Assembly (NCBI GenBank): GCA_035549555.1
Contig: DASZQR010000010.1
Span: 434,001-498,000, forward strand
Reading direction: 5' to 3'
From: Patescibacteria group bacterium
GTDB lineage: Bacteria > Patescibacteriota > Microgenomatia > UBA8517
DNA: 64,000 nt
Within the stretch, counting starts at the first letter, position 1, and every line of letters begins with the position of its first letter. Positions 1-64,000 of this stretch are shown here, in pieces. Below the pieces are notes generated by a model. That model searched no databases, had not been told where the DNA came from, and saw only the letters and a list, made by a program, of their open reading frames with translations. A program made the translations under genes and the position numbers.

Positions 1-1479
1 AATAAGTTCATACGCATAAACCAGTTTGGAGTTTTTTGGCACATTTACATCAATCCAGTCAATTGCCTGCCTATATGCCGAACCAAAACTGTTTCCCCAT
101 GCTGGAATATCCATCGCCTTTGCCCCAGCAAGTCCGCCAACAAGAAAATTAAAATACACATCCTCAACAGGATGTGTCCCGATAATAGGAACAAGCAAAA
201 CTAAAAATACAACCGCCACAAACACACTCTTTACAAAAAGATTATTTCTAAACCTTCTTAATTTATTAAACAAATAACTTCCGCCAATCCCAGCAAATGC
301 ACAAAGTGCAGGCACATATTCCATCAACTGTCTTATTCCGCCATAAATATTTGCCCCATGCCACGTAACTCTAAGTATAGGAACTAAAAACCACAACAAA
401 AATAAAATAGAAATCTCTTTATGTTTTTTAAAATTTATAATTCCAAAAATAACTCCAGCACCAGAAAAAATTAAAACAATCGGCGGTGTGGTAGTTATTA
501 TCCAAAAAACAGGATAATAATTTATTCCAAGTGGACCAGAAAATCTTGGATCAACAGGTCCAGTTGCAATTCCAATATCTTTATAAAATTGAATTACATT
601 TTGCACTCTTCCAATCGGATCCGGCCAAAGATAAGGCCAAAAAACAACAAAGATTAAAATGCCAATCGCAAATGCAAAAATTGCGGCAAACAAAATCTTA
701 AAATTAATTTTTGATAATAGCTTTTGCTTTTCAAAAATAAAATACGATAAAGTCCAAGGAACTATTACAAAAACTGCAAACAAAATATTAAATTTTGTGC
801 CAAGGGCTAAACCAAAAAATATTCCAGAAACAAATATCCACTTCGCTTTTTTTGTTACAATCCCCTTCCATACAAAAAAAATAAAAATACTCCAATAAAC
901 AGTCTCCGGCACATCTTTTTCCGTATTAAAATGCATTTCACTCCAAAAAAGCGGGTAAGATGCAAGTGACAAACTTGCTAACGAACCAGCAATTTTTCCG
1001 TAAACTCTAGAGACCCAATAAAATATCAGCCCAACCAAAACACTCGCAAGCAAAACTCCATAAACATGATAAGCGTCAATATCATCAATAATTCTTAGTT
1101 TCTGAAATAAAACTACATTAAATAAAGACGACAATATATCCGAAAGCGGCGGATGACCATATCCATCATTCGACATAAAATAGCTAAAGTTAAGATCACT
1201 ATTTTGATAAAGACTTCGGGTTGGGACTTTAGACAAAGGTATATCTGCATTAATAAAAAGGCTTGTAGGGTTTTGATAATACCATTGGCCCAATGTTTGC
1301 CAACCAGAAAAAAAATCCTGCAAATTAGAATAATCTTTTTTACCTGTCAAATAATAATTTAAATATGCCTGTCCTCGCGGAAGATGATTAATAACATCCC
1401 AATTAATTCCGTAATCTTTTAAAGTAAAAAGTCCAGCAATAAAAAAAATAAAAGCAAAAATAAAAGCAATTTTTTTCAT
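1..1479 (-). CDS. GT-C family membrane glycosyltransferase (C-terminus cut by window edge)
   Basis: An open frame of 493 codons runs from an ATG to the left edge without a stop, so this is the N-terminal part of a longer protein. The first helix is a membrane anchor; after it comes a long outer loop with GINWDVINH and NDGYGHPP, then many hydrophobic helices and a conserved EKDVPETVYW segment. This layout fits PMT/ArnT-like GT-C enzymes, which transfer a sugar from a polyprenyl-phosphate donor on the outer membrane face. The acidic residue in the first loop (NWDV) is the likely catalytic site. Its ATG overlaps the stop of the upstream GT4 gene (ATGA), so the two are probably co-translated. Acceptor and sugar unknown. 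Confidence 0.85.
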   Translation of the reverse strand, partial: MKKIAFIFAFIFFIAGLFTLKDYGINWDVINHLPRGQAYLNYYLTGKKDYSNLQDFFSGWQTLGQWYYQNPTSLFINADIPLSKVPTRSLYQNSDLNFSYFMSNDGYGHPPLSDILSSLFNVVLFQKLRIIDDIDAYHVYGVLLASVLVGLIFYWVSRVYGKIAGSLASLSLASYPLFWSEMHFNTEKDVPETVYWSIFIFFVWKGIVTKKAKWIFVSGIFFGLALGTKFNILFAVFVIVPWTLSYFIFEKQKLLSKINFKILFAAIFAFAIGILIFVVFWPYLWPDPIGRVQNVIQFYKDIGIATGPVDPRFSGPLGINYYPVFWIITTTPPIVLIFSGAGVIFGIINFKKHKEISILFLLWFLVPILRVTWHGANIYGGIRQLMEYVPALCAFAGIGGSYLFNKLRRFRNNLFVKSVFVAVVFLVLLVPIIGTHPVEDVYFNFLVGGLAGAKAMDIPAWGNSFGSAYRQAIDWIDVNVPKNSKLVYAYELI

Positions 1480-2627
1480 AACAATTCTTCTACTTTTAAT
1501 AACATTTTTTTTGTAGATTTATAAGTATCATAAATTTCTTTGGGTTTTTTGAAGTTTTTGGCAATTTTTTTCTTGAAACCTTTCCCTTTTTTTATTATTT
1601 TAAACATTTCGTCAGCCAAAGCAGTTGCATCTTCTGCAGGTGCAACAAAACCAATCTTAAAATCACTGGCAATTTTCCCCATATCCCCTACATCTGTAAC
1701 AACAATTGGCAATTTCGCATTAATTGCCTCAATCACAGTGAAGGGGGTACTTTCGCTTCTTGAGGCCATAACCAAACTGTCTGCCTGCAAAAACAGTCCG
1801 GCAACTTTTTTTCTATCATAAACCGGTCCTAGAAGCTTAAAGTTCTCATCTAGTCTATCTTTCTTAACTTTAACTTTTAAGTCCTCAAACATTGTTCCAG
1901 GTCCTGCCAGATAAACAACAAAGTTATCGACCTTTCTTCTTAATTTTTTCGTGGCTTCAAACAAAACATCAGGTCCTTTAACCGGCTCAAGTCTTCCCAC
2001 ATATATAAAGTTGAATTTTTTTGTATCCATTTTGATTTTCATTGCATATTTAAATGGCAAATTTGAAGCAGTTATCGGAAAGAACAAAGCCTTCCTTCCC
2101 GATATTTCCTTAATCCTTCTACAAATTTTATAACCATTGCCATAAACCAAATCACCCATCATTAAAATAAACCCCGTTAACCATTTTATTGGCAATATTT
2201 TTGGATAAACAAAAATATCAGAACCCATTGATATAATAACAGAAGGTTTACCAGCAAAAAATTTTCCAATCATGGCCCAGAATCCAGCCGGAAAAGCCCA
2301 CATTGATATAATCACATCAATATCATTTGTTTGTATAAACTTTAAAACTTCAAAACCACCCTTTAGTACCATGATAGAAATCCAAAACAGAGAAGAAATA
2401 TTAGCTAAGGAAAGATCTCCCATTTTCTTGTTGTCATCATGCCAGTAAAACCATGTCACTGGTACATCCTTATACTTCTCTTTTTTTCCTGAATAACTAG
2501 GACAAAATACAAATACTTCATGCCCCTCTTTTTTTAGGAGTCTCGCAAAACTGTAAACAAAAACCTCTGCACCAATTTGTTCTCTAGAATTTCTCGGATA
2601 ATTGTGAGTTAAAATTCCAATTCGCAT
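1476..2627 (-). CDS. GT4 family glycosyltransferase
   Basis: A 383-residue protein with the two-Rossmann GT-B layout. The N-terminal half starts MRIGILTHNYP and has the nucleotide-fold glycine region; the C-terminal half has IYVGRLEPVKG near residue 205 and the EX7E-type motif SESTPFTVIEA around residues 288-298, which in GT4 binds the nucleotide-sugar donor. No signal peptide; probably a peripheral enzyme at the inner membrane face that adds a sugar to a lipid-linked or surface glycan. It is the first gene of its unit, divergent from the deacetylase at 2655, and overlaps the next gene by ATGA. Sugar specificity cannot be read. Confidence 0.9.
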   Translation of the reverse strand: MRIGILTHNYPRNSREQIGAEVFVYSFARLLKKEGHEVFVFCPSYSGKKEKYKDVPVTWFYWHDDNKKMGDLSLANISSLFWISIMVLKGGFEVLKFIQTNDIDVIISMWAFPAGFWAMIGKFFAGKPSVIISMGSDIFVYPKILPIKWLTGFILMMGDLVYGNGYKICRRIKEISGRKALFFPITASNLPFKYAMKIKMDTKKFNFIYVGRLEPVKGPDVLFEATKKLRRKVDNFVVYLAGPGTMFEDLKVKVKKDRLDENFKLLGPVYDRKKVAGLFLQADSLVMASRSESTPFTVIEAINAKLPIVVTDVGDMGKIASDFKIGFVAPAEDATALADEMFKIIKKGKGFKKKIAKNFKKPKEIYDTYKSTKKMLLKVEELL

Positions 2628-2638
2628 AAACCTCTAGT

Positions 2639-2648
2639 ATTATATAAT
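2639..2648. promoter_or_regulatory. Palindromic bidirectional -10 element
   Basis: ATTATATAAT is a perfect 10-bp palindrome between divergent starts. Read on the plus strand, TATAAT (2643-2648) ends 6 nt before the ATG at 2655, predicting a leaderless mRNA. Read on the minus strand, TATAAT (2644-2639) ends 11 nt before the ATG at 2627, with a GAGG just before that start. No convincing -35 box is visible. Confidence 0.6.
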
Positions 2649-2654
2649 CATAAA

Positions 2655-3419
2655 ATGACAAAAGGAACATTTTGTATTTCAATCGACACAGAACTTCTGT
2701 GGGGAAGAAAAGATTTAGATATTCAAAAATTTACCAAAAAAGTAAAAAAGGAAAGAGAAGTTATAAAAAAACTACTTAAACTTTTCAATAAATACAATAT
2801 TTCAGTAACTTGGGCAATCGTGGGTAAACTTTACGAAGGTAATGACCCTCTTTGGTCAGGAAAAGATATTATTTCCTGGATCAAAAAAGAAAAGATTCAC
2901 GAGTTGGGAAGCCATTCATATTCTCACGAAATATTTAATTTAATTCCATCAAAAAAAGCAAATCAAGAAATCAAAAAAAATAAAGCAAAATCATTCGTTT
3001 ACCCTAGAAATAAAATAAAATATCTAAGTTTATTGAAAAAGCACAATTTTATAGACTTTAGAGGTAAAGACAAATCAGAATTTGAATTAATTCTTCCCAG
3101 AATTCCACCAACTCAAAATCCCAAAAAAAATTCTAACCTTATTGAAATTCCATCATCAATGTACTTTGTTTCAGCGAGAGGAATACGAAAATTTATAATT
3201 TTTAAAAATCTTCGTTATATAAAATCTGTGTTAGGCATTAACAAAGCAATTAAAAATCATGAAATTTTTCATATATGGTTTCATCCAATAGACCTAGTAG
3301 ACGACAGCGAAAATTTACTTAACGAGTTGGAAAAAATATTAAAATATGCAAACAAAAAAAGAAACGAAAAAAAAATACAAATTCTAACAATGGAACAAAT
3401 ATCCAGGTCTTATAAATGA
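2655..3419 (+). CDS. Polysaccharide deacetylase (NodB-like, CE4)
   Basis: 254 residues. The N-terminus has SIDTELLWG (Asp11, Glu13), matching motif 1 of CE4 deacetylases, and ELGSHSYSHEIF has the metal-binding His87-x3-His91 pair of motif 2. CE4 enzymes remove N- or O-acetyl groups from glycans. There is no signal peptide, so it may act on a cytoplasmic lipid-linked intermediate; this is inference. IWFHPIDL near the C-terminus resembles the last conserved His motif. It overlaps the following methyltransferase by 4 bp (ATGA), so they form a two-gene operon. Confidence 0.85.
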   Translation: MTKGTFCISIDTELLWGRKDLDIQKFTKKVKKEREVIKKLLKLFNKYNISVTWAIVGKLYEGNDPLWSGKDIISWIKKEKIHELGSHSYSHEIFNLIPSKKANQEIKKNKAKSFVYPRNKIKYLSLLKKHNFIDFRGKDKSEFELILPRIPPTQNPKKNSNLIEIPSSMYFVSARGIRKFIIFKNLRYIKSVLGINKAIKNHEIFHIWFHPIDLVDDSENLLNELEKILKYANKKRNEKKIQILTMEQISRSYK

Positions 3420-4171
3420 AAAATTTCTGGAATAAATTTACAGACCAATTTGGAAACACAATTCTTCATCCCCAATTTATAATGCTTTCGTATACAAGAG
3501 AAGCACTAGTAGAAATACTAAAATACTCTAAAAATAAAAAATTAATCGATCTTGGATGTGGCAGAATGGAATACCGTGAGATTCTTCAAACAAAACTAAA
3601 AAAGTATATAGGCGTCGATCATCCAAAAGTTTCATTGCTATACAATCCACAAAACAAGCCAGACATCCTGGCCGATATTTCAAAAGAGATTCCCGTTCCA
3701 AACAAATCTTTCGACATCGCCATTTGCCTTGAAGTTTTTGAATACCTAGAAAATCCATCAAAAACTTTCTCTGAAATTAATAGAATTTTAAAACAAAACG
3801 GAATCCTGATTCTCACTATACCTTTTATGTATCCTCTTCATGATGTTCCGTATGATCGATATCGATTTAGTGAATCAGAGCTAAAACTTTTACTAAAAAA
3901 TAATAAATTTAAAATTAAAAAAATAAAAGCAAATGGAAATTTTCTAGGGTTTTGGTTTCAATCACTAAATGCTTTTTTAGTAAAAAGAATTTTCGATATT
4001 CTAAAATCTAAAAAAAATATTTTATTGACAATCTATTTAATTTTTCTTTTATTAATCACTCCAGAAATTGTAATTTTCACAAATATTTTATTTTCAGTTT
4101 CCAAAAACATTAATTTAAATTTTCCAAATTACTTTCCGCTTGATTATCTAGTCGTAGCAACTAAATACTAA
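3416..4171 (+). CDS. SAM-dependent class I methyltransferase with C-terminal membrane segment
   Basis: 251 residues. LIDLGCG at 43-49 is the SAM-binding motif I; DILADISKEIPVPNKSFDIAICLEVFEYL carries the acidic second strand and the motif-IV-like strand of Methyltransf_11 proteins. Residues about 195-230 are strongly hydrophobic, suggesting a membrane anchor or hairpin, which is unusual for a soluble methyltransferase and fits action on a lipid-linked sugar. Co-translated with the deacetylase, so the pair probably decorates one glycan. The last 11 bp overlap the convergent gene at 4161. Confidence 0.82.
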   Translation: MKNFWNKFTDQFGNTILHPQFIMLSYTREALVEILKYSKNKKLIDLGCGRMEYREILQTKLKKYIGVDHPKVSLLYNPQNKPDILADISKEIPVPNKSFDIAICLEVFEYLENPSKTFSEINRILKQNGILILTIPFMYPLHDVPYDRYRFSESELKLLLKNNKFKIKKIKANGNFLGFWFQSLNAFLVKRIFDILKSKKNILLTIYLIFLLLITPEIVIFTNILFSVSKNINLNFPNYFPLDYLVVATKY

Positions 4172-4703
4172 TGGAGTTTAGCTTATCTTGGATACTTTGT
4201 AATTTATCATTATATGCAGGATATTGATTCATCAAAGAACTTGTAAAAGCCTTTAAATTTGTAGTTCTGATATTAATCTCATTTTTTGTATTCTGATCAA
4301 TATCCCCAGAATTCTTAGCATCAGTTAAAGAACTGTTTACTTTATCCAGATCACTGCCAGCTGCATCTAATGTTTTATTCGCTAAATCAGAAACATTTCC
4401 TCCCATAAGCGCTTCCGCTTCAAGCATTCGCTTTATTGTCAAAAAAATATCGTAATCAGCCTTTTGTGCAGATCCAAAAATGAAAAATCCTCGAGCATCT
4501 TCCTTTAAAATTTTTAGAAAATAAACTTTACTTTGCATTGTTTTACCTGCAGACATAGGCCAAAAAAGAGCAAACGAATCAACTGGAGTTGCCGTTGGTT
4601 TAGGAGAAGAGGTAGGCTTCGGGGTTGCTTTAGCAAAAACAGCATTTCCAGCTCCAATTATAAAGACAAGGCTCAAAATTAATATAAAAAGACGCTTAAA
4701 CAT
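4161..4703 (-). CDS. Secreted DUF5667-like protein
   Basis: 180 residues: signal peptide with a hydrophobic core at 4-22 and an Ala-rich exit (VFAKA), a TPKPTSSPKPTATP linker at 26-40, then a helical domain. The piece SKVYFLKILKEDARGFFIF followed by helical repeats matches the PGSxLYxLKrxxE style of DUF5667 domains, common in CPR genomes and of unknown function. It follows the GT4 gene at 4712 with an 8-bp gap, so it is probably in the same transcript. Assignment to DUF5667 is by pattern only. Confidence 0.6.
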   Translation of the reverse strand: MFKRLFILILSLVFIIGAGNAVFAKATPKPTSSPKPTATPVDSFALFWPMSAGKTMQSKVYFLKILKEDARGFFIFGSAQKADYDIFLTIKRMLEAEALMGGNVSDLANKTLDAAGSDLDKVNSSLTDAKNSGDIDQNTKNEINIRTTNLKAFTSSLMNQYPAYNDKLQSIQDKLNSISI

Positions 4704-4711
4704 CTTAATAG

Positions 4712-5833
4712 CTATTTTATTCCCAAACTTTCTACCAAATCAAGACTTAATTTACGTGAAGCTTCCCAACTAAATCTTTGGCTCCATTCTAATGCTCCAT
4801 TTTGTAGTTTCTTATACTCATTCTTATTTTTTAAAATTCCATCAATTTCTTTCGCCATCTCGGCTGGTATATTTTTTTCAATTATCTTCCCACTTTGATT
4901 ATTCTCTACAGAATCAACTAACCCAGGACAGTTATAAGCCACAACCGGAGTTGCACATGCATTTGCCTCAATATTTACTAGTCCAAACCCCTCTAAAAGA
5001 GATGGATTAAGCATAATATGAGCTCTTGTTAAAAGTTCAAATTTTTTCTTCTGACTTACAAAACCCCAAAAAATAACTTTATTCTCAATTGCTAATTTTT
5101 TACAAAGACCTTTAAGATAACTTAAATAATCTTCTCCCCCCTTACCAACAATCCAGAATTGGTAATCGCTTTTTTTGTTTAAAATTGCAAACGTTTTTAT
5201 GGCATCTTCAATTCCTTTATCCTTAGCAAGAGCACCAAGGAAAATTACAGTTTTTATTTTTTCTTTTTCGAGTTTATTCTTTGGTAAATCTAAAATAACA
5301 CCATGTGGAACTACTTTTATATTTTCGTTAGAAATTTTCATCTCATGTAATTCTTTTTTTGCTGACTGCGATCCAACCATAAAAATAATTTGCCTATACA
5401 ACAAATACACAAGTGGCTCAAAATAATAACCAATGTTGCCCACAATTACATTGAGAGGATAATGAAGATCGTTTTTTAACCACACGTCTCGTGCAACTTC
5501 CTGCAAAACCGCCATTTTTGGCCCCCAAATATACAAAGGCGTAAAAAATGGAATTCCATGAAATTCATCAACAACTAAATCAAATTTTTCTTTTCTCTCA
5601 AATAAATACCAAAATAAGGCTTGCAATTGAACTCCTAAAATCTGGTTTCCTTTTCTAATTATTTTTACGCCATCAATCTCTTCAATTTTCTTTGCATTAG
5701 TAAAAGATGAAGAAAAAAGAGTCACTTTATTTCCTGCAGCGATCCATCCTTTGTGATGCTCATGATCAACTTGTTCAGCTCCTCCAGCAAGAGGGTGCTT
5801 AGGATCTCTCCAACTCATAACCAAAATATTCAT
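4712..5833 (-). CDS. GT4 family glycosyltransferase
   Basis: 373 residues, GT-B fold. The N-terminal GGAEQVDHE segment near residue 17 is typical of GT4 acceptor-side loops, and EGFGLVNIEANACATPVVA around residue 285 is the EX7E donor motif. Between the domains, VIFLGALAKDKGIEDA starts the second Rossmann domain. It probably transfers a hexose from a nucleotide sugar to a membrane lipid-linked acceptor. Heads a two-gene unit with the secreted DUF5667-like protein and is transcribed away from the broken gene at 5874. Confidence 0.9.
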   Translation of the reverse strand: MNILVMSWRDPKHPLAGGAEQVDHEHHKGWIAAGNKVTLFSSSFTNAKKIEEIDGVKIIRKGNQILGVQLQALFWYLFERKEKFDLVVDEFHGIPFFTPLYIWGPKMAVLQEVARDVWLKNDLHYPLNVIVGNIGYYFEPLVYLLYRQIIFMVGSQSAKKELHEMKISNENIKVVPHGVILDLPKNKLEKEKIKTVIFLGALAKDKGIEDAIKTFAILNKKSDYQFWIVGKGGEDYLSYLKGLCKKLAIENKVIFWGFVSQKKKFELLTRAHIMLNPSLLEGFGLVNIEANACATPVVAYNCPGLVDSVENNQSGKIIEKNIPAEMAKEIDGILKNKNEYKKLQNGALEWSQRFSWEASRKLSLDLVESLGIK

Positions 5834-5838
5834 ACGTT

Positions 5839-5866
5839 TTGATAATTATAATAAAAAAGTTATAAT
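5839..5866 (+). promoter_or_regulatory. Promoter of the interrupted TIM-barrel gene
   Basis: TTGATA (5839-5844), 16-nt spacer, TATAAT (5861-5866), then 7 nt to the ATG at 5874: the best full sigma-70 type promoter in the window, predicting a leaderless transcript. The same stretch holds a minus-strand TATAAT (plus ATTATA at 5845-5850), 11 nt before the divergent ATG at 5833. Confidence 0.65.
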
Positions 5867-5873
5867 CTCCAAA

Positions 5874-6731
5874 ATGATGGAACGCAAAATTAGATATCAA
5901 ATGACAAACAGTGTCCAAATAGAGCCTTCAGCTGTCATGGGATTATTTGGCTCATCGTGGCCAATCCAACTTCATGCGAAAGTTGCAATAGACGCCGGTT
6001 ATGATCGTCTCGAATATTTTGCATTCCAAATTCCAAGTTGGCAACTTCGCTTTAACAATGCAACAGAAATAACCAATATAGACTCAGCTCATCAAACTTG
6101 GGGAAATGGAAAATTTCCCAGTGTTCTGGGAATGAGAGATCAATCATTCTCTTCAAGACATTGTAATTTTACAAAAAATGAAACCAAATATGCCAGCCAT
6201 CGTTTACCCCGAGACTAAAACATTAGCATTCGATAATATCAAAAATAAAATTATTCAACCCAATACCGACTTGATGCAGGTTTGGAATACACAAAATATC
6301 TCTGCCTTTTTAGAAAAAGCAAAACCGAAGGATATAAAATCTGTTTAGATTTGTTTAATATCAGAAGATTCTCAGTTAAAAACGGTTCGCACGCTCAGGA
6401 AGGCTGGAAAGCTATAATTGACACCTTACTTCCATATACAGATGAAATTCACCTCGGAGTGGGCAGATCAGACTTTGAAGGTGCTTTTGATTCAATGGCA
6501 GAATTAATAGATTTATATACTGGTGATAATAAAACAAATATTGTAACCATTCTCAAATATATAGCCACACTAGAGAAAACATCAGAAACAAAAATTCCAG
6601 TGGTAACAGAAATTCCTGCAGATAGCATTATGAAAGTTTTAGGAAAAAAAGGTATCATTGCAACACCCTCAAAATTAATTGAAGCCCACGCAAAAATTGT
6701 CAAAAGTATAAAAAATATTGTGAATTCTTAG
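5874..6731 (+). pseudogene. Interrupted sugar-isomerase-like (TIM barrel) gene, two compensating frameshifts
   Basis: Three pieces read as one protein of about 285 residues. Frame A gives the N-terminus up to NGKFPSVLG; near 6131-6140 the sense shifts to another frame (EINHSLQDIVILQKMKPNMPAIVYPE) until about 6345; then frame A resumes with LDLFNIRRFSVKNGSHAQEGW and IHLGVGRSDFEG. The pattern GYDRLEYFAF near the start and alternating beta/alpha pieces resemble xylose-isomerase-like TIM barrels; this family call is tentative. One base appears inserted and one later lost. Either the gene is decaying or the assembly has two indels. A strong promoter remains in front. Confidence 0.6.
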
Positions 6732-7501
6732 TTGCTAATCCAATTTTTCCAGTTTGCATCATCGTAATAATGAAGAATTTTGAGTCTATAAAAAACCGCA
6801 GCAGTATCTTGCAACATCTTAAAAACAGTTGTCCATTTCACGTTGCTTGTCTTTTTGTCAAATTTTACTTCTATTGGTGCTTCATAAATCCTATCAAACC
6901 CTAAATATTTGGCGACAGCAAGCATCTCAATATCCATTGCATAGCGCTTCACCAAAAGCCTCGGCAAAATTGCATCAACAACATCTTTCTTAAATATTTT
7001 TAAACCGGATTGTGTATCTGTAAGCGGAAGACCAAATAAAATCTTAACTCCACCATGATACCCAACGCTTAAAATTCTTCTTACAAATGGATAATTAACC
7101 ATCGAAACAGGATGTCTTTTGCTGCCAACAATAATATCAGCAGAATACCATTCCATGTGTGAAATAAGCATCATTATTCCCTTTGGTGAAATGTCTCGCC
7201 CGGCATCCAAAAATGAAATCAAATCACCTTTCGCCATTCCCATTCCCATTCGCACAGCATGGCCCTTCCCTTGATTTTTTTCATAGCCTAAAACCTTAAT
7301 TTTTTTTGATTTAACCTTTTTAGCGTTTTCATAAGTTTTATCTAAAAACCCGTCGACCACACAAATAATCTCATAATCAAAATTAACAGGAAGGCCATCA
7401 TTCAAAGTTTTATCTATATTTTCAAGATCATCTTTTATTGTTTTTTCCTGTTTATAAGCAGGTACCACAAGCGATAAAAAATTAAGTTCTTTTTTTTGCA
7501 T
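6728..7501 (-). CDS. GT2 polyprenyl-phosphate sugar synthase (DPM1-like)
   Basis: About 257 residues from the ATG chosen here (a TTG two codons earlier is less likely). LSLVVPAYKQEKTI is the GT2 opening; VVDGFLDKTYENA replaces the usual DDGSxD; NQGKGHAVRMGM and DLISFLDAGRD match the donor loop and metal site of dolichol/undecaprenyl-phosphate sugar synthases. No C-terminal membrane helices. It probably makes polyprenyl-P-hexose that feeds neighbouring GT-C enzymes. Its start lies inside the end of the flippase gene, a strong sign of coupling. Last gene of the operon beginning at 15052. Confidence 0.85.
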   Translation of the reverse strand: MQKKELNFLSLVVPAYKQEKTIKDDLENIDKTLNDGLPVNFDYEIICVVDGFLDKTYENAKKVKSKKIKVLGYEKNQGKGHAVRMGMGMAKGDLISFLDAGRDISPKGIMMLISHMEWYSADIIVGSKRHPVSMVNYPFVRRILSVGYHGGVKILFGLPLTDTQSGLKIFKKDVVDAILPRLLVKRYAMDIEMLAVAKYLGFDRIYEAPIEVKFDKKTSNVKWTTVFKMLQDTAAVFYRLKILHYYDDANWKNWISN

Positions 7502-8738
7502 ATTCAAAGCGATTGTAAACCAAATAAGAAAATAAAATCAAAAACATAACTAACATTAGCGAAAATGAAATCTGAATCACAGTTAGTAAACTTGAATGAA
7601 ACATGCAAATTAAAACGATTTGCAATGTTGCAAAAACTAACGGCAAAATAACCAGTTTTGTTTTATCAATCGAAAGAAAAAAATTCATCATAAAAAAAGA
7701 AACTGTATAAAAACATATAAAAAGTCCCATCCAGATTAAATCATAAACTGGAATCAGATTACTACCACTTCCAAAAAACCCAATTATGAAATGTGGGAAA
7801 AGCGCATATACAGCAACGATTCCTAATGACATAAAAATTGTGATCAAAAGCGAAATCAAAAGTAATTCAAAATATCGTTCTCCTTTTGAATGTTTTCCAG
7901 CAACAATAGGAAACATTACACCTGCAATTGGGCTAGCTGCAAAATAAATTATTTTTCCAAGTATTGAAAGAGTTGCATATATTCCGGCATCCAAATCGCT
8001 AAAAAAATGTTTGACCAAAACAACATCCATTGTAAAAAAAGAAGTAAATGCAAACGAAAAAATGAGTACCGGCAAAGAGTATTTCAGGAATTTTTTGAAA
8101 TCAAATTTGCCCTTAGCTTTAACATTTTTTAAAAAACCTTTTGCCAGATAATAAGAATATAAATAAGCAAGCAGTGTTCCACAAAAAACACCGGCAACCG
8201 CACCAAAAACTTTCCAGCCAATAAATACAAAAATAATTCCAAAAATAAGTTTGCTGGCGCTGGATAATATATTTGGTCCCACATTTCCCCAAAAATTTAA
8301 AACTCCCTGCAATAAAGATTGATTAGTAACAGTAATTAAACTAAAAAAGACGACCGGAGCGATAATCAGAACATTTGTTAAATGCACATGTAAAAAATCT
8401 GCTAAAAAAGGTGACAAAATTAAGACAAAAATCCCCAAAACAAGAGACACTTTAACAATAACTTCGTTTATTTTTTTATAAATAAAAACCGACTCGCTAC
8501 GATTTTTGCTTGATGAGATAAACTTAATTATCGAAGGGCTTGCCGAAATAGGAACAATAGTTGCTATATAAAAAATAGCAAAAATACTCGAAAGTTCACC
8601 ATAACCTACCAGGCCAAGATTCCTTTTCATAATTACCTGATAAAGATAGTTGATAACATTAGCAAACATATTTCCACCAATCATTAAAATGCTTCCTGAA
8701 AAAAGCGGATGTTTCAAAATCTTTTTAAAATTTATCAT
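7482..8738 (-). CDS. MOP-family polysaccharide flippase (Wzx-like)
   Basis: 418 residues from the ATG that forms ATGA with the upstream stop; an upstream in-frame start adds 7 residues but lies inside the neighbour. Twelve to fourteen hydrophobic helices, with GGNMFANVINYLYQVIMKR in the first pair, typical of the O-antigen/teichoic-acid exporter branch of the MATE/MOP superfamily. It would flip lipid-linked oligosaccharide across the membrane. Flanked by GT-C and GT2 genes, so it is the likely exporter for the glycan made by this operon. Confidence 0.87.
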   Translation of the reverse strand: MINFKKILKHPLFSGSILMIGGNMFANVINYLYQVIMKRNLGLVGYGELSSIFAIFYIATIVPISASPSIIKFISSSKNRSESVFIYKKINEVIVKVSLVLGIFVLILSPFLADFLHVHLTNVLIIAPVVFFSLITVTNQSLLQGVLNFWGNVGPNILSSASKLIFGIIFVFIGWKVFGAVAGVFCGTLLAYLYSYYLAKGFLKNVKAKGKFDFKKFLKYSLPVLIFSFAFTSFFTMDVVLVKHFFSDLDAGIYATLSILGKIIYFAASPIAGVMFPIVAGKHSKGERYFELLLISLLITIFMSLGIVAVYALFPHFIIGFFGSGSNLIPVYDLIWMGLFICFYTVSFFMMNFFLSIDKTKLVILPLVFATLQIVLICMFHSSLLTVIQISFSLMLVMFLILFSYLVYNRFEYAKKRT

Positions 8739-9871
8739 GAAACCCAGTATCCTCTCCAAAAAAATGACTCTGCAATAACAAATAAAACAATCATAACAAA
8801 AAACAAAACATATGTGTAAATCTTAGGAAGTTTGGCTAAATAAACTCCAACAAGAATAAAAACAGGAAATATAACTAAAATATATCTTGGCATTGAAGAA
8901 AAACTTCCAGCCAAAGTTGGAATAATAAAAGCAACTGCAGCATAAAGCGAATACGAAAGTCTAAGTTTGAAAACTCCAAAAATAATAAGTGCTAAAAATA
9001 AAATTGCAAAACTAAATTCCAAATAAGTTGTAAAAACATTTGGAAAATAAAGGTAAGAAACATGTGGAAAAATTTCAAAAATATATCTATAAATTACTTG
9101 TGGCAAAATTACCAAACTTGAAGATCTCTGTTGTCCAAAAATAGAGACCTGATGCACAAAGATAAGTGGGTCGTGAGTTTCCTTCAATAAAAAATACATA
9201 TAATAAAGAAGCCCAATTGGAGAAATAATTAATATTTCTAAGAATTCTAAATAATTGTGTCTTCTTTCAAAAAACCATTCGACAAAAATAACTGGAAGTA
9301 GAAAAATACCAATAACTCTTGTTGCTGACGCTAATGCTACAAAGAAAGCTGCAACTAAATAATTTTTCTTCCGCGCAAAATAAAACGATAAGATAGCAAG
9401 CAAAAAAAACAAGCTCTCTGTATATATATTTCCAAAATAAAAAGATGTCGGGAAAAGTAAAAGCAAAAGCATTACAGGTTTTGCAATTTTATCTGAGTAA
9501 TCAATCTTTACTAATTTGTATAAAAAAAATAATGAAATTAAGAAAAATAAATTTGAAATTATAATTCCAGTCCAAGCAAAATTAATTAAACTCTTACTAA
9601 TTGTTAAAAATCTAATTAGTAACGGAAAAAGAGGAAAGAAAAAGTATTCAAGAGGTTGATAACCGTTTTGAGCAATTGATAAATAATGTTCGCCATCAAA
9701 ATTTCCATGACCCCAGAAAATTGGATTGGAAATATAGTTAGAATATCCACCGCCAAAATAATTTTGGCTAAAAAGTGGAAGATATTTAATAGAAAAGATT
9801 GCTACTACTAAAATAAAAACTCTCCAAACCAGAAAAGAAGAAATTATAAATAATATTTCAGATCGTTTCAT
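8735..9871 (-). CDS. GT-C mannosyltransferase, Gpi18/PIG-V-like
   Basis: 378 residues from ATG (MKRSEILF). First outer loop holds NFDGEHYLSIAQNGY followed by FFPLFPLLIR, the hallmark of the PIG-V/Gpi18-like GT-C group, in which the acidic residue of the loop is catalytic. About ten membrane helices. In eukaryotes PIG-V adds mannose from dolichol-P-mannose; bacterial homologs are mostly uncharacterised. Overlaps the GT4 gene upstream by 14 bp and the flippase downstream by 4 bp. A paralog with the same loop pattern lies at 49502. Confidence 0.82.
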   Translation of the reverse strand: MKRSEILFIISSFLVWRVFILVVAIFSIKYLPLFSQNYFGGGYSNYISNPIFWGHGNFDGEHYLSIAQNGYQPLEYFFFPLFPLLIRFLTISKSLINFAWTGIIISNLFFLISLFFLYKLVKIDYSDKIAKPVMLLLLLFPTSFYFGNIYTESLFFLLAILSFYFARKKNYLVAAFFVALASATRVIGIFLLPVIFVEWFFERRHNYLEFLEILIISPIGLLYYMYFLLKETHDPLIFVHQVSIFGQQRSSSLVILPQVIYRYIFEIFPHVSYLYFPNVFTTYLEFSFAILFLALIIFGVFKLRLSYSLYAAVAFIIPTLAGSFSSMPRYILVIFPVFILVGVYLAKLPKIYTYVLFFVMIVLFVIAESFFWRGYWVS

Positions 9872-10871
9872 AAACAGAAAGAGTTGCTCTTGCACATTTT
9901 TCCCAACTAAACTTTTTTAGTCGGTTTCTTCCTTTTTTAATCAACTCATCCTGAAGTTTTTTATCTTTAAAAACTTCTAACAATTTTTCTGCTATATCAT
10001 CCGGATTTTTTGGGTCAAAATAGACACATGAATTATCGCCTACTTCAACTAAAGCTTGAGTTCTACTCGCAACAACTGGAACATTTCTCTCAAACGCCTC
10101 CAAAATAGGAAGTCCAAATCCTTCATAAAAAGAGGGCTGACAATAAAGCGTCGCTTTTTTAAATACATCATCCAGATCTTCAACAAATCCTAATCGAATA
10201 ATATCTGGGTCATTTTTATATAATCTCAAGAATTCTCTCCAAGGTTTATTTTCAATATTGTCATCTACATTCTCATTAACAGCCTGCTTTCCAACGATAA
10301 CTAATTTGAGTTTTGCAATTTTAATAGCCTTTGCGAGATTTAATAAATTTTTATTAAAATTAACATCCCCTACATATAAAACAAAATCCTTTGGTAAATT
10401 CAATTTTTGTTCTGATTTAGTTTTCATTTTTGTTTGTGGCGCAAGATATGTCACAAAAATTTTTTCTGGATTAATATTCAAAAATCTAACAATATCTTTT
10501 TTTGAAGTTTCCGAAATTGTAATTATTGAATCCACATTTCTTAAATTAAATTTTTGAATTAAAAATTTTAGTTGCCCTTTAATTCCAGGTGGATAGTTTT
10601 CAGGATAAATTAACCTAATTAAATCATGTATTGTAACAATAACTTTTTTAGATGGCTTAACAAACGGAAGTGTCAAAGCATGTGGAATAAAATATGGGTA
10701 ATGAATAACATCATATTTACTTAAATCTGCATTTTTAAAATCCACCGCTTCAATTTGAAAATCTTTGTTCTGTAATTTTTCCAATTCCTTTAATAATTCT
10801 TTTGTATGAAATCCAATTCCTCGAATTGCATCTCCTCCAGTTAGTGGTCCACTGTCAATCGCTACCCTCAT
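9858..10871 (-). CDS. GT4 family glycosyltransferase
   Basis: 337 residues, GT-B fold. Starts MRVAIDSGPLTGG; IHYPYFIPHALTLPF and TIHDLIRLIYPENYP are typical of mannosyltransferase-type GT4 (MtfB/WbaZ style). Donor motif EGFGLPILEAFERNVPVV is near residue 260. Likely adds mannose or a related hexose to a lipid-linked oligosaccharide on the inner face. ATGA overlap with the GT2 gene upstream. Confidence 0.9.
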   Translation of the reverse strand: MRVAIDSGPLTGGDAIRGIGFHTKELLKELEKLQNKDFQIEAVDFKNADLSKYDVIHYPYFIPHALTLPFVKPSKKVIVTIHDLIRLIYPENYPPGIKGQLKFLIQKFNLRNVDSIITISETSKKDIVRFLNINPEKIFVTYLAPQTKMKTKSEQKLNLPKDFVLYVGDVNFNKNLLNLAKAIKIAKLKLVIVGKQAVNENVDDNIENKPWREFLRLYKNDPDIIRLGFVEDLDDVFKKATLYCQPSFYEGFGLPILEAFERNVPVVASRTQALVEVGDNSCVYFDPKNPDDIAEKLLEVFKDKKLQDELIKKGRNRLKKFSWEKCARATLSVYETI

Positions 10872-11764
10872 AAATTATCTCCAGTCCAATATTTAAAATA
10901 GGCAATTGGAAAATGCCAAGCAGAAAACATACTCCACAAAAACCCTCTTATCCCATCCTCATATCCTTTATGGCGAAGCCACAAAGTTGAAAACTTTATG
11001 ACGAAATTGTAAAAAGAATAGTAAGCCAAATAGAGTAAATTTTTAGGTGCATGTTTTTCTTTTAATTCTTCTGCATGCAAATCTGTATAACGATTTAACC
11101 TCATTACATATTTATTCAAAGTTGGAGAATCATTATGAAGCATATCATTAAAAAGCCAAGAAACTCTCCCATCAATTTGCATTATGTCATGAACAGACTT
11201 TAATCCAAAATGAGCCTTACCTTTTCTTACTAATCTAATCGCAGGATCTGGATAAACTCCGGCATGTATTAATGGCTTACCGAGGAATAAATTTACTCTA
11301 GGAATAAAAAATGCGGCAATTTCGCCGTTCATTACATCAACTGAACCATCTCTTTGTTCAAGTATACGTTGATGTCTCAAAAATAATTTAGCTTTTTTAC
11401 TATTTTTAGGATCATTAAATTTTGCTTCAGTTTTTTCATCTAACTCCAAATTATCAGCTTTAATTATCTTTTCTATTTCTTCGCGAAGTTCAGAAGTTAT
11501 TATTTCATCAGCATCAAGCTGCAAAATCCATTCTCCTTTTGCATAATCTAAAGCTTTTTGCTTTGTTATATGAAATATTTCATGGTGAGGCTCTTCATAA
11601 ACTCGTGCTTTAAATTTTTTGGCAATTTCAACAGTTTTATCAGTCGAATGTTCATCAACAATTACAATCTCATCTGCAATTGCCTTTATAGATTCTAAGC
11701 AATTAGCCAAGTTTGCCTCTTCATTTCTGACAGCAAGTACAACACTTAATTTCATTTTATCCAT
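10868..11764 (-). CDS. GT2 family glycosyltransferase (WaaE/KdtX-like)
   Basis: 298 residues. LSVVLAVRNEEANL opening, IVIVDEHSTDKTVEIA, and the metal-binding LQLDADE near residue 85. The C-terminal half has SVHDIMQIDG, HNDSPTLNKYVMRLNRYTD and LRHKGYEDGIRGFLW, a pattern seen in WaaE-like GT2 enzymes of lipopolysaccharide core and capsule loci. Paralogs with the same C-terminal layout are at 31312 and 32978. A Met at codon 4 is an alternative start. Confidence 0.87.
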   Translation of the reverse strand: MDKMKLSVVLAVRNEEANLANCLESIKAIADEIVIVDEHSTDKTVEIAKKFKARVYEEPHHEIFHITKQKALDYAKGEWILQLDADEIITSELREEIEKIIKADNLELDEKTEAKFNDPKNSKKAKLFLRHQRILEQRDGSVDVMNGEIAAFFIPRVNLFLGKPLIHAGVYPDPAIRLVRKGKAHFGLKSVHDIMQIDGRVSWLFNDMLHNDSPTLNKYVMRLNRYTDLHAEELKEKHAPKNLLYLAYYSFYNFVIKFSTLWLRHKGYEDGIRGFLWSMFSAWHFPIAYFKYWTGDNL

Positions 11765-11765
11765 A

Positions 11766-13418
11766 TTAATTAGCTACCACTCTAAAATACAAAAATCCAT
11801 TTGTTCCATAAACATCTTTTACAATATTTGCTTCTTTTGGAATTTCGTCAGCTGTTCCTGCAATCAAACTATTTGGATTTTCTGTTTTTGCTTTTTCAAA
11901 ATCAATACTTGCAAAATAATATTTATCAAAATGGTTAACTGTCGAAAATCCATATTGGTCCTTTGGCCCAAGTGTGCTTTGTGGTTGAAACTTTGCCGGC
12001 GGATATTTCATATAGAATAAAAATAAAATATACGGCTGATCATATCGGTCTGTGACTAATATTTTAGAGTATTTATCCTGACTTTGCTCTATATAACTCA
12101 CAAGTTCTTTCACTCCATACTGAGATGAGTAAGGATATTCTTTACTCATGTGGTTCCAATACATCTGTTCATATCTTGCAAATCCCCAAATCACAAGTGC
12201 GAATATAAATAAAATACTAATCTTAAATAAGATTTTATTTTGCAGTAATTTGTACAAGTAAATACCTAAGCCAATAGCGCCTTGAGCGCTGATAATTACT
12301 AGTGGTATTACAATATTTTCAGCCCGAAGCGCAGACGGTGCCTGAAAAGTAAGAGCAGAAGCAATCGGCCCAACAATAATCCACATAACTAGAATCTGTG
12401 TTTCCTTTTTCTTTAAAGTTCGCAAGATAATTACTCCACCAATTGTTAAAAAAACAATATCAGTTAAATAAAATTCTCCAGTTTCAGGAACTTTATTACG
12501 CGTCACTGAATCTCCGGAAAGGAATAAAAATTCGCCGTGGAAATGACTCATCCAGTTTTCTGCAAAAGCAAGAGTATAATTTACAACTTTATTATGTAAC
12601 GCCTTGACAATAAAACTATTACTGTCTGCTCCATGTTCTCCTCGTTGTTCTTCAACACGGCTTCTGGGCCCTGGGTCTGCAAAAAGTCCAACTCCTGCAG
12701 CTCTATTTAAAACTCCTCCATGTGTAAAATCTAAAAGAAGAGGCAAAAGTAAAACAATTCCCAAAACAATCACAGTCATCACATGTGATAAATTTTTCCA
12801 AATTTGTTTCCAATAAATAACTACCAAACCAATTCCAACAAGCGGCGTCACAACTCTTGTTGCCTGATAACAGTACATTGATAAAACAAAAAGAATTATA
12901 CTTAAAATTAATTGCCAGAGTTTTCTTTGATTACCATTAAAATATTTAAGCCAAAATAAAACTCCAGCGGTTATCAAAAATGTTGCAACATTTACTTCCC
13001 AACCGCCTCTTGAAAACTGAATATGCCACGGAGAAATCGACAGAAAGAAAGCAGAAACTAGAGCTACACCATCTCTTTTAAATAATTCTTTCACTAGTAA
13101 ATAAATTAAATAAACAGAAATTACTCCAACAAAAGCTCCAGGAATCCTTACTGCCCATTCGTTAAGTCCCAATATCTTGACAAAAGGCATTATTAAATAA
13201 ACATAAAGCCCAGGTTTATAATCATTAAATGATTGAAAATCAATTGGCCAACTGTTTCCATGTTGATCTTTTCCTGTAAGAAGTAATGAATACGCATCAT
13301 ATCCATTGGATGCTTCATCAGCATTAAGCGCTGGATAATTGTTTAGTTGCCAAAATCTAAGTACAAAAGCTAAAACAATAATTGCAACTAAAATTAAATT
13401 TTTGTATTTTTTAATCAT
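11766..13418 (-). CDS. GT-C glycosyltransferase, tandem paralog family A, copy 1
   Basis: 550 residues from the ATG that overlaps the upstream stop (ATGA). The catalytic loop holds Asp34-Glu35 in NADEASNGYDAYS, then TGKDQHGNSWP and YKPGLYVYL: the family A signature. About 11-12 helices follow, then a soluble outer domain with DQPYILFLFYMKYPPAKFQ and VNHFDKYYFASIDF. Related to PMT/ArnT (GT39/GT83), which use polyprenyl-P-sugar. Neighbouring copy 2 overlaps it, consistent with tandem duplication. Confidence 0.87.
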   Translation of the reverse strand: MIKKYKNLILVAIIVLAFVLRFWQLNNYPALNADEASNGYDAYSLLLTGKDQHGNSWPIDFQSFNDYKPGLYVYLIMPFVKILGLNEWAVRIPGAFVGVISVYLIYLLVKELFKRDGVALVSAFFLSISPWHIQFSRGGWEVNVATFLITAGVLFWLKYFNGNQRKLWQLILSIILFVLSMYCYQATRVVTPLVGIGLVVIYWKQIWKNLSHVMTVIVLGIVLLLPLLLDFTHGGVLNRAAGVGLFADPGPRSRVEEQRGEHGADSNSFIVKALHNKVVNYTLAFAENWMSHFHGEFLFLSGDSVTRNKVPETGEFYLTDIVFLTIGGVIILRTLKKKETQILVMWIIVGPIASALTFQAPSALRAENIVIPLVIISAQGAIGLGIYLYKLLQNKILFKISILFIFALVIWGFARYEQMYWNHMSKEYPYSSQYGVKELVSYIEQSQDKYSKILVTDRYDQPYILFLFYMKYPPAKFQPQSTLGPKDQYGFSTVNHFDKYYFASIDFEKAKTENPNSLIAGTADEIPKEANIVKDVYGTNGFLYFRVVAN

Positions 13419-15052
13419 TTCACTCCCAAAAGCCTCCAAGCAGTTTGTCCATTTAAATATTTTATCTCATCAATTAAAGTAAATTCTTTTGGATCATTGG
13501 AGTCCAGTGGCGGAATTACAGAAATATCTCCAACAACTAAATCTCCATGATCTCCACGGTCCCGCGACCAATCAATTGCACAAAAACAAATATTATCCAT
13601 ATGATCCACATGCCCAACATCAGCTCCAGCATCCTGTATAAGTTTTGCCTGCTTTTGCCATTTTGCAGGATTATATTTATTATAAAAAAGAAAATAAATA
13701 TACGGCTGATCATATGATTGCTGAATAATTACCTGTTTGTAGTTGTTTTGAATTGCTGTAACATCCGATACCATTTGTTTATATCCATATTCCCAATATT
13801 GCGAATTATGTGCAGGTTGATGTACAAAATAAGCATCCAAAAAATAAATATAAGTTGCAATATAAATCGGAATTAACAAAAATAAAAATACTTTTCTTAA
13901 ATTATTAATCGCAAAATAAATTCCAAAAGTAATAATTATTACAAACGGTATTGCAAGATTTAAAGAACGAAGCGCGTGCACTTGATCGCGGGAAAGTATT
14001 GATGGGAGTGGTGCAAGTATTAACCATAAAACTATAAATATAGTTTCTTTTTGTACTTTGTTTTTCAGAAACGCAATTGCCCCAATCGCGAGAAACATTA
14101 TATCTCCAACAACCAGTACTCCCTGGTTTGGGGGAGTATGCCTTGGGTTTGCCCAATCCCCTTCAAAAAACAAGAATCGTCCGGAAAAATGATTGAAAAA
14201 TCTTCCTAAAATTCCTCTAGCAAAATTAAGCGGCTCATTATAAAAAAGATCATAAGTTATACTCCCCTTCTTAACATTTGCCTCACTCAAAAACGCTTGC
14301 AAATAATCTGCCGGGCGCGGGTATGAAAATACACTGAAAACTGCAAGCCTTCCGCTTTGGCCATTAAACAAACTTAAAATTACAGGTAACGAAATAATGA
14401 GCCCTAAAATAAAAGCTATAGTTAAATACTTAAATTTTAATTTTAAAACTTGTTTCCAATATAAGATTCCCAAAATAAACAAAACTATTGCAGTCGATAA
14501 TTTTGCTCCCTGATAATCTATTAGAGTTAATGCAAAAAATATCGCAGATACGATAAAATATTTTTGATTTTTATTTAACGCTTTTAAGAAAAAATAAATC
14601 CCAGCAAGTGTTAGTGTTAAACAAACATTTACTTCCCAAGCTCCTCTTGAAAAATAAATAAGCCAGGGATTGGTTGCAGCAACAACCAAAGAAATAAAAG
14701 CAAGTCTCTTATCTTTAAACAATTCTTCAGTAATTAAATAAACCAAATAGACGGTAAAAATTCCTGCGACTACAGATGGCAATCTTGCAGAGGTTTCGTT
14801 GAGTCCCAAAGTCGCAACAAAAGGAATATCTAAATATACATAAAGCCCGGGTTTGTAATCCCCAAACGATTTAAAAATAATTGGCAAAAAAGTTCCATAT
14901 TCGTCTTTGCCAGTTTTTAAAATTGAATAAGCATTATAACTAAGTGCGGCCTCATCAGGAGTTAATCCCGGAGGGTTTGTATTAATTTTATAAAGCCTCA
15001 AAAACAAAGCAGTGGCTAAAACAACAATAATCAAAACCCATTTTTTAGGCAT
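13415..15052 (-). CDS. GT-C glycosyltransferase, tandem paralog family A, copy 2
   Basis: 545 residues. Asp33-Glu34 in LTPDEAALSYNAYS, then LKTGKDEYGTFLP and YKPGLYVYLDIP. C-terminal domain has DQPYIYFLFYNKYNPAKWQ and VDHMDNICFCAIDW, very like copy 1, so these two are the closest pair of the family. It is the first gene of a seven-gene minus-strand operon ending with the DPM1-like enzyme at 6728. A TATACT box sits 5 nt upstream of its ATG. Confidence 0.87.
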   Translation of the reverse strand: MPKKWVLIIVVLATALFLRLYKINTNPPGLTPDEAALSYNAYSILKTGKDEYGTFLPIIFKSFGDYKPGLYVYLDIPFVATLGLNETSARLPSVVAGIFTVYLVYLITEELFKDKRLAFISLVVAATNPWLIYFSRGAWEVNVCLTLTLAGIYFFLKALNKNQKYFIVSAIFFALTLIDYQGAKLSTAIVLFILGILYWKQVLKLKFKYLTIAFILGLIISLPVILSLFNGQSGRLAVFSVFSYPRPADYLQAFLSEANVKKGSITYDLFYNEPLNFARGILGRFFNHFSGRFLFFEGDWANPRHTPPNQGVLVVGDIMFLAIGAIAFLKNKVQKETIFIVLWLILAPLPSILSRDQVHALRSLNLAIPFVIIITFGIYFAINNLRKVFLFLLIPIYIATYIYFLDAYFVHQPAHNSQYWEYGYKQMVSDVTAIQNNYKQVIIQQSYDQPYIYFLFYNKYNPAKWQKQAKLIQDAGADVGHVDHMDNICFCAIDWSRDRGDHGDLVVGDISVIPPLDSNDPKEFTLIDEIKYLNGQTAWRLLGVK

Positions 15053-15057
15053 ATTTA

Positions 15058-15079
15058 AGTATATTCTATCTGCTATAAT
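15058..15079. promoter_or_regulatory. Divergent leaderless promoters
   Basis: Minus-strand TATACT (plus AGTATA, 15058-15063) ends 5 nt before the ATG at 15052; plus-strand TATAAT (15074-15079) ends 7 nt before the ATG at 15087. Both spacings put the transcription start at or near the start codon. -35 boxes are not clear. Confidence 0.55.
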
Positions 15080-15086
15080 TTTTCAT

Positions 15087-15656
15087 ATGATAAGTGGAAA
15101 ACTAATAACTCTTTATTGGATTATTTTTCTTCTATATTGGAAATTAAGCGCACAAAATGTAAAACCAACCAAAGAAATGAAACAATCTTTCACAAAAGGT
15201 TGGCTCTGGGCAGGAAGAATATTTTTTATCGCACTTTTTATAATTAGTTTTTCAGGAGCTATCCCCTTTTTATCCAATGAATTATTTTTAGTATCCAATT
15301 CTTTTATTTTTGCGAGTTCCGTTACTGTCTTTATTGGTCTAGTAATTGCAATCATTGCAAGAAATACTTTATCCAAAAACTGGAGCGGCAATATTGAAAT
15401 AAAAAAGAATCACGAACTCATAACTTCAGGGGTTTATGGAATTATTAGAAATCCAATTTATACAGGAATTATTACGATGTGTACTGGAACTTTTCTTGCA
15501 GCAAGAAATTTAGCAAGCTTATTGTTTTTAATATTTATGACAATCTTTTGTATTTATAAACTAAAAGAAGAAGAAAAATTATTACAAAAACATTTCCCAA
15601 AAACGTATCCAAGTTACAAGAAAAAAGTTAAATCTTTAATTCCTTTTATGTATTAG
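15087..15656 (+). CDS. Isoprenylcysteine carboxyl methyltransferase-like membrane methyltransferase
   Basis: About 189 residues from the ATG 7 nt after TATAAT; an upstream GTG in frame would run back into the divergent gene and its promoter, so it is rejected. Four to five helices, then the C-terminal ELITSGVYGIIRNPIYTGI motif (xHPxYxG-type, here with Asn-Pro), FLAARN and EEEKLL, as in ICMT/phospholipid methyltransferase proteins. These use SAM on membrane-embedded small molecules. Bacterial substrates are largely unknown. It overlaps the convergent GT-C gene by 11 bp. Confidence 0.82.
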   Translation: MISGKLITLYWIIFLLYWKLSAQNVKPTKEMKQSFTKGWLWAGRIFFIALFIISFSGAIPFLSNELFLVSNSFIFASSVTVFIGLVIAIIARNTLSKNWSGNIEIKKNHELITSGVYGIIRNPIYTGIITMCTGTFLAARNLASLLFLIFMTIFCIYKLKEEEKLLQKHFPKTYPSYKKKVKSLIPFMY

Positions 15657-17331
15657 AATATATCTCAAAAGCAGTCTTCCCATCCAAGAATTTTATAGTA
15701 TCAATTAATTTCCAGTTCCCAGGATGATTGTTTGGTGTTGTTATCAGTAGACATCTCTGACTTGAACAATCAGTAACATGTTTGCTTTCAGTTATAAATT
15801 GATTTTTATTTGCAAATTGCGTAACTTGCCAATCATTTACAAACCAGAATTTATCAAAATGATCCACCCAATACCAATTTGATTGATAAAAAGTAATTTT
15901 ATTTGGATCACTTAAATATTTTTGCGGATCATATTGTAAATAAAATAAGAAAAATTCATGAGGCTCTCCGTAAGCTTTTGTAGTAATAATCTGATCATAA
16001 TTATGATAATTTGCTTTTACATAATCTACTGCCTGTTCGTATCCATATTGCCAAGCCCAAGAATAATTTGTCCGATAGCTATTTGCATAAATATTTAAAT
16101 AATTCTCAAGGGAAAAAAGTAAAACTATAATAAAACCAAAACTTAAAATAAACTCATACTTCTTAAATTTATTAATAAATTCATAAAACCCAATTGCAAT
16201 TAATATTTCAGGAATTGGAAGCATTGTTGTCGCTCTAATTACTGCTGATGCATCGACTGTAATTGCAGCAGGAATTGGTGCTAAAAGAAGCCACAAAAGT
16301 AAAAACAAATAATCTCTATTTCTAAAAGCACGAACTATTAGAATAAAAAATCCAAAATACAAAAACGGCAATGTAACAAGATAAAGTATTCCTTGATTTG
16401 GAACGCTAAATTGATATTGAGTTCCCCCATTAGTAAATAAAAATTGTGGAGAGAAATAATTAACATAGTTTTTTGCAAATGTAACTGTAAAATATGTAAC
16501 TTTGTTATAAATTAATTTTCGAAAAGGAGAAGTAGAAGAATTTCTTAAATTATTTATATTATTCACAGCTCCTTGATCAATAATAAAAACAACACCGCTA
16601 CGAGCCCTCGCCGACGGACTAAGCAAGATAAAAGGAAGTGGTAAGAAAAAAATCATAAATAATAAACAAGAAATCAGAATTTCTCGCTTTTTAAAAATGT
16701 TTTTTAAATGATTTATAAATTCTTCCTTATAAATAAATAACAAAATAACAATCAATATTGGAGTGAAAATTCTAGTTGAATGATAAGAATAAAGTGTGAG
16801 ACCTAAACACAAATGAGTAAAAACAATAAACCATTTATTCTTTTCTCGATTAAAGAAAAACGATAATGCAGTTATCAAAAAAAATACGGACAAGTTAGAT
16901 TGGAAAACAGCACGCGATGGAAATAAAAACCATGGATCTATTGCTGTTAAAAAAGCTGCAAGTAATGATATTTTTTTATTTTTAGATATTCCTTCAGCCA
17001 AAAAATAAACCGAAACAATTGTCAGTGTTCCGAGTAACGCCTGCGGTAAGCGAATTGAAGTCTGGGAAAGTCCAAAAACAATTTCAAAAGGAATAGTTAA
17101 GTAAAGATTAAGAGGAAGTGGGTAATCTCCATAGGCTCTAAAATTTGCAATCGGAAATAGTTGTCCCCATTGGTCTTTTCCTGTCTTCAAAATAGAATAA
17201 GCATTATATCCGTGAGAAATTTCATCCCAATTAAGAGCAGGAGGCATTTGATTTAAAGATGTAAATCTCAAAAATGCTCCAAACAAAACAATTATTATTA
17301 AAAACTTAATGTTAAGAATCTTTGCTAACAT
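15646..17331 (-). CDS. GT-C glycosyltransferase, tandem paralog family A, copy 3
   Basis: 561 residues. Asp36-Glu37 in LNWDEISHGYNAYS, then LKTGKDQWGQLFP and YPLPLNLYLTIP. Mid-protein VTYFTVTFAKNYVNYFSPQFLF precedes the sixth or seventh helix, shared with copy 4. Outer C-terminal domain: GEPHEFFLFYLQYDPQKYL and VDHFDKFWFV, with a Cys pair (TDCSSQRC) that the other copies lack and that may form a disulfide outside. Overlaps the upstream YfhO-like gene by 20 bp and ends inside the convergent methyltransferase gene. Confidence 0.87.
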   Translation of the reverse strand: MLAKILNIKFLIIIVLFGAFLRFTSLNQMPPALNWDEISHGYNAYSILKTGKDQWGQLFPIANFRAYGDYPLPLNLYLTIPFEIVFGLSQTSIRLPQALLGTLTIVSVYFLAEGISKNKKISLLAAFLTAIDPWFLFPSRAVFQSNLSVFFLITALSFFFNREKNKWFIVFTHLCLGLTLYSYHSTRIFTPILIVILLFIYKEEFINHLKNIFKKREILISCLLFMIFFLPLPFILLSPSARARSGVVFIIDQGAVNNINNLRNSSTSPFRKLIYNKVTYFTVTFAKNYVNYFSPQFLFTNGGTQYQFSVPNQGILYLVTLPFLYFGFFILIVRAFRNRDYLFLLLWLLLAPIPAAITVDASAVIRATTMLPIPEILIAIGFYEFINKFKKYEFILSFGFIIVLLFSLENYLNIYANSYRTNYSWAWQYGYEQAVDYVKANYHNYDQIITTKAYGEPHEFFLFYLQYDPQKYLSDPNKITFYQSNWYWVDHFDKFWFVNDWQVTQFANKNQFITESKHVTDCSSQRCLLITTPNNHPGNWKLIDTIKFLDGKTAFEIYSNT

Positions 17332-18835
17332 ATTTAAATTTTACAAATAAAATTATCCAAACCAAAATTGCAAATAAACTTGTATAATTTCCAATCGTTC
17401 TCGTTGATGTATTACCAAATACTGCTCCTTCTGATGAAATAAGCCCATTCTTGTCAGGTTTATAATTCCAACCTGGAAAGTAATTAATATACTTTCCATC
17501 AGAGATTTTATCAGGAAACTTATGTCCAAAATTAGGCCAATAATCAGGAAGTGAAGAAAACTGTTCTTCATTCCAAAAAGATCCAGTCAAATAATAACTA
17601 TCTCCTTTAGAGTACCAAATATCAGGTTTAAAAAAACTAAAATTCAATAAAATTGTTACTACTACGACAATAATCACAGACAAAAATTGTAACCTTACAA
17701 TTTCAAATTGCTTAATTATTAAGCCGCTCGCAAGTGCAAATGAAAAAGTTGCTGTAGACAAGAATCTCCAAGGAAACTGAATATATTTCATAAACGGTAA
17801 AATGTTCCAGATAAAGGTCGATTTATTATGTGTCATAAATAATGCAAAAATTCCTATTAAAACCAAAACAGTAAAAACTAAATTATCTTTTGTAAACTTT
17901 GTTTTTTGTTTTATTAAGATAATTACTCCAGTAATTGCTGGTACAATCCATTGTATTTGTCCAACAGACAATGAAAGTCCGTCGTTTGGTCCCCAGGTAG
18001 ACCCTCCATATCCCCAAAATCTAGAAATAAACAATTGATAGATCGTGACAAAATTTGCTCTCCAATCATAAATTCCGGTAGTTGTTGCATTAAGATTTAT
18101 AAACTTACTTTCAGTCGCAACCGGTAACAAATAAAATGCTGATAAAATTCCACTAAAAATTCCAGCAATAAACAAATAAATAAATGGTTTAATCTTTCTA
18201 ATTTGCAAAAATCTAAATATTATCCAAACAATCAAAAATGGTGCAAATAAAATTACTGATAAATTATGAGTAATAATTAAAAATGAAAACAATAAACTAA
18301 AAATTAACAAATCTTTTGTTCTATTTTTTTCTAAATAATTTTCGATTTCCAAAATAATAAGAGGGAAAAATACAAAGGCAAAAGCTTCAGGAAGCGCCCC
18401 TCGCACCCAAACATCAACTGCTCGATAAGGAGCATATAGATATATTATTGAAGAAACTAATGCTGACAAATTATTTCCCCAAATTTTTTTGGCTAAAAAA
18501 AACATTCCAATTCCAGAGAGAACTAATGACAAAATGAAAGTAATTTTTATTGAATCTATAAACGAAAATGTCAGTTTATGTATAATCTCTCCTGCCACAT
18601 ATACAAATTGTCCATAAAAATTAAACAGCGGTTCTCCAAATCCAGCCCCACTATCAGGTGCCCATCTGCAAGGAATTTGCAAAGATTGTATGCATTTATC
18701 AAATTCTATAAGTCTAAAAATATGAAAATCCTGGGTCGAAAACATTCCGAAACGAAGCATTTGATAAAAAGTTGGAATAAATAAGATTATAAGAAGTAGA
18801 ATTATAATAGAATTTCTCTTTAGAAGTTTATTCAT
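17312..18835 (-). CDS. Polytopic membrane protein, PTPS-related/YfhO-like, GT-C-like
   Basis: 507 residues, about 12 helices. The first loop has MFSTQDFHIFRL and LQIPCRWAPDSGAGFG followed by PLFNFYGQFVY; this is the pattern of the 6-pyruvoyl-tetrahydropterin-synthase-related membrane family, which despite its name is a predicted GT-C-like envelope protein. Near the C-terminus YFPGWNYKPDKNG matches the YfhO-type outer domain, but shortened. Paralog of 37355. Sits between two family A GT-C genes, so it likely works on the same glycan. Function unproven. Confidence 0.75.
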   Translation of the reverse strand: MNKLLKRNSIIILLLIILFIPTFYQMLRFGMFSTQDFHIFRLIEFDKCIQSLQIPCRWAPDSGAGFGEPLFNFYGQFVYVAGEIIHKLTFSFIDSIKITFILSLVLSGIGMFFLAKKIWGNNLSALVSSIIYLYAPYRAVDVWVRGALPEAFAFVFFPLIILEIENYLEKNRTKDLLIFSLLFSFLIITHNLSVILFAPFLIVWIIFRFLQIRKIKPFIYLFIAGIFSGILSAFYLLPVATESKFINLNATTTGIYDWRANFVTIYQLFISRFWGYGGSTWGPNDGLSLSVGQIQWIVPAITGVIILIKQKTKFTKDNLVFTVLVLIGIFALFMTHNKSTFIWNILPFMKYIQFPWRFLSTATFSFALASGLIIKQFEIVRLQFLSVIIVVVVTILLNFSFFKPDIWYSKGDSYYLTGSFWNEEQFSSLPDYWPNFGHKFPDKISDGKYINYFPGWNYKPDKNGLISSEGAVFGNTSTRTIGNYTSLFAILVWIILFVKFKYVSKDS

Positions 18836-20429
18836 TAAAAATATAATATGCTGGTTTTAAATTTGGATAATTTATTTGCAAAGTTGGTTTACTGTCAGCT
18901 GGAAAGTCATTTGGTTTGCCAATCAAAATTGTATTTTGTAAATTTTTATCAACATTATAATTAATATCTCTAAAAGTATAATTTGCCAATTTGTAACTTC
19001 CTTGTTGGTCCACCCAGCCATTAATTAATTGCCAATTCTTAGAAAACTGTTGGTAAATCCTTGGGTCCATTTTTGTATAAAACGCAAAGTAAATTTGCGG
19101 TTCAGAAATATCCTTTGCAACCATTATTTGTTTTGCGTTTGTACTTTTCAAATTGTTTACAATTTGCGATGTACCATAAATCATGTCAGATGCCTGATTG
19201 ACAGTTTGTCCAATCCAATATTTTTCAAACACATAAATAAAGTTAATCAAAAACAAAATAGTCATTCCATAAATAAAATAATTTTTCCATTTTTTATTCT
19301 TCAAATTTTCATAAATATAAAAGCCACCAATTGCTAAAACTATCTGGATGGCCGGCATTACAAATTCAGATCTATTTGCCGCATATCCAGGACCTTTAGT
19401 TAATGCAGCTGGAATTGGAGATATTAAAATCCAAAATAATAAAAATAAAATTTCCTTTTTCTGCCCTTCTTTGAAAAAGCTCCAAACAAATCCAGTTAAA
19501 AATAATACTTCTACAAAATACAAAACCCCAATTCCAGGAACCATACCATATGTTCCTTCCGCAGGCCCATTTGTAAATAAAAATTGTGGTGAAAAATAAG
19601 ATAAATAATTTTTTACAAATTGGATAGAAACATAAATCGGTTTATTGTAAAAAACTTTTGAAATTATAGATGGTTCTCCAACAACTTGAGCAAAATATCT
19701 ATCATCTGCAAAATTAATATCCGCAATTGAAGAACTCGCAACTCTACTTCCACCAATTAAAAAACCAGCCGCAGCAACAAATAAAACTATATTAGACAAA
19801 ACTAAGCTAATATTGAATATCTTTTTGTCTTTTAATTCGTTTTTATAAATAAAAAGTAAGGAGAAAAATATTAATGGAGTTAAAATTCTAGCAGTATGAT
19901 AAGTAAAAATATTAACTAAAAAAACTAAAAACGATAATAACAAATATCGTCTATTCTTTAAAGATTTTAAGAAAAACAAAATTCCAAGTGGCAGAAAAAA
20001 CGTTGTCAAATTTGCTTCAAAAGCACCTCGCGAGAGCATAATACTCCACGGAGATATTGCAAATAAAAGAGCAGAAAGCAATGATAATCTTTTATCTTTA
20101 AAAATTTCTTCAACAAGTAAATAAACAACAAGGATTGCTAGCGTTCCCAAAATCGCATTTGGAAGCCTGACAGCAAACTCATTAAGGCCAAAAACTGCAA
20201 CACTTGGAATTGTTAAATAAACATAAGCTGGTAATTTGTCGTCTCCAAAAGACTTAAAAACCAAAGGTAAAGTATTCCCCCACTGATCTTTACCAGTTTT
20301 TAAAATTGAATAGGCATCATATCCAAAAGAAGCCTCATCAGGAGTAAACCCAGCAGGGTGATTAGAAATCCCAATAACGCGAAACAAAAATCCCAATAAA
20401 AATATTACAACTAAAAACCATTTCCACAT
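18828..20429 (-). CDS. GT-C glycosyltransferase, tandem paralog family A, copy 4
   Basis: 533 residues, the shortest family A copy. Asp31-Glu32 in FTPDEASFGYDAYS, then LKTGKDQWGNTLP and DKLPAYVYLTIP. IYVSIQFVKNYLSYFSPQFLF is shared with copy 3. C-terminal domain has SEPQIYFAFYTKMDPRIYQ but lacks the H-x-D-K-x-x-F piece of copies 1-3. First gene of a three-gene operon; TATAAT ends 6 nt before its ATG. Confidence 0.87.
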   Translation of the reverse strand: MWKWFLVVIFLLGFLFRVIGISNHPAGFTPDEASFGYDAYSILKTGKDQWGNTLPLVFKSFGDDKLPAYVYLTIPSVAVFGLNEFAVRLPNAILGTLAILVVYLLVEEIFKDKRLSLLSALLFAISPWSIMLSRGAFEANLTTFFLPLGILFFLKSLKNRRYLLLSFLVFLVNIFTYHTARILTPLIFFSLLFIYKNELKDKKIFNISLVLSNIVLFVAAAGFLIGGSRVASSSIADINFADDRYFAQVVGEPSIISKVFYNKPIYVSIQFVKNYLSYFSPQFLFTNGPAEGTYGMVPGIGVLYFVEVLFLTGFVWSFFKEGQKKEILFLLFWILISPIPAALTKGPGYAANRSEFVMPAIQIVLAIGGFYIYENLKNKKWKNYFIYGMTILFLINFIYVFEKYWIGQTVNQASDMIYGTSQIVNNLKSTNAKQIMVAKDISEPQIYFAFYTKMDPRIYQQFSKNWQLINGWVDQQGSYKLANYTFRDINYNVDKNLQNTILIGKPNDFPADSKPTLQINYPNLKPAYYIFNE

Positions 20430-20435
20430 TAATTA

Positions 20436-20441
20436 ATTATA
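20436..20441 (-). promoter_or_regulatory. Leaderless -10 box for GT-C copy 4
   Basis: Minus-strand TATAAT with 6 nt to the ATG at 20429. The palindrome at 20454-20464 falls where a -35 box would be; no -35 consensus is seen. Confidence 0.55.
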
Positions 20442-20453
20442 AATGAAATTTAC

Positions 20454-20464
20454 AAGCTTCGCTT
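20454..20464. repeat. Mini-palindrome, CAAGCTYTGCTTA family, copy 1
   Basis: AAGC-TTC-GCTT hairpin inside TACAAGCTTCGCTTATAC. It overlaps the stop codon of the upstream GT-C gene and lies in the gap to the next minus-strand gene. Matches the copy at 41276 over 18 nt with two differences. Confidence 0.55.
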
Positions 20465-21677
20465 ATACGTAAACAAACACTCCAATAAAAATAATTAAAT
20501 TAACAGCACTCAATATAGTTGGCAATTGAGATGTCATCATAATATTTTGCAAAAAAGGAATTGATGGAACCCAAAAAAGATTATACATATTAAGTAAAAA
20601 CACAAACGACAAAATCACATAAGGAATTATAAATTCAGGAATTAATCCAACCAAAATAGTTGCAATCGGAAAAAGTGGATATAGATATCTCTCGTGAATT
20701 CTTGTAAAGAACAAAAATGAAATTAAAGCACTGATTGCAAGCATTATTAAAATCGTTTTTTCTTTTAATAAACTTTTTCTCTTTTTATAAATTAAAATAA
20801 TTCCCAAAATTAAACTTATTAAATATCCAATTACATGGGCCGTAACACCAAAATATTTAGTATTATCTAAAATTTTTCCTGGATTTACTAAATACCATAA
20901 ATTAAATGCATTTGCAGTTAAGTACCCAATTTCGCCAGGAAAAAATCTTTGTGTATATAAATTAAGTAACCAAATTGGCAAATTAATTTCTGGGTGAAAC
21001 CATATAGAAACAATTACTGTAAATATTCCAGAAATTATAATTGCTTTCATCCAATCGTTAATTTTATGTTTCTGCAAAATCCAAACAACTATTAATACTG
21101 GCAAAAATATTGTCAAAGATCCTTTAAATAAAATAGAAATTACAAAAAACAAAACTGATTTAACCAAATCTTTTTTGAATAAATAAAAAATAGAAATAAG
21201 TCCGAATAAATTTACAACCGAGTCAGTTTGCCCCCAAATTGCAGAGTTATAAAAACTAATTGGATTAAAAAGCCAAAGACAAGTCAAATATATTTTTTTT
21301 GTAAATTTGTAAATTAGAAAACCGATTCCCAAATCAGCAAAAATTCCAGGAAGTTTAAGTAAAATGACATTTCCATTTTGTTGCCAAAACCATATGAAAG
21401 CTGATGGGAAAAATCCAAAATGATTATTTAAATACCAGCTTAAATTATAAATTGTTTGATATATAAAAGACGTAAATCCAAAAAGTAAAATGTACAATGG
21501 CGGCTGATTGGGAATGGAATATGCAAAGCCTTTTCTTTCGTAAAACCCATTTAGACCTTTTAATGCCATCTGCCCCCAGGATAAGTTGTTATACAAATCT
21601 CCATGAAATGCTACAGAGATAAGTACCAACCTAATTATTAAAGCAAGTAAAAATATCAAGCTCAGCTTTTTAATCAT
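20463..21677 (-). CDS. GT-C family membrane glycosyltransferase (GT87/PIG-M-like)
   Basis: 404 residues. Short first loop with VAFHGDLYNNLSWGQMALKG and NQPPLYILLFG, then FADLGIGFLIYKF and LWLFNPISFYNSAIWGQTDSV: the NP..I..s.iwGQ.D pattern is typical of polyprenyl-P-mannose mannosyltransferases of the GT57/GT87 and PIG-M kind. The Asp in HGDL and the QTD Asp are likely active-site residues. Late TRIHERYLYPLFP is also typical of that group. Divergent from 21702. Confidence 0.82.
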   Translation of the reverse strand: MIKKLSLIFLLALIIRLVLISVAFHGDLYNNLSWGQMALKGLNGFYERKGFAYSIPNQPPLYILLFGFTSFIYQTIYNLSWYLNNHFGFFPSAFIWFWQQNGNVILLKLPGIFADLGIGFLIYKFTKKIYLTCLWLFNPISFYNSAIWGQTDSVVNLFGLISIFYLFKKDLVKSVLFFVISILFKGSLTIFLPVLIVVWILQKHKINDWMKAIIISGIFTVIVSIWFHPEINLPIWLLNLYTQRFFPGEIGYLTANAFNLWYLVNPGKILDNTKYFGVTAHVIGYLISLILGIILIYKKRKSLLKEKTILIMLAISALISFLFFTRIHERYLYPLFPIATILVGLIPEFIIPYVILSFVFLLNMYNLFWVPSIPFLQNIMMTSQLPTILSAVNLIIFIGVFVYV

Positions 21678-21701
21678 ATCTCTGATAAAATTGTATCACT
21701 A

Positions 21702-22421
21702 ATGCTACGAAAAATTGGTATCTTTTTAATTTTAATTACTTGGCCACTCTTCTTATTTGTAAATAATACTTTCAAAGATTTTACTCATTATTTACTACCT
21801 CTTGATCCAAAATTCGCAATTTTGCCTCTTTTATTTGTATTAATATATTTCCAATTCAAAAAACCGAAACTACTTTTGATTTCTTTAATCCCTTTAATAA
21901 TATTTTTTAGACCATTTTTCGGTCAGTCAATTTTTACTTTTGATTACCAAAGTCAGCAGAAGATTTTACAAGAACAAAAATTATATCCAAATATTTTTAC
22001 AGCAAGATTATTCCAAAACAAACTACAAATTCCAGTCACAAAATTTGAAAATAACTTTTTTGCATTAATCGACCCAAATAATTATTTTTTTGGTTTCGCG
22101 CCAAGGCAAATATCATTAGACAATCAAAATCTAAAAAAATTTCCGTTTCTTTCATTGCTATTTTTATTAGTGGGATTATATTTCATAAAAAATTTTAAAC
22201 ACAAAAAAATACTACTCTCATTTTTATTTGCTGCAATTATTAATCTTAGTTTAGTAACAAATTTCGATAGAAACGATTTTATTTTATGGCTACCATTATC
22301 AATAATAATTATTTATGGATTAAGTGTTTTTGATAAAAATTTTAAATATGCAAAATATTACCAAATTATTTTCATTGTATTTGCCTGTTTTGAAATAACA
22401 CGAATTATCTTACTTAAATGA
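21702..22421 (+). CDS. Membrane protein resembling the C-terminal half of family A GT-C enzymes
   Basis: 239 residues with about six helices. No catalytic DE loop. The middle (FQNKLQIPVTKFENNFFALI, then FAPRQI and a four-helix block) follows the order of the second half of the family A proteins (NKVTYFTVTFAKNYVNYFSP then helices), so it may be a shortened relative or an accessory subunit; this is inference from pattern, not an alignment score. Its stop overlaps the ATG of the family A gene at 22418 (ATGA), so the two are translated together. Confidence 0.6.
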   Translation: MLRKIGIFLILITWPLFLFVNNTFKDFTHYLLPLDPKFAILPLLFVLIYFQFKKPKLLLISLIPLIIFFRPFFGQSIFTFDYQSQQKILQEQKLYPNIFTARLFQNKLQIPVTKFENNFFALIDPNNYFFGFAPRQISLDNQNLKKFPFLSLLFLLVGLYFIKNFKHKKILLSFLFAAIINLSLVTNFDRNDFILWLPLSIIIIYGLSVFDKNFKYAKYYQIIFIVFACFEITRIILLK

Positions 22422-24187
22422 TAAAGAAATATTTACCATTCTTAATTTTTAGTCTCGCAATTTTACTTGCGTTTATTACAAGATTTTATTTATTAGGAAA
22501 AGCACCAGCAGGGCTTTATCTTGATGAGGCAGGTCAAGGCTACTCGGCATATTCTATTTTAAAAACAGGCAAAGATGAATTTGGCAGATCTTTTCCGATA
22601 GTTTTTAGAAGTTTCACAGATTTTAAAACTCCAGTTTATATATATTTAATAGTTCCATTAATCCCAATTTTTGGTTTAACAACTTTTACTGTCCGTTTTC
22701 CTTCCTTCTTTTTTAGTATGCTCACTTTTCCAGTTTTGTATTTGCTACTTGAAGAATTAATTCCACAAAAGGAAAAGAAAACTCATTTTTTGCTTTCATC
22801 AATTACTTGTTTGCTTTTAGCAATTTCTCCCTGGCACATTTTGTTTGGCCGCACCAATTTTGAATGCAATGTAGCATTATTTTTCTTTTTGACTGGCTGT
22901 TTATTTTTTTATCTTGCCATAGGCAAGACAAGCTCTGCTTACAAATCACATCGTCCCAAATTATTAATTTTATCAGCGCTTTTTTTCGCAATTGCGCTTC
23001 CTGCATATCATGCACAAAGAATCGTTACCCCTCTAATGATTTTAATTCTTATTATTCGTTTCAGAAAAACTTTGTTTTCTAAAAAATATTTTAAATATAT
23101 AATAATTGCTGGAACTATTGGCTTCATTATTACCTTACCAACTTTATCCATCGCCACAACTCCTGGTTTTCTAGCAAGAGCGGGTGGTTTAAATATTTTT
23201 ACTGTCAAAGAATCCGCAGGGTTTATTGAAAACTACAAAGGACCATTTGGCTTTATAATAAATTCCAAAATCTTTCTATCATTACAGGAATTTGGTTCTT
23301 TATATGTTTCTTATTTTTCTCCTCGAGAAATGTTTATTCTTGGTGATTCTGGCCCAAGGAGTTCTTTTCCAGAGCTTGCAACTTTTTTTGTCTGGCAATT
23401 TCCTTTTTATATTTATGGATTATATTTAATAGTAAAGAAAAAAGAATTAAAGGAACTAAGATTTTTTGTCATATCATTTTTATTAATCGCGCCAATCCCT
23501 GCTGCACTAACTCGAGATCCTTATTCAACAATCCGATCATTGCAAATGGTAATTCCATTAAATATTTTAATAGCACTAAGCATTGTAGAAATTTATAACA
23601 AAATAAGCAAAGCTTGCGGGACTTCGTCCGTGAAAAATAAAAATTATAAATTTATTTTTTGGCTAACTTTTATCTTTGTAATTATTTACTCTCTACTAAA
23701 ATTATATAGTTCAGTAATTATCTTAAATGAACATTACAGAGGAGAAGATTGGGATTATGGATGGCAACAAGCAACAAATATCATCAAAACTTTTACATCG
23801 CAAAGCGATGGTTACTCTCAAAATTTACCAATAGTTGTAGATAATTCTCGAAACGAACCATATATTCAATTAGCATTTTTCTTAAAAGCAGATCCAGTAA
23901 TTTATCAAAAAGAAAATTTCGAAGTACCATTAAACGAATATTATACAAATATGACAAGAAATAAAAACAAAATTATAGAAGTTCCAAATGGAAATAAAAT
24001 AACAACTCGTCCGATTGATTGGCAACATGATTTATTAGTTAAACAATATCTAATTGGAGATGAACTTGCAATTTCCTTGCAACAAATCAAAGAACACAAT
24101 TTAACTTTAATAAAACAAATAAACTATCCAGATGGAGATGTTGATTTAAGAATTGTAGAAACTAATCCAAAAACTCTTAAACACTAA
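22418..24187 (+). CDS. GT-C glycosyltransferase, tandem paralog family A, copy 5, with palindrome insertions
   Basis: 589 residues, the longest family A copy and the only one on the plus strand. Asp36-Glu37 in LYLDEAGQGYSAYS, then LKTGKDEFGRSFP. C-terminal domain has NEPYIQLAFFLKADPVIYQ. Compared with its paralogs it carries extra hydrophilic residues at three places (YLAIGKTSSAYKSH, ISKACGTSSVKNK, TSQSDGYSQN), each encoded by short DNA palindromes listed separately. Ends 11 bp inside the convergent cupin gene. Confidence 0.87.
   Translation: MIKKYLPFLIFSLAILLAFITRFYLLGKAPAGLYLDEAGQGYSAYSILKTGKDEFGRSFPIVFRSFTDFKTPVYIYLIVPLIPIFGLTTFTVRFPSFFFSMLTFPVLYLLLEELIPQKEKKTHFLLSSITCLLLAISPWHILFGRTNFECNVALFFFLTGCLFFYLAIGKTSSAYKSHRPKLLILSALFFAIALPAYHAQRIVTPLMILILIIRFRKTLFSKKYFKYIIIAGTIGFIITLPTLSIATTPGFLARAGGLNIFTVKESAGFIENYKGPFGFIINSKIFLSLQEFGSLYVSYFSPREMFILGDSGPRSSFPELATFFVWQFPFYIYGLYLIVKKKELKELRFFVISFLLIAPIPAALTRDPYSTIRSLQMVIPLNILIALSIVEIYNKISKACGTSSVKNKNYKFIFWLTFIFVIIYSLLKLYSSVIILNEHYRGEDWDYGWQQATNIIKTFTSQSDGYSQNLPIVVDNSRNEPYIQLAFFLKADPVIYQKENFEVPLNEYYTNMTRNKNKIIEVPNGNKITTRPIDWQHDLLVKQYLIGDELAISLQQIKEHNLTLIKQINYPDGDVDLRIVETNPKTLKH
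22912..22940. repeat. Two adjacent mini-palindromes inside a GT-C gene
   Basis: TCTTGCC-ATA-GGCAAGA (22912-22928) is a perfect 7-bp stem with a 3-nt loop; AAGC-TCT-GCTT (22930-22940) follows after one base and belongs to the CAAGCTYTGCTTA family (copy 2). Both are in frame and encode the extra loop residues IGKTSSAYK that the paralogous genes lack. Confidence 0.6.
23605..23629. repeat. Two adjacent mini-palindromes inside a GT-C gene
   Basis: AAGC-AAA-GCTT (23605-23615; CAAGCTYTGCTTA family copy 3, inverted) then GGAC-TTC-GTCC (23619-23629). They encode SKACGTSS, an extra hydrophilic stretch before the ninth or tenth helix. GACTTCGTCC recurs at the end of the GtrA-fusion gene (51516). Confidence 0.6.
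23796..23810. repeat. Mini-palindrome inside a GT-C gene
   Basis: CATCGC-AAA-GCGATG, perfect 6-bp stem with a 3-nt loop, encoding TSQSDG in the outer domain where paralogs have fewer residues. Confidence 0.55.
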
Positions 24188-24554
24188 ATTTATCATCAAA
24201 AACACTAGGAGCTTTCACCACAATCATTTCAACACTTTCTTTAACCTCAAAATTACTCAAAATGGATTCCGGGTATACAATTAAGAATTCTCCTCTTACT
24301 AGCTCAACTTTTATTTTATTTACAACCATCGAACAACTGCCGTCAATAACTATATTAATTTCAACTCCGCCTTTATGATAATGGCCTTCAACATAACTAT
24401 CTTCTGGTCCTAACTTTTTCCATGCAATTTCTACTTCATCTGTTTCCTGTAATGGAAATCCTTTATCATCCAAAAATCTCCCAACAAAATAACCTTTTAC
24501 AGAATTATCTTTTATATTTCCTTTTACAAACTTATTTTTATTCCCCAATTTCAT
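24177..24554 (-). CDS. Cupin domain protein
   Basis: 125 residues. EGHYHKGGVEINIVIDG is cupin motif 1 (G-x-H-x-H-x4-E), with metal ligands His and Glu; a second strand set with GEFLIVYPE gives motif 2. A single small beta-barrel. Cupins include sugar isomerases, epimerases and sensors; the substrate cannot be told. ATGA overlap with the GT-C gene upstream suggests a role in the same glycan pathway. Confidence 0.78.
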   Translation of the reverse strand: MKLGNKNKFVKGNIKDNSVKGYFVGRFLDDKGFPLQETDEVEIAWKKLGPEDSYVEGHYHKGGVEINIVIDGSCSMVVNKIKVELVRGEFLIVYPESILSNFEVKESVEMIVVKAPSVFDDKFSV

Positions 24555-26242
24555 TTCCCAGTAAAAATGTAAAACGCAGGTTCTCCAGATGGATATGCAA
24601 TTGCTTTTAGAAGTACTAAATCTTTCGGTACACGATTTGGTTCTTTTATAAAATCGACATTGCTTTCTTTTGCATCAGCAAGATATAAAGTTTGTGGACT
24701 AAGATCTTTACCAATGTTATAAATTCCAGAATCTTCTGGTGTTCCAAAATAAAACTTATCAATATGAGAAACTTTTCCAAAACCCTTTAATTCGACATCA
24801 TTTCCAATTGGAAAATTCTTTTGCCAGTCTGCTGGCGGATAAGGATACCAAGCGGCAAAAAATATCCAAGGCGGTTCGTTCGCTGTCGAAATAACAACAG
24901 TTTTATAATTTTTTTGTAAATTTTTTACATCAGTTATCGCTTCTTGGTATCCAGCATGCCACCAAATCTCGCTATCCCAGGGATAATGCACGTAATAATT
25001 ATGAATATACATTGCAAAACAAAGCAAAAAACCTCCTACATAAAAAATCAGAGCCAGTTTCTTGTAATTTCCTTTGAATAATTTAATGCCTTCAACAATT
25101 CCATAAGCAATTAAAAACGTTAATGGCGGCAAAATTAAAATAAGTCTTGTTGCATGATTTCCTCCGTCACGAGTTAATGCAGACGGAAGAACTCCAACAA
25201 CTACCCAAAATCCAATTAACAGTTTTGCCTTTTTGTCTTTGTATAGCGCAAAAAATAAAACAATTCCTGCAATCATTGAAACTGCTTCAATTTTATAAAA
25301 CTCCCCCATTCCAGTTGGCGACTGTCTCAAATTTGGATCTCCTTGGTTAAAGAAAAAATCAGCAGACAAAGTTTGTCCATAATGCTCTAGAACTTCTTTC
25401 CCCAAATATGTAAATTTATTTTCAAAAATCTTTGCAACAAAACTGCTTTCTCCCATCGCAAGATCTCGCTCTCTCAAAGTTCCGATATTTCCCTGCATTG
25501 TTGAATCACTAAAAACGCTGATATAATCAAATCTTTGTGGAGTTTTTAAAATTGAATAAGTAAGAGGCAATCCCATCAAAAGTCCTGCAATAATTGTATA
25601 AATAATATATTTTCGATTTAATTTAAAAATTTCTTTAAAATAAACAACAAATAAAAACACAAACAAAATCGGGATAAAAAGTTTTGCTGTACTATAAATC
25701 CAGGGACAAATAATAAAACAGATTACACTAATCCATAAATATTTCCCTTTGCCATTAATTGCCTTAAAGAAAAAGTAAAGTCCAATTATCAAAAAGAAAA
25801 GTAATTCTGTAACTTCAAAACCAGCTCTTGAATATTGTAAATCCCATGGAGAAAAAGTTAAGACTGCTGCAGCAACTAACGCTAGGTCTTCTCGTTTTGT
25901 TAATTCTTTAGTTAATAAATAAAGGGCCCAAATTCCCAGCAATCCAAAAATTACAGCCGGAAGTCTTACTCCAAGCGGAGAAATTCCAAAAATTGCAACT
26001 GTCGGCACAGCAGAATATAAATAAAGGGGCGTTCGATATTCAGCAATCGAATGAAATTGTAGAGGCCATGAGTTTCCATAATAATCTTTGCCAGTATGCA
26101 AGATTGAATATGCCTGATAACCCAAATCAAGTTCATCCCCAAAAAGACTTACAGGAACTTTATCTATTTGATAAATTCTTAAAATAAAAGCAATTATTAA
26201 TACTCCAACTAAAATTAATTTTGAATTTTTAAATATTTTCAT
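24551..26242 (-). CDS. GT-C glycosyltransferase, tandem paralog family A, copy 6
   Basis: 563 residues. Asp36-Glu37 in LFGDELDLGYQAYS, then LHTGKDYYGNSWP and YRTPLYLYSAVP. Mid-protein YSRAGFEVTELLFF keeps the W/Y-x-SR-G-x-E motif of the family. C-terminal domain: NEPPWIFFAAWYPYPPADWQ and VSHIDKFYFG, ending in a conserved Y-x-S-G-x-x-A-F-Y-I tail. ATGA overlaps on both sides. Confidence 0.87.
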   Translation of the reverse strand: MKIFKNSKLILVGVLIIAFILRIYQIDKVPVSLFGDELDLGYQAYSILHTGKDYYGNSWPLQFHSIAEYRTPLYLYSAVPTVAIFGISPLGVRLPAVIFGLLGIWALYLLTKELTKREDLALVAAAVLTFSPWDLQYSRAGFEVTELLFFLIIGLYFFFKAINGKGKYLWISVICFIICPWIYSTAKLFIPILFVFLFVVYFKEIFKLNRKYIIYTIIAGLLMGLPLTYSILKTPQRFDYISVFSDSTMQGNIGTLRERDLAMGESSFVAKIFENKFTYLGKEVLEHYGQTLSADFFFNQGDPNLRQSPTGMGEFYKIEAVSMIAGIVLFFALYKDKKAKLLIGFWVVVGVLPSALTRDGGNHATRLILILPPLTFLIAYGIVEGIKLFKGNYKKLALIFYVGGFLLCFAMYIHNYYVHYPWDSEIWWHAGYQEAITDVKNLQKNYKTVVISTANEPPWIFFAAWYPYPPADWQKNFPIGNDVELKGFGKVSHIDKFYFGTPEDSGIYNIGKDLSPQTLYLADAKESNVDFIKEPNRVPKDLVLLKAIAYPSGEPAFYIFTGK

Positions 26243-26799
26243 ATTAATTCTAAAAGCTCTGGAAATTTATCTGTTTTCATATCCTCCAATGTAAAATGGC
26301 CTTTATCTTTAAATTCATGTATTTTCGCATTTATTAAGACTTTATTTATTATCTCAAATGATTTTAATATATCTTGATCATCGTCTTTAGAAAATAAAAT
26401 ATGAATTATATTTACACGATCGGTCATACCAAGATCTATATCAAAATTAAAAAAATCTTTTGACCATTTCTGGTTTGGATCTATCCAAGGTGCAACCAGA
26501 ATTAACTTATCTATATATTTTTTATTTTCAGAAAGCCATCTAACTAAAAATCCTGCACCACAACTATGACCTATCAAAATAGAATTTTCATTTACGTCGA
26601 ACTTCTCAAATACTTCTTTCCATTTTGAATAATCTAATTTCCAAGGCTCTAGCATTTCCGGAGTTTGGGTAAAAATATTTTTTATTAATAATTGTTTTTG
26701 CAGCCAAGGAAACCAATGAGAATTAGAAAGAGATGGATATTTTTCATTAAAATATTCTTCTTCGTCACAAACTCCATGAATAATTAGTGCATTTTTCAT
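26239..26799 (-). CDS. RBBP9/YdeN-like alpha/beta hydrolase
   Basis: About 186 residues from the ATG that overlaps the upstream TGA; an earlier in-frame start would add 8 residues inside the neighbour. ALIIHGVCDEEE near the start is the oxyanion region; SILIGHSCGAGFLVRW is the nucleophile elbow with Ser in GHSCG; VAPWIDPNQ follows; the final GHFTLED supplies the His. Typical of RBBP9/YdeN serine hydrolases. Why it sits in a glycosyltransferase operon is not clear; it could trim acyl groups. Confidence 0.82.
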   Translation of the reverse strand: MKNALIIHGVCDEEEYFNEKYPSLSNSHWFPWLQKQLLIKNIFTQTPEMLEPWKLDYSKWKEVFEKFDVNENSILIGHSCGAGFLVRWLSENKKYIDKLILVAPWIDPNQKWSKDFFNFDIDLGMTDRVNIIHILFSKDDDQDILKSFEIINKVLINAKIHEFKDKGHFTLEDMKTDKFPELLELI

Positions 26800-27524
26800 T
26801 TTCCTATCTTTTGTCCAATCCACATAATAAAAAACAAAATATAATATTTAACTAATCCATTATAAATTTTACTTGAAGGAATTAATCTTTTCCATTGCTG
26901 ATCTTCATTAGCCAAACTTTTTCCGCTTGCACCTTTCAAATGAATTACTTCGGCATCAGGCAAATAGTAAACTTTAAGTCCGCTTTTCCAAATTTCCCTA
27001 CAATAATCTAAATCCTCATAATAAAAAAAATATTTTTCATTTAATTTACCAACTTTCTCAAGTGCTTTTGGTGTAATTAAAAAGGCAGCACCAACAACTG
27101 CATCAACTTCAATTGGTTCATTAACTTTTGGAACATACAAACCAAATAGTCCTTTCTGGCCAAACCAAAATTCTTTTATTGCATTGACTATTGTTGGGAA
27201 ATAAAAAACAGAATCTTGAACACTTCCGTCTTTATTTAAAAGTTTTGGAGCAATAACTCCGGCATCATCTTTTGTTTTTGCAAACTCTAGAAGTTTATCA
27301 ATCGCATTTTTTTTAACAACAGTATCAGAGTTCAAAAGCAAAACATATTTCCCTTTTGCTTTATCAATTCCGATATTATTTGCCTTTGCAAACCCTTTAT
27401 TATCAATACTGTTATCAATAACAATCACTTCATGTTTCACTTTTGTATTTTTTTTGATTGAGGCAACACAATCAGCAACCAATTTATCCGTTTTAAAATT
27501 AACAATAATTATGCTTAATTCCAT
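26796..27524 (-). CDS. GT2 family glycosyltransferase (rhamnosyltransferase-like)
   Basis: 242 residues. ELSIIIVNFKTDKLVADCVASI opening, VIVIDNSIDNKG, NNIGIDKAKGKYVLLLNSDTV with the NSD metal site, AFLITPKALEKVG and YYEDLDYCREIWKSG: the classic WbbL/rhamnosyltransferase layout. C-terminal hydrophobic stretch may touch the membrane. Overlaps the next GT2 gene by 10 bp. Confidence 0.88.
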   Translation of the reverse strand: MELSIIIVNFKTDKLVADCVASIKKNTKVKHEVIVIDNSIDNKGFAKANNIGIDKAKGKYVLLLNSDTVVKKNAIDKLLEFAKTKDDAGVIAPKLLNKDGSVQDSVFYFPTIVNAIKEFWFGQKGLFGLYVPKVNEPIEVDAVVGAAFLITPKALEKVGKLNEKYFFYYEDLDYCREIWKSGLKVYYLPDAEVIHLKGASGKSLANEDQQWKRLIPSSKIYNGLVKYYILFFIMWIGQKIGK

Positions 27525-28402
27525 TTTGCAAAAATTGCTTCATCACTAACCTTAGAATTTTTAAGTTCAATACTTCTTGATTTATGTAATTCCTTTCTTT
27601 TCGCCATTGCCATAAACACTATTCTTAAATATCCAGGATGCATAAATATTTTTTTCACCAAAGCAGTAAAATGTTTTCGTGATAAATTATTGCTCGTTAT
27701 GTTTTTCCAGTTAAAAAGTAAATAATTTCTTTCGCGCATTCTCTTTACATAATTTTGATCCAATAATTTATAAGTTGATTCATGTTTATGTATCACATTG
27801 GTCTTTGAATCCCAGAGAATTTTATAACCTCTTTTTTGTGCTCTATAAGACAAGTCCAAATCTTCAAAATAAAATGGGAAAAGTTCTGAATCAAAACCAT
27901 TAAGTTCGTCCCAAACATCTTTCCTAAAAACAGCGCTTCCTCCACTTGCCCAAAAACTTTCAAATACACCATTTCTTTCTGATTGACCTTCATGAATTAT
28001 AAAACCATCTTTAAAAATTCCTTTTGCGTAGCCAAATCCTTTTTCATGTAAAGATACAGCAAAGACTTGATTATCTTCAAAATCTTTTTGAATAGTTTCC
28101 AAAAAATTTTTACCCACCACAACATCGCTATTCAACAAACAAACCAATTCTCTCTTTGCTTTTGTAACAGCATCGTTAACATTTGCTGCAAATCCGCCAT
28201 TTTTTTCATGAGAAATTATTCTAACTTTTTTTTCATAATTTTTTTCTAAAAATTCGATGGAATCATCTGTTGAAGCATCATCAGAAATGATAATTTCTTT
28301 AATATTATTTTTCTTATTATTTTTAGCATCCAAAACAAAAGGTAAATTCTTAGAAAGCAATTCTTTTCCGTTAAAGTTTGGTATTACAATTGTAATATTC
28401 AT
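27515..28402 (-). CDS. GT2 family glycosyltransferase
   Basis: 295 residues. ITIVIPNFNGKELLSKNLP opening, IISDDASTDDSIEF, LVCLLNSDVV metal site, SGGSAVFRKDVWDELNGFD and FYFEDLDLSYRAQKRGYKI acceptor region. WbbL-type GT2 of surface polysaccharide loci. First gene of a five-gene operon with a second GT2, a hydrolase, a GT-C enzyme and a cupin. The promoter region is not clear. Confidence 0.88.
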   Translation of the reverse strand: MNITIVIPNFNGKELLSKNLPFVLDAKNNKKNNIKEIIISDDASTDDSIEFLEKNYEKKVRIISHEKNGGFAANVNDAVTKAKRELVCLLNSDVVVGKNFLETIQKDFEDNQVFAVSLHEKGFGYAKGIFKDGFIIHEGQSERNGVFESFWASGGSAVFRKDVWDELNGFDSELFPFYFEDLDLSYRAQKRGYKILWDSKTNVIHKHESTYKLLDQNYVKRMRERNYLLFNWKNITSNNLSRKHFTALVKKIFMHPGYLRIVFMAMAKRKELHKSRSIELKNSKVSDEAIFAKWN

Positions 28403-28443
28403 TTATATACTTTTATTTATTAATTTTAACATTCCTATAACTT

Positions 28444-29970
28444 TCAAGGTAGAATTTTCAAGTTCTGTTTATCTCTTTCTTGTACCAAAATTGCGCCAAA
28501 ACTTTTTTCGCCAACTATCTTTGAATAGGAATTCTCTTGACCCATAAATTCTGGCAAATACTGTGGCGGTATTCCGTCTTGCGGTTCAATAATTGAAAAT
28601 CCCAGATTCCATTTGTTATTATCATCATTAAGTGCAATCACTTGTCCTTCCTGCCCTCTCCCGTGCCAAGTTGGAATGTAATTATACTTATCCTGCCCAT
28701 ACCATTTATATAAATATGACCAGACAATATTTACCCAAAGAGGAGATGTAAGAGTATTAACACTAAAAGGTTTTCCATTTGCATTACTATATGTATAATC
28801 AACTGCAGAAATTTCTTTATTTAAAACCATATCTTTTTGAATTGAAAAAAGTGTAGCAGCGTTTTTATTTTGAGAAATAGTCATCGAAATATTTCCATAG
28901 ATTAAAATAATCAAAACAGCAAAAGCAAGTATGTAATATTTTTTATTTATCCATGTTCCAATAAAACTTGCAATCAAAATTGAAACAGCGGGACCAATTC
29001 CCACCATTAAAAATGGAGTAGAAGTTCCTCCAACTGTAACAACCGACAAATGAGAAAAAAGCCAAGTATCTAGAAATAATATTTTTCTATCATGTTTTAT
29101 AATTCCTGTAATTGCCATTGCAATTACTAATACAAAACTCCATCCCACATTTCCCGGGTAGGAATTAAATGAAAATATTCTTCCAGTTTGATTCAAATAT
29201 AGAATTAAATAATCACCAATCGATTTTTCATATGCCAAGTTTCCGTTATCTCCATTTGCCAAGCTTTTAACAGCGTTAATTGTTGGTACAATTCCAAATT
29301 TTAATTGCGCCAAAAACATAGTTAATAAAGTTAAAATTAAAACTCCGCCAAAAGTCATCAATTGCTTTCTTGTTACATTTTTTCGTCCAATATAAAGCCA
29401 AATCACTAAGGGAACGATATGATATGCCAGAAATATTTCTGATTGTATCGAGAGTCCTAATCCAAGGGCAGCAATAATAAGCCAATATTTTTCTTTACGA
29501 TTAATCCATTCCCAAAGCCCCAGATACATTAATGGAACCGTTACAATCCCAAGTGTTGGATTTGAAAGCCAAGTTGCATATTGAGTGGCTTCAAAAGAAA
29601 TTGCATAGAGAAAACCTGCAATCAAAGAAGTCTTAATGTTTTTAGTCATCAAAAATGTCAAATAAAAAACAATTAAAATTGTAAGTGAATTTATAAGAGC
29701 AATTCCGTAAGCTGCAACGATAGGACTTCCTCTTCCAATTAAATAAAATGGAGCTAAAACATAATAATAAAATACGCCATGAAAAAGACCTGGTTGGCTT
29801 GCCGGCGGTCCAAAAATCTTCAAGTGTCCGTGTGCAATCTCCAAAGCATTGACAGCATCTCGCGCCTGGTCATAACCAAAAGTTAAAATGTTATTATGCA
29901 AAAACATTATACGAAGGAAATATCCAAAAATAAAAATTAAAAAAAGTAAAACTAAAACACTCCGTTTCAT
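28444..29970 (-). CDS. GT-C glycosyltransferase, paralog family B, copy 1
   Basis: 508 residues. The first loop holds Asp34-Gln-x-Arg37-Asp38 in FGYDQARDAVNALEI, then HGHLKIFGPPAS and FHGVFYYYVLAPFYLIG. This D-Q-x-R-D plus GP..x..G...YYYx..P pattern defines family B, related to GT39-type enzymes but distinct from family A. About 11 helices and a C-terminal outer part. A TATACT box lies 9 nt before its ATG. Confidence 0.84.
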   Translation of the reverse strand: MKRSVLVLLFLIFIFGYFLRIMFLHNNILTFGYDQARDAVNALEIAHGHLKIFGPPASQPGLFHGVFYYYVLAPFYLIGRGSPIVAAYGIALINSLTILIVFYLTFLMTKNIKTSLIAGFLYAISFEATQYATWLSNPTLGIVTVPLMYLGLWEWINRKEKYWLIIAALGLGLSIQSEIFLAYHIVPLVIWLYIGRKNVTRKQLMTFGGVLILTLLTMFLAQLKFGIVPTINAVKSLANGDNGNLAYEKSIGDYLILYLNQTGRIFSFNSYPGNVGWSFVLVIAMAITGIIKHDRKILFLDTWLFSHLSVVTVGGTSTPFLMVGIGPAVSILIASFIGTWINKKYYILAFAVLIILIYGNISMTISQNKNAATLFSIQKDMVLNKEISAVDYTYSNANGKPFSVNTLTSPLWVNIVWSYLYKWYGQDKYNYIPTWHGRGQEGQVIALNDDNNKWNLGFSIIEPQDGIPPQYLPEFMGQENSYSKIVGEKSFGAILVQERDKQNLKILP

Positions 29971-30015
29971 AACTACTCAAGTATAAATCCCAAAAGTTAG
30001 TGAAGCAATATAAAT

Positions 30016-31029
30016 TTATATCAATTGTTTAAACTTTTCCTCAAACTCTTCATAAGAAAAATTTTGTGCTGTTTTACTTGCAAAAAGAGCCATTTGTTTT
30101 CTTAAACTTTCATCATCCAAAATTTTTTTAGTATATCTATAAAGCTCATGAGCATCATCCCACAAAAAACCATTTACGGTATTTTGAACAATTTCCCGAT
30201 GTCCTCCATCATTAAAAATAACAGGAACACAAGAAGCAGCCATTGCTTCAACAACAGTAATTCCAAAATGCTCTTTCTTTTGCGGAGTATCGCTGCCAAA
30301 TCCGCTAGCAGACCAGAAAATTTTTGCCTTTGAATATAAATCTTTAAGTGTTTTAAAGTCTGGGCTTTTAATTATTTCAATAGGATAATCTTTAATTTGA
30401 AGTGTAAGTTCTTTTACATATTCTTCTGCGCCAACTTCAATTCCTCCAGCCAAAACAAGTTTATAACTTTCGTTCGCTTTACTAAAAGCTGCGAAAGTTT
30501 TTATTAAAACATCTTGTCTTTTGTTTTGCATTAAATTTGAAAATCTTGCAACATTTAAAATTATATTTTCTTTCTTTTTTCCTTTAAAATCATCGACAGC
30601 AACTGGAGGATATAAAACAAAGGAGTTTATTCCGAATTCCTTATCAATAATGTTTTTTGTAAAATTAGAATTTACAATTATTTTATTAATACGCATTAAT
30701 TTAAATTTATTAAGAAGCGATTGTCCATTTACTCTTTGAAACGGTACTTGAAAATGAAGGAAATTCTTCCGTGCCCGAAGAGCTGGTACACTCCCATCAG
30801 AGACCCAAAAACAAATATCATACCCATCTCCTCTTTTAATATCTTTTACAAAATTAATTTTCTTTAAATCAATTCCAAATCTTTTTTCCAGCTTTTCTTT
30901 AATTTCGTTGTCTTTCCATTCAACATCAACAACATAATTATTTTTTAGAAGTGCAGTCGCAATCGCCATTGTATATCTCTCTCCTCCGCCAAGAGTATCT
31001 AAATAGGGATTAAAAATTGCAGCTTTCAT
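30016..31029 (-). CDS. GT4 family glycosyltransferase
   Basis: 337 residues, GT-B fold. MKAAIFNPYLDTLGGGERYT opening and the donor motif EHFGITVVEAMAASCVPV near residue 255. The GGGERY start and the overall plan recall ALG11/ALG2-like mannosyltransferases, but that level is uncertain. A large DNA hairpin lies inside the gene at 30465-30499. Confidence 0.88.
   Translation of the reverse strand: MKAAIFNPYLDTLGGGERYTMAIATALLKNNYVVDVEWKDNEIKEKLEKRFGIDLKKINFVKDIKRGDGYDICFWVSDGSVPALRARKNFLHFQVPFQRVNGQSLLNKFKLMRINKIIVNSNFTKNIIDKEFGINSFVLYPPVAVDDFKGKKKENIILNVARFSNLMQNKRQDVLIKTFAAFSKANESYKLVLAGGIEVGAEEYVKELTLQIKDYPIEIIKSPDFKTLKDLYSKAKIFWSASGFGSDTPQKKEHFGITVVEAMAASCVPVIFNDGGHREIVQNTVNGFLWDDAHELYRYTKKILDDESLRKQMALFASKTAQNFSYEEFEEKFKQLI
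30465..30499. repeat. Long imperfect hairpin inside a GT4 gene
   Basis: Outer arms AACTTTCG / CGAAAGTT (8 bp), a small internal bulge, then inner arms GCTTT / AAAGC (5 bp) around an ACTA loop: 13 base pairs in 35 nt. It encodes ordinary GT4 residues (FSKANES), so it may be chance or a palindrome insertion that was tolerated. Confidence 0.4.
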
Positions 31030-31058
31030 TTGAACCTAAACCAAGCATAACATATAAT
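31030..31058 (+). promoter_or_regulatory. Promoter of a small unknown gene
   Basis: TTGAAC (31030-31035), 17-nt spacer, TATAAT (31053-31058), then 9 nt to the ATG at 31068. Four of six -35 bases and all -10 bases match the consensus. Confidence 0.55.
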
Positions 31059-31067
31059 ACTGTTAAC

Positions 31068-31331
31068 ATGAAAGAATATTTGGAACATAAAATAGATTTT
31101 AAACCAGTACAAGTAATACGATTAACTAATAAAGTATCTGAGAGTTTGTTTACACTTGCATCAATAAGTTTAATCACAACATCTTATATTAGTAAAAATC
31201 CAAACCTGACCAGTTCCCAACAATTAGAATATTACAAACAAGAATGTTTATCTCTCGTTTTTGAAACATTTAGTTTAATATTAAGATTCCAAACTTTTTT
31301 AGCCGAATTAATCAACCAACACTGCTCTTAA
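31068..31331 (+). CDS. Small hypothetical protein
   Basis: 87 residues from the ATG 9 nt downstream of TATAAT; an earlier in-frame Met (31017) overlaps the divergent gene and is rejected. Mostly helical, starts MKEYLEHKIDFKPVQVIRL, single C-terminal Cys. No recognised domain. Its last 20 bp overlap the convergent GT2 gene. The good promoter is the main reason to believe it is real. Confidence 0.5.
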   Translation: MKEYLEHKIDFKPVQVIRLTNKVSESLFTLASISLITTSYISKNPNLTSSQQLEYYKQECLSLVFETFSLILRFQTFLAELINQHCS

Positions 31332-32067
31332 TTTGAAGTTCATAAAGTTTTGCATAACTCGTAAACTTACTAAATACCTGATAAATCGCGTAGATAATTC
31401 CTTCTGGCCCATCTAAAAACGCCATTTCCAAAATCATCCTTTTCCAAAATTCTCTCGCCATTGCTGTAAAAAATCTTGGCACATTCATTCTTGGATGTTT
31501 TGCATCATACATCAATTTCGCTTCTTTTTCAGACCAACTGTTTGTTTTAGCAACCATCTCGCTCAAAGTCATATTTTTTTTATGAATCATAGGATTTTCC
31601 ATATGTCCTAATTCTCCTTCAAACTGAGGTTCTTCGTGAACATCTCCTGTCCACTTCTTAAAAGCACTTTTTCTAAAAATTCTCTTTTGATAATCTGGAT
31701 ATTGTCCGCTATGTTTAAACTCTTTTCCAAAAATAAAATTGCGCCTGGGAACTGCAAATCCGTTAAATCTTATATCAGAAAGTTTATCTAAGATTTCATT
31801 TTGAAGTTTATCAGCACATCTTTCATCAGCATCAATATAAAATACCCAGTCACTTTTTGCATTTTTAATTCCTAAGTTGCGCCATGCATCAAAACTTCCA
31901 TTTCCCAAATATTTAATAATCTTTGTATGATATTTTTTTGCAATATCATTTGTTTTGTCAGTATTTCCAGTGTCAACTACAACAATTTCGTCACACCACC
32001 TAATTGATTTTAAACATTCTTCAATATGTTTCTCTTCATTTTTTGTAATTATAATTGCACTAATCAT
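31312..32067 (-). CDS. GT2 family glycosyltransferase (WaaE-like)
   Basis: About 251 residues from the ATG forming ATGA with the upstream stop (a start two codons earlier is possible). ISAIIITKNEEKHIEECL, IVVVDTGNTDKTNDIA, WVFYIDADERC metal site; SGQYPDYQKRIFRKSAFKKW and DVHEEPQF follow, as in WaaE/beta-1,4-glucosyltransferase type enzymes. Third and last gene of a GT2 trio. Confidence 0.88.
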   Translation of the reverse strand: MISAIIITKNEEKHIEECLKSIRWCDEIVVVDTGNTDKTNDIAKKYHTKIIKYLGNGSFDAWRNLGIKNAKSDWVFYIDADERCADKLQNEILDKLSDIRFNGFAVPRRNFIFGKEFKHSGQYPDYQKRIFRKSAFKKWTGDVHEEPQFEGELGHMENPMIHKKNMTLSEMVAKTNSWSEKEAKLMYDAKHPRMNVPRFFTAMAREFWKRMILEMAFLDGPEGIIYAIYQVFSKFTSYAKLYELQIKSSVG

Positions 32068-32981
32068 TCCCAACTCCCTTTTCTAAATTTTCTTAAATAA
32101 AAATCTCGTATTCCAACTCCCTGGAAGTGACGTCCCATTATAAATAATCTTAAAGATTCTCTGAATAATGCAAATTTTGCTCGCATCTTTGCATATTTAA
32201 ATCCAAATAAAAGTCTGTTTCTGGAAATAAAATAATCATTTAGATCACTTCCTATTCCAGAGGATTGTGCTACTTTGTGCCACAAAAATGCCCTTGGCTC
32301 ATAAATTATTTTGTAACCTTTTTTTCCTAGACGTACAGATAAATCTGCATCTTCTAAATACATAAAATATTTCTCATCAAAAAGACCAACCTCTTTTAAA
32401 GCTTTTATGTTAATCAACATACATGCTCCTGTTGCAAAATCGATTTCTTTCGATTTGTCGTATTGTTTTTTATCGATTTCATCAACTCCATTATTTGTCG
32501 CGTAAATATTCTTCCAATCAATTTTTCCTCCGGCGTACCAAATAACTTTCCCGAGTTCTGTTTTTTTGTATTTCTTATGAAATTCAAATCCCTTAGCAAA
32601 ATAAATCTTAGGTGAGATTATCGCGTTATTTTTATTTTCTTCTGCTTTTTTTAGCAAATTCGTAAGCAAATTTGAGTCAACAATTACATCATTATTTACG
32701 AGAAGCACATAATCTGCATTTTTATCGATTGCATATTTCATTCCTAAATTATTTCCTGCAGCAAATCCTAAATTCCGCCCTGCTTCCATTATTTCCAAAG
32801 AAAATTTTCCCGGCTTTAACTTTCTAAATTCAGCAACAGAATTATCATTGCTTCCGTTATCAACAATTATAATTTTCACCTGAAATTCTTTTGTTACTTT
32901 TAGTTTTTGTAAACTCTGAAATGTCTCAATTGTTAATTTTGGCTGATTCCAATTCAAAACTATTATGAAGATCTTAGTCAT
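32064..32981 (-). CDS. GT2 family glycosyltransferase (rhamnosyltransferase-like)
   Basis: 305 residues. IFIIVLNWNQPKLTIETF opening, KIIIVDNGSNDNSV, NLGFAAGNNLGMKYAI, YVLLVNNDVIV metal site, TGACMLINIKALKEVGLFDE and YLEDADLSVRLGKKGYKI. WbbL family. ATGA overlaps with both neighbours, so the trio is tightly co-translated. Confidence 0.89.
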   Translation of the reverse strand: MTKIFIIVLNWNQPKLTIETFQSLQKLKVTKEFQVKIIIVDNGSNDNSVAEFRKLKPGKFSLEIMEAGRNLGFAAGNNLGMKYAIDKNADYVLLVNNDVIVDSNLLTNLLKKAEENKNNAIISPKIYFAKGFEFHKKYKKTELGKVIWYAGGKIDWKNIYATNNGVDEIDKKQYDKSKEIDFATGACMLINIKALKEVGLFDEKYFMYLEDADLSVRLGKKGYKIIYEPRAFLWHKVAQSSGIGSDLNDYFISRNRLLFGFKYAKMRAKFALFRESLRLFIMGRHFQGVGIRDFYLRKFRKGSWE

Positions 32982-33877
32982 ACTTTAAATTTACGTCTTA
33001 TCCTTGGAATTATACCGCCATTTTCTTTAATAATCACATCATTTTCCCAATAATTAAGTTCCCTTTTTTGTTTTGCAATTTCTCCTATCACATTACTGAT
33101 TTGCATTTCTTCATCTTTAAATCCTTGCATTTGCCAAATTTTCAGATAAACAACAAGTTCAGAAAAAGCCTGCAAAGCAGATAATGCAAATCCAAAAATT
33201 CCATCTCTATATCCCTGTCCGGCAAAATATCTACTTAAAAATTCTGCTGAAGGTTTTGCAATTAAATCATGAGGACTAAAATTATAATCTTTTGCTTTTA
33301 GTTTCGCCTGAACGCTTGTGTACCTATTCATTCGTTCAATAAATTGTTCGATTGTTTCGTAGTGATGATGTGTTATTGCAAACTCGTTTTTTGCTTCCAA
33401 ATCAATTCCGTTTCCTTCTGTCATTGGCACACTATGAATTACCTCGTCCCAAGTAACTTTTCCCTTTTTAAAAAATCTAATATTATAATCTGGCCACCAA
33501 CGAGAATGATGAAGTATCTTTCCAAAAACAATATTTTCGCGCGGAATTCTTACGTAATCTGCTTCATTATTTTCTACAATCTCATTTAATCGCTCTTTTA
33601 ATTCTTTTTTAATCTCTTCGTCTGGATCAAGTATTAAAATCCACTCTCCAGTTGCCTTAGATATTCCAAAATTTCGTACCGGTTCAACATAATTTACAAA
33701 TTCATGAACAAAAATCTTAGCCTTATATTTTTTGGCAGCTTCAGTAATTTTCTTGCCTCCGCTCATATCAACAATAATTATTTCGCTTGCTATATTCTTA
33801 ACCGAAGACAAACAAAGCGGCAAATACTTCTCCTCGCCGTCAACTGCAGTAATAACAACAGAAATCTTGCTTTTCAC
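32978..33877 (-). CDS. GT2 family glycosyltransferase with altered N-terminal motif
   Basis: 299 residues, GTG start with TACAAT ending 6 nt before it. ISVVITAVDGEEKYLPLCL opens the fold; IIIVDMSGGKKITEAAKKY replaces the usual DDxSxDxT, and WILILDPDEEI gives the metal site as DPD. C-terminal YPDYNIRFF-like part, HHHYETIEQFIERMNRYTSVQA and YFAGQGYRDGIFGF match WaaE-like enzymes. The changed second motif may alter nucleotide binding. Confidence 0.85.
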   Translation of the reverse strand: MKSKISVVITAVDGEEKYLPLCLSSVKNIASEIIIVDMSGGKKITEAAKKYKAKIFVHEFVNYVEPVRNFGISKATGEWILILDPDEEIKKELKERLNEIVENNEADYVRIPRENIVFGKILHHSRWWPDYNIRFFKKGKVTWDEVIHSVPMTEGNGIDLEAKNEFAITHHHYETIEQFIERMNRYTSVQAKLKAKDYNFSPHDLIAKPSAEFLSRYFAGQGYRDGIFGFALSALQAFSELVVYLKIWQMQGFKDEEMQISNVIGEIAKQKRELNYWENDVIIKENGGIIPRIRRKFKV

Positions 33878-33883
33878 ACTTAA

Positions 33884-33889
33884 ATTGTA
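33884..33889 (-). promoter_or_regulatory. Leaderless -10 box for the GT2 trio
   Basis: Minus-strand TACAAT, 6 nt before a GTG start at 33877, predicting a leaderless GTG-initiated mRNA. Confidence 0.5.
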
Positions 33890-33892
33890 GCA

Positions 33893-34261
33893 TTACTTAG
33901 CAGAAGCATCTATATCCTTATCAAGATCAATAAAATCATAAACAGAATAGGCCAAATTAAAAACATCTTCTCCATATTGATCTTCTAGTGCAATAGACAA
34001 TTCATCAGCCTGAATGGCATCTTCCAAATCCTGTGCTTTTTTTAGTCTTCCAAATCTCTCATCAGACAATACTTCACCAACTTTTTCAAATACTCCAGAA
34101 AAATCATTAGTTCTAATTAGGTTAATCATATCGACAACATATTCTTCAGACTCTTCACCTGGTAAAAAAACTGTAGAATTAGGAAATAAATAACCACTAC
34201 TTCGTGCAAGGTCAAATTCATCCGAAAGTGTTTGTCTGTATTGTTCTAAATCAATTGACAC
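33893..34261 (-). CDS. Hypothetical acidic protein
   Basis: 122 residues with many Asp and Glu, no membrane segment, no Cys. Starts at GTG inside the end of the GT-C gene upstream (11 bp overlap), MSIDLEQYRQTLSDEFDLAR; helical prediction throughout, with EYVVDMINLIRTNDF and VFNLAYSVYDFIDLD. No known family recognised. Last gene of a four-gene operon of membrane glycan proteins. Confidence 0.6.
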   Translation of the reverse strand: MSIDLEQYRQTLSDEFDLARSSGYLFPNSTVFLPGEESEEYVVDMINLIRTNDFSGVFEKVGEVLSDERFGRLKKAQDLEDAIQADELSIALEDQYGEDVFNLAYSVYDFIDLDKDIDASAK

Positions 34262-35936
34262 GATATATATTCACAATATTATTTTCAAAAATTTTTGTCA
34301 ACCCTAGTTGTTTATCTCCCAACTTTGCCCTTTGTGGTTTTACCCAATAAATATATTTAATGTTATTTGTTTTCAAAAAGTTCACTGCAATTTTTTGATC
34401 AGTTGTATTATAAAATTGATTTTCTTCTGTAAGTCTATTTCTCCAATTAAAATTTGTAATATCAAGATTCACTTCATCTTCTAAAAAGGTTGTATGGTTT
34501 GAAAATGCAGAAACATAAGCAGTCGAGTCATATAAATATAAAGGTCGTGGCGGGTTGTTAATTGCTGCATTTGCAGCTTGTTGATCATACGGATAGGTTA
34601 AAACAATTCCATCAGATTGTTTACTCAAGAAATTTAATGCAGAAATTTCGTCGTTATCAATTTTTGCTGGAGGCCTTCCGGGAATATAAACTTGCATCAA
34701 TGTAATCACTGTAGTTGGAATAGTTAGTAAAATAATTGTTATAGAAAAAATTATTTTAAAATTTTTCGATTTGCTTTTTAAAATTAAATTTATTCCAACT
34801 CCTCCCAAAATTGCTGAAAAAAATAAACTATAATAAAAAAATTGAATAGTATTCCATGGTGTTCCCTTTTGTACAAAAAACATTGGAATTGCTGCTCCTG
34901 AAATAACTATTGAAGTTACAAAAACATCAAGCGAAGAAATTGTTTTTGGATGCCTTAACCATCTTATTACTTCAAATTCTTTTAAAAGCCTTGTCCACAT
35001 ATTTCCAATCCAAAAAACAATGAATGCAATTATTAAAGCAGGCCCGAGTTTTATCCAGTTATGAGCCAAGTTATAATTTGTAATTGCACTTGCCAACTTT
35101 GGTATTAAAAAACGATCAAGATTAAATAAATTTTGCAAAAACCAAAACGGTTGAAAAATAAATAAATTTTCACTTCCGCGATTTAATAATAAAAATAAAA
35201 TTAAAGTCAAAACAGAAGATCCAAAAAATATCTTAAAAATATCTATTTTTTTCTCTCGCAGATATTCCCAAGTTCCAACTAAAAACAAACTTCCTAAAAT
35301 TAGGACACCAGCATAAGCTTTTGTCTCCAATAAGATCCCAAAAAACAATATTGGTAAGTATTTATTTTTCTTAAGTAAAAAATATAATCCCAAAAAGATA
35401 AATATTAAAGATAATGCAAACGGCGGATTAATTAATGTCGATATTCCTTGTTGCGCCCAAAATGTCGATTCCCCTTTTCCAAAAATCCATGAGATATCTC
35501 CTCCAAAGTAAATAAAAAATATTGCCCAAAACGATGCAACTTTTGATTTTGTCCACTGCATCATAAACAAATAACATGTAATGCCAATTAGAATGGCAAG
35601 TATTGGCGGTACAATTTGGAAATATAAATTCACAGTTGGAATTTGTGTAATTGTATGAATTGCTGCAAGCAATAAATCAAAACCAAGATGATAATTTTTA
35701 ATTTGTTGGCCAGCAAAAACTGGCATTTCAAAACTTCCGCGAGCAAGAGAATTTATTAGCGCAATATGCCAAATTCCATCATGTCCATTAGCCCCCCAAA
35801 ATCCCATTCCAAAAGAATAAATAATTCCCGATTTAATCATGGTAATAGACCAGGAAACAGTCCCTGCGATAAGAAGTAAAATTAAATAAATATTAGCGGT
35901 TAAATAATGTGTTAAACGATTTTTTCGCATCTTCAA
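34251..35936 (-). CDS. GT-C-like polytopic membrane protein
   Basis: 561 residues, about 12 helices. First outer loop has GFWGANGHDGIWHIALINSLARG and IKNYHLGFD; an acidic residue after a Gly-His in the first loop is usual for GT-C enzymes. C-terminal outer part: DGIVLTYPYDQQAANA and YDSTAYVSAFSNHT. It overlaps the flippase gene upstream by about 40 bp. A second Met two codons in could be the true start. Sugar and acceptor unknown; no closer family recognised. Confidence 0.75.
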   Translation of the reverse strand: MKMRKNRLTHYLTANIYLILLLIAGTVSWSITMIKSGIIYSFGMGFWGANGHDGIWHIALINSLARGSFEMPVFAGQQIKNYHLGFDLLLAAIHTITQIPTVNLYFQIVPPILAILIGITCYLFMMQWTKSKVASFWAIFFIYFGGDISWIFGKGESTFWAQQGISTLINPPFALSLIFIFLGLYFLLKKNKYLPILFFGILLETKAYAGVLILGSLFLVGTWEYLREKKIDIFKIFFGSSVLTLILFLLLNRGSENLFIFQPFWFLQNLFNLDRFLIPKLASAITNYNLAHNWIKLGPALIIAFIVFWIGNMWTRLLKEFEVIRWLRHPKTISSLDVFVTSIVISGAAIPMFFVQKGTPWNTIQFFYYSLFFSAILGGVGINLILKSKSKNFKIIFSITIILLTIPTTVITLMQVYIPGRPPAKIDNDEISALNFLSKQSDGIVLTYPYDQQAANAAINNPPRPLYLYDSTAYVSAFSNHTTFLEDEVNLDITNFNWRNRLTEENQFYNTTDQKIAVNFLKTNNIKYIYWVKPQRAKLGDKQLGLTKIFENNIVNIYRVN

Positions 35937-37386
35937 TTAAACTTTTACCAACTAAAAATAAAAGTAAAACAAAATAAAATAGACCACCGACAATAACCAT
36001 TAATCCAATCGAATAAAAACTTGGCGTAAAAATACTTCGCAAAATTAAAAGTAAAATTGCCATTCCAGCACTTGCATATAGTGGTTTCAAAACACTTTCA
36101 TTTAATGAAAAGTTTACATATTTTTTGGCTAAATATATTGCGATAATTGACGAAACTTCAACAATACAATATGCAAAAGCTGCTCCATCAATTCCAAATT
36201 TAGTGGCCAAAAGCGGCACAAAAATTAATGTGAGTACTGTCCACATAATCATTAAATATGATGTTATTTTAATTTTTCCAATTGCATTAAAAACATTTGT
36301 AATTTGCGTTGTAAAACTCGCGACTATTGAATTAAATCCAAAAAATATTAAAGGAATTATTGCTGGTGTCCATTTCACCCATTTAGGAACTACATGAATT
36401 AATTGTGGTGCCAAAATGATCATTCCTAAAACTGCCGGCATTACCAAAAAAGTTATAAAAAATATTGTTCTTGTAAGAGTTTTTGAAAGTTCACTTTTAT
36501 CGTCCTGCATTCTTGCAAAAGCGGGAAAACTAACTCTTTGTACATTATCCATTACAATGCGAAGTGGTGCTTGTGCCCACCCTTGCGCCCAAGTTAAATA
36601 ACCGACTCCTTCAAGCCCAACAATTTTTCCAAGTAAAAGTATTGGCGCTTGATCTTTAAGAAGAGCAATAAAAGTATTAGCTTGATATGGTATTCCAAAT
36701 TTTAATAGATGTTTTAATGTTGGAAGTGAGAAACTTATTCCGATTTTCCAAGGTTGCATAAAATAAATAAGAATCACTCCAACTATCCCAGAAGCCAAAA
36801 ACGAAACTGTATAAGATGTTATTCCAAGTCCTTTCCATGCCAAAAAAACTAAAATCAAATTGTAAATTAAATTTTCAATAATATTTACAAATGCTAGTCT
36901 TTCAAATTTTAAATGTCTTTCAAGAAGTACTGAAGGAATTGTTTTTAAAGATGAGAAAAAAAGCGAAATCCCAAGCGCATACATTAAATAAATTCCATCT
37001 TGTCCCAAATGATATGTATTTTTAATTACTGGAGTAATCAAAAATAAAATTATCAAAAGTAAAATAACCAGCCCCTGCTGGACTGTAAAAGCAGTTTGCA
37101 AATCTTTTGTTGTTAAATTTTCTTTTTTCTGAATAAGAGAAGCTGCGAGTCCTATATCAGAAAAATAACTCATGATAAGTTTTACAGTAGAAAGTATTCC
37201 AAAAATTCCAAATTCTGCAGGGCTTAGAAAAATAGTTAATGCCCCAGTTGTCAAAAAAGTTATTAAATACAAAACAAAATATTGAGAAGTTAAAGTCACA
37301 ACTCCCTTAACCATTCTATCTTTCACAGTTTCCAGTGTTATCTCAGATGTAGGATCAAAATGCTCTTCTGGATGAATATCTTCCAC
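35893..37386 (-). CDS. MOP-family oligosaccharide flippase
   Basis: 497 residues from a GTG start (an ATG 24 codons in is an alternative). A hydrophilic N-terminus ending VKDRMVKGVVTLTSQ leads into about 14 helices; FGIPYQANTFIALLKDQAPILLLG and AGQGWAQAP-like YLTWAQGWAQAPLRI are typical of WzxC/RfbX-type exporters. Would flip lipid-linked glycans outward. Second flippase of the window, from a different branch than 7482, so at least two lipid-linked glycans may be exported. Confidence 0.87.
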   Translation of the reverse strand: MEDIHPEEHFDPTSEITLETVKDRMVKGVVTLTSQYFVLYLITFLTTGALTIFLSPAEFGIFGILSTVKLIMSYFSDIGLAASLIQKKENLTTKDLQTAFTVQQGLVILLLIILFLITPVIKNTYHLGQDGIYLMYALGISLFFSSLKTIPSVLLERHLKFERLAFVNIIENLIYNLILVFLAWKGLGITSYTVSFLASGIVGVILIYFMQPWKIGISFSLPTLKHLLKFGIPYQANTFIALLKDQAPILLLGKIVGLEGVGYLTWAQGWAQAPLRIVMDNVQRVSFPAFARMQDDKSELSKTLTRTIFFITFLVMPAVLGMIILAPQLIHVVPKWVKWTPAIIPLIFFGFNSIVASFTTQITNVFNAIGKIKITSYLMIMWTVLTLIFVPLLATKFGIDGAAFAYCIVEVSSIIAIYLAKKYVNFSLNESVLKPLYASAGMAILLLILRSIFTPSFYSIGLMVIVGGLFYFVLLLFLVGKSLIEDAKKSFNTLFNR

Positions 37387-39103
37387 GATTAAATTGTAAC
37401 ATTAAAAAGGCACCAAGTCCTATCCATGAGATAAGTGAAATAATATTTCCAATGGTTCTTATTGGTGTGTCATATAAATGAACTTGTACATGATGCGCCC
37501 CTACCGGAATCATGACATACATGCGCCCCCACTGCTCAGTCTTTGGCACAAAAGTTGGAATTTCTTTTCCATCAACGAAAACTTTCCAACCAGGAAATTC
37601 AAAAACGCCGAGACGAATAATCGCATTATCTGTCACGTTAATATCAAAACTATTATTATTTGTTCCTAAGTTTATATTGCTCGCTTTTGCATCTCCTCCA
37701 AGTACTTCTACAAAATTTGTCATTGGAGCTTTTGGCGCAGTTACAGCAGTAACAGGTAAATAATCATAAATTCCAGCAGTTCGCTGAAGGTCCCATGCAG
37801 CTCCTGTGAATTTTTGTGCATCAGTCAAAGGTCCAAGATGTCCAAACTCAGGGACAAAATAATTCCAGTTCATAATAAGAAGTCCTGCAACAGCAGCAAA
37901 AATTAAAAAGTAAAATTTATTTGGCAAAATTTTTGCCAAACTTCCAATAGCAAAAGAAAAACTAAAAACAACAATTGTTAAAAATCTCCAGGGAAATTGC
38001 ACAAATCGAAGCGTATTGATATGTTCCCAAATTGGCGTTGATTTATTATGAATCATAAAAACCGCAACCCATCCAACAACAAAAAAGTATCCTACTATTA
38101 ACATCCAATCTTGAATCTTTCTTTTTCTAATAAACCACAAAAATCCAATTCCCAAAATTATTATTGGTAGAATCCAGTACAAGTAACCTACTTGAAAAGT
38201 TAATCCATCATTTGCTCCCCAAACAGATGGCCCATATCCCCAAAATCTGGAAAATAAAAGTTGTTTTATCGTTGCAAAATGTGCCGAGAAATCATAATAC
38301 CCTTCAATCAAAGTATTTGTTTGCACATATTTTTGTTCAAGCAAAACCGGAAGAGTAAAAAATGCTGCAAGCCCAAGTGACAAAATTCCAGCAGCTATAA
38401 AATTTAATACGGTCCTAATTGAATTTGTACCAAATATTTTTTTGTAATTATTTTTAATTAGCCAAATAGCACACCATCCAATAAATACAGGTGCAAAAAT
38501 CATCGCTGTTAAATTATGAGAAAGCAAAATTCCAAACCAGGAAATTGCAAGCCAAATAATATTTCTTATTTTATTTTCTTTTTTTGTAATCAAATGATAG
38601 GAGCTTGCAAGTATTGAGGGTATCCATATCCAAGCCCAAGCTTCATCCATCGCTCCGCGAACATAAATGTCAACTGCATGGTATGGTGCCCAAACATAAA
38701 AAATGGATGAAACTATTCCTCCAAGTTTTCCCCAAAATTCTTTTGCAAGGTAATACATTGATATTCCGGAAAAAATAAAGGCTGAAATAAAAGTTAATTT
38801 AACTGTTTCAGTAAATGCAAAACCAAAAACTCTAAATATTTCTCCATATAAATACGGAAGTGGCGGATAAAAATTAAACAGAGGAAATCCAAATCCATAC
38901 CCCATATCAGGTACCCAACGGCAAGGAATTTGCAAAGTCAAAAAACATTTTTCCATTTCAAGCTGCCTCATCATCTGCAAATCATCATGCATATTGAAAT
39001 ACCCCGAACCAATTAAACCTTTGCCTGCCAAAATCGCAAATAAAATTACAATTACCAGAGGCCAAAAATTAGAAGAATGATAAAGTTTTCTTAAAAAGCC
39101 CAT
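37355..39103 (-). CDS. Polytopic membrane protein, PTPS-related/YfhO-like, GT-C-like
   Basis: About 582 residues from the ATG (a TTG two codons earlier is less likely). MHDDLQMMRQLEMEKC and LQIPCRWVPDMGYGFGFPLF in the first loop match the paralog at 17312. Unlike it, the C-terminus has a full YfhO-like beta domain: EFPGWKVFVDGKEIP, PVGAHHVQVHLYDTPIRTIGN. YfhO proteins are linked to wall or teichoic acid glycosylation in Firmicutes. Heads a four-gene operon; TAAGAT ends 6 nt before its ATG. Confidence 0.78.
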   Translation of the reverse strand: MGFLRKLYHSSNFWPLVIVILFAILAGKGLIGSGYFNMHDDLQMMRQLEMEKCFLTLQIPCRWVPDMGYGFGFPLFNFYPPLPYLYGEIFRVFGFAFTETVKLTFISAFIFSGISMYYLAKEFWGKLGGIVSSIFYVWAPYHAVDIYVRGAMDEAWAWIWIPSILASSYHLITKKENKIRNIIWLAISWFGILLSHNLTAMIFAPVFIGWCAIWLIKNNYKKIFGTNSIRTVLNFIAAGILSLGLAAFFTLPVLLEQKYVQTNTLIEGYYDFSAHFATIKQLLFSRFWGYGPSVWGANDGLTFQVGYLYWILPIIILGIGFLWFIRKRKIQDWMLIVGYFFVVGWVAVFMIHNKSTPIWEHINTLRFVQFPWRFLTIVVFSFSFAIGSLAKILPNKFYFLIFAAVAGLLIMNWNYFVPEFGHLGPLTDAQKFTGAAWDLQRTAGIYDYLPVTAVTAPKAPMTNFVEVLGGDAKASNINLGTNNNSFDINVTDNAIIRLGVFEFPGWKVFVDGKEIPTFVPKTEQWGRMYVMIPVGAHHVQVHLYDTPIRTIGNIISLISWIGLGAFLMLQFNRGRYSSRRAF

Positions 39104-39109
39104 ATCCAA

Positions 39110-39153
39110 ATCTTATCAAAATAAAGATTTTTAATCCACAAAAATGCTAAAAT
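39110..39153. promoter_or_regulatory. Divergent -10 boxes, leaderless spacing
   Basis: Minus-strand TAAGAT (plus ATCTTA, 39110-39115) is 6 nt before the ATG at 39103; plus-strand TAAAAT (39148-39153) is 5 nt before the ATG at 39159. Confidence 0.45.
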
Positions 39154-39158
39154 AAGTA

Positions 39159-39707
39159 ATGAGTGATGAATCTTCAAAAGAAATTAACCAAGAAATTTCT
39201 GATTTAGAAGCACCAAAGTACTGGACAACTCTCTATCATGGTTCTAATCTCGGAAGAAAGGAGTGGGAAGGAAAAATTCAAACACTTGACCAGCCCACAC
39301 TAAAACTTACACAAGGGCTGTCAACAATTACACAGCAAGACAAAGATTATTCTGGAAAAATCGGGTATTATGGAACAACAAAAACCTACCAAATTCCAAC
39401 CAGGGGCACAACCAATCAACCACTAGAAATAAGAATTCTATTTCCAGATTTTCACAGCCGCTCCAAGTTATCCGATGAAGCGATTCCTTATTATGGTAAT
39501 AAATATGGCAACGAAGAAGCAAAGAGAATTAAAGAACTATCAGATTCAGTACATTGGAGAAATATGCAAAAAGGCAGACACCCACTATTACCCAAAAATA
39601 TGGAGTTAACCAAACTACAAGACAACAATTTAAATGGCATACGAATAGTTCAATACGTACCTACTGACTTATTGAAAATTTATAAACAGGAAATAAATTT
39701 AGAGTAA
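39159..39707 (+). CDS. Hypothetical protein with a YHGS motif
   Basis: 182 residues, soluble, no Cys. After an acidic N-terminus, YWTTLYHGSNLGRKEW begins the fold; later IGYYGTTKTYQIPTRG and LEIRILFPDF. An LYHGS/T piece near the start is seen in ADP-ribosyltransferase-fold proteins, but no clear catalytic Glu motif follows, so this is only a hint. Single gene with its own promoter; its stop touches the stop of the convergent GT-C gene. Confidence 0.55.
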   Translation: MSDESSKEINQEISDLEAPKYWTTLYHGSNLGRKEWEGKIQTLDQPTLKLTQGLSTITQQDKDYSGKIGYYGTTKTYQIPTRGTTNQPLEIRILFPDFHSRSKLSDEAIPYYGNKYGNEEAKRIKELSDSVHWRNMQKGRHPLLPKNMELTKLQDNNLNGIRIVQYVPTDLLKIYKQEINLE

Positions 39708-41261
39708 TTATTTCTTATTTGGTTCTACAATTTGAAAAAATAATAACGCTTCCTGTGGTCCAAATCTTGCATATTCATCGCTATCCTTTTCTTTTATCAT
39801 CGCTTTTGGATAGCTTGCAATTAATTTTAATCCCAATCTTTGATAATCTTCAGGCTTTATTAAAATTCTTGAAGTATTTACAACAAAAAATGTCTGATCG
39901 CCTGCTTTAAATGCAGCTTTTAACTGTTCTGGTACATCAGTAAAATTAAGCCCCGTCCCAACAACTGTAACTTTTGGATAATTATTAAGATACATTTCAA
40001 GTCCATCAGGAAGCGTTCCAAAAAATCCTTCTGTTCCAACTACAATTTGTGGAGCAGTCGGCAAACTTCTCAAATAGAAAGATATTTCCTTTATCCCTTG
40101 TCCTGCAGTCCATTCTTCCAAATATCCGCTTCGTTCGCTGTTTGGTAAATTTGCAGTTGCTGGATCAACAATTAAATCTTTATCAAAAAGCAAAGACTGT
40201 ATTATAAAAACTACAAGAAGTGTTAGTGTTATTAGTTTCACCAATTGCTTTTTTGTATTCAAAAATGCAATTGAGATTAGAATTATAAAAAACGGAACTG
40301 TAAAAAGAATATATCTTACAGTTAAAACTTTTGCATACTCGCTTTGTACCAAAAGAGGAATTAAAAACCAGGCAAAAATAATTGCAACTTCTTTCCAATA
40401 TTTTTTGTAATTTCTAAATATTCCAATTGCAGCTAAAATTAATCCAATTCCAGGCCCCATTTTAATAAGCCAGTCAGCAAAAACTTCAGTAATATAAGAC
40501 GTAAACGGATCGCGCGGATTTGTCCAAATGTGAGAAATTGGATAAACATAATCCAAATTTCGCGATGCAATAAGTTCAAAATTTGGCCCAAGTCTTAAAA
40601 TATTAAACATTCCAAAAGCAATTACATAAGTTACTAAAGTTAAGCCAATAAGTTTCAAAAGTTCTTTAAAATTACCCGCAAAAAGCCAAGTGACTGGAAT
40701 TAATAAAATAAAAAATATAGCAGGAGATTTTGTAAGCCATGCAAAACCTAAACAAAATCCTGCAAGCATTGCTGTATCAAGTCTTTTAAATTTTGCGGTC
40801 AATAATGCAAAAAAGAATGTCCAAATACCAAACATACAAAGCATTGAATCAACTAATGCCATCCTGTCGAAGAAAAATGCTATCGGAACAATTGCCCACA
40901 AAAACGACGCAAGCAAAGAAATAATTTTATTTTTAAAAAGCAAATAAGAAGATGCAAAAATTCCAACTATAGTTCCTATTCCACAAATCACTGATTCCAA
41001 TCTTCCAATCCACAACGGATCCTGAAAATGTCTAATTAAAAGCATCAAGATCCACATATAAAGCGGTTCTTTTCCGTCAGAAAGTGGCAAAAATCGCAGT
41101 GTTGACTCAGCTGCCATCACCTGGCTCCACCTTATATAAATTGCCTCATCAGCAAAAACAGGAAGAATTGTTAAATGAAGTATTCGAATTACAAAAGCAA
41201 AAATTAAAATTCCTATCAAAATTAGAATTTGCCAAAACCAATTCTTAATTAATTTCGTCAT
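39708..41261 (-). CDS. GT-C glycosyltransferase (PMT/ArnT-like)
   Basis: 517 residues. Asp38-Glu39 in PVFADEAIYIRWSQ, followed by LPLSDGKEPLYMWILM (the K-x-P-x-x-x-W of ArnT/PMT) and WIGRLESVICG. About 12 helices; outer C-terminal part with VGTEGFFGTLPDGLEMYL. Closer to classic GT39/GT83 enzymes than to family A. Begins with a minus-strand AATAAT 6 nt before its ATG; stop codon abuts that of the convergent gene at 39159. Confidence 0.86.
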   Translation of the reverse strand: MTKLIKNWFWQILILIGILIFAFVIRILHLTILPVFADEAIYIRWSQVMAAESTLRFLPLSDGKEPLYMWILMLLIRHFQDPLWIGRLESVICGIGTIVGIFASSYLLFKNKIISLLASFLWAIVPIAFFFDRMALVDSMLCMFGIWTFFFALLTAKFKRLDTAMLAGFCLGFAWLTKSPAIFFILLIPVTWLFAGNFKELLKLIGLTLVTYVIAFGMFNILRLGPNFELIASRNLDYVYPISHIWTNPRDPFTSYITEVFADWLIKMGPGIGLILAAIGIFRNYKKYWKEVAIIFAWFLIPLLVQSEYAKVLTVRYILFTVPFFIILISIAFLNTKKQLVKLITLTLLVVFIIQSLLFDKDLIVDPATANLPNSERSGYLEEWTAGQGIKEISFYLRSLPTAPQIVVGTEGFFGTLPDGLEMYLNNYPKVTVVGTGLNFTDVPEQLKAAFKAGDQTFFVVNTSRILIKPEDYQRLGLKLIASYPKAMIKEKDSDEYARFGPQEALLFFQIVEPNKK

Positions 41262-41275
41262 AATGTAATTATTAC

Positions 41276-41286
41276 AAGCTTTGCTT
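41276..41286. repeat. Mini-palindrome, CAAGCTYTGCTTA family, copy 4
   Basis: AAGC-TTT-GCTT inside TACAAGCTTTGCTTATAA. Like copy 1 it lies between two minus-strand genes, directly after the stop of the upstream gene and just before the -10 box of the next. Confidence 0.55.
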
Positions 41287-41986
41287 ATAATGGATATAAA
41301 TTCCCGTCATATCTTAAAAATTTTCCATTAAATTCTTCTTTCCAGCTTTTCGTAATTGCGATTATTTTTTCTGCCTGTTCTGCCGGATCATCAGTTCCGT
41401 CTGGATTCATATCTGTTTTCATATCTCCCGGATGAACTGCAAAAGTTTTTACAGTATTCGGTAAGTCAGCAATGCTACAAAAAGTATACATATTTAAAGC
41501 CACCTTGCTTGCACGATATCCATAATTTCCAGTTTCACTTCCAAATTCGTCGTGAAAGGATGCACGATCAGACGAAATGTTAATTACAAAGCTTGGGTTT
41601 GAATTAAGAAGCGGCAAAAATTTTTTCAAAACAAAAAGCGGCGAAACTGCATTGGTATTAAACATTTTAATTAATATTTCTCTTTCCAGGTTTTCCAGTT
41701 TACAAGCAATATCCGGATTATTATTTGTTGCAGTATCTTTATTTATTCCAGCGTTATTAATCAACAAATCCAATACTTTGGTTTTTTTAGAAATCATCTT
41801 AAAAGCTTCATTAATTTGATCATCATCAGTCACATCAAGTGGAAAGTAATAAATGTTTGGAGGATTTTGTAATCTAAAATCAAGACTTCTTACACCAGCA
41901 AAAACAAAATAATTATTAGATAAATTTTTTACAAAAGCATCTCCAAGCCCGCGTGACGCCCCAGTTACAAATGCATATTTTGTCAT
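41285..41986 (-). CDS. Short-chain dehydrogenase/reductase (SDR)
   Basis: 233 residues. TGASRGLG at 8-15 binds NAD(P); NNAG at 77-80; Ser139 in INISSD; Tyr157-x3-Lys161 in YGYRASK form the classical SDR active site. No Asp after strand 2 but GVRS there, which favours NADP. It could reduce a keto-sugar or another small carbonyl. ATGA overlap with the DPM1-like GT2 gene upstream. The complete motif set makes an active enzyme likely. Confidence 0.86.
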   Translation of the reverse strand: MTKYAFVTGASRGLGDAFVKNLSNNYFVFAGVRSLDFRLQNPPNIYYFPLDVTDDDQINEAFKMISKKTKVLDLLINNAGINKDTATNNNPDIACKLENLEREILIKMFNTNAVSPLFVLKKFLPLLNSNPSFVINISSDRASFHDEFGSETGNYGYRASKVALNMYTFCSIADLPNTVKTFAVHPGDMKTDMNPDGTDDPAEQAEKIIAITKSWKEEFNGKFLRYDGNLYPL

Positions 41987-42744
41987 GAATACAGCCCTTT
42001 CATATCATTCATTTTTACACGTATTATTTGCATTAGCATTTCCTCACTCTCCCGAAAATAACGCCCTGACCCATGCCCCTTAGTATTGCTGACATCACGG
42101 TCGTGCCACGAAACTTCAACTTCCTTAATTTTACATCCATTAATTTTCAAAATATGAAGTAGTTCCACATCATAAGATGTAACTTTCCACCCAGAAGTCC
42201 TCTGTTTTGTTTTAAAAAATTCAAGTTCTGGGAAAGCTTTCTCAATATCCGTTCTTTTAAATAGTTTAAATCCACATTGTGTATCTTTAATTTCTGGTAG
42301 TATTAAAATCCTTCTAAAAGTAAGAAATACAACCGATCCAATTCTTCGAAGTATTGAAAAATTATTTCGATTAAATCCTCGTGATCCAATTACAACTTCT
42401 GCATATTTTGTAAAAGGCAAAAGTTTATCAAGTTGATCAATTGGAGTTGACTGATCCATATCTGTAAACAGTACCCATTCACCTTTTGCTTGTTTTAATC
42501 CCGAAAGAAGAGCTGATGGTTTACCTCCATGTTCATTTTTTAATAACTTAAAATTCTTTAGAGTTTTAATTTGCTTTTCAATAATTTCTTTAGAATTATC
42601 TGTACTTCCATCATCGGAAATTATTACCTCAAAATTAAAATCCTTTTTAGATAAATATTTATAAACTTCGTCTAAAACTTTTCTTTGCAAATTTTTCTCT
42701 TCGTTATAACAAGGAATTATTACTGAAAGAAAAATTTTTTGCAT
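41983..42744 (-). CDS. GT2 polyprenyl-phosphate sugar synthase (DPM1/ALG5-like)
   Basis: 253 residues from ATG (the TTG six codons earlier lies inside the neighbour). FLSVIIPCYNEEKNL, VIISDDGSTDNSKEII, NEHGGKPSALLSGLKQAKGEWVLFTDMD with the metal-binding TDMDQ; IKDTQCGFKLFKR is typical of ALG5/DPG synthase. No C-terminal membrane domain. It would supply polyprenyl-P-sugar to the two family B GT-C enzymes directly upstream in the operon. Confidence 0.88.
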   Translation of the reverse strand: MQKIFLSVIIPCYNEEKNLQRKVLDEVYKYLSKKDFNFEVIISDDGSTDNSKEIIEKQIKTLKNFKLLKNEHGGKPSALLSGLKQAKGEWVLFTDMDQSTPIDQLDKLLPFTKYAEVVIGSRGFNRNNFSILRRIGSVVFLTFRRILILPEIKDTQCGFKLFKRTDIEKAFPELEFFKTKQRTSGWKVTSYDVELLHILKINGCKIKEVEVSWHDRDVSNTKGHGSGRYFRESEEMLMQIIRVKMNDMKGLYS

Positions 42745-42745
42745 A

Positions 42746-44230
42746 TTAATTAGTAAATCCAAACATTGGATAAGTTAAATTATAATCTTTTCCTTCACAG
42801 GATGTATCAATTGTTTTCAGATTATACTTTTTATAGTCTGGCTTTATAAGTCCAAGTGCTCCATAACTTTTATCAAATCCATCAACGAGAGAGAGCGGGA
42901 AAACAATTGAGTAAACCGGAATATTATTTGATACTGGTTTTGTTTTTAAATTTTCCTCCCAAGTAAAATACCTGTATCCCAAATCATTTCCAGGTGTTGT
43001 TATAAAAGACAACGAAACACATGGATAATTATGAAGATCTGCATCTTCCTTTATTGCAGAAATTATTGCTTTTCTTTCTATATAACCATCAGCATTAACA
43101 GGTCTCGTAAAAAACTGGTATAAATTTAAAATTAAAAATATCCCAATTAATAAAAATCCAAAGTGTTTTCTTTTTTTATTTTTTATTAATTCATTAATTC
43201 CAATCGCAGCAAGTATTATATAAACAATATTCATACCGTTTAGATAATATTCTGAAACATTTAAAGATATTTTCGAAAAAAACAAAATATAAATTGAAAG
43301 CCAAATTAAAAAAATAACTCCTAAATTTTTTGAAATTATTTTTTTGTAAACAAAACAGAGAATTAAAACTACAAAAAACCAAAACATTATTCTTGTATCA
43401 AGATTTATTGTGTTTAATGCAAAAATATTCGTTGAATTTTTATAAACCAATTGCATGGTGCGGTCTAGTTTGGCAAAAAATCCCATCGAAGTGCCAGAAA
43501 TATAATCTTTACTTGTAGTAAGAGATGCAAAAAGAGCCTTTGTTTGTTGAAATCCATGGCGGAGTTCAAAAGCAATAAAAGGAATATTCATCAAAAATGC
43601 AATTATTGATCCAACAATCAATTCTTTAAAATTAATTTGTTTTTTTGAAAATATTTGCGCCAAAATGACAAGTGGCATTAAAATAATAAGCTGCAAATTT
43701 AGACTCCAAACTAATCCAATTAAAATTCCCAAAATTATATAACCATACTTTTTACCTTTTAAAATTTGGTTTAATGAAAATAAAAACCATATTGTCCAAA
43801 GCATTACTGGCATCGTTGGAACAACTTCGCGATCCGTAAACACAACCAAAGACGATGTCGCATAAATTAAAGATCCAATTAATCCAACATTTTTGCTAAA
43901 CATCTTTGTAAAAACAAAATAGACACTCCAAACAGAAAATATTCCCAAAATAATTGATAACAGTAATGTTCCTGCAGGATCCATTTTTGTTAAAAGAAAA
44001 AATGGAATTTGTAAATAATAAAAATATGGCCCGATAAAAATTCCATGTGACGAAGTTTCCTGTCCAATAAGCCTTAGATGATGATTAAACAAAATATCTC
44101 GCATAATCCATCCAGCAAGATCACTATCATGATCAAAATAAAAAAAAGTTAATGGCTTATAAACTCTTAAGAAGAGCCCCAAAATTAAAATTAAAAATAA
44201 AATTTTATTTTGTTTTAAATATTTAATCAT
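42746..44230 (-). CDS. GT-C glycosyltransferase, paralog family B, copy 2 (altered motif)
   Basis: 494 residues. The first loop has FYFDHDSDLAGWIMRDILF (Asp33-His-Asp35), replacing the D-Q-x-R-D of its relatives; LRLIGQETSSHGIFIGPYFYYLQIP keeps the rest of the family B pattern. About 11 helices. Overlaps copy 3 by 8 bp. The extra acidic residue and lost Arg may mean a different donor or acceptor. Confidence 0.84.
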   Translation of the reverse strand: MIKYLKQNKILFLILILGLFLRVYKPLTFFYFDHDSDLAGWIMRDILFNHHLRLIGQETSSHGIFIGPYFYYLQIPFFLLTKMDPAGTLLLSIILGIFSVWSVYFVFTKMFSKNVGLIGSLIYATSSLVVFTDREVVPTMPVMLWTIWFLFSLNQILKGKKYGYIILGILIGLVWSLNLQLIILMPLVILAQIFSKKQINFKELIVGSIIAFLMNIPFIAFELRHGFQQTKALFASLTTSKDYISGTSMGFFAKLDRTMQLVYKNSTNIFALNTINLDTRIMFWFFVVLILCFVYKKIISKNLGVIFLIWLSIYILFFSKISLNVSEYYLNGMNIVYIILAAIGINELIKNKKRKHFGFLLIGIFLILNLYQFFTRPVNADGYIERKAIISAIKEDADLHNYPCVSLSFITTPGNDLGYRYFTWEENLKTKPVSNNIPVYSIVFPLSLVDGFDKSYGALGLIKPDYKKYNLKTIDTSCEGKDYNLTYPMFGFTN

Positions 44231-45698
44231 TTCTAATCCTTCTCTGTACAGTTATTCCTCCAGTTGAATAAACTGCTTCTATTTTACCAATTCCATTTTG
44301 TCTCTTTAGCCAATCATTAAGAATACTCGGATGCTGATCGTCAACTTCATAAAGAGTATACAAAAGCGGAACATTTTCAGTTACATTATTTGGATTTGAC
44401 CTCCAGGTAAGTATGTAATTATAAGCATATGGAATTTGCGGTGGTACATAAATATCTACATTAAACTTTTGCCCTGCAGAATTGTCATAAATCCAATTAA
44501 TTGCTGTTTTTTCATTTGCAAAACAAATAGTTCCATTTCCCGTACAATTGTCATTTATTTTCGACCAGATAATTGGGAGGTTCCCGGAAAAAAATAAATA
44601 TAAGAAATAAACTATAAATAATTTCCCAACAATATTAGCTTTCCAAATTTTCCCAAAAATAAGTCCGTAAAATAAAATAAAAATCAAATAATATCCTGTT
44701 AAATAATAATCATATAAAACTCCATAATTTCCTTGATAAAAATAAAGTCCTATTATTGGAGAAATTAATAGTAAAATTATTATTTTATATCCATCATTTT
44801 TAATTAGTTTTGGTAAATTAATTAAAAAGAAAATAGCAGCAATAACCATTACTATAATTTCAGGTTTTTCCCTCGCATCAAAAAGTTTATTTGTAAAAAT
44901 GTCATAATACGATCTTGTTCTTTCAGCCATAAAACTTTGCGTTGGCAATTTAAAACTTCCGCCATCTCCTCCAAAAGTCGAAAACAAATTATGAAGCAAA
45001 ATATGATCATGCTTTAAGTCAAATAAAACAAGTGGTGCAAATGTTAAAAAGAAAACAAAACCAGAAATTAATAAATATTTTAATGTGGGAAATTTCCTTC
45101 TTTGCCAAATTACAAAAATAAATAATGCAGGAAAATAAAAAAATTCCCCGGAAGATCCAAAATTAAATAAAGATAGTCCAGCAACAGCAGATATTATCGC
45201 CCACCAAATTTGCGCATCTTTTCTCTTATTTGTTTTAGCAATACGAAACATTGAATATACTAAAATCATAGATAAAATTAACATCGGCGTTGGGTTTGAA
45301 AGCCATCTCCCTGCAAGTACTATATAAAAAGAAAAACCGGCAATTACCGCAGCAATTATTCCAGAAGTTTTATCCTGTATCTTACTTGCGAGTAAATACA
45401 TTAAATAAATTGCAATTACAGAAGTTAATGCAAGAAAATCAACAGGAACAACTGGGTTTCCGCCGCCCAAAAAATAAAATGGTGCAATTAAATAATAATA
45501 ATAAGGTCCACGAAAAATTCCAGCAAGCCCTGTTGTCGGCCCAATTAAAAAAAACTTATGAAGATGAATCAAATCCCAAATTACCAAAGCATCTCTTCCT
45601 TGATCAAAATAAAACCCTAAAACTTGAGGTATTCTATAAACTCTTAAAAAAAGAGCTGCCACCAAAATTAAAATAATCAACCAATTTTTCTTAAGCAC
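44223..45698 (-). CDS. GT-C glycosyltransferase, paralog family B, copy 3
   Basis: 491 residues from a GTG start; TAAAAT ends 7 nt before it. Asp32-Gln-Gly-Arg35-Asp36 in FYFDQGRDALVIWDL, then KFFLIGPTTGLAGIFRGPYYYYL: the clearest family B signature. ASKIQDKTSGIIAAVIAG is the short cytosolic loop. C-terminal outer part has VDIYVPPQIPYAYNYIL. First gene of the unit B2-DPM1-SDR. Confidence 0.85.
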   Translation of the reverse strand: MLKKNWLIILILVAALFLRVYRIPQVLGFYFDQGRDALVIWDLIHLHKFFLIGPTTGLAGIFRGPYYYYLIAPFYFLGGGNPVVPVDFLALTSVIAIYLMYLLASKIQDKTSGIIAAVIAGFSFYIVLAGRWLSNPTPMLILSMILVYSMFRIAKTNKRKDAQIWWAIISAVAGLSLFNFGSSGEFFYFPALFIFVIWQRRKFPTLKYLLISGFVFFLTFAPLVLFDLKHDHILLHNLFSTFGGDGGSFKLPTQSFMAERTRSYYDIFTNKLFDAREKPEIIVMVIAAIFFLINLPKLIKNDGYKIIILLLISPIIGLYFYQGNYGVLYDYYLTGYYLIFILFYGLIFGKIWKANIVGKLFIVYFLYLFFSGNLPIIWSKINDNCTGNGTICFANEKTAINWIYDNSAGQKFNVDIYVPPQIPYAYNYILTWRSNPNNVTENVPLLYTLYEVDDQHPSILNDWLKRQNGIGKIEAVYSTGGITVQRRIRND

Positions 45699-45740
45699 CT
45701 TATAAATTTTAACACAACTGATATTATCTCATCAGTATAT

Positions 45741-46298
45741 CTGGGAAAATTATTTTAGTTACAGGCGGTGCAGGTTTTATCGGCTCTCATCTTTGTGAAA
45801 TGTTGCTTGAACAAGGCAATGAAGTAATTGCTTTTGATAATTTATTTGCTAGAAGTAAAAGTAATTTAAAAAGTTTTTCAAAAAACAAGAACTTCAAATT
45901 TATAAAAGGTGATGTGCAAAATAAAACAGTACTTAAAAAATAATTAGAAATGTTGCAGAAATCGCATTAAGTGACAACAAAAAAATTCTTTTTACATCTT
46001 CATCTGAGGTTTATGGGAAAAGCACAAATTATTTCAAGATGGTCTTATGGTTTTGCGAAAGCTTTAGGAGAAGAATATTTATTTGGCCTTCACGATGAAG
46101 GTTTAAAATTTTCAATTGTTAGATATTTTAATTGCTATGGCCCAAGAGGAATTAATAAAAGATATCTAAATGTAATTCCTAAATTTATTTTACAAGCTCT
46201 TAAAGAAGAGTTCCTGATGTTTCAGTTTTACTCCAAAAACTTCTCTTGACGAAGAATTAACAGAAACTATTACTTGGACTCGTCAGCAAATTTCCTAG
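45741..46298 (+). pseudogene. Degraded NAD-dependent sugar epimerase/dehydratase
   Basis: [31 protein letters not shown] (in pieces: TGGAGFIG is the NAD motif) runs to a stop near 45942, where about a hundred residues are missing. It resumes as IRNVAEIALSDNKKILFTSSSEVYGK, breaks, continues in another frame as RWSYGFAKALGEEY (Tyr-x3-Lys) and FNCYGPRG, and ends in a third frame as TPKTSLDEELTETITW. The expected ATG is CTG. Residues match UDP-glucose epimerase/UDP-xylose synthase type proteins. The tail overlaps the convergent nrnA-like gene. Confidence 0.85.
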
Positions 46299-47265
46299 CT
46301 ACTTCCAAAACCTTATTTACCGCTTCTTCAAATTTCATTCCTTCTATTTGTCCTCCGGCTGCCTTTTTATGACCTCCTCCGTTTAATTGTTCCGCCAGTT
46401 TTGAAACATCAATATTGCTTCGTGACCTAAAACTTATTTTTAATTTATTTTTCTCGTCTTCACACATAATTAATCCAAAATCAGATCCATCAACAATACT
46501 TGCATAATCAGTTGCAAAAACAGATGCAGCTTTTGGCGGAATTTTAAGTTTTAAATAATCTTCATAAGAAATAGCCGTCCATACAAATTTATGCTCCTTA
46601 TCAAATTCCATTCGTGATAAAAACTCACCAAAAGACTTTATTAAGCTAAAAGGTTTTGTTCTAAAAAAATCATTTATAATTTTTTCTTTATTCGCTCCAA
46701 GTTCCATTAACTCTCCTGCAATTTTCATAACTTTACTGTCATTTGAAAAAGCAAAAACTCCACTATCTGCAATAATTCCAAACATTAATAAGCTTGCCAT
46801 TTTACTATCTATAAAAAAATCCCAATCCTTAAATATAAGATAGATAATTTGTGAACAAGATACTGCAGATGAATCGATTAAATTAATTTTTCCAAATTTA
46901 TCATTACTTGCATGATGATCGATAACAATAATTTTAATATCCAAAACTTTTATTTCCGGATTATCAACAATCTGCTGTAAGCTTCCGCTATCAGGACTTA
47001 TAAATAAATCATATTTTGAAAAATCAATTTTTGAATAATCTACTAATTTAACTTTATCTGAATCATCAAACTTTTTAAGCTGATTAGATAATTCGCTTGT
47101 ATTTGTTAAAACAATCGTAACGTCTTTATTTTGTGAAATTAAAAAATAATAAAGCGCAAAAGCGCAGGCATATGAATCAGGATCAGGCCCTCTGTGAAGA
47201 TTAACTAAAATCTTTTTAGCTTTTTTAATCTCTTCTAAGATTTCGCCCGATTGAGGATAATTCAT
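46270..47265 (-). CDS. nrnA: DHH-family phosphoesterase, NrnA-like (nanoRNase/pAp phosphatase)
   Basis: 331 residues. Metal-site motifs in order: HRGPDPDS (His24, Asp28, Asp30), FISPDSG, IVIDHHAS near 119 (the DHH), GIIADSGVF; the DHHA1 domain has GGGHKKAAGG near 300. NrnA degrades very short RNAs and dephosphorylates pAp; likely the cell's oligoribonuclease. Placed at the end of a GT operon, 5 bp after the GT-C gene, which looks like simple packing. Confidence 0.85.
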   Translation of the reverse strand: MNYPQSGEILEEIKKAKKILVNLHRGPDPDSYACAFALYYFLISQNKDVTIVLTNTSELSNQLKKFDDSDKVKLVDYSKIDFSKYDLFISPDSGSLQQIVDNPEIKVLDIKIIVIDHHASNDKFGKINLIDSSAVSCSQIIYLIFKDWDFFIDSKMASLLMFGIIADSGVFAFSNDSKVMKIAGELMELGANKEKIINDFFRTKPFSLIKSFGEFLSRMEFDKEHKFVWTAISYEDYLKLKIPPKAASVFATDYASIVDGSDFGLIMCEDEKNKLKISFRSRSNIDVSKLAEQLNGGGHKKAAGGQIEGMKFEEAVNKVLEVARKFADESK

Positions 47266-47270
47266 TTTAT

Positions 47271-48797
47271 TTAATTTGTATGAGCAAGTTTGTATATTGT
47301 AACACCAAAAACATTATCATATTCTGCCACAATTTTAGTCCATCCAAATCCTGCAACTTCTGCTTTTGGATTATGCGTTGGATCACATTTATCTTTTTCT
47401 CTCTCACAAACAACAATTAATTGATCTGTAATTGTATCTTTAGTATCCTGGGGGTTTATATCAACTACTTTTGCATTATCCAAATCCATAAAATATCGAT
47501 AAGCACTATCATAATTACTGTCAGCAATAAGGGCAAAATTAAATCTTTCTCCGTTTGCAATCTCTTCAACTTTTGTAGCAACAAATCTCGCTCGCTGCAT
47601 TTGCATATTCGGAGCTGCGGCAAGAGGAGAATTTTGTATATCAACAAAAACAATTCCCAAAACTAAAATCGCAATTAATAAATATCCAATTTTGTATTTT
47701 AAATTATTTATTATTGCTCCAAGCATTATAAATGGAGTTACAAAAATAAATCCATAATAATGGTCATAAATATGTTGCTTATAAAGAGCAAGTCCAATAA
47801 GGCCAAAGAAAAGCCACATTGTTATTGTCAAAGTTACAGTTGTCTTTTTAAAATTATATTTTTCTCTTCTTATTAGATAAACAAATACAAAGGCAATTAA
47901 AATAAGTGCTGCAACAACAACTCCAACAATATTTGTTTTTGCTCCCACTAAATCTCCAGTAATATTTGCCAAAATCGGCCACATTCCTGGGATTGCTTTC
48001 CAAGGAAGTACTGAAACTGTCGTTTGACGGTCTGTAAAAAAGGCAAGAATTGCTTTGGAATTTATAAAGTTGTGTCTAAAATCAAAAATTGCAAGCGGCG
48101 ACATAATGAGTAAAAACAAAAACAAACTAACAAATGAATAGCCCAAAAATTTCTTTTTTATAGGAGTTTTAATTAAAACCAAAAACCAGATTACTAAAAT
48201 TGTAGGTGCTAAAAGTAAACCAAGATAATGAGATTGCAAACAACATGCATACGATATTCCTGTAATAATTAACCATTTAAAATTTTTCGTCACCCAAACT
48301 TTCCATATTGAATAAACTGTAAGAAGCGCAAAAAATGGCATTATATTTGGATTCCATGAACTTCGCGAATAAATAATAATGACAGGAGAAATTGCATACA
48401 AAAAACTCGCAACTAAAGCGCCGTAATTTATTTTTTTTGTAGGGAACCATTCTCTTATCACTTTCCATAAAAACAAAATTGTAATAAGACCAAGAATTGC
48501 AATAAATATTGCAGGCCCTACCGGATTAAAATTAAAAATTAAAAGCGGAAGCGCCATCATATAGTAATATGCTGGTCCTAAATACATATTTCCTATTGAA
48601 GTTCCAGGCCCAATTAAAGGCGGGTGAAGTTGTGTAAAAATTCTTCGGACAATTATTACATCACGTCCCTCATCACCCAAAAAGGTCATGTATTGGTCAA
48701 TTTTATAAAGACGCGCAAATGCGCCAACCAATAAAACTGTTAATAATAAAACAAATTCTAATTTATTATTTACTATCCAAGATTTAATTTTGTCCAT
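47271..48797 (-). CDS. GT-C glycosyltransferase, paralog family B, copy 4
   Basis: 508 residues. Asp42-Glu-Gly-Arg45-Asp46 in TFLGDEGRDVIIVRRIF, with Glu in place of Gln; then PPLIGPGTSIGNMYLGPAYYYMMALP. SRSSWNPNIMPFFALL is the S-R-x-x-W-N-P motif before helix 5. About 11 helices plus an outer domain with ALIADSNYDSAYRYF. Starts inside the end of the DPM1-like gene (25 bp overlap), a sign that the pair acts together. Confidence 0.85.
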   Translation of the reverse strand: MDKIKSWIVNNKLEFVLLLTVLLVGAFARLYKIDQYMTFLGDEGRDVIIVRRIFTQLHPPLIGPGTSIGNMYLGPAYYYMMALPLLIFNFNPVGPAIFIAILGLITILFLWKVIREWFPTKKINYGALVASFLYAISPVIIIYSRSSWNPNIMPFFALLTVYSIWKVWVTKNFKWLIITGISYACCLQSHYLGLLLAPTILVIWFLVLIKTPIKKKFLGYSFVSLFLFLLIMSPLAIFDFRHNFINSKAILAFFTDRQTTVSVLPWKAIPGMWPILANITGDLVGAKTNIVGVVVAALILIAFVFVYLIRREKYNFKKTTVTLTITMWLFFGLIGLALYKQHIYDHYYGFIFVTPFIMLGAIINNLKYKIGYLLIAILVLGIVFVDIQNSPLAAAPNMQMQRARFVATKVEEIANGERFNFALIADSNYDSAYRYFMDLDNAKVVDINPQDTKDTITDQLIVVCEREKDKCDPTHNPKAEVAGFGWTKIVAEYDNVFGVTIYKLAHTN

Positions 48798-49486
48798 AAT
48801 TTAAATAAATCAACAAAGCTTTTTATTATGACATTTATTTTTCGTCCAGTTGCTGCTCCTCCTTTTCTTGGATAATGAGTCACTGGAATTTCTACAATTT
48901 TAAATTTTTCTTTTTTAGCTTTTATAAGCAATTCGCTGGAGATAAACGCACCTCTTTCAGCAGTTAAATGTGGAATCTTTTCTATTACCTTTTTATTTAT
49001 TAATTTAAAACCACAATCAATGTCAGTTACATGAAGTCCAAACAAAATAAAAACGGCAACTTCCCAAATTTTACTGGTCATAATTACAAAGTCCGATACT
49101 TGTCTTTTTTTATAATATCCAATTACAAGATCTGCTTTTGTAATTTTTTGTTCATTAATAAAATTATTTATTTCGCCAAAATCAAATTGTCCGTCAGAAT
49201 CTGTAAAACTTATCCAATTGTATTTTGCATTATAAAGCCCAGTTTGAAGGGCTCCCCCATATCCTCTATTTTCCTGATCAATCACCTTAATTCTTTTATC
49301 TTCTTTGGCAAGTTTGTGTGCAATCTCTGAAGTATTATCTTTGCTTCCATCATTCACAATAATTATTTCCCATTTTTTTGCTGTTTTTTCTAAAACTTTT
49401 TTAGCTTTACTAACAGTTTCTTTTATATTTGCTTCTTCGTTATAACACGGAAAAAAGACAGAAAGTTCATCTATTAAATAACTCAT
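48773..49486 (-). CDS. GT2 polyprenyl-phosphate sugar synthase (DPM1-like)
   Basis: 237 residues. LSVFFPCYNEEANIKETV, IIIVNDGSKDNTSEIA, NRGYGGALQTGLYNAKYNWISFTDSDGQFD with the DSD metal site, VTDIDCGFKLINK. Matches undecaprenyl/dolichyl-phosphate mannose synthases without membrane helices. Likely donor-maker for the overlapping GT-C gene. Leaderless-type TATAAT ends 6 nt before its ATG. Confidence 0.89.
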   Translation of the reverse strand: MSYLIDELSVFFPCYNEEANIKETVSKAKKVLEKTAKKWEIIIVNDGSKDNTSEIAHKLAKEDKRIKVIDQENRGYGGALQTGLYNAKYNWISFTDSDGQFDFGEINNFINEQKITKADLVIGYYKKRQVSDFVIMTSKIWEVAVFILFGLHVTDIDCGFKLINKKVIEKIPHLTAERGAFISSELLIKAKKEKFKIVEIPVTHYPRKGGAATGRKINVIIKSFVDLFKLWTKLNLG

Positions 49487-49488
49487 GA

Positions 49489-49498
49489 TATGATTATA
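49489..49498. promoter_or_regulatory. Overlapping divergent leaderless -10 boxes
   Basis: Plus-strand TATGAT (49489-49494) is 7 nt before the ATG at 49502; minus-strand TATAAT (49498-49493) is 6 nt before the ATG at 49486. Only 15 bp separate the two start codons, so both mRNAs must start at or next to their AUG and the two promoters cannot be fully occupied together. Confidence 0.6.
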
Positions 49499-49501
49499 TC
49501 A

Positions 49502-50659
49502 ATGAAAACTATCAAAAACATCTTCCCGCTTATTCTCCTAACTCTTATTCCTCCATTAATCATTTGGGGTATTTTTTATTTCAAAGTTCCGCAAATAGAT
49601 AACATTCCACTTCCTCAAAACGGGCTTGAAACAATAGTTGCAAACTACGATGGCCCTCTTTATTTAGTTGTAGCAAAAACTTTATACAACACAAATCAAA
49701 TTAAAAACAATTTTGAGTTTCCTTTGCCAGTTCAATATTATGCAGCCCATTTTCCGCTTTTTCCTTTATTGATTAGAGGTTTGGGATTAGTTACAAAAAA
49801 TTTCCCTTATTCAATGCTCGCAATTACATTATTCACTTCTTTAATTGCTCTCTATTTTTTCAATAAATTAATGAAACTTTATGTAAACGAAATAGACGCA
49901 TTATGGCTCACTGCAGTTTTTTCTATTTTTCCAGCTCGCTGGCTAATCGTCCGTTCTGTTGGATCTCCCGAACCATTATTTATCGGCGCAATAATTGCAT
50001 CAATTTATTATTATGATCAAAAAAAATTCTGGGCTTCTGCAATTTGGGGAATTATTGCAACTCTGACAAAATCTCCAGGAATTTTGTTATTTGTTACCTA
50101 TTTTGCAGCCACTTTTCTTCCAAGATTTAAATCTTTCGCAACAACAAAATTTGGTCCTTGGATCAAGTCCTTAAACCTCAAAAAATATCCATTAATTTTA
50201 ATTCCAATTACCCTTCTGGTAATTTTTTATATTTATAAATTGCAATTTAACGATTTTTTTGCATATTTTCATTCAGGTGACAATATTCATTTGATGTTTC
50301 CTCCTTTTCAGATTTTTAATTACAGCGCCCCTTGGGTAGGCACATTTTGGTTGGAAGAAATTTTATTTATTTATTTATTTGCAAGCATTGCTTTTATGCG
50401 ATTGATTAAACAAAAAGATTGGACTCTTGCATGTTTTGTTGGAATTTTTGGGTCAACTCTTTTATTTGTCGCTCATCGCGATTTAATGCGTTATGCTCTG
50501 CCAATCGTTCCTTTTATATATGCTGCATTTGCAAAGTACGCAAGTTCTAAAGAATTTAAAATAGCATTTCTTGTTTTAATTATTCCAACTTTTCTTTTTG
50601 CTTTAGCATTTATTAGTAACAATGCTATGCCAATCAGCAACTGGGGCCCACTCTTGTAA
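49502..50659 (+). CDS. GT-C mannosyltransferase, Gpi18/PIG-V-like
   Basis: 385 residues from ATG (MKTIKN). An in-frame ATG four codons upstream sits inside the -10 box and is rejected. NYDGPLYLVVAKTLYNT in the first loop and AAHFPLFPLLIRGLGL parallel the PIG-V-like protein at 8735 (DGEHYLSIA, FFPLFPLLIR). SPEPLFIGAIIASIYYY and TKSPGILLFVTYF follow the family helices. Transfers a sugar from polyprenyl-P donor outside. Followed at once by the gene at 50660. Confidence 0.8.
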   Translation: MKTIKNIFPLILLTLIPPLIIWGIFYFKVPQIDNIPLPQNGLETIVANYDGPLYLVVAKTLYNTNQIKNNFEFPLPVQYYAAHFPLFPLLIRGLGLVTKNFPYSMLAITLFTSLIALYFFNKLMKLYVNEIDALWLTAVFSIFPARWLIVRSVGSPEPLFIGAIIASIYYYDQKKFWASAIWGIIATLTKSPGILLFVTYFAATFLPRFKSFATTKFGPWIKSLNLKKYPLILIPITLLVIFYIYKLQFNDFFAYFHSGDNIHLMFPPFQIFNYSAPWVGTFWLEEILFIYLFASIAFMRLIKQKDWTLACFVGIFGSTLLFVAHRDLMRYALPIVPFIYAAFAKYASSKEFKIAFLVLIIPTFLFALAFISNNAMPISNWGPLL

Positions 50660-51343
50660 ATGACCGATAATATTCCAGAACAGTTCACCGCTAACACTGC
50701 CACTGAAATATTGCTTCATTCTTTTAAACACTCACAGGGCGATCCATATCTTCAATCTCTTATGTTCGAATACATCCATTCTCTAAATCCATCTTGGAAA
50801 ATAGACAAGCCAAACGAATTTAAAGAACAAACACAGCAAGTTATACATCGTTTCCTTTTTAGTCACATACCAACTAAACACAAAAGTATCTCCCCAAAAG
50901 ATATTGACGATGCACTAAGACAGGAAAGACAAGAATTTACCTCATCGCTGATAAAAGATAGAGTTCAAAACAATCAATTACCATTCCTTATGGAAAAAAT
51001 AATTAATCGGGACCACCATTTTATAATCTCAAAAGGTGGACGCCCTAGATCGACAAACACAATTTCTTACAACGATCCATATAAAAATCCTTTTATCAGT
51101 TACTTTTGTTATTATGGAATTGACAGTCATCCAACTGGCAATAAACTATTTGATGATATTTATAGAAACATTACTGAGTTACTAAAAGACAAACTACAGA
51201 ACGATCAGGATATTAATCTTGATTTTCTAAATACGTTAATTCCAGTTATAGAACGGCATTATGAAAATTTTCCACACACAGAAAATGGCAACAAAATTTT
51301 AGAATTAGCAGAAAAAACTAGAAGAAATATTCTGTATTTGTAA
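50660..51343 (+). CDS. Hypothetical soluble protein
   Basis: 227 residues, ATG directly after the stop of the GT-C gene, so it depends on the same transcript. No membrane helices, no Cys in the first 150 residues. MTDNIPEQFTANTATEILLH start, helical; GRPRSTNTISYNDPYKNPF and YGIDSHPTGNKLF in the middle. No family recognised. Base use is like its neighbours. Confidence 0.6.
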   Translation: MTDNIPEQFTANTATEILLHSFKHSQGDPYLQSLMFEYIHSLNPSWKIDKPNEFKEQTQQVIHRFLFSHIPTKHKSISPKDIDDALRQERQEFTSSLIKDRVQNNQLPFLMEKIINRDHHFIISKGGRPRSTNTISYNDPYKNPFISYFCYYGIDSHPTGNKLFDDIYRNITELLKDKLQNDQDINLDFLNTLIPVIERHYENFPHTENGNKILELAEKTRRNILYL

Positions 51344-51350
51344 CCTCTGG

Positions 51351-51356
51351 TATAAT
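51351..51356 (+). promoter_or_regulatory. Leaderless -10 box
   Basis: TATAAT, 7 nt before the ATG at 51364; no clear -35. Confidence 0.5.
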
Positions 51357-51363
51357 AAGTTTC

Positions 51364-51534
51364 ATGTCAGAAAGATTCCACAATCCTATCCACTGGCGAT
51401 TAAATTCTCAAAGATATCGTCTCGAAGGAGTTCGTTACATAAACGGAGAAATAAGTCTTCAAACAAAATATAAATCTATCGATCAAAAACCAACACAAAA
51501 ATTATCTAATTTAGTGACTTCGTCCTCCAAATAA
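51364..51534 (+). CDS. Very small protein, possibly a decayed DUF35-type zinc ribbon
   Basis: 56 residues. The start SERFHNPIHWRLNSQRYRLE then GVRYINGEISLQTKYKSID follows the rubredoxin-like zinc-ribbon pattern (RCxxCGxxxFPPRxxC), but the Cys positions read Tyr, none, and Ser; TAT and TCT codons are one base from TGT. A perfect -10 remains. It overlaps the end of the convergent GT2 gene by 29 bp. It may be a remnant or a metal-free derivative; family call is tentative. Confidence 0.4.
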   Translation: MSERFHNPIHWRLNSQRYRLEGVRYINGEISLQTKYKSIDQKPTQKLSNLVTSSSK

Positions 51535-52639
51535 TTTTATTGTAAACAATATAATTTGTAATCATAACTATTACAATTGCACCCAAATAAAACGCATTAA
51601 TAATTAATTTGTTTCCGTTTGCAACTCCTTCTCCAATTTTCAAAATTACAAATTGAATTCCAAGAGCTATAAAACTTGTTAAATTAAACTGTATAAACTT
51701 CCAAATTATTTTTACTCCTTTTACTTGATCAGACTTAAAAGTCCAAATATTATTTAAAGTAAAGTTGGAAATTACTGCAAGTTCTCCTCCAAGAAGAGTA
51801 GCAATTGATGGTGATAAAACTTTTGTAAAAACTCCCAAAACTTCAAAAACAACTGTTTGTATAACAAATCCAATTCCTCCAACAACAGCAAATTTTAAAA
51901 ACTTTTGTTTATCTTTTATTCCAAGTATTATTGCAACGCGAAATGTGGAAATCATTTCTTTGTAATTAAATTTCGATTTTTCTTTTGTTCGTGATGCAAA
52001 TTCAAGTGGCACTTCAACAGTTTTTTTAGATAATTTCAAAGATTGATAAAGCAAATCGACCTTATAAGCAAAACGGTTTAGTTCCATTAAATTATCTAAA
52101 TCAATTTTATCTAAAATTCCTTTTACTTTTGAAAGTCTAAATCCAGTTGTAAGATCATGAATTTTGAAATTTAAAAGTGCCAAACGAATAAATAAATTTC
52201 CAAAAAAACTAGTTGCCTTTCTTGTTGTTTCCCATTCTTTTGGAACACTTCCGCCTGGGATATATCGCGATCCAATTACATAATCTGCTCCATTTAAATA
52301 TGCCCCAACCATAGGCTTTACAAAGCGCGGAGGATGTTGAAAATCTGCATCCATTTCAAGAACGCCATCAGCTTTCATTTCACTCATTGCATGTTTAAAT
52401 CCGCTAACGTATGCCCATCCAAGTCCTTTATTTTCTTGCTGAATTATTTTTACGTTTTTGTATTTTTTAGAATATTTTTCGACTGCCTCAGTCATTCCGT
52501 CAGTTGAATGATTATCAACAATTAGAAGTTGCATATCAGCTTTAATTGTTGGAAATTCTTTCTTAACCAAAGTCTCAATCATTTCCGAAATATTTCCTGC
52601 TTCGTTCCAGGCAGGCATAACAATTACGATTTTGTCCAT
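51506..52639 (-). CDS. GT2 polyprenyl-phosphate sugar synthase fused to GtrA flippase domain
   Basis: 377 residues. GT2 part (1-235): IVIVMPAWNEAGNISEMI, LLIVDNHSTDGM, NKGLGWAYVSGFKHAM, LEMDADFQHPP with the DAD site, IHDLTTGFRLSKV. GtrA part (about 245-372): FLKFAVVGGIGFVIQTVVFE and SNFTLNNIWTF, four helices. This joins donor synthesis with flipping of polyprenyl-P-sugar, as in known DPM1-GtrA fusions. The final codons include the palindrome GACTTCGTC. TATACT ends 6 nt before its ATG. Confidence 0.9.
   Translation of the reverse strand: MDKIVIVMPAWNEAGNISEMIETLVKKEFPTIKADMQLLIVDNHSTDGMTEAVEKYSKKYKNVKIIQQENKGLGWAYVSGFKHAMSEMKADGVLEMDADFQHPPRFVKPMVGAYLNGADYVIGSRYIPGGSVPKEWETTRKATSFFGNLFIRLALLNFKIHDLTTGFRLSKVKGILDKIDLDNLMELNRFAYKVDLLYQSLKLSKKTVEVPLEFASRTKEKSKFNYKEMISTFRVAIILGIKDKQKFLKFAVVGGIGFVIQTVVFEVLGVFTKVLSPSIATLLGGELAVISNFTLNNIWTFKSDQVKGVKIIWKFIQFNLTSFIALGIQFVILKIGEGVANGNKLIINAFYLGAIVIVMITNYIVYNKIIWRTKSLN
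51516..51524. repeat. Short palindrome at the end of the GtrA-fusion gene
   Basis: GAC-TTC-GTC; the 10-mer GACTTCGTCC is shared with the palindrome at 23619-23629. Only a 3-bp stem, so weak on its own. Confidence 0.35.
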
Positions 52640-52645
52640 AGTTCA

Positions 52646-52653
52646 AGTATAAT
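52646..52653. promoter_or_regulatory. Overlapping divergent leaderless -10 boxes (trmD / GT2-GtrA)
   Basis: Plus TATAAT (52648-52653) is 5 nt before the ATG of trmD at 52659; minus TATACT (52651-52646) is 6 nt before the ATG at 52639. The two boxes share four base pairs. Confidence 0.6.
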
Positions 52654-52658
52654 ATAGT

Positions 52659-53303
52659 ATGGTTAAAATTGATATTCTAACTCTTTTCCCAAATATGTTT
52701 GTTGGTCCATTTGATGAATCAATGTTGCTTGCTGCAAAGAAAAAAGAATTAGTCGAAATAAATATTTATGATTTAAGAAAATGGGCAATTGACGCTCGTG
52801 GTAGTGTAGATGATAAAACATACGGCGGCGGTAAAGGAATGTTAATTAGAGTTGATGTAGTTGATGCTGCTCTAAAAGAAATTAAAAATAAAAATTCAAA
52901 AGTAATTTTGTTAGACGCGGCTGGTGTAAAGTTTACACAAAAAAAGGCAGTTAATTTATCAAAAGAAAAACATCTAATATTAATTTGTGGCCACTATGAA
53001 GGAATTGATCACAGAGTTCACGAAAATTTAGTTGATGAAATAATTTCCATTGGCGATTATGTTTTAACTGGCGGAGAAATCCCTGCAATGGTAATTACCG
53101 ATGCAATTACCCGTTTAATTCCAGGAGTTCTTGAAATTGAAGCGACTCAAAAAGAAAGCCACACAATTGAAGGAGTTTTAGAATATCCACAATACACACG
53201 CCCCGATAATTACAACGGTTGGGTTGTTCCAGAAATTTTAAAATCTGGAAATCATGCAGAAATTGAAAAGTGGCGAATATCTAATCAGAAGAAAAATAGT
53301 TAG
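52659..53303 (+). CDS. trmD: tRNA (guanine37-N1)-methyltransferase
   Basis: 214 residues. IDILTLFPNMF start; KTYGGGKGMLIRVD; GHYEGIDHRVHE near 111 and SIGDYVLTGGEIPAM near 132 form the SPOUT trefoil knot SAM site; EYPQYTRPDNYNGW is the conserved C-terminal tRNA-binding segment. It makes m1G37 in tRNAs reading CNN codons and prevents frameshifting. About 40 residues shorter than the E. coli enzyme because the C-terminal helical domain is trimmed. Unlike usual, it is not next to rpsP or rplS. Confidence 0.95.
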   Translation: MVKIDILTLFPNMFVGPFDESMLLAAKKKELVEINIYDLRKWAIDARGSVDDKTYGGGKGMLIRVDVVDAALKEIKNKNSKVILLDAAGVKFTQKKAVNLSKEKHLILICGHYEGIDHRVHENLVDEIISIGDYVLTGGEIPAMVITDAITRLIPGVLEIEATQKESHTIEGVLEYPQYTRPDNYNGWVVPEILKSGNHAEIEKWRISNQKKNS

Positions 53304-53533
53304 CTTTTTTGACTAGAAACTATTTCTACTCTCAAATCAAAAGTGTCACCATTATGAATTTCTACCAATCCATTTTCAGGATCATTAATAACAACTTTAT
53401 TCCCGGGAAGAATCATCATCCCAAATTCTCTACCTTTTGAGTCACGAGCTTTCAAAACAAGATGACCGAAAGCTTCATCATCCATTTGTACAAAAAATTT
53501 ACGATCACCCTCAATTGCCATAAAGTGGCCCAT
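53300..53533 (-). CDS. Small hypothetical beta-rich protein
   Basis: 77 residues from the ATG 7 nt after the ykuK-like stop; a longer frame to 53614 would copy that gene's coding bases in another frame, so it is rejected. MGHFMAIEGDRKFF, then alternating strands with FGMMILPGNKVVIND and NGDTFDLRVEIV. No family recognised. Last gene of the long envelope operon; its end overlaps the end of trmD by 4 bp. Confidence 0.5.
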   Translation of the reverse strand: MGHFMAIEGDRKFFVQMDDEAFGHLVLKARDSKGREFGMMILPGNKVVINDPENGLVEIHNGDTFDLRVEIVSSQKS

Positions 53534-53540
53534 AATAACA

Positions 53541-54047
53541 CTATGTGTGTTTATCTGCAACTGAGCTTGCTCCCCAACTGTATGGTTTCGTTTTTGCATT
53601 ATATCCCATTCCATTCACCATTCCCACAAGTTCTTTAATCATTTCGCGTGTTTTCCCGTTTGGCCCAACATCAACATGAATTTCAAAATTATATTTATCT
53701 TTTTCAATTCTCTCACGAATCACTGGAACAATAATTGCAGCAGCTGAAAGGCTTCGTGCAGTTTCTTCATAAATTCTGTCTCTTAAAACTGGAGCTTTCT
53801 TAATAGTTTCTCTTTTCCAAAAATATCTTGCTCCATATCCATGACGGTGAACTACGATTGCAGTAACAAAGTCACATTCTGCGCCAGTTTTGCTGTGTTT
53901 TATTTGCGAATCAGATCCAATAATTACACTGTAAAGACTTTTCGAGTCGCTATCAACAAATTCTGCAATTTGTTCAACAATTTTACGAAAAGTTACAGAT
54001 CCGTTTGTCGGACTATAAAAACCGTTTTTGTCCAGATCTGAAGTCAT
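53541..54047 (-). CDS. RNase H-like protein, YkuK/DUF458 family
   Basis: 168 residues. SVIIGSDSQIKH (Asp, Ser, Asp near 44-48), FVTAIVVHRHG, NFEIHVDVGPNG and the C-terminal WGASSVADKHT are the conserved blocks of DUF458, predicted to adopt an RNase H fold. Bacillus YkuK belongs here; its exact job is unknown. Co-translated with the upstream small membrane protein by ATGA. Confidence 0.82.
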   Translation of the reverse strand: MTSDLDKNGFYSPTNGSVTFRKIVEQIAEFVDSDSKSLYSVIIGSDSQIKHSKTGAECDFVTAIVVHRHGYGARYFWKRETIKKAPVLRDRIYEETARSLSAAAIIVPVIRERIEKDKYNFEIHVDVGPNGKTREMIKELVGMVNGMGYNAKTKPYSWGASSVADKHT

Positions 54048-54295
54048 GATCTATAGATTATAGCAACTAAAGTTACAAATCCAATCAAAGAGAACATCGC
54101 ATATTCAATCAAGATCTGCAAATTTAAATCTTTTTTAATAAAGTGATGTATTATTCCCCATACAAAATAAGAAAAGCTTGATGCTGTCACAACAGCAAGT
54201 TGAAAATCTTTATTATAAGAAAATGCAAAAAAACCAATAACTGTCGCAATTAGAATTCCTCCCAAACTAAAATAATCAGATAAGTGTTTTGTCAC
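54044..54295 (-). CDS. Small membrane protein
   Basis: 83 residues with three hydrophobic segments (about 10-25, 31-50, 60-80), GTG start overlapping the stop of the CAP gene (GTGA). No recognised family. IIHHFIKKDLNLQIL forms the loop between helices 2 and 3. Confidence 0.65.
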   Translation of the reverse strand: MTKHLSDYFSLGGILIATVIGFFAFSYNKDFQLAVVTASSFSYFVWGIIHHFIKKDLNLQILIEYAMFSLIGFVTLVAIIYRS

Positions 54296-55233
54296 AAAAT
54301 TCTCCCAACACCAATAAATATTAAAATAATTAATATCATTCCCAAAAATGCAATATGTGCTGGATAATGCCCTGCAACTCTAAAAATTTTACGTCTATTA
54401 ATTAAAAATCCATCAACAGCAACAACTAGAATTAAAATCCCTACAAGTGAAAGAGAAATTATTTTTGTTAAATCAAAAGGCGTTACTTTACTTGACGCAA
54501 CCAAAGTTTGAGGAATTAAACTCGCCACGGGAGTTACGACAGGAGTCGGAGTTGGCAAGACTGCCGCAATCACAGCCTGAGGCGTAGCGCCGGCTGACAC
54601 AGTCGCTTTTGGTTTTGTTGTTGGGCTAGGTGTAAGTGTTGCTGCAGCAACTGGTTGAACTGGCAGCGCATCTCCCAATTTTGTTCCAAAAAATTGGACA
54701 ATAATAGTTGTATCAACTCCGTTCAAATTTCCTTCAACAACCCCAATTCCAATATCTTTATAATTTGGACTAAGCATGTTTTCTCGATGTGTTGGCGAAT
54801 TCATCCATGCAGTAACAGCGCTTTGTGCATCTGGAAAATCCCTCGCCAAATTTTCTCCAGCATACTGATAACTATATCCTTGCGCAACAAAAAAAGCCCA
54901 GGGTTGTGTGCCATCCGGTGCAACATGAGCCCAATATTGTTCTTTAAGCATATTCTGTCCTTTTGCAAGCGCTCCTGCATCAAGTTCAGGATTATCTGTC
55001 AAATCCCCTAAACCGTTTTGTTCTCTTTGAACATTTGTTAATCTTTCAACTTCAGATGGAGATATATTTGCAGCATAGCCTAAAACCTGACCGCTTTTAT
55101 GACTTGTAATTTGTAAAGTAAATTGAAATATAAGAATTCCAAAAACAATTAATAAAAGAGATGAAGAATGTAGAATTTTTGCTTTGTGATTATTACTAAC
55201 TCTCGGAACAAAAAGGTGGGCAAGTGCTTCCAT
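54292..55233 (-). CDS. Membrane-anchored CAP-domain (SCP/YkwD-like) surface protein
   Basis: 313 residues: an N-terminal anchor at 22-42, VLGYAANIS, then the CAP domain at about 55-185 with LTNVQREQNGLGDL, YWAHVAPDGTQPW, AGENLARDF and WMNSPTHRENMLSPNYKDIGIG. A Thr/Pro/Ala linker follows, then two C-terminal helices. Bacterial CAP proteins are secreted or wall-bound, with unknown substrates. Directly follows the sortase gene (2-bp gap). The linker is encoded in part by a GC-rich palindrome. Confidence 0.85.
   Translation of the reverse strand: MEALAHLFVPRVSNNHKAKILHSSSLLLIVFGILIFQFTLQITSHKSGQVLGYAANISPSEVERLTNVQREQNGLGDLTDNPELDAGALAKGQNMLKEQYWAHVAPDGTQPWAFFVAQGYSYQYAGENLARDFPDAQSAVTAWMNSPTHRENMLSPNYKDIGIGVVEGNLNGVDTTIIVQFFGTKLGDALPVQPVAAATLTPSPTTKPKATVSAGATPQAVIAAVLPTPTPVVTPVASLIPQTLVASSKVTPFDLTKIISLSLVGILILVVAVDGFLINRRKIFRVAGHYPAHIAFLGMILIILIFIGVGRIL
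54574..54595. repeat. GC-rich palindrome in the CAP protein linker
   Basis: AGCC (54574-54577) pairs with GGCT (54592-54595) and GGCG (54581-54584) with CGCC (54588-54591) around a 3-nt TAG loop, with a TGA bulge. It stands out by GC content and encodes AGATPQA in the flexible linker. Confidence 0.45.
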
Positions 55234-55235
55234 TA

Positions 55236-55754
55236 CTACTCAGCATACACTACCAGTCGCTTTTGATCAAAGCTGCCATCACAGGTATAAAGCGTTAAGC
55301 GGTTTTGTGTTCCAAGCACAGCATTTACATCCGTTGGCAAGACTGCATGTACCTGTGTAACTTTATAAATTATCCATTTGTTTGTATATATATCAATTTC
55401 ATCTCCTGGTTTTAGATTTTTTAAATTAGCAAAAAGCCCAACTCTGTCATGTGCATACATAATTGTATTACCTTTTCCAGGAAGTGCTGAAGAACTAAGC
55501 CAAGCAACTCTGTCATCAAAAAGCTGCCACTCATTTCCCTTTAAAATCGCAGGTGATATTGCCAAATCCAAATTTATTTTAGAAATTTTTATATCAGTCG
55601 GGCTATTTGAGATAGTTGAAATAGTTGTTGGTTGCGGTTTGGTCCATTGCAAACTTGGATTAGTAAGTGCAAAAACAGCTGCTCCAATATAAACTGCAAT
55701 TATTAATTTAAAGAGAATATTTTTTGATAACAAAGAAGGTAACTCCTGCAGCAA
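55236..55754 (-). CDS. Sortase (class D/E-like)
   Basis: 172 residues: membrane anchor at 14-31, then a sortase beta-barrel. Catalytic His102 in YAHDRVG, Cys158 in LYTCDG and Arg166 in KRLVVY are all present; the barrel starts with IKISKINLDLAI. It would cut a C-terminal sorting motif of exported proteins and join them to the envelope. It starts inside the upstream surface-protein gene (47 bp overlap), which points to that protein as a substrate. A TTG seven codons later is an alternative start. Confidence 0.88.
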   Translation of the reverse strand: MLQELPSLLSKNILFKLIIAVYIGAAVFALTNPSLQWTKPQPTTISTISNSPTDIKISKINLDLAISPAILKGNEWQLFDDRVAWLSSSALPGKGNTIMYAHDRVGLFANLKNLKPGDEIDIYTNKWIIYKVTQVHAVLPTDVNAVLGTQNRLTLYTCDGSFDQKRLVVYAE

Positions 55755-56313
55755 TTATACCAAGAATAAATCTCGGCATTATTAAATCAGAATCTGTTGA
55801 CGCTAAAACTGAAGTGCTAGCTCCTAAAACTTGTCCATTAGAGCTTGGTTGGCATCCATTTACAGAAAGTACATCAAAATAATATTTTAATTTCGGATTA
55901 AGTGAATTAATTGTATAACTTGTTACATTTCCAGTATCTGGCACTCCAAACTCTTCGCTACCAGGATCTGTTCCGTAAAAAATCACATAATGATTTGCCA
56001 TATCAATTTTTGTCCAGGTTATTGTCGCTTTTGTTCCAATTTGTTTAACAGAAGTAATTATTGGCTTTGCAGGAACTGGATCTGTACAAACTGGTGCTCC
56101 AACATTTCCGTTTGGAGGAGTTGAATTATTTGGTGTGGAAGTTGGCTGTGTCGTTGGAGTTGGTGTTGGCACAAAAGTCGGCGTAGGAGTTGGTGTACTA
56201 CATCCGCAAGTTATATCAAGCTCCACATCAGCTTTTACTATGTTTTTATTTGCAGCATGAACTGCAAGTATTGTAAGGAGGGCAGCTACCAAAATTAATG
56301 ATAGCTTTCGCAT
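55708..56313 (-). CDS. FN3-type secreted surface protein, candidate sortase substrate
   Basis: 201 residues: signal peptide at 1-27, a CGCSTPTPTPT linker to about 70, a fibronectin-III-like domain (KPIITSVKQIGTKATITWTK, HYVIFYGTDP, YTINSLNPKLKYYFDV) at 80-160, then QVLGASTSVLAST, a hydrophobic segment and a KKYSL tail. The C-terminal order of motif, helix, basic end is that of a cell-wall sorting signal, though not LPxTG. Neighbour and overlap with the sortase support this. Confidence 0.75.
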   Translation of the reverse strand: MRKLSLILVAALLTILAVHAANKNIVKADVELDITCGCSTPTPTPTFVPTPTPTTQPTSTPNNSTPPNGNVGAPVCTDPVPAKPIITSVKQIGTKATITWTKIDMANHYVIFYGTDPGSEEFGVPDTGNVTSYTINSLNPKLKYYFDVLSVNGCQPSSNGQVLGASTSVLASTDSDLIMPRFILGIIAAGVTFFVIKKYSL

Positions 56314-56331
56314 AAAAGGATTATAAATGAA

Positions 56332-56622
56332 CTAATAATTAATATCAAGCTCAAGAGCTTTTTTGTTCACAGGAATTTTCAATACATAAGCAAGGGTATT
56401 AGCAACAGCTACTCCAACTCTTATTCCAGTAAAACTTCCAGGCCCAGTTGCAACAGTTATTTCAGAAATATCTTTAATATCTTTCTTTTCTTTTTTTAAT
56501 GTTTCTTCAATAAAAGGCAAAAGCTTCTGTGATGAATTTTCTCTTGCATTTGTCTCAAATTTTTTATCATCTAAACCGATAATTATTTTTTCTCTATCAG
56601 TTGTGTCAATAAATAGTTTCAT
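56332..56622 (-). CDS. tsaB: TsaB-like protein, N-terminal domain only
   Basis: 96 residues. MKLFIDTTDREKIIIG start, SSQKLLPFIEETLKKE, and the signature ATGPGSFTGIRVGVAVANTLAY at about 59-80. TsaB is the non-catalytic partner of TsaD for t6A37 tRNA modification. Usual length is about 220; here the second ASKHA-fold half is missing. Such short forms may still dimerise through the first half. ATGA overlap with tsaE. Confidence 0.82.
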   Translation of the reverse strand: MKLFIDTTDREKIIIGLDDKKFETNARENSSQKLLPFIEETLKKEKKDIKDISEITVATGPGSFTGIRVGVAVANTLAYVLKIPVNKKALELDINY

Positions 56623-57041
56623 TCTGTGATTGTAATTTTCCTTTCATTTTCATTAACATTCTCAAAATTAATAAATATAGTTTCTTTTGGTAAAATGCTT
56701 TTGACCTTCTCAGCCCACTCAATTGCAACAATATTATTTTTTTGTTTCCAGATATCAAAAAGTCCAAGTTCTTCAACTTGTCTTTCCACATTATTTTCGA
56801 GTCTATATAAATCCAAGTGATAAAAACTCCCATACCTTCTCATCAAAATAAAAGTTGGGGATTGTATTCTGTTTTTTATTCCAAGTCCTTTAGCCAAACC
56901 TTGCACAAAAACAGTCTTACCAGAACCAAGATCTCCAGAAAGCGCTATTGTTTGTGTTCCCGCCGACAGGCGAATTAAATCAGATCCAATTTTTTCGCCA
57001 AGTCTAAAAGTTTCTTCGGCATTTTTGGTAATAATTTCCAT
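56619..57041 (-). CDS. tsaE: tRNA t6A biosynthesis ATPase TsaE
   Basis: 140 residues. GDLGSGKT at 36-43 is the Walker A motif; VQGLAKGLGI and SPTFILMRRY (switch region) follow, then FYHLDLYRLE and IVAIEWAEKV, all diagnostic of TsaE/YjeE. It hydrolyses ATP to reset the TsaB-TsaD complex. Its start overlaps the end of the VanZ-like gene by 67 bp, an unusually long overlap. Confidence 0.92.
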   Translation of the reverse strand: MEIITKNAEETFRLGEKIGSDLIRLSAGTQTIALSGDLGSGKTVFVQGLAKGLGIKNRIQSPTFILMRRYGSFYHLDLYRLENNVERQVEELGLFDIWKQKNNIVAIEWAEKVKSILPKETIFINFENVNENERKITITE

Positions 57042-57403
57042 ACTATTAAAACTCCGGCAGTCGCCCCTATTGTATCAATAAAAACATCGCGAAGGCGAGT
57101 CGTACGATGTGCTGTAAAGCTTTGATGAAATTCATCAGTAAATCCATAAAATCCTGCAATTAAAATTGCATAAATGACAGCTTCTGTAACATTTATTTTT
57201 TCCTGCCTCAAAGCTCTAAATAAAAGCACAGCAAGTATTGCATATTCAATTACATGTGCAGTTTTATGAGCTGCAAAATCCACTGTTACGTTATTTGTTA
57301 CCGTCGGTGAGCTTACAGAAGATCCGGAAAAAATTGCAATCATCCAGATAATTATTGGCAAATAAAACCATAGAAATTTATTCTTACTAAGTTTAGCGAA
57401 CAT
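56975..57403 (-). CDS. VanZ-like membrane protein
   Basis: 142 residues, four helices. VDFAAHKTAHVIEYAILAVLLFRAL and GFTDEFHQSFTAHRTTRLRDVFIDTIGA are the VanZ motifs (K-x2-H...E-Y; DE-x-HQ; RD..D...N/T-x-G). Function of the family is unsettled; some members affect glycopeptide resistance or membrane lipids. The last 67 bp also code for the start of TsaE. Confidence 0.87.
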   Translation of the reverse strand: MFAKLSKNKFLWFYLPIIIWMIAIFSGSSVSSPTVTNNVTVDFAAHKTAHVIEYAILAVLLFRALRQEKINVTEAVIYAILIAGFYGFTDEFHQSFTAHRTTRLRDVFIDTIGATAGVLIVWKLLPKMPKKLLDLAKKLDLI

Positions 57404-58064
57404 GTATTTTAGTATATATTAGATAAGCTCCCATTCCAATCAAAAATAAACCGATTGCAAAAATACTAGCTGCAAAAAATGGAAAATTATTTTTGGGAAT
57501 TTCTTGAACGCTCTCAATACTTGGAATTGGAGTATTCGAAATTTGTTTTTGTGTTTCATCGGCTAAAATTTCAGGAGGGTTTGTCTTCAAAATTACTTCT
57601 TCTGGAATTGTAGTTGGGATAATTGTATCTAAAATAGTAGCAACTGGAGTTTGTGTTTGTGTTACTGCTGAAGGCGAAATACTTGGAGTTTGCAAAACAT
57701 AATTAATATTTACAACTACGTTTTGCTCGCTATCATCAGCCGCGTTTCCCGATTGTGTATATCTTTTTATTTTCAAATCATAATTTCCAGGTCCTAAATA
57801 ATTATTTGAATTATCTATCCTTCCTTGAATCATTGCAGAGGTGCTTGCAGACTTTATTTCAACGGGTAAATAAGATAGTCCATCAGTTCCCCCATACCAA
57901 TCTTTGTTATTAAAAGTTTCTCCGAAATAATTATTTGTTCCATCCTTAAAGAGTTCGATTCTTAAATAATTTGTCCCGGATTTTGCGCCGTTTATTGTTA
58001 CATCAACATTAAATGCATCAGAAGAAATAGTTTGCGGAAAACTATTAATGACTATCGAAGGCAT
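57393..58064 (-). CDS. Surface protein with C-terminal membrane anchor
   Basis: 223 residues. No signal peptide at the chosen start (TAATG overlap with the upstream stop), which is odd because the body looks extracellular: beta-rich domain at 1-125 (FNVDVTINGAKSGTNYLRIEL, GPGNYDLKIKRYTQSG), a Pro/Thr-rich linker to about 190, then one helix and a short basic tail. Export may rely on the C-terminal helix, or the N-terminus is elsewhere. No family recognised with confidence. Confidence 0.65.
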   Translation of the reverse strand: MPSIVINSFPQTISSDAFNVDVTINGAKSGTNYLRIELFKDGTNNYFGETFNNKDWYGGTDGLSYLPVEIKSASTSAMIQGRIDNSNNYLGPGNYDLKIKRYTQSGNAADDSEQNVVVNINYVLQTPSISPSAVTQTQTPVATILDTIIPTTIPEEVILKTNPPEILADETQKQISNTPIPSIESVQEIPKNNFPFFAASIFAIGLFLIGMGAYLIYTKIHVR

Positions 58065-59224
58065 TAATTTATACTAACACTATCAACTTCAAAAATTGAG
58101 GAAATGGAATAATGATCAGTAAAATTTAAATTTTTCCCGTTTGGTAAATATGGATCATTCATTACATAATTTCCATTACTTCCAGATTTTATAACCACAA
58201 AATGAGTTCCTCCATATGCATGAATTCCAACCACTACTGGGTTTCCTGTTGAAAGTGTTGAATCAATAGAAGAAACAGCACGAGTTGCTGTAACTCCATC
58301 AGCATGAATCACATAATTTAAATAAGCAGGGTAATAAGATGCAAAATTTGTTGGGTCAGAATTAATTGTTATTGGGGTAACGCTTTTATGCCCATAATGA
58401 GTCAGAATCATCGCCATCGAAGTAACCAAACATCCGTCAGATGCAATTGTGTATTGCGTTCCGTTTAATGGCAAAGATCCCCAGCTTGTATCACGCTGAT
58501 TATAATAACATCCCCAGCTGTCAGAACAATCAGTTTGATTAGAAAGAAGTCCGCTCCCTCCAGCGCTTGCAGTAAATTTACTAAACGCTGCAAGTTGTGT
58601 TTGAGCTTGAGCAAGTAGTTTTTGATAATTCGCTTCGCTTCCTTGTGTTTGTGTCAAAAGCGCCTGTTTTTGAGACTTTTGTGTATTTAAACTATTTTCA
58701 TCAGCTTGCAATTGTGTTTGTAAATCTTCAGATTGCTGTTTAGAATTTTCATAAGTTGTTTGTGCTGATTGCAATCTTGTAAGCAAAGTTTGGTCGCTAG
58801 CCTGTGCTTCTTGCAAATAATGAAACTTTGAGAGTGCATCATTTAAATCAGCTGACGATAAAATCAAATAAGTTGGTTCATTTGTTCGTGCCATTTCGTA
58901 AGTTGCAACAGCGCGCGCTGAAAATGCTTTCGTTAAATCATTCAAAGAACTTTGCACTTCTCCAATTCTTCCAGTTAATAAATTAATTTCATCTTCAGTT
59001 TGAGTAATTTTGAGTTCTGTCAAAGTAATTTGCGCATTAAATTGTGCAATTTGGTTCGATAATGTATTTGCTTGTCCGGCTAAAGTTGAAAGTTTTTGCT
59101 GATATTGTGTTATTTCATCTCGTATACATCCTTCGTCATTTGGATCACAATCTGCAAGTACAACGCTTTTTGTTGCAAAGAAAAATAAAGGCAAAATCAA
59201 TAACAATAAAATCTTTTTCCGCAT
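58064..59224 (-). CDS. Secreted coiled-coil protein with C39-like cysteine peptidase domain (FtsEX partner)
   Basis: 386 residues: signal peptide 1-24, long coiled coil at about 30-215 (QANTLSNQIAQFNAQI, LNDALSKFHYLQEAQASDQT) like PcsB/CwlO/EnvC, then a papain-like domain at 235-386. Catalytic Cys in SDGCLVTSMAMILTHYG, His in GTHFVVIKS and Asp in MNDPY fit Peptidase_C39_2. Placed directly after ftsX (TAATG overlap), it is the expected wall hydrolase or activator switched by FtsEX, but with a C39 domain in place of CHAP or NlpC. Confidence 0.85.
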   Translation of the reverse strand: MRKKILLLLILPLFFFATKSVVLADCDPNDEGCIRDEITQYQQKLSTLAGQANTLSNQIAQFNAQITLTELKITQTEDEINLLTGRIGEVQSSLNDLTKAFSARAVATYEMARTNEPTYLILSSADLNDALSKFHYLQEAQASDQTLLTRLQSAQTTYENSKQQSEDLQTQLQADENSLNTQKSQKQALLTQTQGSEANYQKLLAQAQTQLAAFSKFTASAGGSGLLSNQTDCSDSWGCYYNQRDTSWGSLPLNGTQYTIASDGCLVTSMAMILTHYGHKSVTPITINSDPTNFASYYPAYLNYVIHADGVTATRAVSSIDSTLSTGNPVVVGIHAYGGTHFVVIKSGSNGNYVMNDPYLPNGKNLNFTDHYSISSIFEVDSVSIN

Positions 59225-60126
59225 TACTTAGAAAGAGCTCGAGTTACTGCAGTAAATCCTCCCAAAAACGCAATAATAAAACCAATAAGAAGCTCGCCGC
59301 CAAACACAACTAAATTCAATTCAAAAAATTGCTGGGTATTATGTGGTAATACTGGAATTTGTGCAAAGTAGGAAATAATTGCAGGGCTGACATACAAAAT
59401 CAAAATTAGTGCAAGGACCCAACCCAAAATAACTCCAATTGTTACATAAATAATTGCCTCAAGCATAATTGGAGTTCGTATAAAAGAGGAAGTTGCTCCC
59501 ATTATTCTCAAAGTATCTATTTCCCCTTTTTTAGTAGCAATTCTCATACTTACAATCACCATCAAAACCAAAAATGAAGTGAACGCTAAAACAAACGCAA
59601 GTACTAATCCTCCAACTCTTATATAAAAAGTTATTTTAGTTAATCTGCTTATAACAGAACTCGCGCTTTCCCCTCCAATTGCAGCAGTAAATGAAACAGA
59701 GTCTACCGTCGGCTCTTTCTTTACTGAATTAATAATATTTTGCGCATCGCTTAAATCTTTTACAGAAAACTCCAAACTTGCAGGAAAAATAGAAGGAGAA
59801 ACAAGCTGCCCAAGAAGCGGATTATCGCTTGTCGCATTTTTATAAATAGTAAGTGCATCTTCTTTGGAAACATATTTCAAATCTCTTATTCGCGAATCAT
59901 TTCCAAGTTTAGTTTGTAAAGCGTTCACATCAGTATCTTTTGCATCAGTTTTCAAAAACACAATAATTTGCGGTTTTGTTTCAAAATAATTTAAAACTTG
60001 TGCAGAAGAATAAATTAAAATCGAAAATATTGTTGCAACAAAAAAAGTAACAGTCAAAACTAAAATCGCAGCAACCCCCTGGAAAGGTGATCGGCGTATA
60101 TTTGATAGAGCAGTTTTTAAATACAT
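59224..60126 (-). CDS. ftsX: Cell division permease FtsX
   Basis: 300 residues. Helix 1 at 20-43, outer domain at 44-165 (ETKPQIIVFLKTDAKDTDV, YVSKEDAL, LPASLEFSV-type IFPASLEFSVKD), then three helices with KKGEIDTLRIMGATSSFIRTP, the FtsX signature loop. Acts with FtsE to control septal wall hydrolysis. Adjacent to ftsE without a gap. Confidence 0.93.
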   Translation of the reverse strand: MYLKTALSNIRRSPFQGVAAILVLTVTFFVATIFSILIYSSAQVLNYFETKPQIIVFLKTDAKDTDVNALQTKLGNDSRIRDLKYVSKEDALTIYKNATSDNPLLGQLVSPSIFPASLEFSVKDLSDAQNIINSVKKEPTVDSVSFTAAIGGESASSVISRLTKITFYIRVGGLVLAFVLAFTSFLVLMVIVSMRIATKKGEIDTLRIMGATSSFIRTPIMLEAIIYVTIGVILGWVLALILILYVSPAIISYFAQIPVLPHNTQQFFELNLVVFGGELLIGFIIAFLGGFTAVTRALSK

Positions 60127-60780
60127 CTATTTGCTTTCTACTTTCCCGTCAACTAATTTTATAGTTCTTTTCTTCATTTTTTTAATTATCGTTAAGTTGT
60201 GGCTTGTAACAATAATTGTTTTGCCGGCTTTATTAATCTTATCAAGAAGTTCCATTATAACTTCGCTTGTTTCCCAGTCAAGATTTCCAGTTGGTTCATC
60301 AGCAAAAATTATTTTTGGGTCCGTTGACATTGCTCGCGCAATAGCAACTCTCTGCAATTCTCCTCCTGATAACTGTGCTGGGAAAAGCTCACTGCGGTTT
60401 GCTAGCCCAACAAGTTTAAGTACTTCTTTTTTACGAGTTTCCCATTCAGATTTCGGAACTCCTTTGATAGCAAGCGCCATTTCAATGTTTTCCCCCACAG
60501 TTTTTTCTTTCAAAAGTTTAAAATCCTGAAATACAACTCCAATCGATTGGCGAAGAACTGGAATTTTGCTTTTGGAAAGTTTAGTTATATCAATTCCATC
60601 AAACATTATTTTTCCGCTTGTTGCCGGAAATTCTCTCAAAAGTAATCTTAAAACTGTCGTTTTTCCGCTTCCCGAAGGGCCAATAATAAAAACAAATTCT
60701 CCCTTTTCAATTTTAAAAGAAACATCATTAAGAGCGCTTATTCGTCCAAAATTTTTACTGACGTTTACAAATTCAACCAT
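60127..60780 (-). CDS. ftsE: Cell division ATP-binding protein FtsE
   Basis: 217 residues from the ATG preceded by AAGGAG; a start nine codons earlier lacks family support. GPSGSGKT at 34-41 (Walker A), VVFQDFKLL (Q-loop), LSGGELQRVAIARAM (signature), KIIFADEPTGNLDW (Walker B), SHN (H-loop). FtsE dimers power the mechanical signal passed through FtsX to the outer coiled-coil partner. One of the few genes here with a clear purine-rich ribosome site, though it sits very close to the start. Confidence 0.93.
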   Translation of the reverse strand: MVEFVNVSKNFGRISALNDVSFKIEKGEFVFIIGPSGSGKTTVLRLLLREFPATSGKIMFDGIDITKLSKSKIPVLRQSIGVVFQDFKLLKEKTVGENIEMALAIKGVPKSEWETRKKEVLKLVGLANRSELFPAQLSGGELQRVAIARAMSTDPKIIFADEPTGNLDWETSEVIMELLDKINKAGKTIIVTSHNLTIIKKMKKRTIKLVDGKVESK

Positions 60781-60808
60781 TCTCCTTAATGCTAACACAT
60801 GAAGCAAA

Positions 60809-61252
60809 CTACTGCACTACTTGTATTCGCACAACATCCATAAGCCACGGAGCGTAATGCGCTGAAAGTGTATCTCCCCAAACTTTCACTTTCTTCCCAA
60901 CAAACTGGCTCATATCAACTGTAATTGAATTTAAATAAACCATGTGTTGTGGCCCATTTCCAGAATCCAAGTGGTATGTCCCTTCTCCTTTGATTCCCCC
61001 AGTCATCAAAATTCCAGTTGGCATTTTATTACTGTCATATTTTGAAACATCGGTAATTCCAGCTTCAGTCGGGGACACAGTTACACTTGAATTTTTGGTA
61101 TTTGGATTAGGAGTCTTGGCATTTTTCTTAGAAACCAAAAATCCAACAGCAAGCCCTACTATTATTATAATGATGGCTCCGCCAATCATCATTGGCATTA
61201 TATTTGAAGATTTAACAGGTTTAACTATATTGGAAGAACTATTGTTCTCCAT
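60809..61252 (-). CDS. Membrane-anchored hypothetical protein
   Basis: 147 residues from the ATG 5 nt after TATATT; an earlier start is inside the promoter. One N-terminal helix at about 20-42, an Asn/Thr/Pro linker, then a small outer beta domain: KMPTGILMTGGIKGEGTYHLD, VYLNSITVDMSQFVGKKVKVWGDTLS, ending VVRIQVV. This resembles OB-fold-like outer domains found often in CPR, but I cannot name a family. First gene of the envelope operon. Confidence 0.65.
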   Translation of the reverse strand: MENNSSSNIVKPVKSSNIMPMMIGGAIIIIIVGLAVGFLVSKKNAKTPNPNTKNSSVTVSPTEAGITDVSKYDSNKMPTGILMTGGIKGEGTYHLDSGNGPQHMVYLNSITVDMSQFVGKKVKVWGDTLSAHYAPWLMDVVRIQVVQ

Positions 61253-61257
61253 AGCCC

Positions 61258-61285
61258 AATATACCACTATTTACAAAATTGTAAA
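61258..61285 (-). promoter_or_regulatory. Promoter of the envelope operon
   Basis: Minus strand: TTTACA (-35, 61285-61280), 16-nt spacer, TATATT (-10, 61263-61258), then 5 nt to the ATG at 61252. Likely leaderless. Confidence 0.55.
61270..61285. repeat. Inverted repeat TTTACA-N4-TGTAAA
   Basis: Perfect 6-bp arms around AAAT, between the divergent genes at 61252 and 61318 and covering the -35 box of the former. Could be an operator or simply two facing -35 elements. Confidence 0.45.
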
Positions 61286-61317
61286 ATAAAAAAGATTATG
61301 TTAATATCGATTTATAA

Positions 61318-61596
61318 ATGTCAAAACAAGAACGACCAATAAATACTGAAGTGGACGAAATATATAATCTTTTTTATCCAAACGATCAAACCCCAGTTGC
61401 TAGTTCTATACCCGAATTAAAAATAACAGAATTCTGTAGAAATTGTGATTGGTACAAAGCAGAAACAAATGGATGTCAAATCGTTGACAGTAACGACCAA
61501 GCAAGATACGCACTAAGAAGGTGGTGTGGATGGGCAAATGTAAACGGCAAACGCGGAGAAATGACAGAAGAAGGTTTTAAACCATACAAAGAATAA
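61318..61596 (+). CDS. Small four-cysteine protein
   Basis: 92 residues. FCRNCDWYKAETNGCQIVD and RRWCGWANVNGKRG hold Cys-x2-Cys-x9-Cys-x16-Cys, suggesting a zinc or iron-sulfur site. No signal peptide. Such short C-x2-C...C...CGW proteins recur in CPR genomes without assigned function (from memory, not searched). Single gene, ending 2 bp before the convergent prfB stop. Confidence 0.65.
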   Translation: MSKQERPINTEVDEIYNLFYPNDQTPVASSIPELKITEFCRNCDWYKAETNGCQIVDSNDQARYALRRWCGWANVNGKRGEMTEEGFKPYKE

Positions 61597-61598
61597 AT

Positions 61599-62639
61599 TT
61601 ATAACTTCAACTCAGCCTCTATAAATAGATCAATATCTCCATCCAAAACCGCTTCAGTATTTCCTGTTTCAATTTCTGTCCTTGTATCCTTCACCAATTT
61701 ATAAGGATGGAGTACATAATTGCGAATCTGTGTTCCCCAAGTTGCTGGATGATAATCTCCTTTTAAATCTTTTTCATTTTTTGCTTCCTCTTCTTTTTTT
61801 CTCGCCCAAAGTCTTGAACGAAGCAAATTCATTGCAATTTTTCTATTTTGTTCCTGAAAACGTTCTGTTTGAGCAGTCACCACAATTCCAGTTGGTTTAT
61901 GTGTTAGTCGCACAGCAGTAGAAACTTTATTAACATTTTGCCCTCCATGTCCTCCGCTTCTAAAAAATTGAATATCAAGGTCATCATCTTTTATTTCAAT
62001 ATCTGGCAAATCAACTTCTTCAAATTCAGGTAATACCTCAACCAACGAAAAAGAAGTTTGTCTTAATTTATCTGCATTAAAAGGCGATTGTCTTACAAGT
62101 CGGTGTGTCCCCGCTTCTCCTTTTAAATATCCATATGCATAATTTCCCATCACATTTATAACAATGCTTTTTATTCCCGCTTCTTCTCCATCAGTCTGGT
62201 CAATCACATCAGCCCTCCATCCCTTTCTCTCAAAAAATCTTAAATACATGCGAGTAAGCATAGAAGTCCAGTCCATGGCCTCAGTTCCCCCCTGCCCGGC
62301 ATGAATTGAAAGTGTGGCATTTTTCTTATCATTTGGCCCGCTTAAATATTTTTTCAAAACTAATTTATCAAATCTCACTCGCACCTTCTTTAGTTCTTCG
62401 TTTACATCTTCTGAATTTGAAAGTTCATTTATAATTTTTATTTCTTCATCAAGATTTTTTACTTCATCAACTTCAGTTTTTAAATCAGAAATGTTTTGCA
62501 TAAGAGTCTTAGCTTTACCCTGATCATTCCATAAATTTGGATCAAGTGATTCTTCAGTAAGTTTTTTTAAAGTTTCCTCTTTTTGAGAAAGATTATATGA
62601 CTTCTTAAATTCATCAAATTCCTGTATTAATTCTTGCAT
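61599..62639 (-). CDS. prfB: Peptide chain release factor 2
   Basis: 346 residues in one unbroken frame, so without the programmed +1 frameshift used in many bacteria. [15 protein letters not shown] holds the SPF anticodon-like tripeptide for [17 protein letters not shown] near 230 has the catalytic GGQ loop; [18 protein letters not shown] is the conserved C-terminal region. Shows UGA is a stop here. TATACT ends 6 nt before the ATG. Confidence 0.95.
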
Positions 62640-62645
62640 GATTGA

Positions 62646-62690
62646 AGTATATCAAAATATATTTGTAAATAATTAAATTAATGCTATTAT
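62646..62690. promoter_or_regulatory. Divergent leaderless promoters (prfB / 62698)
   Basis: Minus TATACT (plus AGTATA, 62646-62651), 6 nt to the prfB ATG. Plus TTGTAA (62663-62668), 16-nt spacer, TATTAT (62685-62690), 7 nt to the ATG at 62698. Confidence 0.55.
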
Positions 62691-62697
62691 TCAAAAA

Positions 62698-63060
62698 ATG
62701 TCAGCAAATGAACTAGACAGATTATCTATGCAAGAAGAACAAATCAAAAAAGTTCTTACCCAATTGCAAAACCAAAAACCACTCTCTCAAGCAGATTTCA
62801 TATCAACAATATCTATAGTAAATGAACTTTTTGAATCAAGACAATCATTCTGTTATAAAACAATAGGAGCTTTTTCAGCAGCATCACTACTTGGAATGAT
62901 AAAACCGGAACCAGACATAGAATTAGCAAAAAAATTAATATGGATAAAATCAAAGGCTCAAGCTTATTATGAAACAACACCAGGAATTCAAAAAACAGAC
63001 CACTTATTAACAATGACAATGTGGAAATATTTAATTTCTGGAGCTTCACAACGACACTAA
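62698..63060 (+). CDS. Hypothetical helical protein
   Basis: 120 residues, soluble, mainly helical: MSANELDRLSMQEEQIKKVL, IVNELFESRQSFCYKTIGAF, IELAKKLIWIKSKAQAYYE. One Cys. No family recognised. Own promoter; ends 1 bp before the convergent membrane-protein stop. Confidence 0.55.
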   Translation: MSANELDRLSMQEEQIKKVLTQLQNQKPLSQADFISTISIVNELFESRQSFCYKTIGAFSAASLLGMIKPEPDIELAKKLIWIKSKAQAYYETTPGIQKTDHLLTMTMWKYLISGASQRH

Positions 63061-63061
63061 T

Positions 63062-63376
63062 TTATTTAATCTTTGGCCAGCAAGCTTTTGGCACATTTAA
63101 CTCCTCAAGAAACTGTGTATGTTCATATTGAAGCATATTTTTTATAATCGAATTCTTAGTTGTAATTGTTTTTCCATTTACTAGTAAAAATCCATCAGTA
63201 ATTAAAATCATAATTAACCCAACAAAAAGTCCGCCTGCAAAAACAGGTATTGACCAGCTCAAAAAATTCCGAACAATGTAAGCAATAACCAGAATAAGTA
63301 CAAAAAATAAAATAATAATTGCTGCTGCTTGCCATACATCCGGAGCAACCTTAATACTCTCAAGGTGAAGCTTCAT
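63062..63376 (-). CDS. Small two-helix membrane protein
   Basis: 104 residues with helices at about 17-36 and 42-63, separated by a short loop, and a C-terminal tail (NMLQYEHTQFLEELNVPKACWPKIK) expected in the cytoplasm. No known domain. Follows the LytR_C gene by 18 bp, probably co-transcribed. Confidence 0.65.
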   Translation of the reverse strand: MKLHLESIKVAPDVWQAAAIIILFFVLILVIAYIVRNFLSWSIPVFAGGLFVGLIMILITDGFLLVNGKTITTKNSIIKNMLQYEHTQFLEELNVPKACWPKIK

Positions 63377-63394
63377 AGCTTCAATATATCACAA

Positions 63395-63991
63395 TTATGG
63401 AGTTGCAGTCGGTTCTGAAGTATCAGTTGGGCTTGCAGAAGCAGTATCGCCTTTTCGTGTTCCAGTTGTAATCTGAATATCAGTTCCTGATGGCAAGGCA
63501 GAACTATCAGTAGACACACTTGTATACATGTCATTTAATGTAGAATTAATTTCAGTAACAACATCCTGCGACACATTTGGCCCAAAGTCTACAGTTGTAG
63601 TTGTTGCATTTTGGCTATCTGCATTTCCAGTTGTCACGTTTGTATATCCAAGTGTTTTAAGTTTATCAGCTAAAATTCCTGCTTCCCCGGCAATTCCTGT
63701 TCCATTTAGTACTGAAACATTAAGAGCGGTTTTATCAGCTGGAGTTGGTGATGGCGTCGGTACTGGAGTACTAACTGTAGTTAAATCACTTGTTGGTTCT
63801 GGAGTTGGTTCGTCAGTCGAAGAACTTCTTGAGCTTTTGAAAACAAAAAATGTTACTCCACCAATAACAACTAAAAATAAAATTAAAATAACAAGCCATT
63901 TCCAATTTTTCTTATTTTCTTGTTGCTGAGGAACAGGAGTTGTTCCAGGAAAACCAACTGGTGGTGTTTGTGGATTATTCGTTTCTTCCAT
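63395..63991 (-). CDS. LytR C-terminal (LytR_C) domain membrane-anchored protein
   Basis: 198 residues: Pro/Gln-rich cytosolic start, one helix at about 31-52, a PTPEPTSDLTTVSTPVPTP linker, then ALNVSVLNGTGIAGEAGILADKLKTLGYTNV and DFGPNVSQDVVTEI, the LytR_C fold found at the end of LytR-CpsA-Psr proteins and alone in many CPR surface proteins. It lacks the LCP catalytic domain. The stretch to the right edge (9 bp) holds nothing readable. Confidence 0.82.
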   Translation of the reverse strand: MEETNNPQTPPVGFPGTTPVPQQQENKKNWKWLVILILFLVVIGGVTFFVFKSSRSSSTDEPTPEPTSDLTTVSTPVPTPSPTPADKTALNVSVLNGTGIAGEAGILADKLKTLGYTNVTTGNADSQNATTTTVDFGPNVSQDVVTEINSTLNDMYTSVSTDSSALPSGTDIQITTGTRKGDTASASPTDTSEPTATP

Positions 63992-64000
63992 TTAAGAGCT

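Follow-up and report, generated by a model that had tools for sequence, protein, structure and literature searches.

What kind of enzyme would be placed under the control of FtsEX when the secreted protein encoded behind ftsX ends in a C39-like head, rather than in the CHAP, NlpC/P60 or (degenerate) LytM heads described in the passages on FtsEX outputs in PMC11627006? The question is raised by a locus in the window, i.e. the whole 64,000-nucleotide stretch of Patescibacteria group bacterium DNA analysed here. At 58064-60780, on the minus strand like every other feature given below, the ORF calls place ftsE (60127..60780), ftsX (59224..60126) and the gene for a secreted coiled-coil protein of 386 aa (58064..59224; hereafter the effector) back to back. 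ORFs, Pfam and NCBIfam all bear out this combination of ftsE, ftsX and a coiled-coil peptidase, which the preliminary description had recognized. Its statement that the three are fused as one translation unit needs correcting: stop codons separate three individual genes, ruling out a protein fusion, while the genes do abut or overlap. The spacing between ftsE and ftsX is 0 nt, and a one-base overlap (TAATG) occurs both between ftsX and the effector gene and between the latter and the next gene, an arrangement that fits translational coupling. By eye, ftsE starts with the ATG at 60780, preceded by an AAGGAG-like site; its longest computed ORF begins at 60807. A same-strand ftsX lies upstream of the effector in 54 of 60 class loci (L033-L092), and among the remaining six, L033 and L078 are truncated by a contig end. 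The adjacency is not a matter of chance, since it is kept in so many of these loci.

The two upstream components are recognizable as an FtsEX pair. FtsE, the ATPase, matches ABC_tran in Pfam (125.2 bits) and, with 261.3 bits for TIGR02673, falls 3.6 bits short of that NCBIfam equivalog's cut-off (264.85). FtsX, the membrane subunit, has the extracellular FtsX_ECD domain (PF18075, 55.5 bits; cut-off 23.5) along with PF02687 (46.6 bits; cut-off 25.5), and also matches TIGR00439 at 141.5 bits, below the cut-off of 255. The effector is in this way encoded together with FtsE and an FtsX with an extracellular domain, as expected of a division hydrolase or activator partnered with FtsEX.

The effector itself begins with a signal peptide (residues 1-24; 59153..59224), identified by eye from MRKK, a hydrophobic run and the ending VLA-D, and residues 2-16 of this region are helical in the effector model. 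There follows a coiled-coil arm (residues 31-220; 58565..59134), supported by profile matches and model helices, which is predicted to be the FtsX-binding part. A profile was needed here because the single effector sequence gave no useful match to solved structures. The arm profile (alignment A6, 80 rows) has EnvC-type chains and PcsB as its top five in the PDB: three EnvC-type chains (E 8.3e-11, 1.2e-9 and 5.8e-9), the V. cholerae FtsEX partner (E 2.1e-7) and PcsB (E 1.3e-6). The profile and the model thus point to a secreted protein whose N-terminal coiled coil shares ancestry with the arms that bind FtsX, and the earlier assignment to the PcsB/CwlO/EnvC kind is supported for EnvC and PcsB. 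The Pfam family CC_PcsB reaches 17.5 bits on the effector, below its cut-off of 27. Foldseek with the whole-effector model returned two PcsB chains and FtsEX-EnvC as its top three, with weak E-values of 1.2e-3 to 3.6e-3; the VIA matches of the same model were mostly to unrelated coiled coils, e.g. PI3K p85, and the head was therefore folded alone.

This head (residues 232-386; 58067..58531) belongs to Peptidase_C39_2 (PF13529, 29.8 bits, cut-off 24, residues 240-359) and, modelled alone, adopts a papain fold with a pLDDT of 96.8. The nearest solved fold is that of PeiR (8z4h, 8z4n), a pseudomurein endoisopeptidase (VIA Z 12.3, rmsd 3.2-3.3, 131 aligned, 14% identity), followed by C39 peptidase domains at Z about 10, with PCAT1 and ComA among the nearest, and the C39-like 3erv of B. 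anthracis (Z 10.2, rmsd 3.4, 134 aligned). Via PeiR the head shares a fold with Peptidase C71, a likeness confined to the papain-type fold, and no C71 family occurs among the Pfam matches of the effector at E<=1. Neither does CHAP (PF05257) or NlpC/P60 (PF00877) at that threshold, at which the HMMER filters remove most matches above about 0.1; Pfam thus rules out either identity for the head. CHAP and NlpC chains are likewise absent among the 50 VIA matches listed for the head, an absence that is no test. Hence, the C39-like papain fold originally proposed in place of CHAP or NlpC is upheld. For Peptidase_C39 proper (PF03412), the leader peptidase of ABC exporters, the score of 20.1 bits is under the cut-off of 22, and the effector is a separate protein with a signal peptide and without fusion to an exporter.

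Three residues of the head, Cys265 (58430..58432), His341 (58202..58204) and Asp357 (58154..58156), are invariant in the overlapping sets of 80 aligned relatives (80/80), class loci (44/44) and representatives from other classes (7/7). We take them to have the triad roles of the conserved Cys, His and Asp in Peptidase_C39_2, and propose them respectively as nucleophile, general base and third triad residue. Gln243 of an NQRD motif (58496..58498), conserved in 80/80, 44/44 and 6/7 of the same sets, is the likely oxyanion-hole glutamine.

The proposed survey of the peptidase domain behind ftsX was carried out across relatives. The 90 sampled class loci divide into 44 with a C39 head and 46 with a circularly permuted M23/LytM head, and the 35 effectors from other classes comprise 7 with C39, 9 (and one half) with permuted M23, 7 with canonical M23 and 11 with CHAP. 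The C39 head, regarded in the preliminary description as an uncommon FtsEX output, is therefore nothing of the sort in this phylum. At least 20 head-type changes are required on the FtsX tree, 11 of them forced by well-supported branches, and 14 on the arm tree, 8 of them so forced; head types nevertheless show some clustering on both trees, with 2 of 500 (FtsX) and 0 of 500 (arm) shuffles as low. Within six families, pairs with different head types have an arm identity of 51.2%, against 55.7% otherwise, and almost equal FtsX identities (55.5 versus 55.8), whereas the identity of the head falls to 28.0 from 59.5. As read from these alignments and trees, the head type changes repeatedly while the arm and FtsX stay. 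Because in relatives this arm, alongside the same FtsX, bears a permuted M23/LytM head, heads of different chemistry appear to be interchangeable on one arm, which would act as a chassis. In four of the 56 relatives (G020, G021, G027 and G029) the only effector matches are weak ones to frames of 575-667 aa, and the effector may be absent or have been missed in these.

Building on the gene order, the homologies of the arm and FtsX, the papain fold, the conserved triad residues and the repeated head exchange, we infer that the FtsEX division module probably releases an autoinhibited C39-like cysteine endopeptidase that cuts septal wall peptides. The coiled-coil arm would dock on the extracellular domain of FtsX and, when docked, keep the head inactive; ATP binding by FtsE would change FtsX and move the arm, and the freed head would then cut a peptide or isopeptide bond of septal peptidoglycan. 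Such a release mechanism is described for RipC, PcsB and EnvC (PMC11627006). The source genome shows no Mur ligase match, which makes the source of wall peptides puzzling and counts against a wall-peptide substrate, as does the fact that C39 proper is known for cleaving leader peptides. The same genome has five transpeptidase matches, one MurG-like match and one MraY-like gene; elsewhere in it M23 is matched twice and CHAP once, with no match to Amidase_3 and none to NlpC/P60 at E<=0.001. A tie between head type and Mur ligase loss was rejected, the genomes lacking a match being G000, with a C39 head, and G001, G019 and G022, with permuted M23 heads.

The lack of a Mur ligase match also speaks for an alternative in which the head is a protease that processes peptides or proteins, whether leader peptides, bacteriocins, or proteins of the cell surface or of a host, and is merely positioned by FtsEX, leaving peptidoglycan uncut. 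It draws further on the sub-threshold PF03412 match and on PCAT1 and ComA, whose C39 domains account for several of the nearest folds. However, the head changes places with M23/LytM on a common arm, which points to a shared substrate; moreover, the closest fold is that of an isopeptidase acting on cell walls, no peptide exporter is fused to the effector, and the transpeptidase and MurG-like matches and the MraY-like gene remain. We accordingly consider such a processing role unlikely.

Release of a wall endopeptidase also has to be weighed against the effector being an activator after the manner of EnvC, which is the best arm match and whose LytM domain is degenerate (PMC11627006). The M23 and CHAP matches elsewhere in the genome also speak for this, but the Cys, His and Asp are unvarying in 80/80 and 51/51 sequences, and the genome shows no Amidase_3 match as a target, making this quite improbable. 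Less probable still is that a secreted peptidase sits behind ftsX by happenstance, outside FtsEX control, even though 45 of 79 C39 relatives (6 of the 45 near a locus end) lack an ftsX in the 600 nt upstream, as far as the available DNA extends, and a Glu/Gln-tRNA synthetase-type protein is found upstream in 3 of 6 checked loci without ftsX. The adjacency to ftsX described above is kept with both head types, and the arm is homologous to FtsX partners. EnvC and CwlO, for their part, work with FtsEX though they are not encoded as its neighbors.

CwlO has an NlpC/P60 cysteine peptidase as its head. RipC, which is FtsEX-controlled (PMC11627006), resembles the effector in joining an arm to a cysteine-peptidase head, which in RipC as in CwlO is of the NlpC/P60 family, whereas the effector has no NlpC/P60 match. 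PcsB of Streptococcus is likewise a secreted FtsEX partner with an arm followed by a cysteine-peptidase head (PMC11627006), but its head is CHAP instead of C39-like. EnvC shares the homologous arm; it differs in that its degenerate LytM domain activates amidases (PMC11627006), while the effector retains conserved cysteine-triad residues. The effector departs from Peptidase_C39_2 proteins such as 3erv in having the head joined to an arm of the FtsX-partner type, and from PeiR in that the latter is a lytic enzyme of a methanogen virus. Domain N5 of a mycobacteriophage endolysin is also a C39-like cysteine protease module (PMC3314691), but belongs to a phage enzyme for which the passages concerned in that source give no FtsEX link. 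A phage origin of the effector was considered and rejected: one viral-contig scan turned up no relative, PHROGs gave weak matches only (one endolysin at E 0.0035), and the BFVD matches (a tail tape measure protein, E 1.9e-5; a 'lysozyme', E 7.2e-4) show no more than that some phage proteins have this fold.

More tentatively, and as a possibility we rate somewhat short of even, FtsEX of Patescibacteria might be a general switch whose one conserved arm is repeatedly refitted with C39, permuted LytM, canonical M23 or CHAP heads, the C39 form representing a new class of FtsEX-driven endo(iso)peptidases of peptidoglycan cross-links. Our literature search, in which some co-mentions were judged by title, found no paper linking a C39 or permuted M23 head with FtsEX. 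If true, the swap between C39 and permuted LytM would mean that FtsEX control operates via the arm and not via a particular enzyme, and would provide a concrete division hydrolase for bacteria whose genome shows no Amidase_3 or NlpC/P60 match. Natural pairs with the same arm and different heads offer material for testing this.

Two further genes accompany the unit. The downstream one (57393..58064, 223 aa), which overlaps the effector stop by one base and continues the unit, encodes a product with a membrane helix at its C-terminal end by eye and matches no family above cut-off in Pfam, NCBIfam or PHROGs; its homologs occur in 37 of 232 loci, a count that includes the two of the window itself and some cases of one contig counted twice. 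The upstream neighbor (60809..61267, 152 aa), likewise without a family above cut-off in Pfam or NCBIfam, has one membrane helix by eye and is conserved in 87 of the 232 loci.

In the window, genes for FtsE (60127-60780, just below the NCBIfam equivalog cut-off), FtsX (59224-60126, above both Pfam cut-offs) and a secreted 386-aa effector (58064-59224) lie on the minus strand with ends that, by ORF calling, abut or share one base. Together with the Pfam matches, this bears out the preliminary description, which had grouped ftsE and ftsX with a signal-peptide coiled-coil protein. The effector combines a signal peptide (by eye), a coiled-coil arm and a C-terminal Peptidase_C39_2 head, and shares one base with a fourth ORF of the unit (57393-58064, minus strand). 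This uncharacterized flanking gene has homologs in 37/232 loci, and a second one at 60809-61267 in 87/232. Downstream of the unit, at 54292-55754, a CAP-like secreted protein adjoins a sortase-like protein (by eye).

The head scores above the Pfam cut-off for Peptidase_C39_2, and neither CHAP nor NlpC/P60 gave a Pfam match in the effector at E<=1, in agreement with its original assignment as C39-like rather than to either of those families. The structure was modeled both for the whole effector (pLDDT 90.9, pTM 0.76) and for the head alone (pLDDT 96.8, pTM 0.92). Among the 50 VIA matches listed for the head, the best is PeiR (Z 12.3, rmsd 3.2-3.3, 131 aligned residues), followed by PCAT1 (Z 10.6), ComA (Z 10.3), the C39-like 3erv (Z 10.2) and other papain-fold proteins down to Z 8.5. 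Since the head's Foldseek E-values are weak (best 8.2e-3), proximity to PeiR is a lead on the fold. C265, H341 and D357 are invariant in all 80 rows of the alignment of the effector with 79 relatives, in 44/44 C39 heads of the class Microgenomatia and in 7/7 from other classes of the phylum, sets that overlap in loci from the same contigs. PeiW and PeiP, of the same name class as PeiR, are described in a passage of PMC4592898 as sharing a Cys-His-Asp triad and cleaving the Ala-epsilon-Lys isopeptide bonds of pseudomurein; mycobacteriophage endolysins also contain a C39-like module, according to a passage of PMC3314691.

The arm was likewise recognized correctly at the outset as of the PcsB/EnvC kind: a profile of the 80-row alignment run against all PDB chains retrieves three EnvC-type chains at the top (E 8.3e-11, 1.2e-9 and 5.8e-9), then the Vibrio cholerae partner (2.1e-7) and PcsB (1.3e-6), with other coiled coils only from 5.6e-5 on. 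PcsB and FtsEX-EnvC also rank first, with weak matches, in Foldseek searches with the whole-effector model. Pfam CC_PcsB is sub-threshold on the effector itself (17.5 versus a cut-off of 27 bits) and matches 52/89 class members at E<=0.01.

The survey of the peptidase domain behind ftsX proposed in the preliminary description was run on loci of the class and of other classes, and recovered several head types. The effector is matched at E<=0.001 in 56/56 relatives, window genome included, four of them (G020, G021, G027, G029) weakly and in frames of 575-667 aa; a mixed-alignment search matches 357/373 class genomes at the same threshold, weaker coiled-coil paralogs among them. Many relatives (e.g. 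G018 C2:40551-41198, G017 C48:47425-47877) show weak second matches in frames of ~560-670 aa, partly to the arm and partly to the C39 part. The class sample of 90 loci, one per genome, joins the 30 best of the effector search (one being the window) to 60 picked for family spread, and is non-random, its source lists being biased to strong matches. Motifs label 42 of these as C39, 46 as M23/LytM heads with halves in reversed order (permuted M23) and two as unassigned (L036, L037), which align at the triad and were put into C39 by reading. Independently, Pfam finds PF13529 in 42/89 and PF01551 in 46/89, the fragment L021 being excluded. A same-strand ftsX precedes the effector in 54 of 60 class loci (L033-L092), a few with gaps of some hundred bases; among the remaining six, contig ends truncate L033 and L078, and no ftsX is seen in the DNA retrieved for L036, L037, L054 and L062.

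In the permuted M23 head the HxH half comes first and the H-x-x-x-D...YxH half lies at the extreme C terminus. Pfam reports two stretches in L017, in the best of which residues 335-391, at the C terminus, align to positions 1-53 of the profile; in L020 residues 231-267 match positions 62-96, under the cut-off. NCBIfam, using other models, repeats this order in L017, with the C-terminal part of SpoIIQ at 235-279 and the N-terminal part of another peptidoglycan hydrolase at 305-391, both below cut-offs. By pattern, HxH precedes HxxxD in 51 of 55 permuted heads (46 from the class, nine from elsewhere; L017, L024, L055 and L093 are examples), and a final Y/F/W-x-H motif lies 5-9 residues from the end in 53; the pattern misses are L121, L130, L136 and L147.

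Across the phylum, 225/239 genomes match FtsX_ECD at E<=0.001. From the matches listed, 60 loci were taken, one per family outside the class; 53 have an ORF of at least 300 aa among the listed downstream ORFs (7/60 have none), and dropping 18 unrelated proteins by reading left 35 effectors. These comprise seven C39, nine permuted M23, seven canonical M23 and 11 CHAP heads, the last assigned to loci by reading, besides L141, which holds the first half of a permuted M23 only; Pfam returns M23 in 17, CHAP in 11 and C39_2 in six. A GTDB scan confirmed 178 relatives of the C39 form, of which the 80 kept come, by record titles, from Microgenomates groups, Parcubacteria, Colwellbacteria, Doudnabacteria, Yanofskybacteria and Kaiserbacteria. 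Of the 79 in which an arm was recognized (leaving out L228), ftsX lies no more than 600 nt upstream in 34; the other 45, including six close to a locus end and one (L175) with ftsX at 612 nt, weaken strict operon dependence, and their positions are compatible with control by an FtsX encoded at another locus. Six loci with C39 effectors apart from ftsX were checked, and in three of them (L195, L214, L222) the ORF upstream encodes a protein of the Glu/Gln-tRNA synthetase type.

Quick trees of both FtsX and the arm show partial clustering by head type. The FtsX tree (83/90 loci) requires at least 20 head changes, 11 forced by starred branches, with a shuffled mean of 27.8 and at most 2/500 shuffles as low; the arm tree (78 loci, five left out as the arm/head cut pattern did not fit) requires 14, eight forced, with a shuffled mean of 26.3 and 0/500 as low, and has mixed heads within starred single-family clades (f5, f10, f11 and f15). 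In six mixed-head families (40 loci), mean identity over 146 different-head pairs is 51.2% for the arm, 28.0% for the head and 55.5% for FtsX, versus 55.7%, 59.5% and 55.8% over 170 same-head pairs. These identities indicate that the head has been replaced while arm and FtsX persisted.

Passages of PMC11627006 describe RipC, PcsB and EnvC as autoinhibited, with EnvC and RipC released once FtsEX, in its ATP-bound state, compresses the arm. By analogy, given the homology of arm and FtsX, the effector in the window would carry an autoinhibited head, freed in the same manner. Cleavage of wall peptides by the head is the favored prediction, as LytM-type heads take its place in relatives and the solved structure nearest to it in fold, PeiR, is that of a wall isopeptidase. 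The main doubt about such a substrate concerns where the wall peptides would come from, as no Mur ligase was matched: in the window genome (~1.01 Mb, 16 contigs) Mur_ligase_M, like NlpC/P60 and Amidase_3, has no match at E<=0.001. This could be a gap, since the genome is 96% complete; Mur_ligase_M is likewise unmatched in 3/55 relatives. At the same threshold canonical M23 is matched twice in the genome, CHAP once (in a frame of 1011 aa) and transpeptidases five times, and a contiguous cluster (L236, G000 C10:346500-366400; most names by eye) holds mraY-, ftsW-, murG-, ftsA-, ftsZ- and PBP-like genes.

FtsEX partners as such are known. In the open-licence literature, FtsX, C39 and Patescibacteria were not found together, FtsEX with Candidate Phyla Radiation led to Saccharibacteria works and C39 with FtsX and "peptidoglycan hydrolase" to other subjects (both judged by title), and nothing among the matches listed fits a C39-type head with FtsEX. 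The single source there that combines "circularly permuted" and LytM is a review whose passage concerns NlpC/P60 (PMC6403190), and "circular permutation" is absent among the matches listed. Both the C39-like and the permuted M23 head with FtsEX are therefore apparently new. The window genome also encodes a second C39_2 protein, in a 600-aa frame (L001, G000 C10:342813-346136) that by eye has no coiled-coil arm.
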